From Rhodoplanes elegans (GTDB taxonomy: Bacteria; Pseudomonadota; Alphaproteobacteria; Rhizobiales; Xanthobacteraceae), in contig NZ_NHSK01000063.1 of NCBI RefSeq assembly GCF_016653355.1, forward strand, positions 1 to 60,230: a DNA stretch of 60,230 nt. Direction: 5' to 3'. The translations under genes and the position numbers were made by a program. Positions 1 through 60,230 of this stretch are shown piece by piece. The notes below the pieces were generated by a model. It made no database searches, was not told the DNA's origin, and was given only the letters and a program-made list of their open reading frames with translations. Within the stretch, counting starts at the first letter, position 1, and every line of letters starts with the position of its first letter.

Positions 1-229
1 TGCAGGGCTGGACGCCGCCCGGCGTCCAGCCCTGCACGGGCGCCCCCGGCGCGATCGGGATGCCGCCCGGTCCGGGCGTCGTGGTGAGCTGGGCCCGCGC
101 GGCCGTGCCCGGAAGGCCGAGCAGGACGAGACCGGCGGTGAGGCCGATCATGGCGGATCGCCGGCCGGTGGCGGCGGCGGCGATCGTCTCCCGAGCGGTT
201 CTGCGCCGCGTCATCGCCCACCGCGTCAT
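1..229 (-). CDS. partial secreted protein, cut by the left edge
   Basis: An open frame on the minus strand runs off position 1 without a stop. Several in-frame ATGs (259, 244, 229, 214, 151) are possible starts. I chose 229 because GAGGA lies just upstream, although the spacing is short. The N-terminus carries an arginine cluster (MTRRRTAR), then a hydrophobic stretch (IGLTAGLVLLGLPG) ending in TAARA-Q, which reads as a type I signal peptide. The mature part begins LTTTPGPGGIPIAPG and is rich in Gly and Pro. The last visible residues, GWTPGGVQPC, are encoded by a near-perfect hairpin at 1-36. No family is recognised. It could be a short exported or cell-envelope protein. The start and everything beyond the edge are uncertain. 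Confidence 0.55.
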   Translation of the reverse strand, partial: MTRWAMTRRRTARETIAAAATGRRSAMIGLTAGLVLLGLPGTAARAQLTTTPGPGGIPIAPGAPVQGWTPGGVQPC

Positions 230-390
230 CGTTCCTCGACTCATCGTCTCTCGATTCATCCTGCCCCGGGTGGTCCCTGCCGGCCTGTCGCTCCGCCCGA
301 CCGCTTGGTTGACGAAGGTCAATCGCCGGCCGCCGGCCCGGTTCAGGCTGTGGCGGCCGGGCTCCTGTCCCGGTCTCGCGGGAACCGATC

Positions 391-855
391 ATGCCACACG
401 ACACCACGGTCCGGCGCATCGTCCTCGCCCTCACGACGAGCCTTTGGCTCGTCGCCGGGCCGGCCATCGCCGGCGACTTCTGGCGCTGCACGGAGGGCCG
501 TTGGACGGCGGTCGGGCAACCGCGGCACCCGATGCCGGAGCATCCCTGCGGCACGCGCCTCGCGGTGCCGCGCGACCGGGCCGGCTGCGAGACCACCGGC
601 GGCCGCTGGGGGCCGGCCGGGATCTTTCCGGCGCCGATCTGCCGGGTGCCGACCCGCGACGGCGGCCGTGTCTGCGCCGACAGCGGGGAATGCGAGGGGG
701 AATGCCTGGCGGCGCCGACGCCGGCCGAGCGCGACAGGCTTCGCTCCGGCCGACCGATCGCCGCGACCGGCACCTGCACGCCGCACGTCCCGGTGTTCGG
801 CTGCCAGGCGCGGGTGGTCGAGGGGGTCGTGCACGGCATCCTCTGCCGGGACTGA
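391..855 (+). CDS. small cysteine-rich secreted protein, unknown function
   Basis: This encodes 154 residues. A signal peptide is visible: a basic n-region (TVRR), a hydrophobic core (IVLALTTSLWLVAG) and an AIA cleavage site near residue 27, giving a mature protein that starts GDFWRC. The mature chain has ten cysteines (for example WRC, HPC, CADSGECEGEC, GTC, FGC, LC at the end). An even number is compatible with five disulfides in the periplasm or outside the cell. No family is recognised and no catalytic motif is seen. It stands alone, convergent with the patatin-like gene, and the two stops are separated by 34 bases that hold a hairpin. Codon use matches the neighbours, and the coherent export signal argues that the frame is real. 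Confidence 0.6.
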   Translation: MPHDTTVRRIVLALTTSLWLVAGPAIAGDFWRCTEGRWTAVGQPRHPMPEHPCGTRLAVPRDRAGCETTGGRWGPAGIFPAPICRVPTRDGGRVCADSGECEGECLAAPTPAERDRLRSGRPIAATGTCTPHVPVFGCQARVVEGVVHGILCRD

Positions 856-857
856 GC

Positions 858-883
858 CGCTGCGCGCGCCTCGCGGCGCAGCG
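858..883. terminator. hairpin between convergent genes, possible bidirectional terminator
   Basis: The arms CGCTGCGC (858-865) and GCGCAGCG (876-883) pair perfectly across a 10-base loop. The hairpin lies between the stop of the rightward 154-aa gene and the stop of the leftward patatin gene. There is no T-run on either side, so it is a weak candidate judged mainly on position. Confidence 0.3.
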
Positions 884-889
884 CCGGGC

Positions 890-1972
890 TCACGCCCATT
901 CGGCGCGTGCCTCCGCGACGAGATCGACGCTGCCGCGCACCCCGATGTCATCGAGATGCGCGTCCAAAAACGCGGCGGCGCAGCGCCGGCCCTCGTCGCG
1001 CAGGAACTCGAAGAACTCGAAGTCGGTGGACATCCGGCTCGCCGCCGTGAGCTCGTGGCCGATCACGTCGAGGGCGATGCGGTGCAGATTGATCCGGCGA
1101 TAGGCGCCCGGCCCGGTGCCGTGCGGCAGGCGTCCCTCGTCGATCAGCCGCGCGACGAACTCGATCGCGCGCACCTCCGCCAGGAGAGACGAGTTGAAGT
1201 TGATCTCGTTGACGCGATCGAGGATCTCGCGCGACGTCCGCGGCGTCGTCCGCCGTACCAGCGGATTGAGCTGGACGATCAGCACGTCCTCGGTGGCGGT
1301 GGTGTGGAAGAACGGGAAGATCGCCGGATTGCCCAGATACCCGCCGTCCCAGTGCGGCACGCCGTCGATCTCGACGGCGCGGAACAGCATCGGCAGGCAG
1401 GCGGAGGCGAGGATCACGTCGGCCGTGATCTTGTCGCGCGGGAAGACCTTGAGCCGACCGGTATGGACGTCGGTCGCCGAGACGAAGAGCTGCAGCGGCG
1501 CACAGGCCCGCACCGCCTCGAAATCGACGAAGCGCTCGATCAGCTCGCGCAGCGGATTGATGTCGAGCGGCCGCAAGTCGTAGGGCGGAAGGAAGCGGCC
1601 CAGCACGTCGAACCACATCCCGATCGGCGACGTCTCCAGCGGAACGAAGGACAGGAGCCGGTCGAGCACGGCCCGCTGCAGGGCCGGCAGGCCGCCGGCC
1701 GTGCTGACCGCCCGCCACAGATCGGCGAGCCGACGACGCGCCTCGTCGGGCCCGCCGCGGGCGAGCCCGTCGGCCAACATCACGGCGTTGACGGCGCCGG
1801 CCGAGGTGCCGGAGATGCCCTCGATCTGCACGCGGCCGTCGGCGAGCAGGTGGTCGATGACGCCCCAGGTGAAGGCGCCGTGCGCGCCGCCGCCCTGAAG
1901 CGCGAGGTTGACGCGCTTGGTCGCGCCGGACGACGCGCCGGCGGGCGGGAAGGCGGGTGATTCGGCCGTCAT
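890..1972 (-). CDS. patatin-like phospholipase
   Basis: A 360-residue protein of the bacterial patatin (PNPLA) family, serine hydrolases that deacylate phospholipids or other lipids using a Ser-Asp dyad. The oxyanion-hole glycine loop LQGGGAHG is at about 25-32, the nucleophile elbow GTSAG places the serine at residue 58, and HWDGGYLGNP places the catalytic aspartate at 209. No signal peptide is visible, so it is probably cytoplasmic or peripheral at the membrane. The start follows the tctA stop by 9 bases, so it is the fourth gene of the tctC-tctB-tctA operon. That linkage is unusual for a Tct importer. Substrate and physiological role cannot be told from sequence. Confidence 0.9.
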   Translation of the reverse strand: MTAESPAFPPAGASSGATKRVNLALQGGGAHGAFTWGVIDHLLADGRVQIEGISGTSAGAVNAVMLADGLARGGPDEARRRLADLWRAVSTAGGLPALQRAVLDRLLSFVPLETSPIGMWFDVLGRFLPPYDLRPLDINPLRELIERFVDFEAVRACAPLQLFVSATDVHTGRLKVFPRDKITADVILASACLPMLFRAVEIDGVPHWDGGYLGNPAIFPFFHTTATEDVLIVQLNPLVRRTTPRTSREILDRVNEINFNSSLLAEVRAIEFVARLIDEGRLPHGTGPGAYRRINLHRIALDVIGHELTAASRMSTDFEFFEFLRDEGRRCAAAFLDAHLDDIGVRGSVDLVAEARAEWA

Positions 1973-1981
1973 GCCGGGAGT

Positions 1982-3481
1982 CTACTCCGCCAGCGCCTCC
2001 TTGCGCTTCCTGAAAACGGTTGGCGACAGCAGCACCAGGATCAGCAGGGCGGCGAGGCCGAGCAGCGTGGCGCTGATCGGCCGCTGCACGAACACGGCGA
2101 AATCCCCGTCGGACAGCATCATGGCGCGGCGGAAGTTCTCCTCGAGCTGCGGCCCGAGCACGAGGCCGAGCAGCAGCGGCGCCGGCTCCGCCCCAACCTT
2201 GATGAAGAAGTAGCCGATCAGCCCGCAGGCCAGCATCAGCCAGATGTTGAAGACGCTGTTGGCGATGCCGTAGGTGCCGATGCAGCACAAGAGCGCGATC
2301 GCCGGGAACAGCAGGCGATAGGGGATCTTCAGCATCGACACCCAGATCCCGACCATCGGCAGGTTGATGATCAGCAGCATCAGGTTGCCGACCCACATCG
2401 AGGCGATGACGCCCCAGACGAGCTGCGGCTGCTCGGTCATGATCTGCGGACCGGGCTGGATGCCGTGCATCATCAGGGCGCCGATCATCAGGGCCATCAG
2501 GGCATTCGCAGGGATGCCCAGCGTGAGGAGCGGAATGAAGCTCGTCTGCGCGCCGGCATTGTTGGCGGCCTCGGGCGCGGCGACGCCCTCGATCGCACCG
2601 TGGCCGAACATCGCCTTGTTCTTCGAGATCTTCTTCTCCAGCGCATAGGCCGTGAACGGCGGCAGCGCGGCGCCGCCGCCGGGCAGCACGCCGAGGATCG
2701 AGCCGATCAGCGTGCCGCGCGTCATCGCCGGGAACGCCGCCTTCAGGTCGGCGAGGCTAGGGATCAGGTCGCGCACCTTCTGACTGACCACCTGGCGGAC
2801 CGGCGGGCGCTCCAGATTGGCCATGATCTCGCCGAGGCCGAACAGGCCCATCGCGACCGGCACGAAGTCGATGCCGTCGCCGAGCTCGGCGACCCCGAAG
2901 GTCATGCGGGCGGCGCCGGACGAGACGTCGATGCCGATCAGCCCGAGCAGCAGGCCGAGCAGCACCATGGCCAGCGCCTTCATGACCGAGCCGTGAGCGA
3001 GAATCACGGCGGCGAGCAGGCCGAGCACCAGGAGCGAGAAGTACTCGACCGCCGTGAACTTCAGCGCCAGCACCGACAGCGGCAGGCTGAGCAGACAGAT
3101 CACCACGGTGGCGATGGTGCCGGCATAGAACGACGAGATGGCGGCGATGGCCAGCGCCGGTCCGGCGCGGCCGTTCTGCGCCATCTTGTGGCCGTCCAGG
3201 CAGGTGACGACCGACGAGGTCTCGCCCGGCACGTTGACCAGGATGGCCGTGGTCGAGCCGCCGTACTGGGCGCCGTAGAAGATGCCGGCCAGCATGATGA
3301 AGGCCGAGGTCGGCGCCAGCCCGAACGTGAACGGCAGCAGCAGCGCGACGGTCGGGATCGGGCCGATGCCGGGCAGCACGCCGATGGCGGTGCCGATGAC
3401 GACACCGATCAGGCAGTAGAGCAGATTGATCGGCTCGACCGCGGTGGCGAGGCCGAGCGCGAGATTGCCGAACAGGTCCAT
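1982..3481 (-). CDS. tctA: tripartite tricarboxylate transporter, large permease TctA
   Basis: A 499-residue inner-membrane protein of normal family length, with about a dozen hydrophobic segments. The N-terminal signature GVLPGIGPIPTVALLLPF and a second copy, ILGVLPGGGAALPPFTAY near residue 265, are the paired conserved loops of TctA. In this secondary, ion-driven system TctA forms the transport path, TctB is the small membrane partner and TctC the periplasmic receptor. It follows tctB by 13 bases and precedes the patatin gene by 9. The substrate is set by TctC and is probably a carboxylate, but the family spans citrate, aromatic acids and others. Confidence 0.95.
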   Translation of the reverse strand: MDLFGNLALGLATAVEPINLLYCLIGVVIGTAIGVLPGIGPIPTVALLLPFTFGLAPTSAFIMLAGIFYGAQYGGSTTAILVNVPGETSSVVTCLDGHKMAQNGRAGPALAIAAISSFYAGTIATVVICLLSLPLSVLALKFTAVEYFSLLVLGLLAAVILAHGSVMKALAMVLLGLLLGLIGIDVSSGAARMTFGVAELGDGIDFVPVAMGLFGLGEIMANLERPPVRQVVSQKVRDLIPSLADLKAAFPAMTRGTLIGSILGVLPGGGAALPPFTAYALEKKISKNKAMFGHGAIEGVAAPEAANNAGAQTSFIPLLTLGIPANALMALMIGALMMHGIQPGPQIMTEQPQLVWGVIASMWVGNLMLLIINLPMVGIWVSMLKIPYRLLFPAIALLCCIGTYGIANSVFNIWLMLACGLIGYFFIKVGAEPAPLLLGLVLGPQLEENFRRAMMLSDGDFAVFVQRPISATLLGLAALLILVLLSPTVFRKRKEALAE

Positions 3482-3494
3482 GGCGGTCGTCTCC

Positions 3495-3944
3495 TCACCA
3501 GGGCCAGATCGGCACCGGAAGCTTCAGGGCTTGGACGAACAGCAGCACGGCCCCGACCGCCATGGCGCTGCCGAACAGGATGGTCTCCAGTGGTCGCGTC
3601 TCGCGGCTGGCGAAGCCGGCGATCACGATCGTGACGACCGACGCGATCATTAGTCCCGCCGTGGTGACCAGCAGCGCGAAGGCGGCGACCGCCGCGAGGA
3701 TGAACACGACGGCGCGCGGCTGCGGCGGCGTGATGCCCTTGAACGGCGCGACGAGCCCGCGCACGACGAAGAACAGGCCGAAGCCGAGCACCGCGACGGC
3801 GATCGCCCGCGGCATGTAGCCCGGCCCCATGTTGGCCGCCGTGCCGACCCGCAGGCTCCAGGTCGCGACCGCCGTGAACACGGCGACCGCGACCAGGAAC
3901 AGGCCGAACAGCAGATCCTGCAGATCGATCCGGCGGCCCTCCAT
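3495..3944 (-). CDS. tctB: tripartite tricarboxylate transporter, small permease TctB
   Basis: A 149-residue membrane protein with four hydrophobic segments, the usual size and topology of TctB. It begins MEGRRIDLQDLLFG and ends in LKLPVPIWPW. A much longer open frame runs through the start in the same phase, but that upstream part only overlaps tctC antisense to its reading and is not coding. The ATG at 3944 lies 5 bases past the tctC stop. TctB is poorly conserved in sequence, so the call rests on size, membrane pattern, the GPGYMPRA motif and position between tctC and tctA. Confidence 0.9.
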   Translation of the reverse strand: MEGRRIDLQDLLFGLFLVAVAVFTAVATWSLRVGTAANMGPGYMPRAIAVAVLGFGLFFVVRGLVAPFKGITPPQPRAVVFILAAVAAFALLVTTAGLMIASVVTIVIAGFASRETRPLETILFGSAMAVGAVLLFVQALKLPVPIWPW

Positions 3945-3949
3945 GACCG

Positions 3950-4927
3950 TCACTCGCCCTTGATGCCGTTCTCGCGGACGACGGCGCCGAGCGTCTTCAC
4001 GTTGTCGGCGAACCAGGTGCGGAACGCCGCCGGGCCGTCGGCCTTCACGGTCCCGCCGAGATCGGCGATCTTCTGGGCGATGTCCGGGCTCGCGAGCATC
4101 TTCTTCAGCTCGGTGTCGAGCTTGGCGACGAGCTCGGGCGGCGAGCCGGCCGTCACCATCAGGCCCTGCCAGGTGCCGGCGTCGCCGGCCGGCAGCTTGG
4201 CCTCGTCGAAGGTCGGAAGATCCGGCGCCGACTTGAGCCGCTCGGGACCGGAGACCGCGAGACCGACGAGCTGGTTGTTCTTGACGAAGGGCAGCGTCGC
4301 CGTGACGCCGTTGAAGATCACCTGGCTCTCGCCCGCCACCACGGCGCGGGTCGCGGCGGCGCCGCCGCGATAGGGCACGTTCTTCCACTCGATGCCGAGC
4401 GCCTTGGCGATACGGATCGGGGTGACGTGATTCATGCCGCCGATGCCGGAGTTGGCGACCGCGAGCTTGCCCGGATTGGCCTTGGCGTAGCTGATCAGCT
4501 CGGCGACCGACTTGGCCGGCGTCGACGGGCTGACCGCCAGCACATAGGGCGCGAACATGATCATGCCGACCGGCGCCAGATCCTTCTGCGGATCGAAGGT
4601 GAGGTCGGGGAACAGGCTCGGCGCCAGCGCCAGCGTGCCGACGTCGAGCAGCAGGAGCGAGTGGCCGTCCTTCGGCGCCTTGGCGACCGCGTCGGCGCCG
4701 ATGTTGCCGGAGCCGCCCGGCTTGTTCTCGACGACCACGGCTTGGCCGATCGCCTCCTGCAGCTTGGGCGCGATCAGGCGCGCCAGGATGTCGGAGGTGC
4801 CGCCGGGCGCGTAGGGCACCACGATGCGCACCGCGCGGCTGAAATTCTGCTGCGCCTCGGCGGGCGCCGGCTGCAGGGCCGCGCCGGCGAGCGCCGCGGC
4901 GACGACGAAGCAAATCGATCTGATCAT
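3950..4927 (-). CDS. tctC: TctC/Bug-family periplasmic substrate-binding protein
   Basis: A 325-residue solute receptor. The signal peptide is MIRSICFVVAAALAGAALQP with cleavage near AEA-Q (residues 24-26). The mature protein shows Bug-family landmarks: RIVVPYAPGGTSDILAR, VENKPGGSGNIGAD and VPYRGGAA. It captures a small, usually carboxylated, ligand and delivers it to TctAB. It is the first gene of the operon, and GAGG lies just upstream of the ATG. A 33-bp palindrome sits about 270 bases upstream, which may be its operator. Bug receptors are expanded in many proteobacteria and their ligands are rarely predictable from sequence. Confidence 0.93.
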   Translation of the reverse strand: MIRSICFVVAAALAGAALQPAPAEAQQNFSRAVRIVVPYAPGGTSDILARLIAPKLQEAIGQAVVVENKPGGSGNIGADAVAKAPKDGHSLLLLDVGTLALAPSLFPDLTFDPQKDLAPVGMIMFAPYVLAVSPSTPAKSVAELISYAKANPGKLAVANSGIGGMNHVTPIRIAKALGIEWKNVPYRGGAAATRAVVAGESQVIFNGVTATLPFVKNNQLVGLAVSGPERLKSAPDLPTFDEAKLPAGDAGTWQGLMVTAGSPPELVAKLDTELKKMLASPDIAQKIADLGGTVKADGPAAFRTWFADNVKTLGAVVRENGIKGE

Positions 4928-5517
4928 ATGCGTCCTCGTGATGGCCGGTCTGGTGGAAGACGGGATCGACGAGCGGGAGCGCGGAACGAAGACGAGCAGA
5001 GCCAGGAAAGGAGAACAGGAAAGGCAGGACGTAGGAGGACAGATCTGTCGTCGATCGCGCAGCCGTGTCGAAAGTCGGACGAGTCGAGTCGTTCGGGTCT
5101 AGTCCCGGTCAGCGATGTTCGGAATCCGGATGACCGCGTGCGCATGGTCGATTATTCGGCCGGCGAAGTCGATGGCGCAGATGAGACCGCATCTCGTCTC
5201 ACGTCATACGTCGTATGACGTGAGACGGTCGACCAGCTCACGTGATCGTCCCGATCCACGAGAAGACGCCGGGCGGGCCGCGCAGGTCGCGCAGCGGAAG
5301 ATGCGGCGCTTCGTCGTCATGATACCGCGGATCGAGGGGCCACTCGCCCGCAGTCGCTTGCGCGGCGGTTGTCGCGACTTCACGGCGGAGCATCGCCACG
5401 GGCTGTCGCTGGTCGCCTCCGATCGTGCATGGCGATCCGCAACACGTCGCTCACGAACCGGGCGCGACGGCGGCGGTTGTCCCGGAGAGACACGCCCGCA
5501 CACCGAGGAGAATCACG
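4928..5517. other. intergenic region upstream of tctC and of the small zinc-finger gene
   Basis: This 590-base divergent region holds no convincing gene. Its one clear structure is the palindrome at 5195-5227. The open frames that cross it lack a ribosome site or recognisable protein features. It should contain the leftward tct promoter and the rightward promoter of the zinc-finger gene, but I cannot pick either with confidence. Confidence 0.6.
5195..5227. promoter_or_regulatory. 33-bp perfect palindrome, candidate operator of the tct operon
   Basis: Two 16-base arms (left arm CGTCTCACGTCATACG, 5195-5210; right arm 5212-5227) are perfect reverse complements around a single central T at 5211. 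The core TCATACGTCGTATGA resembles the short inverted GTNNNAC-type sites bound by GntR/FadR-family repressors. It lacks a flanking T-run, so it does not look like a terminator, and it lies upstream of tctC rather than after a gene. No regulator gene is adjacent, so the binding protein is unknown. Confidence 0.55.
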
Positions 5518-5697
5518 ATGGCACCGTCCCTGAAATCGGCAGCCCAGCCCCGGCCCGGCGACGAGGCGCCGGACGGCACGCCCGGCACCGGCGAGGCTAT
5601 CTGCCCGGACTGCGAGGGCAGCGGCAAGCGCGACGGGCGCGCCTGCCCGACCTGCAACGGGACCGGCAAGGTGGTTCAGGGGATCGGTGGCGCCTGA
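5518..5697 (+). CDS. small protein with DnaJ-type zinc-finger motifs
   Basis: A 59-residue protein. It contains two CxxCxGxG motifs, CPDCEGSG and CPTCNGTG, the repeat unit of the DnaJ cysteine-rich domain; two such units can hold one zinc ion. The first third is polar and probably disordered. The ATG at 5518 is preceded by CGAGGAG 8 bases upstream, a good ribosome site, which fixes this start against a longer in-frame one at 5425. It has no J domain, so it is not a full co-chaperone. Similar stand-alone fingers occur in alphaproteobacteria as small hypothetical proteins. It may be a protein- or RNA-binding accessory; function unknown. Confidence 0.75.
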   Translation: MAPSLKSAAQPRPGDEAPDGTPGTGEAICPDCEGSGKRDGRACPTCNGTGKVVQGIGGA

Positions 5698-5962
5698 AGG
5701 CGCGGCGAGCCACGCACATCGACCGCCGGGACCACGCCAGAGCCCCGCAGTCGCGCGGATCGACGCTTGTGGTCGCGGCGGAGCAGCGTCGCGGACGACA
5801 GGAGAAGCGCGGCCAGGATGATGGCCCGCGACCCCGGCCGATGTCAGCTCGACGAAACCAGACGCGATTGCCACGTCACGGCACGGCAAGCCTGGAGATC
5901 AGGCGGCCCGGAGGCCGCCAGGCTCGCCGCCGTGCGCAACTCGTCGTGTGCGAATCAGGGCG

Positions 5963-6229
5963 TCAGGAGCCGGACTTCACCGTGGTGATCTCGGTGCAGT
6001 TCACGTTGCCCCAGGCGGTGCGGTTGCACTGGCGGGTGCTGACATACTGGATGCGCGGCGGCTCGGGCTTGGCGGCGACGGCGGGCTCGGCCGCCTTCGG
6101 GGCCGGGGCGGCGACCGCGGCGGACACCGGATTCGGCGAGACGGCCAGGGTCTTGGCGCCCGGATAGGGCATCTTGAAGACGGCGACGAGGGTGAGCACC
6201 ACGACGGCAAGCGCGTAGATGATATTCAT
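5963..6229 (-). CDS. small membrane-anchored or secreted protein, unknown function
   Basis: An 88-residue protein starting MNIIYALAVVVLTLVAVFKM, one N-terminal hydrophobic segment that could be a signal anchor. An Ala/Pro-rich linker follows (about residues 30-58), then a short C-terminal domain with two cysteines, RQCNRTAWGNVNCTEITT, which could form one disulfide outside the membrane. GGAG lies just upstream of the ATG at 6229. Longer in-frame starts at 6259 or beyond lack such a site. No family is recognised. The membrane segment, linker and paired cysteines together make a real gene likely. Confidence 0.6.
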   Translation of the reverse strand: MNIIYALAVVVLTLVAVFKMPYPGAKTLAVSPNPVSAAVAAPAPKAAEPAVAAKPEPPRIQYVSTRQCNRTAWGNVNCTEITTVKSGS

Positions 6230-6450
6230 CGAACACTCCAAAATCCGAGGCGTCGGCAAATTTCACCGGGCCGGACCCGCGCCGGCCCCCGTTCGAATCG
6301 ACCGGACCATGTTTCCCTAATCCGGTTTAAGTCATACTAACATACCTCGGACGAAATGGAGAAATCGCCCGTCGCGGCGTTCCGTCGCGGCGGGCGATTC
6401 AGTGGTCGCCGGACCGGCGCTTCGGGGCGCCCGGACCGTCAGGCTGACTG

Positions 6451-7395
6451 TCACAAGGGCGTGAGGCCGGCCTCGATCTCGGCCCGCCGCGGCTCCAGGA
6501 ACGGCGGCAGCGCGAGGCGCTCGCCCAGGACCTCGAGCGGCTCGTCCACGGCGAAGCCCGGCCCGTCGGTGGCGATCTCGAACAGGATACCGTTCGGCTC
6601 GCGGAAATAGAGGCTGCGGAAGTAGTAGCGATCGACCGGGCCGCTGGACGGCACCCGCATGCGGCGCAGCCGCTCGGCCCAGTCCTGATACGCCTCGTCC
6701 GGCACCCGGAAGGCGACGTGGTGGACGCCACCCGCGCCCGGGCCGGCGATCGGCTTTCCCGGCTCGACCGCGACATGCAGCTCGGCTGCGGCGCCGCCCG
6801 GGCCCATCGCATAGACATGGGTGCGCGAGCCGGGATTGCCGGGCGTCTCGTAGTCGCGCTCCTTCCGCATGTTCATCAGCGCCGTCAGCACCGCGTCGGT
6901 GGGGCCGAGATCCGGCACCGAGAGCGTGATCGGCCCGAGCCCGCGGATCTGGTGCGCAGCCGGCACCGGGCTGCCCGCCCAGGCGTGCGCGTCACCAGCG
7001 CCGCCGTCGTCGATCAGGCTTAGGCGCTGGCCCTCGTGGTCCTCGAGGTCGAGCGTGGCGCGGCCGTCGCGCAGCACGATGTCGCCATGCGTCACGCCGG
7101 CGGCGGCGAGCCGCTCCTTCCACCAGACGAGGCTCGCCTCGCCGGCGACGCGCAGGCCGGTGCCGCTGATGCTGTGGGTGCCGCGCCGCTCGCGCTCCAC
7201 GGGCCAGTCGAAGAAAGTGATGTCGGAGCCCGGCGAGGCGAGGCCGTCCGCATAGAACAGGTGATAGGCCGAGACGTCGTCCTGGTTCACGGTCTTCTTC
7301 ACGAGCCGCATGCCGAGCGTGCGCGTATAGAAGGCGTGGTTGCCGGGCGCGTCCGCCGTCACGGCGGTGAGATGGTGGATGCCGGTGAGCTGCAT
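6451..7395 (-). CDS. VOC-family ring-cleaving dioxygenase (MhqO-like)
   Basis: A 314-residue protein with two tandem vicinal-oxygen-chelate halves. The probable metal ligands are a histidine in GIHHLTAV near the N-terminus, one in GVHHVAFRV (about 220) and the glutamate in [10 protein letters not shown] (about 270). It resembles the LinE/MhqO group, non-haem iron enzymes thought to open hydroquinone-type rings. The chosen ATG at 7395 has AAAGG just upstream; longer frames add only non-conserved sequence. It is the last gene of a three-gene operon with a carboxylesterase and a second dioxygenase, the gene content of the mhqO/mhqD/mhqE quinone-resistance set of Bacillus. Substrate unproven. Confidence 0.85.
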
Positions 7396-7435
7396 GGGGG
7401 GCCTTTCTGATTTGTATGTCGGGGGTGGGCGCGGC

Positions 7436-8077
7436 TCAGCCGAGCCGCGCCAGGAACTGGGCCGCAAGGGCGAGGTCGGCGCGGCCGAGGCCATGGCCGG
7501 CCGGCACGGTGCGCAGCGTCACGTCGGCGCCGGCTGCCGTCAGCGTCGCCGCGAGCTTTTCCGGATCGCCCGGCGGCATGATCGGATCGGCGTCGCCGGC
7601 GACGATCAGCACCGGCGTGCCGTCGAGCCCCTGCGCGGCTGGCGACGGGTCGAGCGGCACCATGGCGCGCAACAGCACGGCGCCGGCCAGAACGCCAGGA
7701 TGGAGCTGCAGGACGGCCGCCGCGATGTTGGCGCCGTTGGAGAAGCCGAGCGCCACGGGCGCGGCGATCCCGTATGTTTCACGCGCTGCGCCGATGAATG
7801 CTGCGAGGTCGGCGGCGCGGCGGCGCACGTCGTCCTGGTCGAGCACGCCCTCGGCGAGACGTCGGAAGAAGCGCGGCGCCGCCCCTTCCAGCACGTTGCC
7901 ACGCGGCGACAGCAGCGCTGCCCCGGGCGCCAACGACTGGCCGAGCCCGATCAGATCGGTCTCGTCGCCGCCGGTCCCGTGCAGCAGCAGCAACGGCGGC
8001 CGGCCCGGCTGGGTGGCCGGCACGAAGCGGTGGACGTGCAGATCGAGCGCGGAGGTCTTTTTCGTTGCGACGGACAT
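7436..8077 (-). CDS. alpha/beta hydrolase, carboxylesterase (MhqD-like)
   Basis: A 213-residue alpha/beta hydrolase of the phospholipase/carboxylesterase group. The oxyanion region [13 protein letters not shown] is at 31-42, the nucleophile elbow GFSNGAN puts serine at 113, the acid is in GDADPIMP (about 164), and the histidine is in PAGHGLG (195). It sits between the two ring-cleaving dioxygenases. In Bacillus, MhqD has the same partners in hydroquinone and quinone resistance, so the enzyme may hydrolyse a ring-opened ester, thioester or related conjugate. That role is inferred from context only. No signal peptide, so cytoplasmic. Confidence 0.88.
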
Positions 8078-8141
8078 TTCGGCCTCGGGGGTGAGGGTGA
8101 CTCAGGGTGAAGTGAAGTGATGTTCCGAACGGGCGCCGTCA

Positions 8142-8304
8142 CCTCTCCCCGCGGGCGGGGAGAGGTCGACGTTCGCGCGATCAGCGCGGACGTCGGGTGA
8201 GGGGGCGTCGCCGCGAGTCTGTGCATCAAAGTCTCTGCGTCGAGGCAGCGCCCCCTCACCCGACTCGCCTCTTCGAGTCCCTCTCCCCGCACGGCGGGGA
8301 GAGG
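8142..8304. repeat. inverted pair of dispersed palindromic repeats (family C)
   Basis: The left unit (8142-8205) starts CCTCTCCCCGCGGGCGGGGA and ends GGGTGAGGGGG. The right unit (8251-8304) is in inverted orientation, starting CCCCCTCACCC and ending with CTCTCCCCGC, ACG, GCGGGGAGAG. Each unit contains its own hairpin and the two can pair with one another. It fills the gap between the second dioxygenase and the carboxylesterase genes. Repeats of this style are common between genes in high-GC alphaproteobacteria. It is not coding. Confidence 0.75.
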
Positions 8305-8323
8305 GACTCGCTGCGACTGCGCC

Positions 8324-9262
8324 TCACGCCACCTGGGGCAGGACGGCCTCGATGGCGGCGCGGCGGCCCTCGTACTGGGCCGGCAGCTTGAGCGCGGTGC
8401 CGAGCGCTGCGACCGGCTCGTCCACGGCGAAGCCGGGCACGTCGGTCGCGATCTCGAACAGCACGCCGCCGGGCTCGCGGAAGTAGACCGAGCGGAAGTA
8501 GTTGCGGTCGCGCTGCTCGGTGGTCCGCAGCCCGTGCTCGGCCGCGAGCGTCGCGACCATTGCGGTCTGCGCCGCGTCGTCCGCCGCCCGGAAGGCGACG
8601 TGGTGGACCGAGCCGGCGCCGAGCCGGCCGCGGAACGGGGCGCCCGCCCGGTGCAGGTCGACGATGGCGCCAGGCGTGTCGTCGGACGCGTCGGTCGCAC
8701 GGTAGCGCACCACGTCCTCGTCACGGGCGATCTCCTCGAAGCCCAGCACGTTCGTCAGGATCGCGCCCGTGGGCGCCGTGTCGGCGACCAGTATGCCGAC
8801 CGAGTGGACACCGCGGATCGCCACCTCGGCCGGGATCTCGGCCGTGCTCCAGGCCGGCTCGCGTTCGATGCCGGGGACGCCGACGAGCGCGAGGCGGGTG
8901 CCGTCCGGATCGCGGAAGCGGATCACGGTCTCGCCGAAGCGCTTCGCCGGCGCCTCGTGGCGAAGCCCCGCCTCGACCAGCCGGTGCGTCCAGAACGCGA
9001 TCGCCGTCTCCGGGATGCGCAGCGCCGTCTCGATCGTCTCACCGACGCCCGACTGGCCGGGCGCCGCGTGCTCCCACGGGAAGAACGTGACGATGGTGCC
9101 GGGCCGGCCGGTCTCGTCGCCGTAATAGAAGTGATAGGTGCCGGGATCGTCGAAGTTGACGGTCTTCTTGACCAGCCGCAGGCCCAGCGTCCGCGTGTAG
9201 ACGTCGAGGTTGCGGTGGGCGCGACCGGCCATGATGGTCACGTGATGGATGCCGTGGGCCAT
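8324..9262 (-). CDS. VOC-family ring-cleaving dioxygenase (MhqO/MhqE-like)
   Basis: A 312-residue paralogue of the gene at 6451-7395, with the same two-domain VOC architecture. Probable metal ligands lie in GIHHVTIM (near residue 6), SVHHVAFRA (about 215) and GVLFEIATD (about 265). Both proteins share the segment [15 protein letters not shown] near residue 25 and PGFAVDEP after the glutamate ligand. The ATG at 9262 has GGAG upstream. It is the first gene of the leftward operon and faces a LysR-type regulator across a 186-base gap with two inverted repeats. The likely role is opening of hydroquinone-type rings, from family and context. Confidence 0.87.
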   Translation of the reverse strand: MAHGIHHVTIMAGRAHRNLDVYTRTLGLRLVKKTVNFDDPGTYHFYYGDETGRPGTIVTFFPWEHAAPGQSGVGETIETALRIPETAIAFWTHRLVEAGLRHEAPAKRFGETVIRFRDPDGTRLALVGVPGIEREPAWSTAEIPAEVAIRGVHSVGILVADTAPTGAILTNVLGFEEIARDEDVVRYRATDASDDTPGAIVDLHRAGAPFRGRLGAGSVHHVAFRAADDAAQTAMVATLAAEHGLRTTEQRDRNYFRSVYFREPGGVLFEIATDVPGFAVDEPVAALGTALKLPAQYEGRRAAIEAVLPQVA

Positions 9263-9373
9263 GGGGGTTCTCCAGGTGTTTCCGGAGAGTGTCTCCGGGG
9301 TGCCGGGATGTCCCGGCGCGGGTCTCGCCCGCTTCTGTCCCGCCCAAGATGGCAGTCCGGCCACCGTCGCGCC

Positions 9374-9389
9374 ATTGCGTGAGCGCAAT
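9374..9389. promoter_or_regulatory. inverted repeat, candidate LysR-type operator
   Basis: ATTGCG-TGAG-CGCAAT, with perfect 6-base arms. It contains a T-N11-A core, the minimal LysR-family recognition pattern, and lies in the divergent gap between the dioxygenase operon and the LysR gene. Assigned from pattern and position only. Confidence 0.4.
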
Positions 9390-9409
9390 CCTTGAAGTGC
9401 AGAACCGCC

Positions 9410-9427
9410 TGCTGTATTGCGACAGCA
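9410..9427. promoter_or_regulatory. second inverted repeat near the LysR start, candidate operator
   Basis: TGCTGT-ATTGCG-ACAGCA, with perfect 6-base arms around ATTGCG, a hexamer also present in the palindrome at 9374. It ends 21 bases before the regulator's ATG, where binding could repress the regulator's own gene. Confidence 0.4.
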
Positions 9428-9448
9428 ACAACAGCGAGGCAGCCCCCG

Positions 9449-10375
9449 ATGCCCGATTCACAAAAGCCCCTGGCCTGGGACGATTTTCGCCTGATCAAGG
9501 CGATCGCCGACGCCGGCACGCTGCCGGCCGCCGCCGGCCTGCTCGGCATCAACCACTCGACCGTCTTCCGCCGGCTCGGCCAGATCGAGGCGGCGCTCGG
9601 CACGCCGCTGTTCGAGCGGCACCGCTCGGGCTACGCCGCGACGGCGGCCGGCGAGGAGATGATCGCGCTCGCCCGCCGCATGGACGAGGATGTCGCGGCG
9701 GTCACGCGTCGGCTCGCGGGGCAGGCGGTGACCCCCTCGGGCGAGCTGCGGGTGACGACCAACGACTCGCTGCTCGTCCACCTGCTGACGCCGCTGTTCG
9801 CAAAATTCCGCGTCGCCTGCCCGGACGTGCGGCTCGACATCGTGCTGACCAACCAGGCCCTCAACCTCTCCAAGCGCGACGCCGACGTGGCGATCCGGGC
9901 GACCGACCAGCCGCCCGAGACGCTGGTCGGCCGCCGCGCCGCGACCATCGCCTGGGCGCTCTACGGCCGCGCCGTCGACTTCCCGGACGGCGCCCCCGCC
10001 GACGAGACGTCGCTCCACGGGCGCGACTGGATCGCCCTCGGCGAGCACCTCGCGTCGCTGCAGGCGGTGAAATACGTGCGGGCGAACGTCGCGCCGGAGC
10101 GCGTCTCCTACCGGGTCAACTCGGTGCTCGGCCTCGCCGAGGCGGTGGAGAACGGGCTCGGCATCGGCCACCTGCCCTGCCTGATCGGCGATGCCCGCCC
10201 GGCGCTCGTGCGGCTCGCGCCGCCCGACCCGGCGCTGGCGGCCGATCTCTGGCTGCTGACCCACCCGGATCTCCGCCATGCCGCCCGCGTGCGGGTGTTC
10301 CTCGATTTCCTCGCGGCCGAGATCGCCAAGCTGCGCCGCTTCATCGCCGGCGAGGAGCCGGCCGGGAGGGGGTAG
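9449..10375 (+). CDS. LysR-family transcriptional regulator
   Basis: A 308-residue regulator. The N-terminal winged helix-turn-helix spans about residues 8-65 (DFRLIKAIADAGTLPAAAGL, then INHSTVFRRLGQIEAALG), followed by a LysR effector-binding domain. The ATG at 9449 was preferred over 9392 because GCGAGG precedes it and the MPDSQKPLAW start fits the family. It is divergent from the Mhq-like dioxygenase/esterase operon, the standard layout for a LysR protein and its target. In Bacillus the equivalent genes are under a MarR-type repressor (MhqR), so a LysR regulator here would be a different solution. The effector is probably an aromatic or quinone, by inference. Confidence 0.88.
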   Translation: MPDSQKPLAWDDFRLIKAIADAGTLPAAAGLLGINHSTVFRRLGQIEAALGTPLFERHRSGYAATAAGEEMIALARRMDEDVAAVTRRLAGQAVTPSGELRVTTNDSLLVHLLTPLFAKFRVACPDVRLDIVLTNQALNLSKRDADVAIRATDQPPETLVGRRAATIAWALYGRAVDFPDGAPADETSLHGRDWIALGEHLASLQAVKYVRANVAPERVSYRVNSVLGLAEAVENGLGIGHLPCLIGDARPALVRLAPPDPALAADLWLLTHPDLRHAARVRVFLDFLAAEIAKLRRFIAGEEPAGRG

Positions 10376-10397
10376 CTTTCGGCGGAGCGGCGCCGCG

Positions 10398-11033
10398 TCA
10401 CTCCGCCTTCTCGAACGCGGCGACGATGCGCAGGTCGACCTGGTCGCTCACCACGGGCAGCGCGAACTTCATGCCGAACTCGCTACGCTTGACCGAGGTG
10501 GTCGCCTCGAAGCCGATGGTGGCGGCCTTGTTCATCGGGTTGATGCCGGCGCCGGTGAAGCGGGCGTCGAGCACGACCGGACGGGTGACGCCGCGCAGCG
10601 TGAGGTCGCCGACGATGCGGGCGCGCTCGCCGTCGACCTCGACGCGGGTGGAGCGGAAGCTCGCCTTGGGGAATTTCGCCGTCTCGAAGAAGTCCGCCGC
10701 CTGCAGATGCGCGTCGAGCTCCTTGCTGGTGGTGACGGCGGCGGCGAGCGGGATCTCGATGGTCACCTGCGCCGCGCCGGGCCGCTTCGGATCGAGCGTC
10801 AGCGTGCCGGTGCTGCCGCCGAGCAGGCCGAAATAGTCCGTGAAGCCGAAATGATTGACCGTGAAGGCCACCTGGGTGTGGTCCGGGTCGACCTTGTAGG
10901 TGCCGCCGGCGACGCGCGACACGTCGACCTTGCCGGGCAGCTCGGCCGGCGCCGTCTGGGCCGTGAGCGGCGTGGCGGCGAGCAGAGCGGCGACCAGGAC
11001 GGCCGCGCCGGCGGCCCGTATCGATGTCGTCAT
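10398..11033 (-). CDS. YceI-family periplasmic lipid-binding protein
   Basis: A 211-residue secreted protein. The signal peptide is MTTSIRAAGAAVLVAALLAA, with cleavage near LTA-Q (residue 25). The YceI lipocalin-like fold is indicated by GTYKVDPDHTQVAFTVNHFG, FFETAKFPKASFRST, GDLTLRGVTRPV and the C-terminal VKRSEFGMKF. Family members bind polyisoprenoid chains in a beta-barrel in the periplasm; their role is poorly defined. GGAG precedes the ATG at 11033. The gene is convergent with the LysR gene on its left and lies 124 bases downstream of the cyanuric-acid-hydrolase-like gene on the same strand, probably as a separate unit. Confidence 0.93.
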   Translation of the reverse strand: MTTSIRAAGAAVLVAALLAATPLTAQTAPAELPGKVDVSRVAGGTYKVDPDHTQVAFTVNHFGFTDYFGLLGGSTGTLTLDPKRPGAAQVTIEIPLAAAVTTSKELDAHLQAADFFETAKFPKASFRSTRVEVDGERARIVGDLTLRGVTRPVVLDARFTGAGINPMNKAATIGFEATTSVKRSEFGMKFALPVVSDQVDLRIVAAFEKAE

Positions 11034-11157
11034 GGGAGTCTCCAAATTCCTCGCCGCGTCCCTGTCGCAGGCGCGCGCGGCGAAGTTTAGGCGGCCGGGA
11101 TGGCGGGCCAACGACGCGGCACGGCGCGAGCCGTGGCCGGACGGCGCCGGACCGTGC

Positions 11158-12273
11158 TCAGCCCGGCCGAGTCGCGATGACGGCGACCGGGCCGCCGCCG
11201 TCGGGGCCCTGGTGCTCGGCGCCGCCCGAGACGTAGATCTCGGCGTGGCCGACCAGGCCGGCGAGCGCGCCACACACGAAGGCGCGGGCGTGGCGGGTGG
11301 CGGAGATGTCGGAATCGTCCAGCATGGTGTGACGGTGGCCGCGGATTTTTCCGTCGTGGCTCGCCTCGGCCTTGGAGAGCAGCGCGACGAGGCGGCCGCG
11401 CTCGGCCGGCGAGAGCTGACCGTCGGCCGCGAAGCCGAGGCGGCGCAGCGCGGCGCGCACCGGCTCGACGTCGATGCCGTCGGCCATCACGGCGTGATCG
11501 ATCACCAGCGGCCCGGCCCAGGCCGGCGAGGTGCCGAGCACGACGATCTCGTGATCGAGCAGCTCGATGCCGGACGAGCAGGAGGCGCGGCCCGACCACA
11601 GCGACCAGTTGGCCGCGATCTTGTCGTCGCTGATCTGATCACGTCCGATCTCGCCGAGCGCGACAGCGACCCCCAGCGCACTGGCAGCGCGCGAAAGCCC
11701 CATCGATTTGAGCGTGTCGCGGGTCACGACCGTTTCGCCCTTCGCCTCGGCTTCGCCGATGCGCTGGAGGGTCAGCAGCGGGCACTTGATCTGGACGAAA
11801 TGCACGTCGGCCGGATCCGTGATGCCGGCATCCGCCATCGCGGCGCGCACGCCATCCGCCACCATGTCGACCTCGGCGACGCGGCCGAGATCGCCGAACG
11901 GCAGCACCGGCGTGCGGGTGCGGCCGATGGCGAGCGCGCCCCCGTGCGGCCCGGCGCCCGGCGGCGCCTCGTCGGTGCCGCGCCGCTCGAACACGGTCCA
12001 GTGCGGCGACATCCCGCCCTCGGTGCCGCCCGACATCACCAGGCAGACGGCGTGCGCCTCCGCGGCCGACATGTGCCGTTGCAGCATCAGCCCGAGCGAC
12101 TGGGTCGCGAACCCGCGGGCGAAATCGTTGACGCAGCCATTGCCCTCGGTCTTGCCGAAGATGGCGACGATGCCGGCCGGATCGATGCGGCCATCGGCGA
12201 TCGCGGCCTCGATGCCGGACACGTCGTCCGGGGCGGCGGCGGCGATGCGGTGGACAGAGGCGCGGCGGGTCAT
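11158..12273 (-). CDS. cyanuric acid hydrolase / barbiturase family ring-opening amidohydrolase (AtzD/TrzD-like)
   Basis: A 371-residue member of the AtzD/TrzD/barbiturase family, which opens the ring of cyanuric acid (to carboxybiuret, then biuret) or barbituric acid. The fold has three homologous repeats, each giving a Ser-Lys pair, and all three are visible: K41 (IFGKTEGNG) with S81 (MSGGTEGGMSPHW), K163 (QIKCPLL) with S233/S234 (CSSGIE), and K301 (LLSKAEASHDG) with S349 (YVSGGAEHQGPDGGG). Length and spacing match the family. It ends a cluster with an ABC importer, two further amidohydrolases and a BiuH-like hydrolase. BiuH context favours cyanuric acid over barbiturate, but sequence alone does not settle it. 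Confidence 0.9.
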   Translation of the reverse strand: MTRRASVHRIAAAAPDDVSGIEAAIADGRIDPAGIVAIFGKTEGNGCVNDFARGFATQSLGLMLQRHMSAAEAHAVCLVMSGGTEGGMSPHWTVFERRGTDEAPPGAGPHGGALAIGRTRTPVLPFGDLGRVAEVDMVADGVRAAMADAGITDPADVHFVQIKCPLLTLQRIGEAEAKGETVVTRDTLKSMGLSRAASALGVAVALGEIGRDQISDDKIAANWSLWSGRASCSSGIELLDHEIVVLGTSPAWAGPLVIDHAVMADGIDVEPVRAALRRLGFAADGQLSPAERGRLVALLSKAEASHDGKIRGHRHTMLDDSDISATRHARAFVCGALAGLVGHAEIYVSGGAEHQGPDGGGPVAVIATRPG

Positions 12274-12305
12274 GACGGACTCTCGAAATGATCAGATGGA
12301 CGGGA

Positions 12306-13754
12306 TCAGGAGCACATGAACGTGTCGGCCGAATAGTGGCCGGCGAGTGCGGCGCGCAGTTCGGGCAGCGCCGCGCGAATCCCCGAGGTGGTGCCGAAGC
12401 GCGCCTTCAGGGTCGCCAGCAGCTCCGCCTCCAGGGCCGGCAGGTCGACGCCGGTGACGGCGCCGTCGCGCACCACCTGGCGGCCGGCGACATAGAGGTC
12501 CTTGATGTGGCGCCGGCGGGCGCGCGCCAGAAACGTCTCCAAGGGCGGCGCCGTGTCGTCGAGCCGGTCGGCGCTCAACGCCTCCCAGTCGAGCACCAGG
12601 AGATCGGCCGGCGCGCCGGGCGCGACCGTGCCGCCGGCGTGCTCGCCCAGCACGGCGAAGCGGCCGTTGCGCAACGCGAACGCCAGGAGATCGTCGCGCG
12701 ACATCGACGTGGAAAAGCCCTCGCCCTTGTGGAGCAGATAGGCGAGCTGCATCTCGGCGAGCGGATCCTCCTGCTCGTCGAGCGCCACGCCGTCGAGCCC
12801 CATGGCGACGCGGCACCCGCGCCTCAGCATCTCGGCGACCGGCGCGACGCCGGAGCGCAGCACCAGATTGGACGAGGTGTTGATCACGACGGTCGCGCCA
12901 CGCGCCGCGATCAACTCCATCTCGTCGGGACGCAGCCAGGTGCCGTGCGCGAACGAGACTCGTTCGTTGACGAGGCCGAGCGCATCGAGATGGTTCAGCA
13001 AACCCTGCGGATAGGTCGCGTCGGCCCAGGCGCGCTGGTAGCGGCTCTCCAGCAGATGCATGTGGACGCGCCGGCCGTGCGCCGCGGCGCTCTCGGCGAC
13101 GCGGGCGAGCAGATCGTCGCTGCACCACTGGGGGCCGGCCGGCCCGTACTGCACCGTGACGCCGTCGCCCGCGATCGCCTCGGCCGTCGCCTGGACCAGC
13201 GCGATCTGCTCGGCCGCCGGCAACGGCGCCCGCGTGAGCTTTTCGGTGACGCAGGCGCAGGCGGAAGGCGAGAGACGCCGCAGCAGATCGCCGTGCGGCC
13301 CATAGACCAGCGGATTCCTGTCGCGGCACTGCACCGCGAACGCGATCCGGATGCCGACGTCGCGCGCCGCCTTGGCGACCGCGCGGGCCTCGTCCAGATA
13401 GGCGGTGAGGCCCTGGATGCGCGTGTAGTGCGCCATCTCGACCGCGATGCCGGCGCGCGCGCTCCGCCCGAACGCGACCGCCGCGGTGAGCCACGGGTCG
13501 ACGGCCGGGATGGCGGCGAGATGCGGCAGCCACGCCTCCAGCGCGACGTCGAAATTGCCGATCTGGCTGGAACGCACGACGCGGGCGTGGTCATGCGCAT
13601 TGCAGAGCGCCGGCATCACCACCCGGCCGCTGCGGGCCGCAGCCGGCAAGGGCGTCATCGCCGCGACGCGCCCGTCCGAGAGCGAGATGGCTCGGTCCGT
13701 CAGCGTCGCACCGGCCGGCCCGGCGATCACGACGGCAGCGTCGAGGGTGGTCAT
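12306..13754 (-). CDS. amidohydrolase, deaminase type (AtzB/TrzN/guanine deaminase superfamily)
   Basis: A 482-residue metal-dependent hydrolase with the mononuclear deaminase pattern. Metal ligands are H54 and H56 (NAHDHARV), H233 with E236 (HMHLLES), H270 (FAHGTW) and D321 (MGLDGVALDEQEDP). Such enzymes strip an amine, alkylamine or halide from a ring carbon, as in the triazine enzymes AtzB and TrzN or in guanine and cytosine deaminases. Its start is 31 bases past the permease stop and its stop is 32 bases before the cyanuric-acid-hydrolase-like gene. A reasonable reading is that it converts an amino-substituted ring into the substrate of the next enzyme. The substrate is not known. Confidence 0.85.
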   Translation of the reverse strand: MTTLDAAVVIAGPAGATLTDRAISLSDGRVAAMTPLPAAARSGRVVMPALCNAHDHARVVRSSQIGNFDVALEAWLPHLAAIPAVDPWLTAAVAFGRSARAGIAVEMAHYTRIQGLTAYLDEARAVAKAARDVGIRIAFAVQCRDRNPLVYGPHGDLLRRLSPSACACVTEKLTRAPLPAAEQIALVQATAEAIAGDGVTVQYGPAGPQWCSDDLLARVAESAAAHGRRVHMHLLESRYQRAWADATYPQGLLNHLDALGLVNERVSFAHGTWLRPDEMELIAARGATVVINTSSNLVLRSGVAPVAEMLRRGCRVAMGLDGVALDEQEDPLAEMQLAYLLHKGEGFSTSMSRDDLLAFALRNGRFAVLGEHAGGTVAPGAPADLLVLDWEALSADRLDDTAPPLETFLARARRRHIKDLYVAGRQVVRDGAVTGVDLPALEAELLATLKARFGTTSGIRAALPELRAALAGHYSADTFMCS

Positions 13755-13785
13755 GACGAATGCTCCTGCGTGGCGCGGTCGCGCC

Positions 13786-14559
13786 TCACCCCATCGCGAA
13801 CTCGGTCTTGCGGTGGGCCCAGCCGGTAATCCGGCCCTCGATCAGCGAGAAGATGCCGTAGAGGATCACGCCGAGGGCGGCCAGGATGAACAGGCCGGCG
13901 AAGACGAGCGGCACGTCGAAGGACGACGAGGCGATCATCATCATGTTGCCAATGCCGCGGTTCGACGCCACCGTCTCGGAGATCACCGAGCCGACGAAGG
14001 CGAGCGTGACGGCGACCTTCAGCGAGGCGAAGAAGTAGGGCATCGCCCGCGGCAGGCCGACGTTCCACAGAATGTCGAACTTGGTCGCGCGCAGCGTCTT
14101 CATCACGTCCTCGAGCTCCGGCTCGGTGGTCGCGAGCCCCGTCGCGACGTTCACGACGACGGGGAAGATGCTCATGATCAGCGCGGTGAGCACGGCCGGC
14201 ACCGTGCCGGCGCCGAAATAGAGGACGAAGATCGGTACCACGGCGACCTTCGGGATCGACGAGAAGCCGACGAGGAGCGGATAGGCGACGTCGTAGGCGA
14301 GCTTCGACCAGCCGATCAGCACACCGATGACGATGCCGATGCCGACGCCCATCACGAAGCCGAGCAGCGTCGTGTAGAGGGTCTGCAACGTGTGCGGCCA
14401 CAGCGCCGGGAAGCGCTGCCACAGCGTCGCGAAAATCTGGCTCGGCCGCGGCAGCACCGTGTCGCTCACCCCGAAGGCGAGGCACAGCACCTCCCATACG
14501 ACGAACAGGCCGACGATCAGGACGGCGGAGGCGACTTTTCGTTGGAGGTTGGAGTTCAT
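13786..14559 (-). CDS. ABC transporter permease (SsuC/TauC/NMT1-type)
   Basis: A 257-residue inner-membrane permease with about six hydrophobic segments. The cytoplasmic EAA-type loop is recognisable at EDVMKTLRATKFDILWNVGLP (about residues 160-180). The family imports sulfonates, nitrate-like ions or pyrimidine-type compounds with an NMT1/SsuA receptor. The ATG at 14559 (MNSNLQRKVA) was chosen over an upstream frame because the latter runs into the dispersed repeat at 14605. It works with the ATPase at 14711 and the receptor at 18233. The ATPase-permease gap of 151 bases is mostly a palindromic repeat, so the two genes may be expressed at different levels. Confidence 0.92.
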   Translation of the reverse strand: MNSNLQRKVASAVLIVGLFVVWEVLCLAFGVSDTVLPRPSQIFATLWQRFPALWPHTLQTLYTTLLGFVMGVGIGIVIGVLIGWSKLAYDVAYPLLVGFSSIPKVAVVPIFVLYFGAGTVPAVLTALIMSIFPVVVNVATGLATTEPELEDVMKTLRATKFDILWNVGLPRAMPYFFASLKVAVTLAFVGSVISETVASNRGIGNMMMIASSSFDVPLVFAGLFILAALGVILYGIFSLIEGRITGWAHRKTEFAMG

Positions 14560-14604
14560 CGCGTCGCCTTCGGTGAGCTGAGCCGGTCGGCAGTCTTCCG
14601 AGCC

Positions 14605-14694
14605 GTCATGCCCGCGCTTGTCGCGGGTATCCACGCTCTTTCAGCCTCGGCAGAGGAACGATCGTGGATGGCCGGGACGAGCCCGGCCATGACG
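14605..14694. repeat. dispersed palindromic repeat, family A, copy 1
   Basis: It begins GTCATGCCCGCGCTTGTCGC and ends with GATGGCCGGGACGAGCCCGG and CCATGAC, an inverted arrangement of two small hairpins around a variable centre. The same pattern recurs at 20286, 35344 and 40018 in this window. It lies between the ABC ATPase and permease genes. Confidence 0.8.
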
Positions 14695-14710
14695 AAGGGC
14701 ACGGTTCGGA

Positions 14711-15607
14711 TCATGGGGTCGTCTCCGCCGGCTCGTCCGTGCGTGCCTCGACGATCAGCTCGCGCAGGCGCTGGGTCATGGCGACGAAGTCGGGCTCGTA
14801 GGTCATGGCGAGGGTGCGCGGGCGCGGCGCCTCGAACACCTTGTCGTCGATGATGCGGCCGGGGCGCGCGCTCATCACGCAGATGCGGTTGGCGAGATAG
14901 CCGGCCTCGCGCAGATCGTGCGTCACCAAGAGCACGGTCGGCCGCCGCGTGATCCAGAGCTGCTGCATGATCGACCACAGCTCCTCGCGGGTGAACTGGT
15001 CGAGCGCGCCGAACGGCTCGTCGAGCAGCAGGAGCTGCGGATCGTGCACGAGCGCCCGGCACAGCGAGGCGCGCTGCAGCATGCCGCCCGAGAGCTGCCA
15101 GGGATGCTTGTCGCCGAAGCCCTTGAGGCCGACCTGCGCGAGCAGCGCCTCGACGCGGTCGCGGAACTCGCCCTTGCGCTTCCTGCGGTACTCGGCCCGG
15201 AACGGCGGCACGATCTTCAGCGGCATCATCACGTTGTCGCGGATCGTCAGCCACGGCAGCATGGTCGGGTTCTGGAACGCCATGCCGATGCGCACCGGCT
15301 CGGCCTCGACCTCGCGGCCCGCGACATAGACGTAGCCGGACGACGCCCGCAGAATCCCGCCCACCAGCTTCAGGATGGTCGACTTGCCGCAACCGCTCGG
15401 ACCGACCAGCGCGACGAAGTCGCCCTTGGCGATCCGGAGATTCGTCTCCGCCAGTGCGTGCACGACATTGGGTGTGCGGCCATACGTGACGGTGGTGCGC
15501 TCGAGCTCCACGTAGGAATCGAGATGGATCGGCTCGGCGGCAGGACCCTCCACGAGCGACGGCGGAGCGGCCGGCTGCGGACCGAGCGGAACGACGGTGG
15601 CGCTCAT
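14711..15607 (-). CDS. ABC transporter ATP-binding protein (SsuB/TauB-type)
   Basis: A 298-residue nucleotide-binding subunit. Walker A is GPSGCGKST (69-77), the Q-loop AFQNPTMLPW, the signature LSGGMLQRAS, Walker [13 protein letters not shown] and the H-loop LVTHDLREAG. The first 30 residues are a non-conserved Pro/Ala extension. The ATG at 15607 overlaps the stop of the dihydroorotase-like gene in an ATGA tetranucleotide, so the two are probably translationally coupled. It energises import through the permease at 13786, using the receptor at 18233. Substrate is inferred from the surrounding ring-opening hydrolases to be an N-heterocycle or its breakdown product. Confidence 0.94.
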   Translation of the reverse strand: MSATVVPLGPQPAAPPSLVEGPAAEPIHLDSYVELERTTVTYGRTPNVVHALAETNLRIAKGDFVALVGPSGCGKSTILKLVGGILRASSGYVYVAGREVEAEPVRIGMAFQNPTMLPWLTIRDNVMMPLKIVPPFRAEYRRKRKGEFRDRVEALLAQVGLKGFGDKHPWQLSGGMLQRASLCRALVHDPQLLLLDEPFGALDQFTREELWSIMQQLWITRRPTVLLVTHDLREAGYLANRICVMSARPGRIIDDKVFEAPRPRTLAMTYEPDFVAMTQRLRELIVEARTDEPAETTP

Positions 15608-17058
15608 GCGGCGGCTCCGGTCGCGGCGTCGCCGCGCGAAGAGGCCGGAATCTTGACGATCTCGGTCATGGCGGCATCGGGATTGGCGACGCGCGGCGCC
15701 GGCATGTCCTGGACCGTGTGGACGGAGCGGCCGGTGCCACGCGCACTTTCGACCAGCGTGCGGTCCTTCATCACGAAGCGGCCGCGCACCAGCGTGTGGA
15801 CCGGCAGGCCCGTGACGGCGCGCCCGTGCCACGGCGTGATCTTTGCGCGCGATTGGAGCTTCTGATCGTCGATCGTCCAGGCGCGCTTCAGATCGACGAT
15901 GGCGATGTCGGCGTGCGCGCCCGGCTGCAGGATGCCCTTGTGCGGATAGAGTCCCCACGCTTTCGCCGGGTTGACGGCGCTCCACCGCACATAGTCGCTG
16001 ATCGACATGCGGCCCGCCGCGACCTCGGTCAGCATCAGCGGCATCTGCGTCTCGACGCCCGGAAAACCGCAGTCGACCGTGAAGATGTCGTCACGCACCT
16101 TCTCGTCCGGGATGTGCGGGGCGTGATCGGTGGCGATCATGTCGACCACGCCGCTCTTCAGCGCTGCCCACAGCGGCGCCTGGTTGCGGGCCTCGCGCAC
16201 CGGCGGGTTGACGCGGATCACCGGGCCGATGCGGCCGTAGTCCTCGGCGCCGAGCAGCAGATATTGCGGACAGGTCTCGCCCGTCACGTCGACGCCGCGC
16301 GCCTTCGCTTCGGCGAGCGGCCGCAGCTCTTCGGCGGAAGAAATGTGCAGGACGTGAATCCGGCAGCCAGTCCATTCGGAGAGCACCGCTGCGCGAGACA
16401 CCGCCTCGACGGCGACGACGGCGGGCCGCGCCGCGAGATGCGCCAGCGGATCCTTTCGGCCCGCCGCGCGAAGTCGTGATTCACGTCGTGCCATGATCGA
16501 CGCGGTCTCGGCGTGCAGCGAGACGCGCTTGGCCGTAGGCGCGACGACCTCGAACGCCTCCAGCATGCCGCCCGTGGTGGGCGACGGGATGTTGCCGAAG
16601 GTGTTGCCCATGTAGAGCTTGAAGCCGATCACCCCGCTGGCGACGAGGTCCGGCACATGCGCGATCGTGTCCTCGCCGAGCAGGCCGTAGAGGCCGTAAT
16701 CGACATAGGCCTTCTCCGAGGCGAGCTTGTGCTTGGCCGCCAGCGCCTCGGCCGTGCCGGTCGGCGGGATCACGTTCGGCATGTCGAACACGGTCGTCAC
16801 GCCGCCGAATGCGGCCGCGGCCGTGCCGGTGCCGAAGTCCTCCTTGTGGGTGTAGCCGGGCTCGCGGAAGTGCACGTGCACGTCGATGGCGCCGGGCAGG
16901 ATGTGCAGGCCGGTGGCGTCGAGCGTCTCGGCCGCGTCCGGCATCGCCTCGCGCGCGCCGATCGAGAGGACGCGGCCGTCCTTGATCGCGACGCTCGCCG
17001 GAAACGTCGTCGTGTCGGTGACCACGGTGCCGCCGTGGATGACGAGATCGGCTGTCAT
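15604..17058 (-). CDS. dihydroorotase/allantoinase-type cyclic amidohydrolase
   Basis: A 484-residue binuclear amidohydrolase. The landmarks are H61 and H63 in IDVHVHFREPGYTHKEDF, K147 in GFKLYMGN (the probable carboxylated bridging lysine), H182 (LHAET), H238 (HVLHISS) and D311 (MIATDHAPH). This set belongs to dihydroorotase, allantoinase, hydantoinase and dihydropyrimidinase, which open cyclic amide or imide rings. In this cluster, between an ABC ATPase and an SDR, a catabolic role on a heterocycle is more likely than pyrimidine synthesis. The C-terminal 40 residues after RSVHTVQDMP are not conserved-looking. Which ring it opens cannot be read from sequence. Confidence 0.87.
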   Translation of the reverse strand: MTADLVIHGGTVVTDTTTFPASVAIKDGRVLSIGAREAMPDAAETLDATGLHILPGAIDVHVHFREPGYTHKEDFGTGTAAAAFGGVTTVFDMPNVIPPTGTAEALAAKHKLASEKAYVDYGLYGLLGEDTIAHVPDLVASGVIGFKLYMGNTFGNIPSPTTGGMLEAFEVVAPTAKRVSLHAETASIMARRESRLRAAGRKDPLAHLAARPAVVAVEAVSRAAVLSEWTGCRIHVLHISSAEELRPLAEAKARGVDVTGETCPQYLLLGAEDYGRIGPVIRVNPPVREARNQAPLWAALKSGVVDMIATDHAPHIPDEKVRDDIFTVDCGFPGVETQMPLMLTEVAAGRMSISDYVRWSAVNPAKAWGLYPHKGILQPGAHADIAIVDLKRAWTIDDQKLQSRAKITPWHGRAVTGLPVHTLVRGRFVMKDRTLVESARGTGRSVHTVQDMPAPRVANPDAAMTEIVKIPASSRGDAATGAAA

Positions 17059-17096
17059 GATGGTCTCCTTCAGGCGCCGCGCCGACGAATGTGTTT

Positions 17097-17205
17097 CACC
17101 TCGTCCTGAGGAGGCCGCGCAGCGGCCGTCTCGAAGGACGCGGCCCCCGCTCGGGTGGCCACATGGTTCGAGACGCGCTCCTGCGGAGCGCTCCTCACCA
17201 TGAGG
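17097..17205. repeat. dispersed palindromic repeat, family B, copy 1
   Basis: It starts CACCTCGTCCTGAGGAGGCC and ends CTCCTCACCATGAGG, with internal hairpins. Inverted and variant copies occur at 33019-33138 and 35463-35562. It lies in the 187-base gap between the SDR and dihydroorotase-like genes of the same operon. Confidence 0.8.
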
Positions 17206-17245
17206 GGAAGGGTGGGCATATTGCTACCGTGACTCATGTGCGCGC

Positions 17246-18037
17246 TCACAGCATCGCCCAGCCGCCGTCGACCGGCAGGTCGACGCCGGTGATCTGGCGG
17301 GACACGTCGCTCGCCAGGAACAGGCAGGCATTGGCGACGTCCTGGTCGGTCGAGACGCGCTTCAGCGCATAATCCTCGGCGTGGCGCTTCGCCGCCTCCT
17401 CGACCGAGATGCCGAGCTTCCTGGCCATGTTGGCGCACACCTTCTCACGGAAGCGTGGGCCTTCGACCATGCCGGGAGCGACGCAGTTGACGTTGATGTT
17501 ATGAGGACCCGCCTCGAGCGCGAAGCTCTTGGTGATGCCGCGCAGGCCCCACTTCGAGGCCGAGTAGGCGAGCCGGCCGGCCCGGCCGCGCAGCCCGAAC
17601 GTGCCGCCCACGTTGACGATCTTGCCGGAGCGCCGCGCCATCATGCCGGGCAGCACGGCGCGGATGGTGTTGAAGCAGCCGCCCATGTTGAGCTTCACGA
17701 TCTCGTCGAACTCTTCCGGCGTCGTCTGCGCGCCGGTCTTGCCGATCGGCCCGGAGCCGCCGGCGACGTTCACCAGGATGTCGACTTGGCCGAAGGTCTC
17801 GGTCGCTTTCGCCACCGCCGCATCACACTGCGCCGCATCGGTGATGTCGCAGGCGATCACGATCGCGTCGGCGCCGCGCGCCTTCGCCTCGGCGGCGACC
17901 GGGGCGATCGCGGCGGTGTCGCGGCCGACCAGCGCGAGCCGACAGCCTTCGTCCGCGAAGGCGAGCGAGATGGCGGCGCCCATCCCCTTGGCGGGTCCGG
18001 TGACCAGGACGACACGGCCGGCGAGATCGAGATTCAT
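17246..18037 (-). CDS. short-chain dehydrogenase/reductase
   Basis: A 263-residue SDR with an N-terminal Rossmann fold. The nucleotide motif is TGPAKGMG (13-20), the stabilising motif NVAGGSG (about 90), and the catalytic YxxxK pair Y158 and K162 in LAYSASKWG. The usual catalytic serine 12-13 residues before the tyrosine is not there: the segment reads VNVGGTFGLRG, so glycine 145 or threonine 146 occupies the place. Threonine can sometimes substitute, but activity may be altered. The C-terminus VDLPVDGGWAML is typical. The ATG at 18037 was chosen because MNLDLAGRVVLVTG is a standard SDR start. Its role in the heterocycle cluster is unclear. Confidence 0.88.
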   Translation of the reverse strand: MNLDLAGRVVLVTGPAKGMGAAISLAFADEGCRLALVGRDTAAIAPVAAEAKARGADAIVIACDITDAAQCDAAVAKATETFGQVDILVNVAGGSGPIGKTGAQTTPEEFDEIVKLNMGGCFNTIRAVLPGMMARRSGKIVNVGGTFGLRGRAGRLAYSASKWGLRGITKSFALEAGPHNINVNCVAPGMVEGPRFREKVCANMARKLGISVEEAAKRHAEDYALKRVSTDQDVANACLFLASDVSRQITGVDLPVDGGWAML

Positions 18038-18079
18038 CAGGGTTCTTCTTGTTGTCGAGCGGTTGCGTTCAGCGAGTCC

Positions 18080-18220
18080 GAGCCTCGTGCCCCGGACGGC
18101 GGCGCGCTGCGCCGTCGAGCCGGGGCCCAGAGTCACGAGGTCTGGGCCCCTGGGTCCCGGGTCGGCCGTGCATCACGTCGCTACGCGTCGTGCTGCACGG
18201 CGCCCGGGACACGAGCGTCG
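18080..18220. repeat. dispersed palindromic repeat, family E
   Basis: It begins AGCCTCGTGCCCCGGACGGC and ends CGCCCGGGACACGAGCGTCG, with an inner CCCAGA...TCTGGGCCCC hairpin. The style matches repeats widespread between genes in Bradyrhizobium-like genomes. It fills most of the 195-base gap between the receptor gene and the SDR gene. Confidence 0.65.
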
Positions 18221-18232
18221 TGTGCGAGGCTC

Positions 18233-19264
18233 TCAGAACAGCTTCTTCGGCAGGTCGGCCGCCGGCGGGAGGAACGACGGGTCGAAGATCTCGCTCGTCG
18301 CCGGGGTGCGCGGCAGGCCGTTCGCGTCGACCAGGATGTCGATCGCGGTCTTCAGGCGCGCCGTGTCGATGCTGCCGAGCCCGATCCTGGCGATCTCCGG
18401 GTGGTTCATCTCGTCCTTCACGGTGGCGTCGAAGCGCTCCAGCTCGACGTCCGTCTTGATCAGCGGCTCGCGCTTGGCGACGCTCTCGACCGAGGCCTTC
18501 GGGTCCTTCAGCGACTCGATCACGCCCTTGTTGAGCGCGCGCAAGAAGCCCTTCACGGCCTCCGGGTTCTCCTTGACCAGCTTCTTCGAGACGATGATGG
18601 CGTTGGAGTAGAGATCCATGCCGTAATCGCCGTAGTTGATGAAGCGAATCTGGTCGTCCTTCACGCCGATCAGCTTGGCCGAGAACCGGATCGTGTTGAC
18701 GTAGCCGAACACGCCGTCGACCTGGCCGCGCATCAGCATCTGCTCGCGCAGGTTCGGCGCCATGTTGGTGATGTTCACCTTGGCGCAGTCGATCTTGGCG
18801 GACTTGCACAGCGCCGGGAACAGCTTGAGCGCGCCGTCGTTGGCCGCGCCGCCGAGCGTCTTGCCCTCGAAGTCCTTCGGGGTCTTGATCGGAGAATCGG
18901 CCTTCACGGCGACCGTGAAGGGCGGCCGGTTGAACATCACATAGACGGCGACCGGCGCTTCCTCGGGCTTCTTCGCGGCGAACTCGATCAGCGCATTGAG
19001 GTCGCCGAAGCCGATGTCGTAGGCGCCGCTCGCCACCTTCGGCACGGCGGCGGCCGAGCCGTCGCCCTGGTCGATCGTCACGTCGAGGCCCTCGGCCTTG
19101 AAGTATCCCTTGTCCTGGGCGACGAAGAAGAAGCCCTGCGGCCCCTGGTACTTCCAGTTCAGCACCATCTTCAGCTTGGTCTCCGCCGAGGCGGCGGAGG
19201 ACAGCGCCGCGGCGGCGAGCGCGGCGGCCGCCATCAGGGCGGTGCGCAGGGAGGCGAGCCTCAT
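18233..19264 (-). CDS. ABC transporter substrate-binding protein, NMT1/SsuA-like
   Basis: A 343-residue periplasmic receptor. The signal peptide is MRLASLRTALMAAAALAAAA, cleaved near ASA-E (residue 27). The mature start KLKMVLNWKYQGPQGFFFVA followed by DKGYFKAEGLDVTIDQGDGS is the NMT1/THI5-like fold. The start overlaps the stop of the BiuH-like gene by four bases (ATGA), and AGGAG lies just upstream of the ATG. The receptor should hand its ligand to the permease at 13786 and ATPase at 14711. Ligands of relatives include hydroxymethylpyrimidine-type rings and sulfonates. A triazine- or pyrimidine-like ligand is inferred from the neighbours. Confidence 0.93.
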   Translation of the reverse strand: MRLASLRTALMAAAALAAAALSSAASAETKLKMVLNWKYQGPQGFFFVAQDKGYFKAEGLDVTIDQGDGSAAAVPKVASGAYDIGFGDLNALIEFAAKKPEEAPVAVYVMFNRPPFTVAVKADSPIKTPKDFEGKTLGGAANDGALKLFPALCKSAKIDCAKVNITNMAPNLREQMLMRGQVDGVFGYVNTIRFSAKLIGVKDDQIRFINYGDYGMDLYSNAIIVSKKLVKENPEAVKGFLRALNKGVIESLKDPKASVESVAKREPLIKTDVELERFDATVKDEMNHPEIARIGLGSIDTARLKTAIDILVDANGLPRTPATSEIFDPSFLPPAADLPKKLF

Positions 19265-20070
19265 CGAGAAGTCTCCTGTGAGGTGGGGGAAGCAGAGGGG
19301 CCGGGCGAAGCAGAAGGCGTGCCATCGAGCGCGGCGACCAGCGCGGCGCCGGTCGCGACCGTGCCGTAGAGCAGGTCGACGAGCTCGAGGATCATGTCGC
19401 TGACGCCGGGACGCGCCACGGTGGCGCAGAGGTCGGCGAGCAGCACGCAGTCGTAGCCGCGGAAGCTCGCGTCGGTCAGCGTCGCGAACACGCAGCGGTC
19501 GGTGTTGATGCCGGCGAAGAGCAGCGTCGTCACGTCGCGCCCGCGCAGAATCGAGTCGAGCTCGTTGTCGTGAAAACCCGAGTAGCGGTGCTTGTGGACG
19601 ACGAGGTCGCCGGCCTCGACCGGCAGCGCGTCGATCGTCGCGGCGCCCCAGTCGCCCTGAACCAGGATGCAGCCCTGGCCGCTCGGCGCCGGCTCGGCAT
19701 AGCCGGGCCGGGTGCCGCCGCGCCGCCCCTTGTCGAGCAGCGAAGCGGAGAGGTTCGCCACGTCGGCCCGCACGCCCCAGTTGACGAAGATCACCGGTGC
19801 GCCGGCGCGGCGCAGCGCGGTGGCGAGCGCGACCATGCCGGGCACGATCGAGAGCGCCGGCGCCGTGTCGATGCCGGCCCGCGGGAACCAGCCGTCTGGG
19901 TGCAGGAAGTCGTTCTGCATGTCGACGACGACGAGCGCGGTGCGGCCGAGGTCGATCTCCACGGTGCCGCCGGCCGACGCCGGAAAGCGGACGATGCGCT
20001 CCGGGCGCCGCGGCCGCACCAGGGAGGTGTGGGAAGCGCCGGCGGTCGGACTGGAGGCGGGGGACGGCAT
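19261..20070 (-). CDS. isochorismatase-family cysteine hydrolase, biuret hydrolase (BiuH)-like
   Basis: A 269-residue hydrolase. The catalytic triad is readable as D50 (VVVDMQNDFLHPDG), K160 (VHKHRYSGFHDNELD) and C193 (INTDRCVFATLTDA). The lysine-cysteine spacing of 33 matches that of the characterised BiuH of Rhizobium leguminosarum, which cleaves biuret to allophanate and ammonia. In that organism BiuH is likewise encoded with a cyanuric acid hydrolase. The ATG at 20070 is preferred over 20139 because the extra residues look random. It is the first gene of the leftward cluster, divergent from a LysR gene. Other isochorismatase-fold amidases (ureidoacrylate, N-carbamoyl substrates) remain possible. 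Confidence 0.85.
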   Translation of the reverse strand: MPSPASSPTAGASHTSLVRPRRPERIVRFPASAGGTVEIDLGRTALVVVDMQNDFLHPDGWFPRAGIDTAPALSIVPGMVALATALRRAGAPVIFVNWGVRADVANLSASLLDKGRRGGTRPGYAEPAPSGQGCILVQGDWGAATIDALPVEAGDLVVHKHRYSGFHDNELDSILRGRDVTTLLFAGINTDRCVFATLTDASFRGYDCVLLADLCATVARPGVSDMILELVDLLYGTVATGAALVAALDGTPSASPGPSASPTSQETSR

Positions 20071-20445
20071 CGGCGGGGCACTCTCGGGGGTTCGGAAGAC
20101 GCTGTTTCGTGAGGCTTCAGAACAACTTAGAGGCGTCATTCGGGCCGCGACAGGACCGGAGGCCGGCCCGGACGGGGTCCGGCCCGATCACGCTAGCCAA
20201 AGCCGGCGTTGACTTCTGCCGCTGATTTTTTGCTCTATCGTTGCCGAAAAGGCTTCACTCCGGTTCGTCACCTCCCCCGGGCTTCGTCATGGCCGGGCTC
20301 GTCCCGGCCATCCACGCAGCAACCGTCGCGGCGTCGAAGACGTGGATGCCCGGCACGAGGCCGGGCATGACGGGCTCGGGGCCAGGGGCTCGCCCGCGCT
20401 CCGAAGCGACAGGCGGCAGCACGTCGCACGCAAAGAAAGAACCCC
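20071..20445. other. divergent promoter region between the heterocycle cluster and its LysR gene
   Basis: A 375-base gap without a gene. It contains the family A repeat at 20286-20371 and, at 20209-20214, a TTGACT hexamer followed by an AT-rich stretch, a weak rightward promoter candidate for the LysR gene. I could not pick out a convincing LysR binding palindrome. Confidence 0.5.
20286..20371. repeat. dispersed palindromic repeat, family A, copy 2
   Basis: It starts GTCATGGCCGGGCTCGTCCC and ends with GATGCCCGGCACGAGGCCGG and GCATGAC. Each end folds into a hairpin, and the ends are inverted relative to one another. It lies 74 bases upstream of the LysR ATG. Confidence 0.8.
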
Positions 20446-21366
20446 ATGCGCCATCTCCGCCTGCTGCGTTACGTCGACGAGGTCGCCCGCGCCGGGTCGA
20501 TCCGGAAGGCGGCCGAGCGGCTCGCCGTCACGGCCTCGGCCGTCAACCGGCGGATCATGGATCTGGAGGAGGAGCTCGGCGCCGCGCTGTTCGAGCGCAA
20601 GCCGCGCGGCGTGCGCCTCACCGCGGCCGGCGAGGTGTTCGTGCGCTACGTGCGCGAGCAGGCTGCGGACGTCGAGCGGATGAAGTCGCAGATCGAAGAT
20701 CTGCGCGGCCTCAAGCGCGGCAGCGTCAGCATCGCCTGCAGCCAGGCGCTCGCCTACGACTTCCTGCCGCGCGAGATCGCGACCTACCAGGCCCGCCACC
20801 CCTATGTGACGTTCGATGTGCGGGTCGCCGACCACGACCAGGCGATGGCGCTGCTCGAGGCCTACGAGGTCGATCTGGTCGCCGTCTACCGACCGTCGTT
20901 TCACGCGAGCTTCCGGCCGCTGATGACGGTGGAGCAGCGTCTCGTCGCGCTGATGCCGGCCGATCATCCGCTCGCCGCGCAGACGACGCTGCGGCTGCGC
21001 GACTGCGCCGGCCACCCGTGTGCGCTCGCCGACCGTTCGCTCGGCGGCCGCCAGCTCCTCGACGCGGCCTGCGCCCGCACCGGCGTCGCTCTCCGCGTCG
21101 TCGCCGAGTCGAACTCGTTCGAGATGCTGCGCGGCCTGGTGCGGCGCGACCGCGTGCTCTCCTTCCAGGTGGAGATCGGCGCCGACCTCGACACCGACGG
21201 CGCCGATCCCGGCGCGACGCCCGGCGTCGTCGCCCGCCCGCTCGATCCGCGCGACGTGCCGACCGCGGCGCTGGTCGTCGGCCAGCTGCGCAACCGCAAC
21301 CTGCCGATCCCGGCCGCCGTGTTCGTCGAGCAGCTCGTCCGCGCCATTGATGCCATGCGGGCGTGA
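20446..21366 (+). CDS. LysR-family transcriptional regulator of the heterocycle cluster
   Basis: A 306-residue LysR protein. The winged helix-turn-helix covers about residues 1-60 (LRYVDEVARAGSIRKAAERL, then VTASAVNRRIMDLEEELG), and a periplasmic-binding-like effector domain follows. It is divergently transcribed from the BiuH-like gene, the first gene of the leftward cluster, so it is the likely activator. In Pseudomonas the cyanuric acid operon atzDEF is also controlled by a divergent LysR protein, AtzR, which responds to cyanuric acid and nitrogen limitation. The analogy in layout is clear; effector identity is inference. Confidence 0.9.
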   Translation: MRHLRLLRYVDEVARAGSIRKAAERLAVTASAVNRRIMDLEEELGAALFERKPRGVRLTAAGEVFVRYVREQAADVERMKSQIEDLRGLKRGSVSIACSQALAYDFLPREIATYQARHPYVTFDVRVADHDQAMALLEAYEVDLVAVYRPSFHASFRPLMTVEQRLVALMPADHPLAAQTTLRLRDCAGHPCALADRSLGGRQLLDAACARTGVALRVVAESNSFEMLRGLVRRDRVLSFQVEIGADLDTDGADPGATPGVVARPLDPRDVPTAALVVGQLRNRNLPIPAAVFVEQLVRAIDAMRA

Positions 21367-21458
21367 GGACCCGGACGTGAGATGGCGCTTGCGCCGGTGC
21401 GTCTGAACGTCCGCTCATCTCTGCGGCGCGGCCGTCATGCAAAGAGCGCGGCGGCACC

Positions 21459-23117
21459 ATGGTCCGGTCATGCGTCCGCCCGCGACCGGTGCGATGGAAC
21501 CTGGATGCCGGCCGGAGATTGGTCCGGAAGGTTCGAACCGTCACCAAGGTGGATACCATCACCACGCATCAGACGAGTCGCCGCGACCTCCTGGCCGGGT
21601 CGGTGGCGCTGCCCTTCGTGCTGGCCGGCGCCGCGACGCCGCTGCTCGCGCAGAATTCACGCGCACAGGACAAGGGCCAGCCGAAAGCACCCGAGACGCC
21701 GTTCGACGCCAATGTCGTGCGCCGGACAGCGCGGGCGCTCGCCGAGAAGCCGTTCCAGGCGCCCGACGCCGGCCTGCCGCCGAGCCTGACCGATCTCGAC
21801 TACGACAAGTACCGCACCATCCGGTTCAAGCCTGACCGCGCGCTGTGGCGCGGCGAGGGCCTGCCGTTCGAGGCGCAGTTCTTTCATCGCGGCTTCCTGT
21901 TCACCGACCGCGTCGCGCTGTCCGAGGTGGTGGACGGCAAGGCGCGTCCGATCGCCTACGCGGCCGACCTGTTCGACTTCGGCGCCGTGACGCCGCCGCC
22001 GGCCGATGCGCAGATCGGCTTCGCCGGATTCCGCCTGCACGCGCCGATCAACCGGTCCGACTATTACGACGAGGTCGCCGTCTTCCTCGGCGCCAGCTAC
22101 TTCCGGGCGGTCGCCAAGGGTCAGACCTACGGGCTCTCGGCGCGCGGCCTGTCGATCGCCACGGCCGACCCGAAGGGCGAGGAGTTCCCAGCCTTTCGGG
22201 CCTTCTGGCTGGAGAAGCCGCCGGCCCAGACCGGCTCGATGGTGGTCCACGCGCTGCTCGACTCCAAGAGCGCTGCGGCCGCCTACCGGTTCACCATCAG
22301 GCCCGGTGAGACGACCGTGTTCGACGTCGAGATGACGCTCTATCCGCGCGCCGAGATCGCGCTGCCCGGCATCGGCACCGGCACCAGCATGTTCTTCTTC
22401 GGGCCGAACGACCGCGTCGGCGTCGACGACTTCCGTCCCTCCGTGCACGATTCCGACGGGCTCGCGATCCGCAACGGCCGCGGCGAGGAGATCTGGCGGC
22501 CGCTGCACAACCCGGCCGACCTGCAGGTCTCGACCTTCCAGGACACCAATCCGCGCGGCTTCGGGCTGCTGCAGCGGGCCCGCGACTTCCACGCCTACGA
22601 GGATCTGGAGTCGCGCTTCGAGACGCGGCCGAGCCTGTGGGTCGAGCCGATCGGCGATTGGGGCGCGGGCGCTATCCAGCTTGTCGAGATCCCGACCAAG
22701 GAAGAGATCCACGACAACATCGTCGCGTTCTGGCGGCCGAAGGACCCGCTCGCCGCCAAGGGCGAGTACTGGTTCACGTACCGGCTGCACTGGGGCGCCA
22801 ACAAGCCGGGCGCGCCGCCGCTCGCCGTGTTCGCCCGCACCCGCGCGGGCGCCGGCCCCGAGAGCACGCGCCTGTTCGTGCTGGACATCACGGGCGACAA
22901 GCTGAAAGGCTTCGATCCGGCGGCGGTGCGGGCCGTCGTCGAGGCCGACAAGGGGAAGGTGCGCAACGCCGTGGCGCGGCCGAACCCGATCGACGGCGGC
23001 TGGCGGCTCGCCTTCGAGCTCGCGCCCGAGCGCGAGACGGCGATCGAGCTGCGCGCCCTGCTGCTGCGCGGCGACGAGCCGCTGACCGAAACGTGGCTCT
23101 ATCGCTGGACGGCCTGA
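21459..23117 (+). CDS. mdoG: periplasmic glucan biosynthesis protein, MdoG/MdoD family
   Basis: Up to 552 residues. A twin-arginine export signal is clear: TSRRDLLAGSVALPFVLAG, starting at about residue 39 of the longest frame, with cleavage near LLA-Q. That long n-region suggests a later start; a GTG at 21549 would place the twin arginines near residue 10 and give about 522 residues. The mature protein has the MdoG/MdoD body, with LDYDKYRTIRFKPDRALW, EAQFFHRGFLF and DYYDEVAVFLGASYFRA. It shapes or branches osmoregulated periplasmic glucans made by MdoH, encoded immediately downstream. Tat export is a feature of the MdoD branch in E. coli, so mdoD would be an equally fair name. Confidence 0.9.
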   Translation: MVRSCVRPRPVRWNLDAGRRLVRKVRTVTKVDTITTHQTSRRDLLAGSVALPFVLAGAATPLLAQNSRAQDKGQPKAPETPFDANVVRRTARALAEKPFQAPDAGLPPSLTDLDYDKYRTIRFKPDRALWRGEGLPFEAQFFHRGFLFTDRVALSEVVDGKARPIAYAADLFDFGAVTPPPADAQIGFAGFRLHAPINRSDYYDEVAVFLGASYFRAVAKGQTYGLSARGLSIATADPKGEEFPAFRAFWLEKPPAQTGSMVVHALLDSKSAAAAYRFTIRPGETTVFDVEMTLYPRAEIALPGIGTGTSMFFFGPNDRVGVDDFRPSVHDSDGLAIRNGRGEEIWRPLHNPADLQVSTFQDTNPRGFGLLQRARDFHAYEDLESRFETRPSLWVEPIGDWGAGAIQLVEIPTKEEIHDNIVAFWRPKDPLAAKGEYWFTYRLHWGANKPGAPPLAVFARTRAGAGPESTRLFVLDITGDKLKGFDPAAVRAVVEADKGKVRNAVARPNPIDGGWRLAFELAPERETAIELRALLLRGDEPLTETWLYRWTA

Positions 23118-23119
23118 TC

Positions 23120-25249
23120 ATGCACGAGGCGGTCGCCCTGCGCAGCGTGACGCCCTCCCCCGGCCTTCCGCCGGAGCGGCCGCTCCCCATGCCGGAGCAG
23201 TCGCTGTGGCGCCCGACCGGCACGGCCGCGCCCGCGACCCGTCCCCGCACCGGGCTGCGGCGGCTCCTGGTGTTCGGCGCGACGGCCGCGCTCACCGCCG
23301 GCGGCGCTTACGAGATGTATCAGGTGCTGCAGGTGCAGGGCCTGACCGTGCCCGAGGCGACGGTGCTCGGCCTGTTCGTGTCGCTGTTCGCCTGGATCGC
23401 CTTCTCGCTGGTGTCGAGCCTGATCGGCTTCGTCGCGATCCTGGCCGGCCCCGACCACGCCCTCGGCATCGACACCACGGCGCCGCTGCCGGAGCTGTCG
23501 ACCCGCACCGCCGTGCTGCTGCCGACCTACAACGAGGACCCGCACCGGGTGATGTCGCGCCTGCAGGCGATCGTCGAGTCGATCGCCGCGACGGGCCGTG
23601 GTAGCCACTTCGATTACTTCGTGCTGAGCGACACGACAGATCCCGAGGTCTGGGTGCGCGAGGAGGCCGCCTATCTGGCGCTGCTCGAACGCACGGGATC
23701 GAAGAGCATCTACTATCGCCATCGTCGCGAGAACGTCGCGCGAAAAGCCGGCAACATCGCCGAGTGGACGACGCGCTTCGGCGGCGCCTATGCGCACATG
23801 CTGGTGCTCGACGCCGACAGCCTGATGACCGGCGACACCGTGGTGCGGCTCGCCGGGGCGATGGAACGGCACAAGGGCGCCGGCCTGATCCAGACGTTTC
23901 CGGTGGTACTGAACGGCACGACCCTGTTCGCCCGCATCCAGCAGTTCGCCGGCCGCGTCTACGGCCCGCTGATCGCCCGCGGCATCGCCTGGTGGCACGG
24001 CGCCGAGAGCAACTACTGGGGCCACAACGCCATCATCAGGGTCGAAGCCTTCGCCGGGCAGGCCGGACTTCCGTTGCTGCCCGGGCCGAAACCGTTCGGC
24101 GGCCACATCCTCAGCCACGACTTCGTCGAGGCGGCGCTGATGCGGCGCGCCGGCTGGGGCGTCCACATGGCGCCGTCGCTCGGCGGCAGCTTCGAGGAGT
24201 GCCCGCCCTCGCTCACCGAATACGCGATCCGCGACCGACGCTGGTGTCAGGGCAACCTGCAGCATCTCGGCGTGCTGCCGGCGCGCGGCCTGCACTGGGT
24301 GTCGCGGCTGCATCTGCTCACCGGCATCGGCTCCTACATCACCTCGCCCCTGTGGCTTGTGTTCCTCCTGGTCGGGCTGCTGATCGCCCTACAGGCGCAG
24401 TTCGTGAAGCCGGAATACTTCCCCTCCGGCTTCTCGCTGTTCCCGCAATGGCCGGCCCAGGACCCCATCCGCGCCGCCTGGGTATTCGGCGGCACCATGG
24501 GGATTCTGATCGTCCCCAAGGTGCTCGGCTGGTTCGCCGCGATGACGCAGACGACCGAGCGGCGCGGCACCGGCGGCGTGATCAGGTCGTTCGCCAGCGT
24601 GATCCTGGAGATCGTCGTCACCAGCCTGATCGCGCCGATCATGATGCTGCTGCAGTCGCGCGCCGTGGCCGAGATCCTGCTCGGCCGCGACGCCGGCTGG
24701 CAGGCCCAGCAGCGCGACGCCGGGCAGACCGACATCCGGTTGCTGACGCGGCTCTACGGCCCCCACGTGGCGCTCGGCGTGATCCTCGGCGGGTCCGCCT
24801 ATGCGGTGTCGGCGCCGCTGCTTCTGTGGATGACGCCGGTGGTGGCCGGCCTCGTGCTGGCGATCCCGACCGTCGCCGTCACGTCGAGCGAGCGGGTCGG
24901 CCGCGCGCTGCGCCGCGCCGGTCTGCTGCTGATCCCCGAGGAGCGCGAGCCGCCCGCCGTGCTATTGCGTGCGCAGGCGCTCGCCGCGGAGCTGCCGGCC
25001 GCCGCGGAGCCGGCGCTGGTGCGCCTCGCCGCCGACGCGGGCTTGTGCGACGCGCATCTCGCGATGCTCGAGGAAAAGCCGGCCCGCCGGAAAGGCGACG
25101 TCGACGTGGCGCTGGTCGTCGCCCGCGCCCGCGCCGCCGAGGCCGACACGATCGGCGAAGCCGCCGCGCTGCTGACCGTGAAAGAGACGTTCGCCATCCT
25201 GGCGGACCGTGAGGCGCTCGCCGACGTGATCAGAAAGCCGCGCGGTTGA
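23120..25249 (+). CDS. mdoH: glucan biosynthesis glucosyltransferase MdoH/OpgH
   Basis: A 709-residue inner-membrane glycosyltransferase of family 2. Membrane segments near residues 45-110 lead into the catalytic domain, with LLPTYNEDPHRV, the DxD-type LDADSLM and the product-binding (Q/R)xxRW motif at DRRWCQGNLQH. Further membrane helices follow (ITSPLWLVFLLVGLLIALQA and onward). It uses UDP-glucose to build the beta-linked glucan backbone and passes it to the periplasm. The ATG at 23120 starts 2 bases after the mdoG stop; an alternative is 23189. It forms an operon with mdoG. These glucans matter for hypo-osmotic growth and host interaction in many proteobacteria. Confidence 0.95.
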   Translation: MHEAVALRSVTPSPGLPPERPLPMPEQSLWRPTGTAAPATRPRTGLRRLLVFGATAALTAGGAYEMYQVLQVQGLTVPEATVLGLFVSLFAWIAFSLVSSLIGFVAILAGPDHALGIDTTAPLPELSTRTAVLLPTYNEDPHRVMSRLQAIVESIAATGRGSHFDYFVLSDTTDPEVWVREEAAYLALLERTGSKSIYYRHRRENVARKAGNIAEWTTRFGGAYAHMLVLDADSLMTGDTVVRLAGAMERHKGAGLIQTFPVVLNGTTLFARIQQFAGRVYGPLIARGIAWWHGAESNYWGHNAIIRVEAFAGQAGLPLLPGPKPFGGHILSHDFVEAALMRRAGWGVHMAPSLGGSFEECPPSLTEYAIRDRRWCQGNLQHLGVLPARGLHWVSRLHLLTGIGSYITSPLWLVFLLVGLLIALQAQFVKPEYFPSGFSLFPQWPAQDPIRAAWVFGGTMGILIVPKVLGWFAAMTQTTERRGTGGVIRSFASVILEIVVTSLIAPIMMLLQSRAVAEILLGRDAGWQAQQRDAGQTDIRLLTRLYGPHVALGVILGGSAYAVSAPLLLWMTPVVAGLVLAIPTVAVTSSERVGRALRRAGLLLIPEEREPPAVLLRAQALAAELPAAAEPALVRLAADAGLCDAHLAMLEEKPARRKGDVDVALVVARARAAEADTIGEAAALLTVKETFAILADREALADVIRKPRG

Positions 25250-25387
25250 TGCGGTCGGCGCCATCACGGGCGTAGCCCGCATGGAGCGTCAGCGGAATGC
25301 GGGGTCGGGCGGTCATGGCGCGGATGGCGCCGGATGTCGCCGCGCTCCGACCGGTCTACGAGCGAACGCGGTTCGCCGTGTCGAAGG

Positions 25388-26062
25388 CTACCGCAACGCC
25401 CCGACCAGGAACTCGATCATCTGAGGGACCTTCGGATCCTCGAAGTCCGCGCATTCCACCATCAGGCGCGGATGCGAGTAGCGGATCATCGCCGTGTGCA
25501 GGCAACGCGCCGCCCGCGCCGGATCGCCCGCCCGGAACTCGCCGCGGTTCATCCCGTCGGCGATGATGCGGGCGATCACCTCGTCCATCCGCTCGACATA
25601 GTCGAACACGATCTGCCAGTTCTCGGTCAGGGCGAGCGCGACGAGGTCGTGCAGCTTCTTCTCGACCGTGAAGCGCTCGGTGTTCATCCGCTCGACCGTC
25701 GTGAACAGCGCGTGCAGACGCTCCGCCGCCGGGCCGTCGCGGCCGGCGATCTCCAGTCCGGCCGCGAGCACCTCGCCGAGGAGCTGGCGGCCGACCGCCT
25801 CGTTGATCTCGTCCTTCGAGCGGAAGAACCGGTAGACATTGGCCGGCGACATGCCGAGCTCGCGGGCGATGTCGGCGACCGTGGTCTTCTGAAAGCCGAT
25901 CTGCCGGTACAGCCGGTCCGCCGTGGTGATGATGCGGGTTCGGGTGTCGACCTCCCGTGCCTCGGCCCGCGTCGCGTCGCTCACCTTCCCGCCTCCCTCG
26001 CGCGGCGGTCGCCCGCCCGCCTCGGGACACAGCTTATCGAAAACCTTGCGCAGATGTCTCAT
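25388..26062 (-). CDS. TetR-family regulator of the RND efflux operon
   Basis: A 224-residue TetR protein. The helix-turn-helix is at about residues 40-85 (RIITTADRLYRQIGFQKTTV, then ADIARELGMSPANVYRFF), followed by a ligand-binding C-terminal domain. The first 35 residues are a charged extension. Its ATG overlaps the stop of the RND pump gene by four bases (ATGA). It is thus the last gene of the membrane-fusion/RND/TetR operon. Most TetR regulators of pumps are divergent from their targets, whereas a co-transcribed, translationally coupled one would be made in step with the pump. Repression of the operon is inferred. Confidence 0.9.
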   Translation of the reverse strand: MRHLRKVFDKLCPEAGGRPPREGGGKVSDATRAEAREVDTRTRIITTADRLYRQIGFQKTTVADIARELGMSPANVYRFFRSKDEINEAVGRQLLGEVLAAGLEIAGRDGPAAERLHALFTTVERMNTERFTVEKKLHDLVALALTENWQIVFDYVERMDEVIARIIADGMNRGEFRAGDPARAARCLHTAMIRYSHPRLMVECADFEDPKVPQMIEFLVGALR

Positions 26063-29000
26063 GGTTCTTGCGGATGCCCGCCCGGCACCGCGGGGGCGAG
26101 CCGCGGCGCATCGTGGGTGACCGGCCCAACGTGTGCCTCGCTCTCCGCCTCCACCTCGTCCGGGAGCCCCGGGCCGCGCTCGCCGAGCGAGCGGCGGAAC
26201 CACAGGGCGTAGAGGGCGGGCAGGAACAGCAGCGTCAGCGCGGTGGCGACCAGCAGGCCGCCCATGATGGTGACGGCCATCGGCCCCCAGAAGCCGGAGC
26301 GCGACAGCGGGATCATGGCCAGCACGGCGGCGAGCGCGGTGAGCACCACGGGCCGGGCGCGCCTCACCGTGGCGTCGACGATCGCCTCGCCGCGCGTGTG
26401 CCCGGCGGCGACGTCCTGCTCGATCTGGTCGACCAGGATGACGGTGTTGCGGATGATCATGCCGGCGAGCGCGATCAGGCCGAGGAGCGCCACGAAACCG
26501 AACGGCATGCCCGACACCAGAAGCCCGACAGTCGCCCCGATCAAGCCCAGCGGCGCGGTGAGCAGCACCAGCCACAGCCGCGAAAAGCTCTGGAGCTGCA
26601 CCATCAGGATGGTCAGCATGGCGACCAGCATGAACGGGAAGACGGCGAACAGCGAGGCGTTGGCCTTCGACGACTCCTCGATGGCGCCGCCCATCTCGAT
26701 CCGGTAGCCGGCCGGAAGGCTGCCGCGCAGCTCGGCGAGCTTGTTCCACATCGCGGTCGACACGTCCGGCGCCTGGACACCGTCGCGGATGTCGGTGCGC
26801 ACCGTGATCACCATGTCGCGGCTGCGCCGCCACAGGATCGCCTCCTCGTGCCCCTGCTCGATGCGGGCGACCTGGGAGAGCGGCACCGGCACGCCGCCCC
26901 GCGACATCACGGTGAGATCGCCGATGGCGCCGAGATCGCCGCGCTGCGGCGCGATGGCGCGCGCCACCACGGCGACCTTCTCGGTGCGGTCCCGCACCGT
27001 CGTCACGGTGAGGCCGGTGACCAGCGTCTGGAGCGTCTGCGCGACGGTCTGCGGGTCGAGGCCGAGCGCGCGGGCGCGATCCTGGTCGAGCACCAGACGC
27101 ACCGACGGCATCTGCTCGTTCCAGTCGAGCTGCGGATCGAGCGCGTCCGGGTTCGTCCGCATGATGTCGCGGACCTGATAGGCGATCGAGCGCACCGCGT
27201 TCGGATCCGTGCCGATCACCCGGAACTGCACCGGGAAGCCGACCGGCGGGCCGAAGTCGAGCCGGCTCACGCGCACGCGGGCCGCGGCGAGCGCACCCTT
27301 GGCGAGGGCGTCGTCGAACTTCGCCTTCAGCCGCTCGCGGGCCGGCACGTCCTTGGCGATGACGACGAGCTCGGCATACGCCTCGTTGGGCAGCGCCGGG
27401 CTGATGCCGAGCCAGAAGCGGGGCGGCCCCTGGCCCACATAGGTGGTGACGGTCGCGACGTCCTGATCGCCGTCGATCAGGCGCTCCGCCTCGCGGGCGG
27501 CGTCGAGTGTCGTCGCGATCGCGGTTCCCTCGGGCATGCGGATCTCGACGAACAATTCGGTGCGGTCGGACAACGGGAAGAACTGCTGCGAGACCTTGCC
27601 GAAGCCGAGCACCGCGACGACGAACAGCACGGCCGTGACGGCGACGACGAGCCCGCGTCGGCGCACGCACCAGCCGACCACGGCGCGCAGGCGGCGATAG
27701 ATCGGCCCCTGATAGACGGCGTTCAGGTCGCCGTCGTGATGCACGGCTATGGTCGGCAGCAGCTTGACGCCGAGATAGGGCGTGAACAGCACCGCGACGA
27801 CCCACGATGCGAGCAGCGCGATCGACACCACCCAGAAGATGCCGCCCGCGTACTCGCCCGTCGACGACGCGGCAAAGCCGACCGGCAGGAAGCCGGCCGC
27901 CGTCACCAATGTACCGGTGAGCATCGGGAAGGCCGTCGAGGTCCAGGCGAAGGAGGCGGCGCGGGCGCGGTCCCAGCCCTGCTCCATCTTCACCACCATC
28001 ATCTCGACCGCGATGATGGCGTCGTCGACGAGGAGACCGAGCGCGATGATCAAGGCCCCGAGCGTGACGCGGTGCAGGTCGAGCCCCATCGTCAGCATGA
28101 TGCCGAACACGATGGCGAGCACCAACGGCACCGAGAGCGCGACGACGATGCCGGTGCGCCAGCCGAGCGACAGGAACGACACGGCGAGCACGATGGCCAG
28201 CGCCTCGACGAAGGAGCGCATGAAGTCGCCGACCGCCTCCTCGACGATCTTCGGCTGGTTGGCGATGCGCTCGTAGACGAAGCCGACCGGCGTCGCGCGC
28301 TCGACCTCGGCCATCGCGGCGTCGACGGCCTCGCCGAGGTGCAGGATGTTGGCGCCCTTCTGCATGACGACGCCGATGGCAAGCGCCGGCGCACCGCGCT
28401 GGCGCACCAGATAATCGGGCGGATCGACGTAACCGCGCGTCACCGTGGCGATGTCGCCGAGCCGGACCACGGTGCCGTTCGAGGCCGCGACCGGCGTCTC
28501 CTTGACGGTCTCGACGCCGTCGAAGGCGCCGGTGACGCGCAGCGGGATGCGGGCTGTCGACTGCACGGTGCCGGCCGGCGCGAGGTCGTTCTGCTTGGCG
28601 AGGCTGTCGAAGATCGCCTGCGCCGAAATGCCGAGATTGGCGAGCTTGACGTGGTCGAAGTCGACGAAGATGCGCTCCTCCTGGGTGCCGTAGATCGTCA
28701 CCTTGGTGACGTCCTTCACCTTGAGGAGGCGCTGGCGCATCGATTCGGCGATGCGCTTCATCTGGGCGTAGTCGGCGCCGTCGGAGCGCAGCGTGTAGAG
28801 GATCGAGTCGACGTCGCCGTACTCGTCGTTGATGTTCGGGCCGATCACGCCGGTCGGCAGGTCGGGTTTCAGATCCGCCATTTTGCGGCGGACCAGATAG
28901 AACAGATACGGCACCTGCCCGGGCGGCGTGGTGTCGCGGAACTCCATCAGGGCCGCGACGAAGCCGGGCTTCGAGTAGGTCGTCACCTTCTCAAAGAAGG

Positions 29001-29232
29001 GCAGCTCCTGCAGCTTCTTCTCGATGCGGTCGGCGACCTGATACTGCATCTCCTCGGTGGTCGCGCCCGGCCACGCCGCCGTCACCACGGCGATCTTGAT
29101 GGTGAAGGAGGGATCCTCGTCGCGCCCGAGCTTCAGGTACGACATCACCCCGATCGCGCCGAGCATGATGATCAGGAACAGGACGAGGGTCGGATGGGCG
29201 ACCGCCCAGGCCGAGACGTTGAAGCGGCGCAT
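26059..29232 (-). CDS. RND-family efflux pump, inner-membrane transporter
   Basis: A 1057-residue transporter, standard length for the AcrB/MexB-like superfamily. It opens with a membrane helix and the GRDEDPSFTIKIAVV segment, and has the two large periplasmic loops. The proton-relay acidic pair is in LGLLVDDAIIAVEMMVVKME of helix 4. The sequence resembles the less-studied branch that begins RxDEDPxFTIK rather than the classic multidrug AcrB. It works with the lipoprotein adaptor encoded 12 bases upstream and with an outer-membrane channel encoded elsewhere. The co-transcribed TetR gene suggests induction by the exported compound. The substrate is unknown. Confidence 0.95.
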   Translation of the reverse strand: MRRFNVSAWAVAHPTLVLFLIIMLGAIGVMSYLKLGRDEDPSFTIKIAVVTAAWPGATTEEMQYQVADRIEKKLQELPFFEKVTTYSKPGFVAALMEFRDTTPPGQVPYLFYLVRRKMADLKPDLPTGVIGPNINDEYGDVDSILYTLRSDGADYAQMKRIAESMRQRLLKVKDVTKVTIYGTQEERIFVDFDHVKLANLGISAQAIFDSLAKQNDLAPAGTVQSTARIPLRVTGAFDGVETVKETPVAASNGTVVRLGDIATVTRGYVDPPDYLVRQRGAPALAIGVVMQKGANILHLGEAVDAAMAEVERATPVGFVYERIANQPKIVEEAVGDFMRSFVEALAIVLAVSFLSLGWRTGIVVALSVPLVLAIVFGIMLTMGLDLHRVTLGALIIALGLLVDDAIIAVEMMVVKMEQGWDRARAASFAWTSTAFPMLTGTLVTAAGFLPVGFAASSTGEYAGGIFWVVSIALLASWVVAVLFTPYLGVKLLPTIAVHHDGDLNAVYQGPIYRRLRAVVGWCVRRRGLVVAVTAVLFVVAVLGFGKVSQQFFPLSDRTELFVEIRMPEGTAIATTLDAAREAERLIDGDQDVATVTTYVGQGPPRFWLGISPALPNEAYAELVVIAKDVPARERLKAKFDDALAKGALAAARVRVSRLDFGPPVGFPVQFRVIGTDPNAVRSIAYQVRDIMRTNPDALDPQLDWNEQMPSVRLVLDQDRARALGLDPQTVAQTLQTLVTGLTVTTVRDRTEKVAVVARAIAPQRGDLGAIGDLTVMSRGGVPVPLSQVARIEQGHEEAILWRRSRDMVITVRTDIRDGVQAPDVSTAMWNKLAELRGSLPAGYRIEMGGAIEESSKANASLFAVFPFMLVAMLTILMVQLQSFSRLWLVLLTAPLGLIGATVGLLVSGMPFGFVALLGLIALAGMIIRNTVILVDQIEQDVAAGHTRGEAIVDATVRRARPVVLTALAAVLAMIPLSRSGFWGPMAVTIMGGLLVATALTLLFLPALYALWFRRSLGERGPGLPDEVEAESEAHVGPVTHDAPRLAPAVPGGHPQEP

Positions 29233-29244
29233 CGGATGCTCCGG

Positions 29245-30369
29245 TCAGAACGCCAGCGCGACGACCGGGCGGACGATCAGGCCGGGATCGAGCTTCTGGA
29301 CGCCGAGCGTCACAACGGTCTCGCCCTCCTTCACGCCGGAGGCGATCAGCACGTTCTTGCCCTCGTAACGGGCGATCTCGACCGGGCGAGGCTCGAGCTT
29401 GCCGTCGCGGCCGACCACCCAGACGATCGGGCCGTGGCCCTGGTTGAGCAGCGCGGTGAGCGGCAGGCGGGCCGCCTGCGTGCCGGTGCCTTCGCGCAGC
29501 GTCAGCGTCGCGCTCATGCCGAGCCGGGTCGCCTCGTCGGCCTTCGGAATCGCGTAGCGGGCCGCATAGGTGCGGGTCGCGGCGTCGGCGGCCGGCGACA
29601 GCTCGCGCAGCCGGACCTCGTAGGTGCGGTCGGGCAGCGACCACAGCGTCAGGGTTCCGGTCGCCTGGCGGGCACGCTCGACGAAGGTCTCGGGCAGGGC
29701 GACCAGCGCCTCCACCTCGGCGAGCCGGGCGAGCCGCACCGCCGCCTGGCCGGAGGCGACGACCTGGCCGGGCTCGACCGGCGTCGCCGTGATGACGCCG
29801 TCGGCGTCGGCCTCGAGCGTCGCATAATCGAGCGAGTTCTTGGCGAGATCGAGCGAGCGCTGGGCGCGTGTCAGGCGCCCGCGCGCCTCCTCGGCGGTGG
29901 CGCGCGACTTCTCGAGCGTCGCGGCGGCCGTCCAGCCCTTCTTCTGCAGCTCGGTGGCGCGGCTCTCGTCGGCCTCGGCCTGCACCAGGTTGGTGCGGGC
30001 GGCCCGCACCTCGGCCTCGGCCTGCTGGAGCTGCAGCTCGAGATCGTTGGTGTCGAGCACCAGGAGCGGCTGGCCCTTGGCGACGCGGTCGCCGTTCTGC
30101 ACGAGACGCTTCGCCACCTTGCCGTTCACCCGGAAGCCGAGATCGCTCTCGATGCGGGGCTTGATGGTCGCCGCGAAGGTGCGGGTCTCGGTCAGGTCCT
30201 CGTAATGGACCGTCTCGCTGAGCACCGGGCGGTCGAGCACCCGGGCGTCCTTGCCGGTGCTGCCGTTGCTCGCGTCGCAGCCGGCGAGCCCGAAGGCGCC
30301 GGCGAGCACGAAGAGGAGAGGCACCACCGCCGCCGCCCGCGCGCAAAACGAGCCACGACGGCCCTCCAA
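29245..30369 (-). CDS. RND efflux membrane-fusion protein (lipoprotein)
   Basis: A 374-residue periplasmic adaptor of the HlyD/AcrA type. The N-terminal signal ends in the lipobox FGLAGC (cysteine near residue 31), so it should be lipid-anchored to the inner membrane. The body has a lipoyl-like barrel (FRVNGKVAKRLVQNGDRVAKG) and an alpha-helical hairpin rich in Glu, Ala and Arg (about 105-170). It then returns to the barrel at ADADGVITATPVEPGQVV. It links the RND pump 12 bases downstream to an outer-membrane channel. It is the first gene of the operon, so regulation probably acts in the 678-base region upstream. Confidence 0.93.
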   Translation of the reverse strand: MEGRRGSFCARAAAVVPLLFVLAGAFGLAGCDASNGSTGKDARVLDRPVLSETVHYEDLTETRTFAATIKPRIESDLGFRVNGKVAKRLVQNGDRVAKGQPLLVLDTNDLELQLQQAEAEVRAARTNLVQAEADESRATELQKKGWTAAATLEKSRATAEEARGRLTRAQRSLDLAKNSLDYATLEADADGVITATPVEPGQVVASGQAAVRLARLAEVEALVALPETFVERARQATGTLTLWSLPDRTYEVRLRELSPAADAATRTYAARYAIPKADEATRLGMSATLTLREGTGTQAARLPLTALLNQGHGPIVWVVGRDGKLEPRPVEIARYEGKNVLIASGVKEGETVVTLGVQKLDPGLIVRPVVALAF

Positions 30370-31047
30370 TCACTCCGGCAAGTCCTTGGGTGGTAAACGG
30401 ATTCTACACGGGACCGGGCGACTTGGCGGAACCGCCGTCACGCCGGCACGCTGGCCGTCGGAGCCCGAGCGCCACGCTCGGCGGTGTTCCCCGTTGGCCA
30501 GCCGGTACGGACCCCACCACGAGCCATGCAGGGCGGGCGTGTGCGACATGCCGCTGCAGGCCGGCTCCGGCGGCCGAGCACGGCGGGTCCGCGCAGAACG
30601 GGGGACCGCCTGAAATGGCAACATGATAGGGGGCACGCGTGGATCACCGGCGCGGTGCCGCCCTGCCCTCGTCGAAGATTTGCGCCGCAAAATCAGGCAG
30701 CTGCTTAGATTCTGGACGGACCCTTCGATTGACAATGCTTCGGGCAGTGTCCCTAATCGTGTGCACTCGACAGCTTGCGACCCTCGCAAGCCGCGTCATC
30801 CGGGGCATGCGGCACACCGCATGTCGGTCGCGCCCGGCCTTTCACGGCAAGCGGCGCTGGCGGGATGGCAAGGATGCGCGGATCGTCGAGCCGGGTGCAA
30901 CGCACGTCCAGAAACGCCGCCAGCTCACGTCACGTCGTCACGTCGGAAAGCCCGTCGCCGCAACGCCCGCAATTTGCCGATCGCCGTCGCCAGCCATAAT
31001 CGCCACCCGGTGTCGCCACCCGACATCCGCCACAGGATGAGGTCTCC
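30370..31047. other. long divergent intergenic region between the RND operon and the second ABC cluster
   Basis: A 678-base region with no convincing gene. The overlapping open frames lack ribosome sites and resemble no protein family. It must hold the leftward RND promoter and the rightward promoter of the ABC receptor gene; the latter may be the candidate at 30729-30757. No repeat of families A-E was found here. Confidence 0.55.
30729..30757 (+). promoter_or_regulatory. candidate sigma-70-type promoter
   Basis: TTGACA (30729-30734), a 17-base spacer and CCTAAT (30752-30757), which matches four of six consensus bases at -10. It points toward the ABC receptor gene at 31048, with a leader of about 290 bases if used. 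Confidence 0.3.
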
Positions 31048-32043
31048 ATGCTTGATTTCGCGCGCCCGTATGCCGTTCTCGCCTGCCTCGCCGGCACGGC
31101 CGCCGTCGCGCTCGGCGCCGCCCCGGCGCGGGCCGAGGACAAGGTCACCATGCTCACGAGCTGGTATGCCCAGGCCGAGCACGGCGGCTTCTATCAGGCG
31201 GTCGCCACCGGCATCTACAAGAAGCACGGGCTCGACGTGACGATCCGGATGGGCGGTCCGCAGGTCAACGGCATGCAGATCCTCGGCGCCGGCCAGACCG
31301 AGTTCCTGATGAGCTACGACTTCTCGGTATACAAGGCGCTGGAGCAGGGCGTGCCCGCCGTCACGGTCGCGACCTCGTTCCAGTCCGACCTGCAGGGGTT
31401 GATGACGCATCCGGACGTGAAGAGCCTCGCCGACCTGAAGGGCAAGACCATCTACGTCGCCACCGCCGGCCGCTCCAACTGGTGGCCGTGGATGAAGACC
31501 AAGTTCGGCTACACGGACGACCAGACCCGCACCTACACGTTCAACCTCCAGCCCTTCCTGGCCGATCCGAACGCCGCCATGCAGGCCTACATGTCGTCGG
31601 AGCCGTTCGCCGCGCAGCAGGCCGGCGCCAAGGTCAACTTCTTCCTCTTCGCTAACGACGGCTATCCGCCCTACGGCACCACGATCGTGACGCTGAAGAA
31701 GATCGCCGACGAGAAGCCCGACATGGTGCAGCGTTTCGTCAAGGCGTCGATGGAGGGCTGGAAGAGCTATCTCTATGGCGATCCGTCGCCCGCGAACGCG
31801 CTCATCAAGAAGGACAACCCGAAGATGAGCGACGAGCAGATCGCCTACGCGATCGGCAAGCTGCGCGAGAGCAAGGTGCTGGTCGGCGGCGACGCCGCGA
31901 CGCAGGGCATCGGCATTATGACCGACGCGCGCTGGAAGGCGACCTACGACTTCATGGTTCAGGAGAAGCTCCTGAAGCCCGAGGTCGACATGAAGTCCGC
32001 CTACACGCTGAAGTTCGTGAAAGACCTCAAGATCATGCCGTGA
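31048..32043 (+). CDS. ABC transporter substrate-binding protein, NMT1/THI5-like
   Basis: A 331-residue receptor. The signal peptide is followed by cleavage near ARA-E (about residue 28). The mature N-terminus is KVTMLTSWYAQAEHGGFYQA, then GIYKKHGLDVTIRMGGPQ. The WY...EHGGFYQA block is the hallmark of NMT1/THI5-like receptors, a family that includes binders of pyrimidine rings such as thiamine precursors. AGGATGAGG precedes the ATG. It is the first gene of a receptor-ATPase-permease-amidohydrolase operon, so the ligand is probably the substrate of the amidohydrolase. It is only distantly similar to the receptor at 18233, so the two importers probably have different ligands. Confidence 0.93.
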   Translation: MLDFARPYAVLACLAGTAAVALGAAPARAEDKVTMLTSWYAQAEHGGFYQAVATGIYKKHGLDVTIRMGGPQVNGMQILGAGQTEFLMSYDFSVYKALEQGVPAVTVATSFQSDLQGLMTHPDVKSLADLKGKTIYVATAGRSNWWPWMKTKFGYTDDQTRTYTFNLQPFLADPNAAMQAYMSSEPFAAQQAGAKVNFFLFANDGYPPYGTTIVTLKKIADEKPDMVQRFVKASMEGWKSYLYGDPSPANALIKKDNPKMSDEQIAYAIGKLRESKVLVGGDAATQGIGIMTDARWKATYDFMVQEKLLKPEVDMKSAYTLKFVKDLKIMP

Positions 32044-32147
32044 GCCGATAGCGGGCGGCGATGCCGCCCGCCCGGCCGACCTGCGAGGACACCTCGCGCG
32101 CGCGGGTCCGCGGTCGCCGCGGGCCCGTCGCAACCGGAAACCGCTTC

Positions 32148-32987
32148 ATGACCACCGTTCAGGCCCTGCGAGCCGACGTGACCGACGCAACGCTCGCCCC
32201 CGCCGGCCCGCCCGCCATCGAGGTACTGGGCGCCGACAAGGTGTTCAGCACCGGCGTGCGGGCGTTGACGCCGATCGACCTCACCGTGAACCAGGGCGAG
32301 TTCGTCACCCTGCTCGGCCCGTCGGGCTGCGGGAAGTCGACGCTCCTGAAGATGGTCGCCAACCTGATCGAGCCGACCTCGGGCGGCCTGATGTGGTGGG
32401 GCCGCGACTACGATCACGTCGGCGAGCCGGGCAAGAAGCTCGTCTTCGTGTTCCAGGATCCGACCCTGATGCCGTGGTCCCGGGTGCGCGCCAATGTGCG
32501 GCTGCCGCTCGATCTCGCCGGCGTGCCGAAGGCGGAGGGCAACAGCCGCGTCGATCGCGCGCTCGCCATGGTCGGCCTGGACAAGTTCGACGCGAGCTAT
32601 CCGCGCCAGCTCTCCGGCGGCATGCAGATGCGCGTCTCGATCGCCCGCGCGCTGGTCACCGAGCCGAACCTCCTCTTGATGGACGAGCCGTTCGGCGCGC
32701 TGGACGAGATCACCCGCAACAAGCTCGACCAGGATCTGCTCGACCTGTGGTTCGAGAAAAAGCTCACGGTGGTGTTCGTCACCCACTCGATCTACGAGTC
32801 GGTGTTCCTCTCCACCCGCGTCGTCGTGATGGCGGCGCGGCCGGGCCGCGTGCTGCGCGAGGTCGTCATCGACGAGCCCTATCCGCGCGACGACGCCTGG
32901 CGGGTGTCGCAGAGGTTCGCGGCTTATGCGCGCGACCTGCAGGTCCTGCTCGCCGAGGCGAGCCGCGCCGGCGCGGCGCATCCGTGA
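32148..32987 (+). CDS. ABC transporter ATP-binding protein
   Basis: A 279-residue nucleotide-binding subunit. It has Walker [10 protein letters not shown] (about 66-74), Q-loop [10 protein letters not shown], signature [10 protein letters not shown], Walker [14 protein letters not shown] and H-loop [10 protein letters not shown]. The ATG at 32148 ([10 protein letters not shown]) is preferred over 32061 because the upstream residues are low-complexity and unlike the family. It lies 104 bases after the receptor gene and, after a family B repeat, 190 bases before the permease gene. It energises uptake by this second NMT1-type importer. Confidence 0.94.
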
Positions 32988-33018
32988 GACGGCATCGCGC
33001 GTCCGGCCCGACCTTCGA

Positions 33019-33138
33019 CCTCATGGTGAGGTGCTCGGCCGCAGGCCGAGCCTCGAACCATGAGGTCTCCCACGTGACCGCCCGCGCGGCCGCCCCCGCC
33101 CTTCGAGACGGCCGCTTCGTGGCCTCCTCAGGACGAGG
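33019..33138. repeat. dispersed palindromic repeat, family B, copy 2 (inverted)
   Basis: It starts CCTCATGGTGAGGTGCTCGG and ends GGCCTCCTCAGGACGAGG. In reverse complement it matches the copy at 17097-17205 at both ends. It fills the gap between the ATPase and permease genes. Confidence 0.8.
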
Positions 33139-33177
33139 TCGGGGAAGCGCTTCCATCCATTCGCCCTGAGGCCCACC

Positions 33178-33975
33178 ATGGCACTCGATCCCAACAACAA
33201 GACTCTCGGCGTCGTCCTGCCCGTGCTGGTCGGCGTGATCATGCTGGTCGTCTGGCAGGGCGCCGTCTGGTGGTTCCAGGTGCCCAAATATCTGGTGCCC
33301 TCGCCGATCCTGGTCGCCCAGACGCTGTGGGACCAGGGGCCGATGCTGCTCGCCTCGCTGCTCGTCACCCTGAAGGTGACGTTCATGGCGTTCTTCTTCG
33401 CCGTCGTGATCGGCACGCTGATCGCCTTCGCGTTCGCGCAGAGCAAGCTGATCGAGATGTCGTTCTTCCCCTATGCGGTGCTCCTGCAGGTGACGCCCGT
33501 GGTCGCCATCGCGCCGCTGATCATCATCTGGGTGAAGGAGCCGACCGCCGCGCTCGTCGTCTGCGCCACCATCGTGGCGCTGTTCCCGATCATCTCGAAC
33601 ACGATTCTGGGACTTCGCAGCGTCAATCCGGGACTCCTCAATCTGTTCAGGATGAACAAGGCGACGCGGTTTCAGGAGCTGGTGCGGCTGCGCATCCCGA
33701 GCGCGGCGCCCTACTTCTTCGGCGGACTGCGCATCTCGTCCGGTCTCGCGCTGATCGGCGCCGTCGTCGCCGAATTCGTCGCCGGCACGGGCGGCACCTC
33801 GGCCGGCCTCGCCTATCAGATCCTCCAGGCCGGCTTCCAGCTCGACATCCCGCTCCTGTTCGCGGCGCTGCTGCTGATCACGCTGACCGGCGTCGCGCTG
33901 TTCCTCCTCATGGTCACGCTCTCCAAGCTGGCGCTCGGCGACTGGCACGAGAGCGAGCTCGTTCCGGAGACCTGA
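33178..33975 (+). CDS. ABC transporter permease
   Basis: A 265-residue membrane permease with about six hydrophobic segments. The EAA-type cytoplasmic loop is at LFRMNKATRFQELVRLRIPS (about residues 155-175), followed by the typical ISSGLALIGAVVAEF. It belongs to the same broad family as the permease at 13786. Its stop overlaps the amidohydrolase start by one base (TGATG), so import and hydrolysis are expressed together. It should work with the receptor at 31048 and ATPase at 32148. Confidence 0.94.
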   Translation: MALDPNNKTLGVVLPVLVGVIMLVVWQGAVWWFQVPKYLVPSPILVAQTLWDQGPMLLASLLVTLKVTFMAFFFAVVIGTLIAFAFAQSKLIEMSFFPYAVLLQVTPVVAIAPLIIIWVKEPTAALVVCATIVALFPIISNTILGLRSVNPGLLNLFRMNKATRFQELVRLRIPSAAPYFFGGLRISSGLALIGAVVAEFVAGTGGTSAGLAYQILQAGFQLDIPLLFAALLLITLTGVALFLLMVTLSKLALGDWHESELVPET

Positions 33976-35336
33976 TGGACCTCCTCATCCGCAACGCCAC
34001 CGCGATCATGACCGGTGGCGCGGGGTCGGCCGCCCGCGCGGCAGGCCCCGACATCCGCCTGCGCGGCAGCCGCATCGCGGCGATCGGCGCGCTCGCGCCG
34101 GAGCCCGGCGAGCGCGTGCTCGACGCCACCGACTGCGTCGTCTATCCGGGCTGGATCAACACCCATCATCATCTCTTCCAGTCGCTGATGAAGGGGATTC
34201 CCGCCGGCATAAACCTGCAGCTCGCGCCCTGGCTCTCGGCCGTGCCGGTCGCCTATCGGCGCTTCGTCGACGCCGAGACGCTGCGCATCGCGGCGACGAT
34301 CGGCATCGCCGAGCTGGTGCTGTCCGGCTGCACCACCATCGCCGACCATCACTACGCCTACTGGCCCGGCATGGGCTTCGACGGCTCGGCCCTGCTGTTC
34401 GAGCTCGCCGAACAGTTCGGCGTTCGCTTCGTGCTGATGCGCGGCGGCGCCACCAAGGTGCGCGAGATCGACCTGAACCCGCCGCCCGAGGCACGGCCCG
34501 AGACCCTCGACGACATGCTGGCGAGCGTGTCGCACGACGTCGGCCGCTTCCACCAGACGGGCGGCGACGCGATGCGCAAAGTGATCCTCGCGCCGACCAC
34601 GCCGACCTGGTCCGTGCACGCACACGAGCTGCCGGAGTTCGCGGCGGCGGCGCGGAAGATGGGGATCGGGCTGCACAGCCATCTCTCCGAGTCGCTCGAC
34701 TACGTGCATTTCTGCCGCGACGTGCACGGCTGCACGCCGCTCGAATTCGTGCAGCGGCACGACTGGCTCGGGCCCGACGTGTTCTTCGCCCATCTGTGCC
34801 ACATGCAGCCTGAAGAAATCCGGCTGATGGCCGAGACCGGCACCGGCATCGCGCACTGCCCGCAGTCGAATTGCCGGCTCGGCTCCGGCATCGCGCCGGC
34901 GCCGGCGCTGGCGCGGCTCGGCGGCCGCGTCTCGCTCGGCGTCGACGGCGCAGGATCGAACGAAGCCGCCGACATGATCAACGAGAGCCACATGGCGTGG
35001 CTGGTCCACCGCGCCCGCGACGGCGCCGCGAGCGTCACGGTCGAGGACGTGATCAGTTGGGGCACGGCCGGCGGCGCCACGGTGCTGGGCCTCTCGGAGA
35101 CCGGCACGTTGGCACCCGGCATGGCGGCCGACCTGATGGTCTACTCGCTCGACCACCCGCGCTACGCCGGCCTGCACGATCCCGCCATCGCGCCGGTCGC
35201 CGGCGGCGGCCAGGCCCACGTGAAATGGGGCTTTTGCAACGGCCGCCTGATCGTCGAGGACGGGCGCATTCCGGGGCTCGACCTGCCGGGGCTGTTCTCG
35301 GAAGCGCGGCGGGCCGTGGGCCGGATGGTGATCTGA
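33975..35336 (+). CDS. amidohydrolase of the TrzN/AtzB/8-oxoguanine deaminase group
   Basis: A 453-residue mononuclear metal hydrolase. The metal and catalytic residues are H64 and H66 (INTHHHLFQ), H236 with E239 (HSHLSES), H273 (FFAHLCH) and D324 (LGVDGAGSNE). The block AHCPQSNCRLGSGIAP (about 294-309) is characteristic of 8-oxoguanine deaminases and the triazine hydrolases AtzB and TrzN. It deaminates or dechlorinates a purine-, pterin- or triazine-like ring. It overlaps the permease gene by one base, so its substrate is probably what the importer brings in. It is only distantly related to the amidohydrolase at 12306. Physiological substrate not known. Confidence 0.9.
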   Translation: MDLLIRNATAIMTGGAGSAARAAGPDIRLRGSRIAAIGALAPEPGERVLDATDCVVYPGWINTHHHLFQSLMKGIPAGINLQLAPWLSAVPVAYRRFVDAETLRIAATIGIAELVLSGCTTIADHHYAYWPGMGFDGSALLFELAEQFGVRFVLMRGGATKVREIDLNPPPEARPETLDDMLASVSHDVGRFHQTGGDAMRKVILAPTTPTWSVHAHELPEFAAAARKMGIGLHSHLSESLDYVHFCRDVHGCTPLEFVQRHDWLGPDVFFAHLCHMQPEEIRLMAETGTGIAHCPQSNCRLGSGIAPAPALARLGGRVSLGVDGAGSNEAADMINESHMAWLVHRARDGAASVTVEDVISWGTAGGATVLGLSETGTLAPGMAADLMVYSLDHPRYAGLHDPAIAPVAGGGQAHVKWGFCNGRLIVEDGRIPGLDLPGLFSEARRAVGRMVI

Positions 35337-35343
35337 CGACTTC

Positions 35344-35432
35344 GTCATGGCCGGGCTTGTCCCGGCCATCCACGATCTTCGACGTCGCATCGCTGTAAGG
35401 ACGTGGATGCCCGGCACAAGGCCGGGCATGAC
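35344..35432. repeat. dispersed palindromic repeat, family A, copy 3
   Basis: It starts GTCATGGCCGGGCTTGTCCC and ends with GATGCCCGGCACAAGGCCGG and GCATGAC, nearly identical at both ends to the copy at 20286. It follows the amidohydrolase stop by 8 bases and could help end or protect its transcript. Confidence 0.82.
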
Positions 35433-35462
35433 GAGTCATACCAGGGGCCCTGTACCTCGACC

Positions 35463-35562
35463 CGTCATCCTGAGGTGCTCGCCGCAGGCGAGCCTCGAAG
35501 GATACGGCCCGGGCCGTCGCCCTTCGAGGCTCGGGCTTCGCCCGAGCACCTCAGGGTGACGG
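35463..35562. repeat. dispersed palindromic repeat, family B variant, copy 3
   Basis: It starts CGTCATCCTGAGGTGCTCGC and ends CGAGCACCTCAGGGTGACGG. The two ends are nearly perfect reverse complements and could form one long stem with inner hairpins. Together with the family A copy beside it, it takes up most of the 271-base gap between convergent genes. Confidence 0.8.
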
Positions 35563-35607
35563 TGAGAGTCAGGGGCGGAGGCCGCTGGTATCAGAGCTTG
35601 TAGACGC

Positions 35608-36507
35608 TCACAAGCCCCTTAAAAACTCCGGGCGCAGCACCGGGGCGCCTTTGCGGGCGGCCGACACGATCTGCAGGAGCTGATTACGATCGCCGGGCAG
35701 CGTGCCGGCGAGCGGAAGGCAGTTGGAGGCGTGGTTGGAGCGAAACACCACGGGCGCCGGCGGATCGAGCGCGGCGAGCAGCGCCTCCTGCTCTTCCAGC
35801 ACACCGGCATCGTCCTGCCATTCGAACGGCGTACCGTCGCGCTGGAAGCGGCCGACGAACTCCTCCACCTCGTCCTCGCCGAGACGGAGCTGCAGCGTCG
35901 AGAGATAGGCGGGCGGCGCCGCGTTGATCACGGCCGCCGTGCCCGCGACATGCTCGCGCCAGAGATGCTTGCCGCCGACGCCGAGGATCACGGTCGCCGA
36001 CACGGCGATGCCGGCGTCTCTCGCGCGGTTCATCGCCTCGGCGATGCGCTCCGGCGTCGCGCCCTTCCTGATCCGCGACAGGATCGCGGGAGCCCCGGAC
36101 TCGACCCCGACATAGACGAGCGTCAGCCCCTTCTCACGCAGCAGCCGCAGCTCGTCCGGCGTCTTCTGCGTCAGATTGATGGGGGTCGCGTAGGACGACA
36201 CCCGCTCCAGCTTCGGGAACGTCGCGGCGAGCCGTTCGAGGATTCGTTCCAGCGTCTCGGTCGGCAGCACCAGCGCGTCGCCGTCGGCGAGGAAGATGCG
36301 GCCGGCGTCCGGCCACCAGCGCGCCGCGGCGGCGATGTCGTCGCAAACGTCGGCGAGCGGGCGGGCGTGGAAGTGCTTCGTCTTGTACATCGCGCAGAAG
36401 GTGCAGCGATTGAACGAGCAACCGATCGTCGCCTGGATGATCAGGTTGCGGCCCTCGCTCGGGGGCCGGTACAGCGGCTCGTCGTACTGCAGGGGCGCGA
36501 AGCTCAT
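35608..36507 (-). CDS. radical SAM protein with an unusual CX4CX2C cluster motif
   Basis: A 299-residue radical SAM enzyme. The cluster cysteines are C30, C35 and C38 in IGCSFNRCTFCAMYKTK, spaced CX4CX2C rather than the canonical CX3CX2C. A glycine-rich SAM-binding segment (IFLADGDALV, about 70-80) and VYVGVESGAPAILSRIRKGA (about 131-150) follow, as in radical SAM proteins related to coproporphyrinogen oxidase-type sequences. The C-terminal 50 residues (SNHASNCLPLAGTLPGDR, then LLQIV) are conserved-looking and may be a substrate domain. It follows atpC on the same strand after 131 bases, as a probable separate unit. The reaction is unknown. Confidence 0.88.
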   Translation of the reverse strand: MSFAPLQYDEPLYRPPSEGRNLIIQATIGCSFNRCTFCAMYKTKHFHARPLADVCDDIAAAARWWPDAGRIFLADGDALVLPTETLERILERLAATFPKLERVSSYATPINLTQKTPDELRLLREKGLTLVYVGVESGAPAILSRIRKGATPERIAEAMNRARDAGIAVSATVILGVGGKHLWREHVAGTAAVINAAPPAYLSTLQLRLGEDEVEEFVGRFQRDGTPFEWQDDAGVLEEQEALLAALDPPAPVVFRSNHASNCLPLAGTLPGDRNQLLQIVSAARKGAPVLRPEFLRGL

Positions 36508-36580
36508 CGTGCAGTCGCCTTGGCGCGGCGTTCGATGCGAACGGACGGCGCGATCATAGCGCGAGCGCGCCCGAAACGCA

Positions 36581-36605
36581 CGCGGCCGGCGCTGGGCCGG
36601 CCGCG
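36581..36605 (-). terminator. GC-rich hairpin after atpC, possible terminator
   Basis: The arms CGCGGCCGG (36581-36589) and CCGGCCGCG (36597-36605) are perfect 9-base complements with a 7-base loop. It lies 33 bases beyond the atpC stop. Only a short TTT follows on the minus strand, so it may pause or protect the transcript rather than end it. Confidence 0.35.
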
Positions 36606-36638
36606 GATCACGAAACGCTGGTGCCGCGCGCGGGCGGC

Positions 36639-37037
36639 TCAGTGGCCGAGCGCGTCCTTCAGGACTTCCAGCTGGGCGAGGCGCTCGGTCGCCTTGTCGC
36701 GGGTGCGGTCGTCCTTGGCGTCGGCGACGTCTTCCTTGGCGTCGTCGATCGCCTGGCGGATCACGTCGGGCTGGATCTCGTCGACCGGCACGACCTCCTG
36801 GGCCAGCACGGTGAGGCCGTTCGGCCCGACCTCGGCGAAACCGCCGCGCACCACGATCATCTTCGGCGCGTTCTCGCCGTAGACGGTGAGCACGCCGGGC
36901 CGCAGCGTCGCGACGAACGGCGCGTGGCCGGCCATCACGCCGAAGTCGCCCTCCTCGCCCGGCACGTCCACCTGGGTGACCTCGCCGGAGAACATCAGCT
37001 TCTCGGGCGACACGAGCTCGAAATGGAAGGTGGACAT
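36639..37037 (-). CDS. atpC: F1 ATP synthase epsilon subunit
   Basis: A 132-residue subunit of the F1 central stalk. The N-terminal beta-sandwich is clear: FHFELVSPEKLMFSGEV, VDVPGEEGDFGVMAGHAPFV and TLRPGVLTVYG. The C-terminal helical hairpin (about 85-132) is rich in Asp, Lys and Glu (DDAKEDVADAKDDRTRDKAT) and can act as a brake on ATP hydrolysis. It is the last gene of the operon, 112 bases after atpD, and a hairpin-forming GCGAATG repeat occupies that gap. Confidence 0.97.
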   Translation of the reverse strand: MSTFHFELVSPEKLMFSGEVTQVDVPGEEGDFGVMAGHAPFVATLRPGVLTVYGENAPKMIVVRGGFAEVGPNGLTVLAQEVVPVDEIQPDVIRQAIDDAKEDVADAKDDRTRDKATERLAQLEVLKDALGH

Positions 37038-37047
37038 GGTTCAATTT

Positions 37048-37139
37048 AGCGAATGGCGAATGGCGAGTAGCGAATAGTTCCAGAGACCATCCGCTGTCGC
37101 CGTTCCCGCTTCGCTACTCCCTGTTCGCTGTTCGCTCTG
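37048..37139. repeat. GCGAATG-type repeat forming an imperfect hairpin (family D)
   Basis: The left arm repeats GCGAATGGCGAATGGCGAGT (from 37049) and ends with AGCGAATAG. The right arm (to about 37139) is its imperfect reverse complement (CGCTACTCCCTGTTCGCTGT, then TCGCT). Roughly 24 of 30 positions can pair. It lies between atpD and atpC. Confidence 0.65.
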
Positions 37140-37149
37140 AAGCCGCGTC

Positions 37150-39061
<1,912 letters not shown>

Positions 39062-39103
39062 GGGGGTCTCCCGTTCGACTGTGCGGTGTTGCGTCGGTGC
39101 GCG

Positions 39104-39979
39104 TCAGAGCGCCTCGGCGCCGGAGATGATCTCGATCAGCTCCTTGGTGATCATCGCCTGGCGGGTGCGGTTGTACTTCAGCGTCTGCTTGCGGATCATC
39201 TCGCCGGCATTGCGCGTGGCGTTGTCCATCGCGGTCATCTGGGCGCCGTAGAACGACGCCGCGTTCTCCAGCAGCGCCTTGAAGATCTGCACCGAGATGT
39301 TGAGCGGCAGCAGCTCCGCGAGGATCTGCTCCTCGTCGGGCTCGTACTCGTAGACGGGCGCCGGGCCGTTGGCGGGCGCGCCCTCGAACACGGCCGGGAC
39401 GATCTGCTGCGCGGTCGGAACCTGCGCGATCACCGACTTGAAGCGCGAGTAGAACAGCGTGCAGACGTCGAAGGCACCCTGCTCGTAGAGCGAGATCACC
39501 CGCTGGCCGATCTCGTGGGCGTTCTCGAAGCGGATCTGGCGCACGGCGCGCAGATCGATCACGTCGATGATCTCGTCCTCGAACAGCCGCTTGAGCTGGT
39601 CGTAGCCCTTGCGGCCGACGCACAGGATCTTGATCGTCTTGCCTTCGGCGAGCAGCGCATTGGCGCGGTCGCGGGCGAGCCGCACGATCGCCGAGTTGAA
39701 CGGGCCGCACAGGCCGCGCTCGCCCGTGCAGACGAGCAGCAGATGCACCTGGTCACGGCCGGTCCCGGCGAGCAGCTTCGGCCCCTCGGGGTTGTTCTGC
39801 ACCGAGGCGGCGATGTTGCCGAGCGTGCGCTGCATGCGCTCCGAATAGGGCCGCGCCGCCTCGGCGGCCGCCTGGGCGCGCCGCAGCTTGGACGCGGCGA
39901 CCATCTGCATGGCCTTGGTGATCTTCTGCGTCGCCTTGGTCGCGGCGATCCGGTTTCGCAGGTCTTTCAGGCTCGGCAT
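39104..39979 (-). CDS. atpG: F1 ATP synthase gamma subunit
   Basis: A 291-residue rotor-stalk subunit. The N-terminus [20 protein letters not shown] followed by [16 protein letters not shown], the middle block [20 protein letters not shown] and the C-terminal [19 protein letters not shown] are the conserved parts that form the coiled coil inside F1. It is 133 bases after atpA, mostly filled by a family A repeat, and precedes ohr. Length is normal. Confidence 0.98.
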
Positions 39980-40017
39980 TCCGTGGTCACCTTTGCGCCC
40001 GGTCCGGCTTCGGTCTC

Positions 40018-40102
40018 GTCATGCCCGGCCTCGTGCCGGGCATCCACGCGCGTCGCTCCCCCACGCTCCTGGACGTGGATGGCCGGGACGAGCCCGGCCA
40101 TC
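40018..40102. repeat. dispersed palindromic repeat, family A, copy 4
   Basis: It starts GTCATGCCCGGCCTCGTGCC and ends with GGATGGCCGGGACGAGCCCG and GCCAT. The ends are inverted with respect to each other, as in the other three copies. It lies in the atpA-atpG gap. Confidence 0.8.
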
Positions 40103-40112
40103 CCGCCCGAGA

Positions 40113-42202
<2,090 letters not shown>

Positions 42203-42555
42203 GGCGCTCTCTTTCGGCGTTCAGGCATCCAGGATCCCGCCGCGCCCTCCGCGGAAAGCGCGCAAGCCCCTGGAATGTCAGCGGGACCAGGATTGATTGG
42301 GGCGTCCGGAGCGGCCCACGCTCCGTTGAAAAACCGCCGGTTTGCTAACACAGGCCTGGGGGCGGTGCAATACGGCGAACGGCCCGCGAGAGCGCCCGAA
42401 CGGCCGCCGCCCCGGCGGTCGCGGAGTCCGCCGGGGCGCGGCCGGCGGCGGCCGCGCCGGGTCGCCGAGACGCCGCCCCGGTTCCCTGTCAGCACCTTAT
42501 CCTATATGGAGGCGGCGCGACGCCGCGAGCGCCGCCTCGTGCGCTCATCTCGATC
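42203..42555. other. divergent region between the ATP synthase operon and a glycosyltransferase gene
   Basis: 353 bases of GC-rich sequence without a gene. It should hold the leftward atp promoter. The stretch near 42337-42370 is less GC-rich (AAAAACCGCCGGTTTGCTAA) and is the likeliest promoter zone, but no clear -35/-10 pair is seen. Confidence 0.5.
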
Positions 42556-43881
42556 ATGTCACCGGTCCCGTCCTCCCCGCCACCGCTGTTCGTCGATCTC
42601 ACCACCGCGTTCCAGGAGCGCGGCCGCATCGCCCATGGCACCGTGCGGGTCGAGCGCGAGCTGGTCGGAGCGCTCGCCGAGCGGGCGATCGCCGGCCGCG
42701 ACGATCTCCGCTTCTGCCGCTTCGACCCGGCCGCCCACCGCTTCGTCGCGCTGACCGCCGCCGAGGCGCTCGCCGTGGTCCGCGCCCCGACCGAGCCGGA
42801 GCGTCGCCGAAAGCCGCGCCCGGCCTGGCGGTCGCATCCGCTGATGCAGCTCGGCCGCCGGCTCGAGCGCTTCGTGCGCACCGAGATCCGCGACCACTTC
42901 CGGCGCCGTCGCCGCGCCGTAGTCGAGGCCGTGGTGGCCCCGATCGGCGGGGCGGCGGAGATGTTTCCGGAGGGCGCCTGGCTGCTGCTGCCCGGCGAGC
43001 TGCAGCGGCACGACTTCGCCCACCTGATCGACCTGCGCCGCCGGCGCGGGCTGCGGCTCGCCATGCTGTTCTACGATCTGCTCGGCACCCTGCCGCCGGG
43101 CGATCCGCGCGCCGACGACCCGGACGCCGCCGACATTCCGTCGAGCGAGTTCATCCTGCGGCATGCCGCCCTCGTCCTGTCGATCTCGCGGTTCAGCGCC
43201 GATGCGCTCGCGGCCCATGCGGCGGAGCGCGGCACCGCGATGCCGCCCCTCACCGTGATCCGGCTCGGTCACCGGCTCGGCCCGGCCGCGCCGGACCTGC
43301 CGCCGGTCGACGGCCTCGCGCCGGGCGGCTTCGTGCTCACCGTCGGCGACGTCACGGGGCGCAAGAACCAGCGGCTGCTCACCGACTTGTGGGGCGATCT
43401 GGCGCGGGCGCGCGGCGGGCGAGTGCCGCCGCTGGTGATCGCCGGCCGGATCGGCCACGACGGCGCGCCGCTGGTCGCCGCCGTGACGGCCGATCGCGAC
43501 GCTGCGCCCGTGGTCCGCTTCCTGAGCAATGTCGACGACGGCCAGCTCCGCTGGCTGTACGCCAACTGCCGGTTCACGGCGTTCCCGTCCTTGTCCGAGG
43601 GCTTCGGCCTGCCGGTGGTCGAGAGCCTGGCGCTCGGCAAGACCTGCATCGCCTCCACGGCGACGGCGATTCCCGAGGCGAGCCAAGGCGCCGCCCTGCA
43701 TCTCGACCCGGCCGAAACGGCGGCCTGGCGACACGCGATCGAGACGCTGCTCGACGACGACGCGGCACTGGCGCGGGCCGAGGCGGCGATCGCCGACAAA
43801 TTCCGGCTGGTCGGCTGGGACGACACCGCCGCCGACGCCCTCGCCGCCGCCGACGCGGCACGGGCGGCGAGAAGCACCTAG
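42556..43881 (+). CDS. group 1 (GT4-like) glycosyltransferase
   Basis: A 441-residue GT-B glycosyltransferase. The C-terminal half has the GT4 hallmarks: GFVLTVGDVTGRKNQRLLTD (about 255-275), FTAFPSLSEGFGLPVVESLA with the two glutamates of the EX7E motif (about 344-363), and TAIPEASQGAALHL. The N-terminal acceptor domain is arginine-rich and less conserved. No membrane segment or signal is seen. The ATG at 42556 has no good ribosome site; another start slightly downstream is possible. It stands alone, so its product, perhaps exopolysaccharide or lipopolysaccharide, is a guess. Confidence 0.85.
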   Translation: MSPVPSSPPPLFVDLTTAFQERGRIAHGTVRVERELVGALAERAIAGRDDLRFCRFDPAAHRFVALTAAEALAVVRAPTEPERRRKPRPAWRSHPLMQLGRRLERFVRTEIRDHFRRRRRAVVEAVVAPIGGAAEMFPEGAWLLLPGELQRHDFAHLIDLRRRRGLRLAMLFYDLLGTLPPGDPRADDPDAADIPSSEFILRHAALVLSISRFSADALAAHAAERGTAMPPLTVIRLGHRLGPAAPDLPPVDGLAPGGFVLTVGDVTGRKNQRLLTDLWGDLARARGGRVPPLVIAGRIGHDGAPLVAAVTADRDAAPVVRFLSNVDDGQLRWLYANCRFTAFPSLSEGFGLPVVESLALGKTCIASTATAIPEASQGAALHLDPAETAAWRHAIETLLDDDAALARAEAAIADKFRLVGWDDTAADALAAADAARAARST

Positions 43882-43980
43882 AGCGGCCATAACGACGCAC
43901 CGAAGGACAAAAATCGTCGAAAAAATTGCAGAAGTGGATTTTGGAGCTTAACTTTCGGTCTCTTCCGGGAGATCGAAGAC

Positions 43981-45192
43981 GTGCTGTACCGTCTGGAGAT
44001 TGCCAACTTCTACTCGGTGCGCGACCGGCAGGTGATCGATCTGCGAATCGGTGACTCCGTGCCCGACGTGCCTGGTCGGTTCGACCCTCTGTTCCCTGGA
44101 TCAAAGGAACGCGCGCCCCGTGTCGTGGCCTTTTTCGGGCCGAACGCTTCGGGGAAATCGACAGTCCTAAAGGCCCTTGCGTTCGTTCTGTGGTTCGTTC
44201 GGGATTCCTTCCAGCGACAGCCGAACGTCGGCATCCCGTGCGAGTGCTTCAACGATACGGCAGCACAAGCCGAGCCGGTGCGGTTAGCGATCGAGTTCGG
44301 CGGGCCGCTCGACCCTGCCGTCGAGCCGGGCTCAGCCCCCATTGCCTATGGCACGTGGCGCTATGAACTGGCCCTGTTCATGTCGGATGGACGCTTCATC
44401 GTTACAGAAGAAAACCTTCATCAGAGAGCCAATGGGCGAGGCAGGTGGACTCGGGTTTTCGAACGCGAGAACGACCAAGTCAGTGCTGGTAAAGTGTTTG
44501 CACTTTCAGGATACTCGAAGGTGATCGACAAGGTGCGCGACAATGCCAGTCTCATCTCTACTCTGGCGCAATTCGATCATGTGCCGTCGTTGCGCCTGAG
44601 CGAAGCCGCGCGATCGGTCGTTGCCAACATCCTGGCGGATCGAACTGAGGTCGGGGACGATGCCGCGATCAAATACTACGCGGCAGATACCGCCGCCATG
44701 GAGGAGCTTAACCGAGACATCCAGCGGATCGACCTCGGCATAAAGAAAATGATCATCGTTCAAGGCCAAGCGGGACCACTTGCTTTGTTCGAGCACGAAG
44801 GACTGGAGCGTCCGATGCCCTGGGCGCTCGAAAGTCACGGAACTCGGACATTTATCCGCAACCTGCCCCTGCTGCAGATTGCGCTCGCCAGGGGGAGCAT
44901 GTCCATTGTCGACGAGATCGATCTCGCGATTCACCCACTCGTCCTGCCCGAGATCATACGTTGGTTTCATGATCCCGAACGAAACCCGCAACGGGCCCAG
45001 CTCTGGATGAGTTGCCACGCGGCAACTCTTCTCGAAGACCTTCAGAAGGAGGAGGTCTTCTTCTGCGAGAAGGACACGCGCGGTCGCACAAAGGTGTACG
45101 GGCTCCAGGACATTCGAAACGCGAGGCGTGCGGACAACCGCTATCGCAGGTATATGTCGGGCATGTACGGAGCAATCCCTCAGATCGGATGA
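43981..45192 (+). CDS. AAA15-family ATPase, RloA/AbiLi-like defence protein
   Basis: A 403-residue ATPase related to OLD, RloA and AbiLi. Walker A is GPNASGKST (53-61), the ABC-type signature ESHGTRTF (284-291), Walker B SIVDEIDLAIHP (308-319) and the histidine switch WMSCHAATLLEDL (343-355). The insert between Walker A and the signature is the coiled or lid region. The start is GTG at 43981, with GGGAG upstream. Its stop overlaps the next start (ATGA). Base composition falls to roughly 55-60% G+C, well below the neighbours, a sign of transfer. With the RloB-like partner it forms an abortive-infection-type pair, by analogy with AbiL and RloAB. Confidence 0.85.
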   Translation: MLYRLEIANFYSVRDRQVIDLRIGDSVPDVPGRFDPLFPGSKERAPRVVAFFGPNASGKSTVLKALAFVLWFVRDSFQRQPNVGIPCECFNDTAAQAEPVRLAIEFGGPLDPAVEPGSAPIAYGTWRYELALFMSDGRFIVTEENLHQRANGRGRWTRVFERENDQVSAGKVFALSGYSKVIDKVRDNASLISTLAQFDHVPSLRLSEAARSVVANILADRTEVGDDAAIKYYAADTAAMEELNRDIQRIDLGIKKMIIVQGQAGPLALFEHEGLERPMPWALESHGTRTFIRNLPLLQIALARGSMSIVDEIDLAIHPLVLPEIIRWFHDPERNPQRAQLWMSCHAATLLEDLQKEEVFFCEKDTRGRTKVYGLQDIRNARRADNRYRRYMSGMYGAIPQIG

Positions 45193-45746
45193 AACGCCGA
45201 CCGGCCTTCATTCCTCAACGCCGCCCGATCTTTCTCGGCTGCGAGGGGCCGAGCGAAGTGGGTTACGGCGCCCTGTTGAATCGATTTGCGCGCGATAAAG
45301 ACGTTCACATCCACATTCATGTCGAACCGCTCCAACCGGGCGCAGGCGACCCCTTCGAGCTTGTTCGACGCGCCGTTCAGCGCGTCGGGGACATCGAACG
45401 ACGGCGGGAGTCATTCGCCTGCAAGGCCTTGCTTATCGACATCGGCGAGCCCGACAAGATGGCCGCTGCGACCCGGCTCGCCAGCCAAGCAGGGATTTCG
45501 CATCTGATATGGCAGGTTCCGGATCACGAAGCCCTTCTCCTGCGACACTTCGATGGGTGCCAGGACCATCGCCCCCCGAAGGGAGAGTCGATGGCTGCAC
45601 TCCGTCGACGATGGCCCGAGTACCGGAAAGGTAGCAGTGCTTCTCAGCTCTCGGAGCGGATTCCCTTCGAGTCCCTGGTCCGGGTTTGTGCGGTCGAGGC
45701 ACGCTTGCGGGATTTCGTCATCGCGATTGGCCTGCTTTCACCTTGA
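45189..45746 (+). CDS. RloB/AbiLii-like protein, probable Toprim-type nuclease partner
   Basis: A 185-residue protein. Divergent RloB-family marks can be read in order: FLGCEGPSEVGY (15-26; relatives read CEGxxxExxY), an acidic strand LLIDIGEPDK (81-90), WQVPDHEALLLRHF (108-121; relatives read SNPxFExWxLxHF), and LRRRWPEYRKG (138-148; relatives read LPxYxKG). E19, D84 and E114 would be the metal-binding acids if it is a Toprim-like nuclease, which is inference. It overlaps the ATPase gene by four bases. The AAA15-RloB pairing is found in phage-defence loci such as AbiL and RloAB and parallels the AriA-AriB pair of PARIS. It is somewhat shorter than typical RloB. Confidence 0.75.
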   Translation: MKRRPAFIPQRRPIFLGCEGPSEVGYGALLNRFARDKDVHIHIHVEPLQPGAGDPFELVRRAVQRVGDIERRRESFACKALLIDIGEPDKMAAATRLASQAGISHLIWQVPDHEALLLRHFDGCQDHRPPKGESMAALRRRWPEYRKGSSASQLSERIPFESLVRVCAVEARLRDFVIAIGLLSP

Positions 45747-45765
45747 CTGGTCTGCACCCCTCTGA

Positions 45766-46953
45766 TCACTCCTTCCCGAGCCGCGGGCGGAGTAGCATCG
45801 GGCCGTAGACGGCGCAGAAGCCCCCGAAGGCGGCGACCCAGGCGAGCGCCGCGGCCCACAGGAGCGGCGTCGCCAGCTCGGGAACCAGCGCGGCGAGGAG
45901 ACGCAGGCCGGCCGCGGTGACGACCGCGCCATAGACGGCGCGGGTGGACGGCGGCGCCTCGAGGGCGCGGCCGGTGTGGCCGCGCGTCGCCCGGGTCATC
46001 ACGGCGAGCGTCATCACCCCGACGGCGCCGACCGACCAGGCATGGATGCCGGCGGCCTCCGGAACGACGGGCCACAGCGCGGCCGCGGCCAGCAGGAGGA
46101 AACCGAGCGGGATGAAGGCGTAGCCGAGGTGCAGGATCAGCACGAGGGCGTCGCGCCCGGTGCGATCGCCGGCCCAGCGCGCGAGCCGCACCGCCTGGAC
46201 GGCCCCGGCGAGTCCGAGGAGCGCCGCCGTGATCCATCCGGTCGGCGCCACGAGCCAGGCGGCCAGCGCCGGCACCGACACGCCGATCGCCACCGCGTCG
46301 AGCCGCCCGAACGGCGCCGGCAGCCGGCCCGGATTGGCCTTGACGAGCCAGTTGCGGGTGAAGCTCGGGACGATGCGGCCGCCGATCAGCACGATCAGCA
46401 TGACGATCGCGGCGAGCGCCAGCCGCCGCCCGAGCACGGCCTCGCCACGGACATGCGCCTCGACATGGACCACGACGTCGGCGGCGGCGAACACGCCGAC
46501 GATCACCAGGACGCGGAGGTTGCGCCAGTTCTTCCCGGCGATCACCTCGCGGCCGGCGGCGGCGAGCACCAGCAGCAGGAAGGCGACGTCGATCACGGCG
46601 ACGGCCACCCAGCCGAGCGCCCCGCCGAACGACACGGCGACCCGGCCGGCGAGCCAGGCCAGCACCAGCACCAGCAGCGGCGTGCCGGCGAGCGGCAGCC
46701 GGCCGGTCCAGTTGGGGATCGCGGTCAAGAGGAAGCCGGTCACCACGGCGGCGACATAGCCGAACAGGAGCTCGTGGGCGTGCCAGTCGATCGGCGCGAA
46801 CACCGTGTCGAGGGCGATGCGGCCCTCGTAGACCGGCATCCACACGAGCACGGCGAGGCCGGCGAACAGCGCGCCGGCGAGGAAGAACGGACGAAAGCCG
46901 TAGCTCAGCAGGGCCGGGCCGGAATAGGGAGCGACGCGCGGGACGGGGGTCAT
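45766..46953 (-). CDS. nnrS: NnrS family membrane protein
   Basis: A 395-residue inner-membrane protein with about twelve hydrophobic segments. NnrS landmarks are GFRPFFLAGALFAGLAVLVW, DWHAHELLFGYVAAVVTGFL, TAIPNWTGRLP and GGRIVPSFTRNWL. NnrS is a haem- and copper-containing protein that protects cells from nitrosative stress and is controlled by NO-responsive FNR-type regulators in related bacteria. The ATG at 46953 has GGAGGTCGC upstream. It is divergent from a cytochrome c gene across a gap holding an FNR-type box at 47067. Its stop is only about 20 bases from the defence pair, on the opposite strand. Confidence 0.93.
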   Translation of the reverse strand: MTPVPRVAPYSGPALLSYGFRPFFLAGALFAGLAVLVWMPVYEGRIALDTVFAPIDWHAHELLFGYVAAVVTGFLLTAIPNWTGRLPLAGTPLLVLVLAWLAGRVAVSFGGALGWVAVAVIDVAFLLLVLAAAGREVIAGKNWRNLRVLVIVGVFAAADVVVHVEAHVRGEAVLGRRLALAAIVMLIVLIGGRIVPSFTRNWLVKANPGRLPAPFGRLDAVAIGVSVPALAAWLVAPTGWITAALLGLAGAVQAVRLARWAGDRTGRDALVLILHLGYAFIPLGFLLLAAAALWPVVPEAAGIHAWSVGAVGVMTLAVMTRATRGHTGRALEAPPSTRAVYGAVVTAAGLRLLAALVPELATPLLWAAALAWVAAFGGFCAVYGPMLLRPRLGKE

Positions 46954-47066
46954 GCGACCTCCAGGCAGGAGGGGATCACGATCGGAACCGGGCGAACCCC
47001 GCCCGGTTCCTCCCTTCACCCATGCGCCGTCCGCGACCGCGGCGGAACCAGCGTCTTCAGAGCCGC

Positions 47067-47080
47067 TTGATTTTCGTCAA
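47067..47080. promoter_or_regulatory. FNR/NnrR-type binding box
   Basis: TTGAT-TTTC-GTCAA, a match to the TTGATnnnnATCAA consensus in nine of ten positions. It is extended to a GCTTGA/TCAAGC palindrome at 47065-47082. It lies 114 bases upstream of nnrS and 103 bases upstream of the cytochrome c gene, so it could serve either or both. Control by an oxygen- or NO-sensing CRP/FNR protein is inferred. Confidence 0.6.
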
Positions 47081-47182
47081 GCTTCTGGTCTTTTGCTGGC
47101 CGGCCCTTCGTCTTGTGGCCGGATCCCGCAGCCGGCCGGCTCGTCGGATCGTCCGTTTGGAACCAGGAGGGAAGAAGGCACG

Positions 47183-47569
47183 ATGATCACCAAAGCGTTC
47201 GTTATCGCATTCGCCTTGGCGGCCACCACCGGGATCGCCGCCGCCCAGGACGTCGCGGCCGGCGCCGTGTCGTTCCGCAAGTGCACGCCCTGCCACAACA
47301 TCGGCGAAGGCGCGACCAACAAGGTCGGCCCGGTGCTCAACGGCCTCGAGGGCCGCAAGAGCGGGCAGATCCCGGGCTTCAACTACTCCGAAGCCAACAA
47401 GAACTCGGGTCTCACCTGGGACAAGGCGACGTTCAAGTCCTACATCGCCGATCCGCGCGCCAAGATCCCGGGCACCAAGATGGTCTTCGCCGGCATCAAG
47501 AACGACAAGGAGCAGGACGACCTGTGGGCGTTCCTGATCCAGTACGGGCCGGACGGAAAGAAGAAGTAG
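47183..47569 (+). CDS. class I periplasmic cytochrome c (cytochrome c2/c550-like)
   Basis: A 128-residue c-type cytochrome. The signal peptide MITKAFVIAFALAATTGIAA is cleaved near AAA-Q (residue 21). Haem attaches at C34, C37 and H38 (KCTPCHNI), and the sixth ligand is M100 in GTKMVFAGIK. The fold is that of mitochondrial-type cytochrome c, a soluble electron carrier between the bc1 complex and an oxidase or reductase. AGGAGG and GAAGAAGG precede the ATG at 47183. It is divergent from nnrS behind an FNR-type box and ends in a strong terminator, so a role in low-oxygen or denitrification electron flow is plausible. Confidence 0.95.
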   Translation: MITKAFVIAFALAATTGIAAAQDVAAGAVSFRKCTPCHNIGEGATNKVGPVLNGLEGRKSGQIPGFNYSEANKNSGLTWDKATFKSYIADPRAKIPGTKMVFAGIKNDKEQDDLWAFLIQYGPDGKKK

Positions 47570-47885
47570 TCGATCGACCACGCTTCGGTCGTTCGACCCG
47601 ATCGGATCGCGTCATCGCGCGCCGTGGCTCCGCCTCGGCGCGCTTTCTTTTTTGAGCAACGGTCCGAGCGGGCCGACCCACCCGGTCGGATGATCCCCCT
47701 CGGGCAGGTGCCGCGGCGAGGCGCCCCCGCCGCACACAGAATCCAAGCTCGACAGGATCGACCGAATCTTACGCTGTAATTTTAAGAAATACTTCGTGAT
47801 GCAGCGCGGGATCGCTGCCATCTTGTGCGCACAATTCCCCGATTAAACGCGGTCTTCACGCAACAACATGGGGACTATACAGCGC
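47570..47885. other. intergenic region between cytochrome c and rlpA
   Basis: A 316-base gap with the terminator at 47617-47653, then an AT-richer stretch (TTACGCTGTAATTTTAAGAA, near 47769-47788) that probably carries the rlpA promoter. I see no further gene. Confidence 0.55.
47617..47653 (+). terminator. Rho-independent terminator of the cytochrome c gene
   Basis: A perfect 8-base stem (GCGCGCCG, 47617-47624, with CGGCGCGC, 47636-47643), an 11-base loop and the T-rich tail TTTCTTTTTT (47644-47653). Confidence 0.88.
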
Positions 47886-48248
47886 ATGGCGATGAACTTT
47901 GTACGGTATCTCGCAGTATTGATCGCACTATTCGCTGTCGTGAATTTTTCGACTCGCGCCGAGGCCTTCACCCAGTCGGGCATTGCTTCGGTCTATTCGG
48001 GCGGCAGGACCGCCAATGGCGAGCGCGCGCATGCCGGAGGCATGACGGCCGCCCACAAGCATCTCCCCTTCGGGACGCGGGTGCTGGTCACCCACCGCCG
48101 GACCGGCAAGTCGGTGGTCGTCCGCATCAACGACCGCGGCCCGTTCGTGCGCGGCCGGGTGATCGACCTGACGCCCGCCGCGGCGCGGTCGATCGGTCTG
48201 GGTTACGGCCTCGCGCCGGTGTCGATCGCGGTGCTCGGCCGCGACTGA
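47886..48248 (+). CDS. septal ring lytic transglycosylase RlpA family protein
   Basis: A 120-residue exported protein. The signal peptide is [20 protein letters not shown], cleaved near AEA-F (about residue 27). The mature part is a double-psi beta-barrel: [20 protein letters not shown], then [20 protein letters not shown] and [20 protein letters not shown]. The aspartate in NDRGP is the likely catalytic acid of RlpA, which trims peptidoglycan strands. There is no SPOR domain and no lipobox, so this is the short secreted form. The start could be 47868, 47886 or 47892; 47886 gives the best signal peptide. A terminator follows directly. Confidence 0.88.
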
Positions 48249-48774
48249 TCCGTCGCCGGGCCGATCCGCATCGAGGGGCGCCGCGCCGCGGCGCCCCTTT
48301 TTCGTTGCGCCCGCAGCATGTCGCCGCTGCACTGCATCAACAAGGACGACCGACGCTACAGCGCCCCGTACGGCGTCGCACCGCGCTGCGGCGACACGGC
48401 CGCGCAGCCGCGAAGAGACCTTTGCGCGGCGGACCGATAGTGTGCGACAAAGGAGTCCGGGTGCGCGCGCGCCGCTTTGGGTGCAGCGCATTCCTGGCGA
48501 CTGCGCGAGAGGGGGCCGGCCCGATGCTTCGATCCGCGACGCTTCGATCGTCCAGAGAGCAACGGCCGCCCGCGCCCCGCCAGGGCCGCAGCACAGGCCC
48601 AGCCCGAAGCCCGGTTTCGACCCGCACCGTCCAACCATCGCCGGCGCCGCGGCGGCCAACCTCCGGTCGCCGCTCCGACCGTCGACCGCGCCTGCTGCCG
48701 TCGCGCGCCGCGTGACGGTTGCCGACGACCGGCCGAATCCGACCGTTTCCGAAGCCCATTCTCGCGGAGCTGCA
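48249..48774. other. intergenic region upstream of the glg operon
   Basis: A 526-base gap. Its first part holds the rlpA terminator. The rest is GC-rich; the long open frames across it have no ribosome site or recognisable protein and are attributed to high G+C. It presumably carries the glgP promoter, which I cannot place. Confidence 0.5.
48274..48301 (+). terminator. Rho-independent terminator of rlpA
   Basis: A perfect 10-base stem (GGGGCGCCGC, 48274-48283, with GCGGCGCCCC, 48287-48296), a 3-base loop and TTTTT (48297-48301). Confidence 0.9.
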
Positions 48775-50475
48775 ATGATCGAGGTCGCGCGCTATCTGTC
48801 CGTCAACCGCATCGCCTACTTCTCGATGGAGGTCGGGATCCGGCAGGAGATGCACACCTATTCGGGCGGCCTCGGGCTGCTCGCCGGCGACGCGGCGCGC
48901 TCCGCCGCCGACCTCGACCTGCCGATGGTGTTCGTGACGCTGGCTTCGCGCGAGGGCTCGATCAAGCAGGAGATCGACGCCGAGGGCCACCAGATCGACG
49001 GCCCCGATCCGTGGAACCCGGAGGACTGGGCGACCCCGATCGGCGCCATGGTGGCGGTCACGATCGAGGGCCGGCAGGTGTGGATCCGGCCCTGGCTCTA
49101 CGAGCTCAAGTCGCCGCGCGGCTTCCAGATCCCGGTGCTACTGCTCGACACCAACGTGCCGGAGAACGAGCCGCGCGACCGCATCATCACCAACCGGCTG
49201 TACTTCGGCGACGAGAAGGACCGCATCAAGCAGGAGGTGGTGCTCGGCATCGGCGGCGTGCGGGTGCTGCGCGCCCTCGGCTTCACCATCGACACCTATC
49301 ATCTCAACGAGGGCCACGCGGCGTTCCTGTCGCTCGCCCTGCTCGACCAGCACCGCATCAACCGCATTCCCGGGATCCCCGAGCCGTTCAGCTACGACGT
49401 CCACGCGGTGCGCGAGAAGTGCGTGTTCACCACCCACACGCCCGTCGAGGCCGGCCACGACCGGTTCTCCTACGAGGACGTGCGGTCGATCGTCGGCGAC
49501 CTGATCGAGTTCGACCAGCTCAAGCTCTTGGCCGGTCCGGACCATCTCAACATGTCGCAGCTCGCGCTCAACCTGTCGCGCTACGCCAACGGCGTCGCCC
49601 GGCGTCACGCCGAGACGGCGCAGAAGATGTTCCCGGCCTACAAGATCCGCACCGTCACCAACGGTGCGCACGTGCCGATGTGGATGCATCCGGCGATCGC
49701 CGACCTGTTCAAGACGATCGCGCCGCACTGGGCCTACGAGCTCGAGGATTTGCTCAAGGCCGACCAGGTGCCGCCCGACGCTCTGTGGGACGCCCACCAG
49801 CGCGCCAAGCACGAGCTGATCGACTACGTGAAGACGACCACCGGGGTCGAGATGGACCCCGACGTGCCGCTGATCGGCTTCGCCCGCCGGATGACCGGCT
49901 ACAAGCGGCCCGACCTCCTGTTCCACGACGTGGAACGGCTCCAGGCGATCGCCGGCGGGCGCCGGTTCCAGGTGGTGATGGCCGGCAAGGCGCATCCGCG
50001 CGACTTCGAGGGCAAGGCGCGCATCCGGGCAATCCACCAGCACATGAGATCGATCAAAGACATTCCGATGGCGTTTCTGCCAAACTACAGCATCGCCATC
50101 GCCATGAAGCTCGTCTCCGGCTGCGACGTATGGCTGAACAATCCGGTGCCCCCGCTCGAGGCTTCGGGGACGAGCGGCATGAAGGCGGCGTTCAACGGCG
50201 TCCTGAACTTCAGCGTGCTGGACGGATGGTGGCTCGAGGGCTGGGAGGAAGGCGTGACCGGCTGGGCGATCGGCAGCGACGGCAGCGACCCGTCCCCCGA
50301 GGCGCACGCCGCCGCCATGTACGACAAGCTCGAGTCGACCGTGCTGCCGCTCTATCACGACGATCGGGCGCGGTGGATCTGGATGATGCAGCAGACCATC
50401 GCCAAGATCGGCGCGGTGTTCAACTCGGCCCGCATGATGCGGCGCTACGCGACGGAGGCCTATCTGCGCTCCTAG
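48775..50475 (+). CDS. glgP: alpha-glucan phosphorylase (short bacterial type)
   Basis: A 566-residue glycogen/maltodextrin phosphorylase of the shorter bacterial clade, releasing glucose 1-phosphate. It starts MIEVARYLSVNRIAYFSMEV, and has the Glu-rich GGLGLLAGDAARSAADL, TYHLNEGHAAFLSLALL and the pyridoxal-phosphate region EASGTSGMKAAFNGVLNFSV near residue 462, where the lysine carries the cofactor. The ATG at 48775 has GGAG upstream; longer frames add Arg- and Pro-rich sequence not found in the family. It leads the glgP-glgC-glgA operon, so breakdown and synthesis genes are transcribed together. No glgB or glgX is nearby. Confidence 0.95.
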   Translation: MIEVARYLSVNRIAYFSMEVGIRQEMHTYSGGLGLLAGDAARSAADLDLPMVFVTLASREGSIKQEIDAEGHQIDGPDPWNPEDWATPIGAMVAVTIEGRQVWIRPWLYELKSPRGFQIPVLLLDTNVPENEPRDRIITNRLYFGDEKDRIKQEVVLGIGGVRVLRALGFTIDTYHLNEGHAAFLSLALLDQHRINRIPGIPEPFSYDVHAVREKCVFTTHTPVEAGHDRFSYEDVRSIVGDLIEFDQLKLLAGPDHLNMSQLALNLSRYANGVARRHAETAQKMFPAYKIRTVTNGAHVPMWMHPAIADLFKTIAPHWAYELEDLLKADQVPPDALWDAHQRAKHELIDYVKTTTGVEMDPDVPLIGFARRMTGYKRPDLLFHDVERLQAIAGGRRFQVVMAGKAHPRDFEGKARIRAIHQHMRSIKDIPMAFLPNYSIAIAMKLVSGCDVWLNNPVPPLEASGTSGMKAAFNGVLNFSVLDGWWLEGWEEGVTGWAIGSDGSDPSPEAHAAAMYDKLESTVLPLYHDDRARWIWMMQQTIAKIGAVFNSARMMRRYATEAYLRS

Positions 50476-50610
50476 TCGACGGATGCGCCGGCGCCGGCCC
50501 TGCCGGCGCCGGCGACGCGACACCGGAGGCGCCGCGCGGGCGAGGCCTGCGCGGGCGACCCGGCCGGGAGATTTCGACGATGCGTTTCGCAACCTGAACG
50601 AGGCAATTCC

Positions 50611-51873
50611 GTGCCGATTGTACATTCCACGCCGGGGCCGCTCGCCCGTTCCGCCATGGCCTATGTGCTGGCCGGCGGCCGCGGCAGCCGGCTGCACGAG
50701 CTGTGCGACAACCGCGCCAAGCCGGCGGTCTATTTCGGCGGCAAGTCCCGGATCATCGACTTCACGCTGTCCAACGCCCTCAACTCGGGCATCCGCCGCA
50801 TCGCGGTGGCGACCCAGTACAAGGCGCACAGCCTGATCCGCCACATGCAGCGCGGCTGGAACTTCTTCCGCCCCGAGCGAAACGAGAGCTTCGACATCCT
50901 GCCGGCCAGCCAGCGCATCGCCGGCGCGAGCTGGTATGCCGGCACGGCCGATGCCGTCTACCAGAACCTCGACATCATCGAGAGCTACAATCCCGAGTTC
51001 ATCGTCCTGCTCGCCGGCGACCACATCTACAAGATGGACTACGAGCCGATGCTCCAGCAGCACGTGGAGCAGAAGGCCGACATCACCATCGCGACCATCG
51101 AGGTGCCGCTCAAGCAGGCGATCCATTTCGGCGTCGTGCATGTCGACGAGAACGACGTCGTCGTCGACTTCGTCGAGAAGCCGCCGAAGCCGCCGCACAT
51201 GCCGGGCAACCCGGAGCTGGCGCTGGCCAGCATGGGCATCTACGTCTTCAACACCAAGTTCCTGATCGACCAGGTCCGCCGCGACGCCCAGGACCCGCAC
51301 TCGACACACGACTTCGGCAAGGACATCGTCCCCTATCTGGTCAAGTACGGGAAGGCGGTGGCGCACCCGTTCTCGCGCTCCTGCGTGCGCTCGCGCGAGG
51401 AGGCGGCCGTCTACTGGCGCGACGTCGGCACCATCGGGGCCTACTGGGAGGCGAACATCGACCTCACCGCCGTGGTGCCGCAGCTCGACCTGTTCGACCA
51501 CAACTGGCCGATCTGGACCTATGCCGAGATCACCCCGCCGGCCAAGTTCGTGCACGACGAGCAGGGCCGCCGCGGCACCGCGATCGCCTCGCTGGTCGCC
51601 GGGGGCTGCATCGTGTCGGGCGCCTCGATCCGCCGCTCGCTGGTCGGCACCGGGGCGCGCGTGCACTCCTACGCCTTCGTCGAGAACTCGGTGATCCTGC
51701 CGCAGGTCGACATCGGGCGCGGCGCGCGGCTGCGCAACGTCGTGATCGACAAGGGCACCGTGATCCCGCCGAAGCTCGTGGTCGGCGAGGACCCGGAAGT
51801 CGACGCCGACAGGTTCCGCCGCACCGAGGACGGGATCTGTCTCATCACCCAGCAGATGATCGATCGGTTGTGA
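50611..51873 (+). CDS. glgC: glucose-1-phosphate adenylyltransferase
   Basis: A 420-residue ADP-glucose pyrophosphorylase, the committed step of glycogen synthesis. The nucleotide-binding motif is [20 protein letters not shown] (17-36), then [20 protein letters not shown], the catalytic aspartate region [15 protein letters not shown], and the left-handed beta-helix C-terminus ([18 protein letters not shown]). It begins with GTG at 50611, with GAGG upstream. Its stop overlaps the glgA start (GTGA). In relatives it is allosterically controlled by fructose 6-phosphate or pyruvate. It follows glgP by 135 bases. Confidence 0.97.
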
Positions 51874-53330
51874 TCGCAGCGACGCCGATCCACGTCCTGT
51901 CCGTCGTCTCCGAGATTTTCCCCTTCGTGAAGACCGGGGGTCTCGCCGACGTCGCCGGCGCGCTGCCGGCGGCGCTCGCCCCCGAGAACGTCCGCACCGT
52001 CACGCTGATCCCCGGCTATCCGGACGTGATGGCGGCGCTGCGCGACGCGAGCCCGATCCTCGCCGTCGACGACCTGTTCGGCGGCCCGGGCCGTCTCCTC
52101 CACGGTCGCGCCAAGAACCTCGAGCTGATCGTCATCGACGCGCCGCATCTCTACGACCGGCCCGGCAATCCCTACATGGCGGCCGACGGCCGCGACTGGC
52201 CCGACAACGCGATCCGGTTCGGGGCGCTCGGCCTGATGGCGGCGCGGCTCGGCGCCGGCGAGGTGCCGGCCTTCCGGCCCGACGTGCTGCACGCCCACGA
52301 CTGGCAGGCCGGCCTCTCGGCCGCCTATCTGCGCTACCGCTTCGAGCGCCGCCCCCGCACCGTGATGACGGTGCACAACCTCGCCTTCCAGGGCCTGTTC
52401 CCGGCCTCGCTCCTGTCCGCCCTGGCGCTGCCGCCGGCGGCGTTCTCGATCAACGGGGTCGAGTTCCACGGCGAGATCGGCTTCCTCAAGGCCGGCCTCG
52501 CCCTGTCCGACTGGATCACCACGGTGTCGCCGACCTACGCGGCCGAGATCCGCACCCGCGAGTTCGGCATGGGGCTCGACGGGCTCCTGCGCGGCCGCAC
52601 CGAGCGGCTCTCCGGCATCCTCAACGGCATCGACGACACGGTTTGGAATCCGGGTCGCGATCCGCTGATCGCCGCCAATTTCGACGCCCGCCGCATCGCC
52701 CCGCGCATCGCCAACAAGGCGGTGCTGAAGCGGCGCATGGGGCTCGCCACCGACGACGCGCTGCTGTTCGGCGTGGTCAGCCGGCTGACCTGGCAGAAGG
52801 GCCTCGACATGCTGGTCGAGGTGCTGCCGACCCTGCTCGCCACCGGCTCGCAGCTCGTCGTGCTCGGCTCCGGCGAGCGCAACCTGCAGCAGGCGTTCAT
52901 GGACGCCGCCCGCATCCATCCGGGCCGCGTCGCCTGCGTGATCGGCTACGACGAGGAGCTCGCCCATCTGATCCAGGCCGGCGCGGACGCCCTCCTGATG
53001 CCGTCGCGCTACGAGCCGTGCGGCCTGTCGCAGATGTGCGCGCTGCGCTACGGCACCGTGCCGGTGGTCAGCCATGTCGGCGGGCTCGCCGACACGGTGA
53101 TCGACTGCAACGACATGGCGATCGCCGAAGGCGTCGGCACCGGCATCCAGTTCCGTCCGACCATCGGCATGCTGGAGGCGGCGGTCCTGCGCGCCACCGC
53201 GCTGTGGCGCAACGGCAAGGTCTGGCGCCGCGTCCAGCGCAACGCCATGCGGGCCGACGTCTCCTGGCGCCGCTCCGCCCGGCGCTACGCCACCCTCTAC
53301 CGCACCCTGATGGCCGAGCGGCGAAAGTAG
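51870..53330 (+). CDS. glgA: glycogen synthase
   Basis: A 486-residue GT5 glycogen synthase, which extends alpha-1,4-glucan chains from ADP-glucose. The N-terminal [13 protein letters not shown] (20-32) binds the sugar nucleotide. [29 protein letters not shown] and [16 protein letters not shown] mark the domain interface. The C-terminal [13 protein letters not shown] and [20 protein letters not shown] carry the catalytic glutamate region. The start is GTG at 51870, overlapping the glgC stop by four bases, so the two enzymes are translationally coupled. Length is normal. Confidence 0.97.
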
Positions 53331-53565
53331 GTCTTCGACCCTCCGCCCGCATCGGACCGTGAAGGCCCCTCCCGAGCCTTCCCCGAAACGCATGGCGGCC
53401 GCCGCAGGACGGCCATGCCGGCGCGATTCACGGTTCGGCGACATCCTTGGTGTAGACAGGGGCTCCTGGACGAGCACACGACGTCGCCTGATTATTCGAT
53501 CGGACCCGCACGCGCTCGACGATCCGGCCTCCGGCCGGCCCACGCGCGAAGAAACGGGCTCTCCG

Positions 53566-53691
53566 ATGCAAGACCTCGGCCTCACCCTCTTCAACGTCGT
53601 CGCCTCCAACCCGCTGCCCGCCGGCGCGGTCCTCGGCTCGTCGCTGCTGACGCTGCTGGCCTTCGTCTATCCGCGGTCTGGGCTGAACTGA
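53566..53691 (+). CDS. possible 41-residue hydrophobic peptide
   Basis: MQDLGLTLFNVVASNPLPAG continues into a single hydrophobic segment (AVLGSSLLTLLAFVYP). GAAG lies about 16 bases upstream, a weak ribosome site. It could be a small membrane protein, but at this G+C short open frames are common, and its position between glgA and the YifB gene gives no support. Confidence 0.3.
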   Translation: MQDLGLTLFNVVASNPLPAGAVLGSSLLTLLAFVYPRSGLN

Positions 53692-53786
53692 GAGCGCCGG
53701 TCGCCACCGGTCGTTCCCTTATTGTTCTTGCCGAGCCACCGGCCTCCTGCTACCCTGGCGCGCAATCCAGGTTCTGGGGCGGCGGC

Positions 53787-55325
53787 ATGGTGCAGCGGGT
53801 GACGACCGTGGCGTTCGAGGGCATCGAGGCGCGGGCCGTCGACGTCCAGGTTCAGGTCGCGCCCGGGCTGCCCGCCTTCAATGTGGTCGGCCTTCCGGAC
53901 AAGGCGGTGTCGGAGGCGCGCGAAAGGGTGCGGGCGGCGCTGGTCGCCTCGGGGCTGGCGCTGCCGGCGCGGCGCATCACCGTCAACCTCGCCCCGGCCG
54001 ACCTCCCCAAGGAGGGCAGCCACTACGACCTTCCCATCGCGCTCGGCCTGATGGGCGCCATCGGGGCGATCCCGCCCGACGCGCTCGACGGCTGCACGGT
54101 GCTGGGCGAGCTCGGGCTCGACGGCTCGATCGCCGCGGTCGCCGGCGTGCTGCCGACCGCGATCGCCGCCAACGGGCGCGGCGACGCGCTGATCTGCCCG
54201 GCCGCCTGCGGCCCGGAGGCCGCCTGGGCGAGCCCCGACATGGCGATCGTCGCGGCCGGCTCGCTGATCCAATTGGCCAACCACTTCAAGGGCACGCAGG
54301 TGCTCTCGCGGCCGCAGCCGCGGATCCGCGCCGCATCGGGTGCGCTGCCCGACCTCGCCGACATCAAGGGCCAGGAGAGCGCCAAGCGCGCTCTGGAGAT
54401 CGCCGCGGCCGGCGGCCACAACATGCTGATGATCGGCCCGCCGGGCGCCGGCAAGTCGATGCTCGCCGCACGCCTGCCGTCGATCCTGCCGCCGCTGTCG
54501 CCCTCCGAGCTCCTGGAGGTGTCGATGATCGCCTCGGTCGCGGGCGAGATCCGGGACGGGGCGCTGAGCAACCGGCGGCCGTTCCGCAGCCCGCACCACT
54601 CCGCCTCGATGCCGGCCCTGGTCGGCGGCGGCCTGAAGGCGCGGCCCGGCGAGATCTCGCTCGCCCACAACGGCGTCCTGTTCCTCGACGAGCTGCCCGA
54701 GTTCGAGCCGCGGGTGCTCGAGTCGCTGCGCCAGCCGCTGGAGACCGGCGAGGTGGCGATCGCCCGGGTCAACCACCGGGTCACCTATCCGGCCCGCTTC
54801 ATGCTGGTCGCCGCCATGAACCCGTGCAAATGCGGCCGCGCCAGCGAGCCCGGCTTCGCCTGCCGGCGCGGGCCGATCGCCCGCTGCACGGCCGAGTATC
54901 AGGGCCGCCTCTCCGGCCCGCTGCTCGACCGCATCGACCTGCATGTCGACATCGCCGCGGTGAGCGCCGCCGATCTCGTGCTGCCGCCGGCCGCCGAGGG
55001 CAGCGCCGCGGTCGCGGCCCGGGTGGCGCAGGCGCGCGACCTGCAGGCGCGCCGCTACGAGGCGCTCGGCTTTCCGCATGTGCGCACCAATGCGCAGGCG
55101 CAGGGCGGCCTGCTGGAGGAGGTCGCCACCCCCGACAAGGCCGGGCTGGCGCTGATCCGCGAGGCCGCCGACGCGATGCGGCTCTCGGCGCGCGGCTATC
55201 ACCGGGTGCTCCGGGTCGCCCGCACGCTCGCCGACCTCGCCGGAGCCGAGCGGGTCGGCCGCGTCCATGTCGCCGAGGCGCTCGCCTATCGCACCCGCCT
55301 CGACGAGGTGCGCCGCGCCGCCTGA
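53787..55325 (+). CDS. YifB/ComM family Mg-chelatase-like AAA+ ATPase
   Basis: A 512-residue protein. It has an N-terminal Lon-protease-like domain (FEGIEARAVDVQVQVAPGLP, with KEGSHYDLPIALGLM) and a central AAA+ domain with Walker A GPPGAGKSM (about 218-226) and Walker B GVLFLDELPEFEPRVLESLR. The C-terminal Mg-chelatase subdomain carries four cysteines (NPCKCGRASEPGFACRRGPI, then ARC), probably a zinc site. ComM, the characterised relative, is a hexameric helicase that promotes branch migration in natural transformation. The ATG at 53787 was chosen because MVQRVTTVAFEGIEA is the family start. It stands alone between the glg operon and the signalling genes. Confidence 0.93.
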   Translation: MVQRVTTVAFEGIEARAVDVQVQVAPGLPAFNVVGLPDKAVSEARERVRAALVASGLALPARRITVNLAPADLPKEGSHYDLPIALGLMGAIGAIPPDALDGCTVLGELGLDGSIAAVAGVLPTAIAANGRGDALICPAACGPEAAWASPDMAIVAAGSLIQLANHFKGTQVLSRPQPRIRAASGALPDLADIKGQESAKRALEIAAAGGHNMLMIGPPGAGKSMLAARLPSILPPLSPSELLEVSMIASVAGEIRDGALSNRRPFRSPHHSASMPALVGGGLKARPGEISLAHNGVLFLDELPEFEPRVLESLRQPLETGEVAIARVNHRVTYPARFMLVAAMNPCKCGRASEPGFACRRGPIARCTAEYQGRLSGPLLDRIDLHVDIAAVSAADLVLPPAAEGSAAVAARVAQARDLQARRYEALGFPHVRTNAQAQGGLLEEVATPDKAGLALIREAADAMRLSARGYHRVLRVARTLADLAGAERVGRVHVAEALAYRTRLDEVRRAA

Positions 55326-55581
55326 GGCTCGGGATGCCGCGACCGTGCGGCGATCGCCGGTCCCCGCCCGGGGGGCTGGGCTCGCGAGTGCGGCCGAGCG
55401 ACGTGGTCGGCGGCGCGCGACGGCCTCGGCCGGCCGGCCGCGTCATACACCGTTTCGACTAGATCGATCTCTCACCCGTTCGGGCTGTAACAGGCGTATT
55501 GACCGCCATCCCTGGTTTAATCGAATCTTTTCGCTTCCCTGCCAGAATGATCGATGGGGGCAGGGACGTCGGGGACGCAGA

Positions 55582-56057
55582 ATGCTGGACCGCAGCGAGC
55601 CGAACTCATCGCAGGCCGAGGCCGAGCCGAACGCCGCCGCGGGACCGCCCATTCCGTCGCTGCTGGTGATCGACGACGACACCGTTCATCGCATGATCAT
55701 CGGCCGGGTGGCGCAGCGGGCCGGCTACGAGGTCGTCGAAGCCGCGTCCTACGAGCAGGCCGTCGCGCTGCTGGAGCAGCGCGCCTACACGCTGATCAGC
55801 CTCGACCTGACGCTCGGCGGCCACGGCGGCGCCGAGGTGCTGCATGCCGTCGCCGCCATGGACCTGAAGACCCCGATCGTCATCGTGTCGAGCTCCAACG
55901 AGACGATCCGTCGCGAGACCGCCGCGATGGCGAATCTGCTCAGCCTCAACGTCTGCCGCACGCTGCCGAAGCCCGTCGACCTCGCCCAGCTCCGCGCGCT
56001 CCTCGTGGAGATCCGCCAGCGCGACGCCGTCGGCCTCGGGCCGGCGGGCTGGTCGGC

Positions 56058-56061
<4 letters not shown>
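55582..56061 (+). CDS. single-domain response regulator
   Basis: A 159-residue receiver-domain protein with a polar 25-residue N-terminal extension. The acidic pocket is at D31-D33 ([10 protein letters not shown]), the phospho-acceptor is D75 (ISLDLTLGG), the switch serine lies in IVSSSNE and the conserved lysine is K130 (LPKPVD). There is no output domain, so it probably acts through protein contacts or in a phosphorelay. Its stop overlaps the GTG start of the hybrid kinase by four bases, so the two form a unit. The kinase's Hpt domain is a natural phosphate source. Confidence 0.92.
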
Positions 56062-58796
<2,735 letters not shown>

Positions 58797-58928
58797 CGAC
58801 ACGCGGCCACGCCGGGCACGCCGGGATCGTCGGGCCGGGTCCGGCCGCGACAAGAGATCAGCAAGACTCCGGTGCTATCCCGAAGGGCGGCCGCCGCCGG
58901 GATTCGGCCAGACGCGCGCCGCGAAGAC

Positions 58929-58970
58929 GGCGCGCAGGCGCGCCGGTTGCGAAAGGCGCGCAGGCGCGCC
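58929..58970. repeat. two direct copies of a GC-rich palindrome upstream of the second kinase
   Basis: GGCGCGCAGGCGCGCC occurs at 58929-58944 and again at 58955-58970, 26 bases apart. Each copy is an inverted repeat with 7-base arms. They end 16 bases before the ATG of the next kinase, so they could be operator sites or a structured leader. Confidence 0.5.
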
Positions 58971-58986
58971 AGGGGCGAAGGCGCGG

Positions 58987-60230
58987 ATGCACGACTGGCT
59001 CGAACGATCCGCCCGCCCGACCGCCGTGATCCTCGGCGCGATGTCGATCCTGCTCGGGGGCCTTCTCGGGCCCGTGCTGATCTGGACCGCCGCGCCTCTC
59101 GGGACGCGCCCCTTCGCCGGCATCGCCATCGCAGCGGCGATCACCGCCGCCGCGGCCCTGGCTCTGCTTCTGCACGACAATCGGCGACTGCGCCGCAGCC
59201 TCGACCGGCGCGACGCGCGCATCGAGGCGCTCGCCGACCGCGAATGGGAGCTGACCGACGCCGAGGAGCAGGCGCGCGCCGAGCTGATCGCGGTGCGCGA
59301 AGAAGCCGAGGCCGCGGGCCGCGCCAAGAACCGCTTTCTCGCCACCGTCTCGCACGAGATCCGCACGCCGCTGAACGGCATTCTGGGGATGTCCGAGCTG
59401 TTGCTCGACACGCCGCTCACACCCGCCCAGGCCACCTATGCGGAGGCGGTGCGCACCTCCGGCCGCGCCCTCCTGACCCTGATCGAGGACATTCTCGACT
59501 TCGCCAAGATCGAGTCCGGCCGCATCACCGTGACGGCGCGGCCGTTCGGTCTCGCCGCCATGGTCGAGTCGGTGGTCGAGCTGCTCGCCCCGCGCGCCCA
59601 CGACAAGGGTGTCGAGATCGCCGCCTTCGTCGACCCGGCGCTGCCGGCCGAGGTGGTCGGCGACGACGCGAGGCTGCGCCAGGTGCTGCTCAACCTCGTC
59701 GGCAACGCCGTGAAGTTCACGCCGGCCGGCAGCGTCATGGTGACGGCCGAGCCGGGCCCCGAGGCCGGGACCGTGATCGTGGCGGTGCAGGACACCGGCA
59801 TCGGCATCGCCCCGGACGCGCAGGAGCGCATCTTCGGCGAGTTCGAGCAGGCCGAGGGCGGCGCCGACCGCCGCTTCGGCGGCACCGGGCTCGGTCTCGC
59901 CATCACGCGCCGCATCGTCGCCCGGCTCGACGGCTCCATCACGGTCGACAGCGCCCCCGGGGCCGGCGCGACCTTCCGGGTGACGCTGCCGCTGCCGGCG
60001 GCCGACGGCGCCGCACCGACGACCGCGGCACCCGACCTGTCTGGACGCGGCGTGCTGATCGTCGCCGAGGATGCGGCCGCCATGGCGGCGCTGCGCCGCC
60101 AGCTCGGCACCTGGGGCGCCCGCACCGCTCTGGCGACGCCTGCCGAAGCGGCGGCCGTCCTCGCCGCGGAGCGTTGCGACACCGTGCTGGTCGATCGCGC
60201 CATCGGGACCGCGGCCGCCGCGGTCCCGAT
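58987..60230 (+). CDS. hybrid histidine kinase, cut by the right edge
   Basis: The open frame starts at ATG 58987 and runs off the window without a stop, so at least 414 residues. Two N-terminal membrane helices (about 12-35 and 42-63), with only a short loop between them, suggest sensing within the membrane or cytoplasm. A coiled-coil linker rich in Arg, Glu and Ala follows. HisKA has the phospho-histidine H123 in [15 protein letters not shown], and HATPase_c has [13 protein letters not shown] and [13 protein letters not shown] receiver-like domain then begins at [12 protein letters not shown], ending at the edge just after LVDRAIG, whose aspartate could be the acceptor. The receiver pocket VAED differs from the common VDDD and may be degenerate. 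Confidence 0.9.

Follow-up and report, generated by a model that had tools for sequence, protein, structure and literature searches.

The window analysed here (60,230 nucleotides of a Rhodoplanes elegans contig) carries a horizontally acquired, self-contained abortive-infection module of the AbiL type, with an effector that is probably attenuated or inactive. We give this reading as a whole a probability of roughly 0.78. The pair of genes, an AbiLi ATPase and an RloB-family partner, is an AbiL-type module. The partner is without the second aspartate of its DxD motif, an unusual effector loss that an earlier note on this DNA, made from the letters alone, overlooked.

Two overlapping genes in an insert of low G+C

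The module consists of two plus-strand ORFs, the ATPase gene (43981-45192; GTG start, 403 aa, stop included in the coordinates) and the partner gene (45189-45746; ATG start, 185 aa, stop included). They join through a 4-base ATGA overlap, which bears out the coupling described in the earlier note. Since homology runs along the full length of both ORFs, chance is ruled out for either.

Base composition sets the insert (43871-45761) apart, with a G+C of 0.592 vs 0.702 for the remaining window. The lowest-G+C stretch of 1891 bp in the window begins at 43889 (0.591), and the lowest such stretch beginning before 42000 or after 45762 has a G+C of 0.660. GC3 is 0.69 for the ATPase gene and 0.68 for the partner gene; that of the upstream glycosyltransferase gene is 0.925. 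The A+T-rich leader before the ATPase gene (43882-43980, plus strand) contains runs of A and has a G+C of 0.475. These values confirm the foreign composition and A-rich leader that had been remarked on from the sequence. No match to a sigma-70-type promoter and no Rfam family were found in the module, leader included. Elsewhere in the window, the second-lowest 1-kb bin (47001-48000, G+C 0.620) lies around the cytochrome c gene.

The module is missing from the equivalent site in congeners

The module was gained horizontally. One congener (G001, locus L109) is homologous to the window as far as 43870 and again from 45762 onward, and only 6 bp of G001 sequence separate the two matches. The acquired module therefore spans 43871-45761 (about 1891 bp), with a left edge that is uncertain by about 10 bp because the glycosyltransferase stop lies at 43881. 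In a second congener, G002, the glycosyltransferase and NnrS genes adjoin and the pair is absent. The partner was found in none of five congeners, one of which is only 58% complete. The earlier note had proposed comparative genomics at this site and had named a pair fixed and vertically inherited in close relatives as the outcome that would speak against a defence islet; the empty sites and the absence from these five congeners show that the pair is not fixed.

Transposition was rejected as the entry route, with neither terminal inverted repeats nor a target-site duplication evident at the junctions. The five flanking genes scanned encode ATP synthase alpha, ATP synthase delta, a glycosyltransferase (GT4), NnrS and cytochrome c. 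The glycosyltransferase gene directly upstream of the pair (42556-43881) is itself variable: G001 and G002 have it, and in G003 and G004 nothing matching it lies between the genes for ATP synthase and for NnrS (loci L109-L112), so at least two changes have taken place in this slot.

The pair is conserved, sparse and horizontally spread

Relatives were collected by a scan of genome contigs from 84,980 species (99 relatives, 80 kept), a plasmid search (18 records, of which 13 are typed as conjugative; 8 used for counts and a ninth fetched later) and a search of IMG/VR (2 relatives). Together, the 80 genome, 8 plasmid and 2 IMG/VR loci give 90 that were read, some of which repeat one plasmid or sequence. 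The ATPase gene lies immediately upstream of the partner gene in 87 of the 90, and the remaining 3 are at a contig edge. A 4-base overlap joins 80 of these 87 pairs (ATGA in 77), where the partner start picked was the one nearest to a 4-base overlap.

By record title we take 64 of the 80 genome loci to be alphaproteobacterial, with genera assigned partly from recall. The remaining genome loci are from Acidobacteria, Gammaproteobacteria, Burkholderiales and Melainabacteria-type bacteria, or are unplaced. An annotated defence or toxin gene lies within 6 kb in 6 of the 8 plasmid loci, and the genes near plasmid copies include NACHT, TIR, SIR2, CHAT, caspase-family, VapC and PemK/MazF genes. On one Agrobacterium plasmid (L013, NC_015184.1 30764-43312) the pair is stacked with NACHT, TIR and SIR2 genes. 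Two IMG/VR viral contigs (L096 and L097) carry the pair, which may therefore travel on prophages or satellites; a phage collection searched with the module DNA, at the nucleotide level only, gave no match.

Close to home, the cassette is rare. The partner was detected in 1 of 60 related genomes, its own, and in 5 of 385 genomes of the class sample, its own included. In the family sample of 296 genomes the partner profile gave a strong match only in its own genome and two weak matches elsewhere. The ATPase profile was matched at 1e-30 in 7 of 297 genomes of the order sample, and at 1e-60 in 4 of 385 (class sample) and 6 of 398 (phylum sample), with its own genome included each time. Loci L125-L127 are represented by their distant ATPases alone. 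The cassette is thus sparse and horizontally spread, in a subfamily that is widespread.

The upstream gene encodes an intact AbiLi-type ATPase

The ABC/AAA ATPase matches the PADLOC AbiLi model (PDLC02335) over residues 1-402 with an E-value of 8.7e-65; the next-best PADLOC model, AriA, is 146 bits behind (E 4.9e-20). Among Pfam models AAA_21 fits best (5.4e-17, over its cut-off), and the AAA15 identity first given to the protein is not borne out, as AAA_15 scores 15.2 bits vs a cut-off of 32.1. A PDB sequence search with the ATPase profile returned PtuA as its best match (4e-6).

The Walker A, ABC-type signature, Walker B and histidine switch recognised in the earlier note are present, the signature as a signature-like block and the switch as a candidate, all on the plus strand. 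Walker A reads GPNASGKS (residues 53-60, 44137-44160; G53-x-N-x-x-G-K59), and G53, N55, G58 and K59 are found in 80/80 relatives. The same is true of S285, G287 and T288 in the ABC-signature-like block ESHGTR (residues 284-289, 44830-44847; S-H-G-T at 285-288), and of D311, E312 and H318 in the Walker B block (residues 307-319, 44899-44937). At the candidate histidine switch, H346 (45016-45018), 71 of the 80 relatives have His and 9 have Gln. Across the protein, the window ATPase retains all 61 columns that are conserved in at least 95% of the 80 relatives.

The downstream gene encodes an RloB/AbiLii-family partner

The partner (45189-45746, plus strand) is assigned to its family more firmly through its relatives than through its own sequence. 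The window protein matches Pfam RloB (PF13707) at E 0.0012 and 19.5 bits, under the 31.5-bit cut-off, and RloB is its sole match among those listed at E<=1. Its match to PADLOC AbiLii reaches only E 0.01, and AbiLii is the sole PADLOC match among those listed up to E 10, where HMMER filters discard most matches above about 0.1. In a 9-row alignment of the window partner with eight plasmid relatives, all nine members, window included, match both models: E is 0.01 or less for RloB, with 6e-10 as the best value, and 0.1 or less for AbiLii, with 4.8e-12 as the best. A 59-row partner-family profile (window included) was compared by hhalign with three AbiLii/RloB proteins that all have an AbiLi-type ATPase as their partner; the match had 98% probability, an E-value of 1.6e-13 and 20% identity across 157 columns. 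The HMM comparison that the earlier note suggested therefore places the ATPase best with AbiLi and the partner with AbiLii/RloB at family level, the window sequence alone being weak.

The AlphaFold2 model of the partner (pLDDT 95.8, pTM 0.90) has a predicted b-a-b-a-b-a-b topology with a Glu after strand 1 and an Asp after strand 3, which is consistent with the Toprim description in the portion of PMC6755086 available. The Toprim Glu-after-strand-1 feature is present, as E19 sits in the loop after the strand at residues 12-18 of the model. In a Foldseek search of BFVD, the top match was to the predicted structure of an RloB-like phage protein, with probability 1.00, TM 0.65/0.58 and E 1.3e-3, just over 0.001. 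The absence of any structural match to RloB or Toprim folds, which the earlier note had said would tell against it, is thus not what structure prediction returned.

Matches to solved structures were weaker. Foldseek against the PDB gave nothing at E<=0.001 for either the window model or the intact relative L019. For the window model the OLD Toprim 6nk8 ranked fifth, among generic alpha/beta folds (E 0.011, TM 0.43), and the best 50 PDB matches listed for L019 contained no recognised Toprim. A PDB sequence search with the partner profile yielded one irrelevant match (E 0.24). As no solved-structure fold match was obtained here, the Toprim reading of the partner as a probable nuclease effector is based on its topology, on where the motifs lie and on an HHpred statement in the literature; in the excerpt of PMC10440598 available, RloB is related to OLD_TOPRIM and AbiLii is named as the toxic effector.

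Four RloB blocks had been claimed for the partner, and three of them stand. Motif 1, GCEGxSE (residues 17-23, 45237-45257, plus strand), includes E19, G20, S22 and E23, each found in 82/82 other partners. Motif 3, the E..H block DHEALLLRH (residues 112-120, 45522-45548, plus strand), has E114 and H120 in 82/82, and motif 4, W142..Y145.K147 (45612-45629, plus strand), has each of its residues in 81/82. The fourth block, DxD, reads D84-I-G86 and is considered below. The partner had also been described as short and as a distinct subtype. At 185 aa it is of usual length, with 87 uncut relatives measuring 179-208 aa (85 of these 182-197). The subtype claim was overstated: public annotation already gives 11 of the 18 plasmid matches the name RloB family or RloB domain-containing, and the pair is an unremarkable representative of this RloB-annotated subfamily. 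The AbiL/RloAB logic that was proposed for the pair is supported by the AbiLi match, the AbiLii/RloB profile match, the RloB-like structural match and the conserved pairing.

The partner lacks the second aspartate of DxD

The Toprim DxD that follows strand 3 is absent from the window partner. The altered block reads D84-I-G86-E87 (45438-45449, plus strand), and the next loop is 4 residues shorter than that of the relatives in the 9-row alignment. DxD is present in 82/82 other distinct partners, so that the second Asp is absent only in the window. This 83-row count comprises the window and 82 distinct others, after removal of L026 (same plasmid as L009), the identical L034, L035, L048 and L008, the interrupted L076 and L079, and L088, which is cut at a contig edge. 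Loci found by the ATPase alone kept DxD in 10/10, and these may overlap the 82. The two patterns that fetched genome relatives contained the GCEGxSE and WQ..E blocks, with E114 within the second, and not DxD; the invariance of those two blocks is therefore partly due to selection by the search.

General decay of the partner was rejected as an explanation. Relative to its own ATPase, its divergence is ordinary, ranking 24th of 81 with the most diverged first; the mean residual is -0.008. Of 21 columns that 78 or more of the 82 others conserve, it retains 19, and the two it has lost are D86 and a C-terminal Leu (now Val). As the gene is not decaying overall, two options are left: a recent loss, or a protein that still functions. 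Deletion of four residues in frame, as one event, would account for the absent Asp as well as the gap. A compensating pair of frameshifts was rejected as the origin of the odd block because the following residues (about 88-103) still fit the family. The source genome is a draft assembly of 320 contigs, and the missing Asp may be an assembly error.

Related proteins bear on the likely effect of the loss. In the Burkholderia OLD nuclease, waters bridge the second DxD Asp to metal A; according to the portion of PMC6755086 available, single ligand substitutions, this Asp included, had no discernible effect in vitro, and triple ligand substitutions abolished cleavage of linear DNA. The available part of PMC12409363 states that a single Toprim mutant of AriB, E26A, loses tRNA cleavage, and we infer that E26 is equivalent to partner E19. 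In an AbiLii-type protein from a Klebsiella plasmid (L113:1449-2069), the residues aligned at DxD are D-Q-E, suggesting that Glu may replace the second Asp. Having weighed the substitution tolerance of OLD, the AriB E26A result and the D-Q-E of L113 together, we consider impairment of the window effector, beside an intact ATPase, probable rather than proven. No report of an AbiLii or RloB protein without DxD was found in the titles and abstract openings searched.

Disarmed, active or maintained as a variant

One explanation for the altered effector is that the module was recently disarmed and is heading for loss, selection against a costly effector having acted after acquisition; we regard this as plausible, at a little under even odds. 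It would agree with the retention of all 61 strict positions by the window ATPase and with broken partners elsewhere. The partner has in-frame stops in L076 (same genome as L122, by coordinates) and L079, and is split across two frames in genome G134; in four R. ruizarguesonis plasmids the partner match ends at about residue 60 (L120 examined). The ATPase ORF is uninterrupted in L076, L079, G134 and L120. However, the ATPase match in one of the R. ruizarguesonis plasmids (CP140833.1) is likewise in two pieces, draft assemblies can hold false stops or shifts, and the searches are biased to intact ATPases. Because this ascertainment favours intact ATPases, the pattern of broken partner and intact ATPase is suggestive only.

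Two observations on these loci may be set down separately. Partners broken by in-frame stops, frame change or truncation, each beside an uninterrupted ATPase ORF, are found at L076 (=L122), L079, L130 and L120. In L076 and G134, the break lies close to codon 74, a little ahead of the DxD strand.

It is less likely, and on balance we doubt, that the module is fully active, with the shortened loop tolerated and the metals held by E19, E23, D84 and E114 or by the neighbouring E87. The near-complete retention of the other strict partner positions, with no sign of decay, and the high-confidence predicted fold despite the short loop are both in keeping with an active protein, as is the tolerance of the equivalent single substitution by the OLD nuclease in vitro (PMC6755086, in the part available). 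Against this stands the Asp itself, kept in 82/82 distinct relatives although the 58 of them that were aligned are no more than 32-48% identical to the window partner; such retention indicates that selection maintains the Asp in general.

We think it improbable that selection preserves the partner, without its DxD, as a working effector of the RloB family beside an intact AbiLi, its site being rearranged or reduced to one metal (for nicking, binding or a changed target). If that were true, an altered catalytic centre would not prevent AbiL modules from functioning, or from being of use to the host.

Comparison with known systems

The closest known system is AbiL, the abortive-infection system of a Lactococcus lactis plasmid, which has the same gene order of ATPase then RloB-family partner. 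The window ATPase matches AbiLi across the whole protein, and the partner family matches AbiLii by models and profile. Directly downstream of the ATPase, where AbiL has AbiLii, the window thus has an AbiLii protein at family level, with a weak match for the window sequence alone: the sequence of the window partner has little in common with that of AbiLii-type proteins (E 0.01), in a comparison that covered proteins other than the lactococcal one. The partner subfamily has GCEGxSE vs CEGEKTE in the AbiLii-type L113 and L116, and the window partner differs further in missing the second DxD Asp.

The partner is also what links the module to RloA/RloB, the R-linked ORFs of type I restriction-modification operons. 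Unlike those, the module has no type I restriction genes around it; membership of such an operon was rejected, with no hsd genes among the five flanking genes scanned. Septu was likewise rejected, as the partner shows no sign of the HNH nuclease PtuB among its Pfam matches listed at E<=1, where RloB stands alone. OLD nucleases have the ATPase fused to Toprim in one gene, whereas the module has two genes. Judged by spacing rather than by superposition, partner residues E19/E23, D84 and E114 resemble the Burkholderia ligands E400/E404, D455 and E508 (PMC6755086, in the portion available); the window partner differs from OLD in being without the second DxD Asp, and its Foldseek match to 6nk8 is weak.

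A housekeeping role outside defence, such as DNA repair, is very unlikely: the ATPase has weak SMC/RecF-type N-terminal matches in common with repair proteins, but the pair is patchy and horizontally spread, is found in none of the five congeners and has defence or toxin neighbours in most of the plasmid loci counted. Membership of PARIS is the least credible reading, because AbiLi outscores AriA so clearly and the sole PADLOC match listed for the partner is AbiLii, even though the ATPase does match AriA and the two-gene logic is the same. The parallel with PARIS drawn in the earlier note thus survives as shared logic, separate genes for an ATPase sensor and a Toprim-type effector, and fails as membership. 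In PARIS these are the ABC ATPase AriA and the Toprim tRNase AriB (PMC12409363, in the part available), an analogy for the module; no AriB is among the partner matches listed.

Proposed mechanism

Going by its family, the AbiLi ATPase would sense phage infection and would hold or activate its translationally coupled partner, a putative metal-dependent nuclease of the RloB family (Toprim-like). Detection of phage by the ATPase would free the partner or turn it on. The partner would then halt the infection by cleaving a nucleic acid of the cell or the phage, which might be tRNA, as for AriB, or DNA, as for OLD. In the window copy, the second DxD Asp is gone through an apparent single in-frame loss of four residues, and the effector would probably be attenuated or inactive next to an intact ATPase.

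Published work may offer partial support for such a sensor-and-nuclease mechanism. In the portion of PMC3985639 available, the Fusobacterium AbiLii was toxic in E. coli and the lactococcal AbiLii was non-toxic there, and the Fusobacterium AbiLi failed to neutralise the Fusobacterium AbiLii. No trigger or target of AbiL or RloB was found in the parts of the literature searched.

Implications for the family

A confident family call need not imply a working defence. Here, an AbiL-like pair has an effector without a residue that is kept by 82/82 of the relatives compared, and the window copy may have reduced activity or none. About 90 natural pairs are available in the subfamily, a few with a broken or altered effector beside an intact ATPase. 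These pairs provide a ready comparison for the cost of the effector to its host and for the importance of individual residues.
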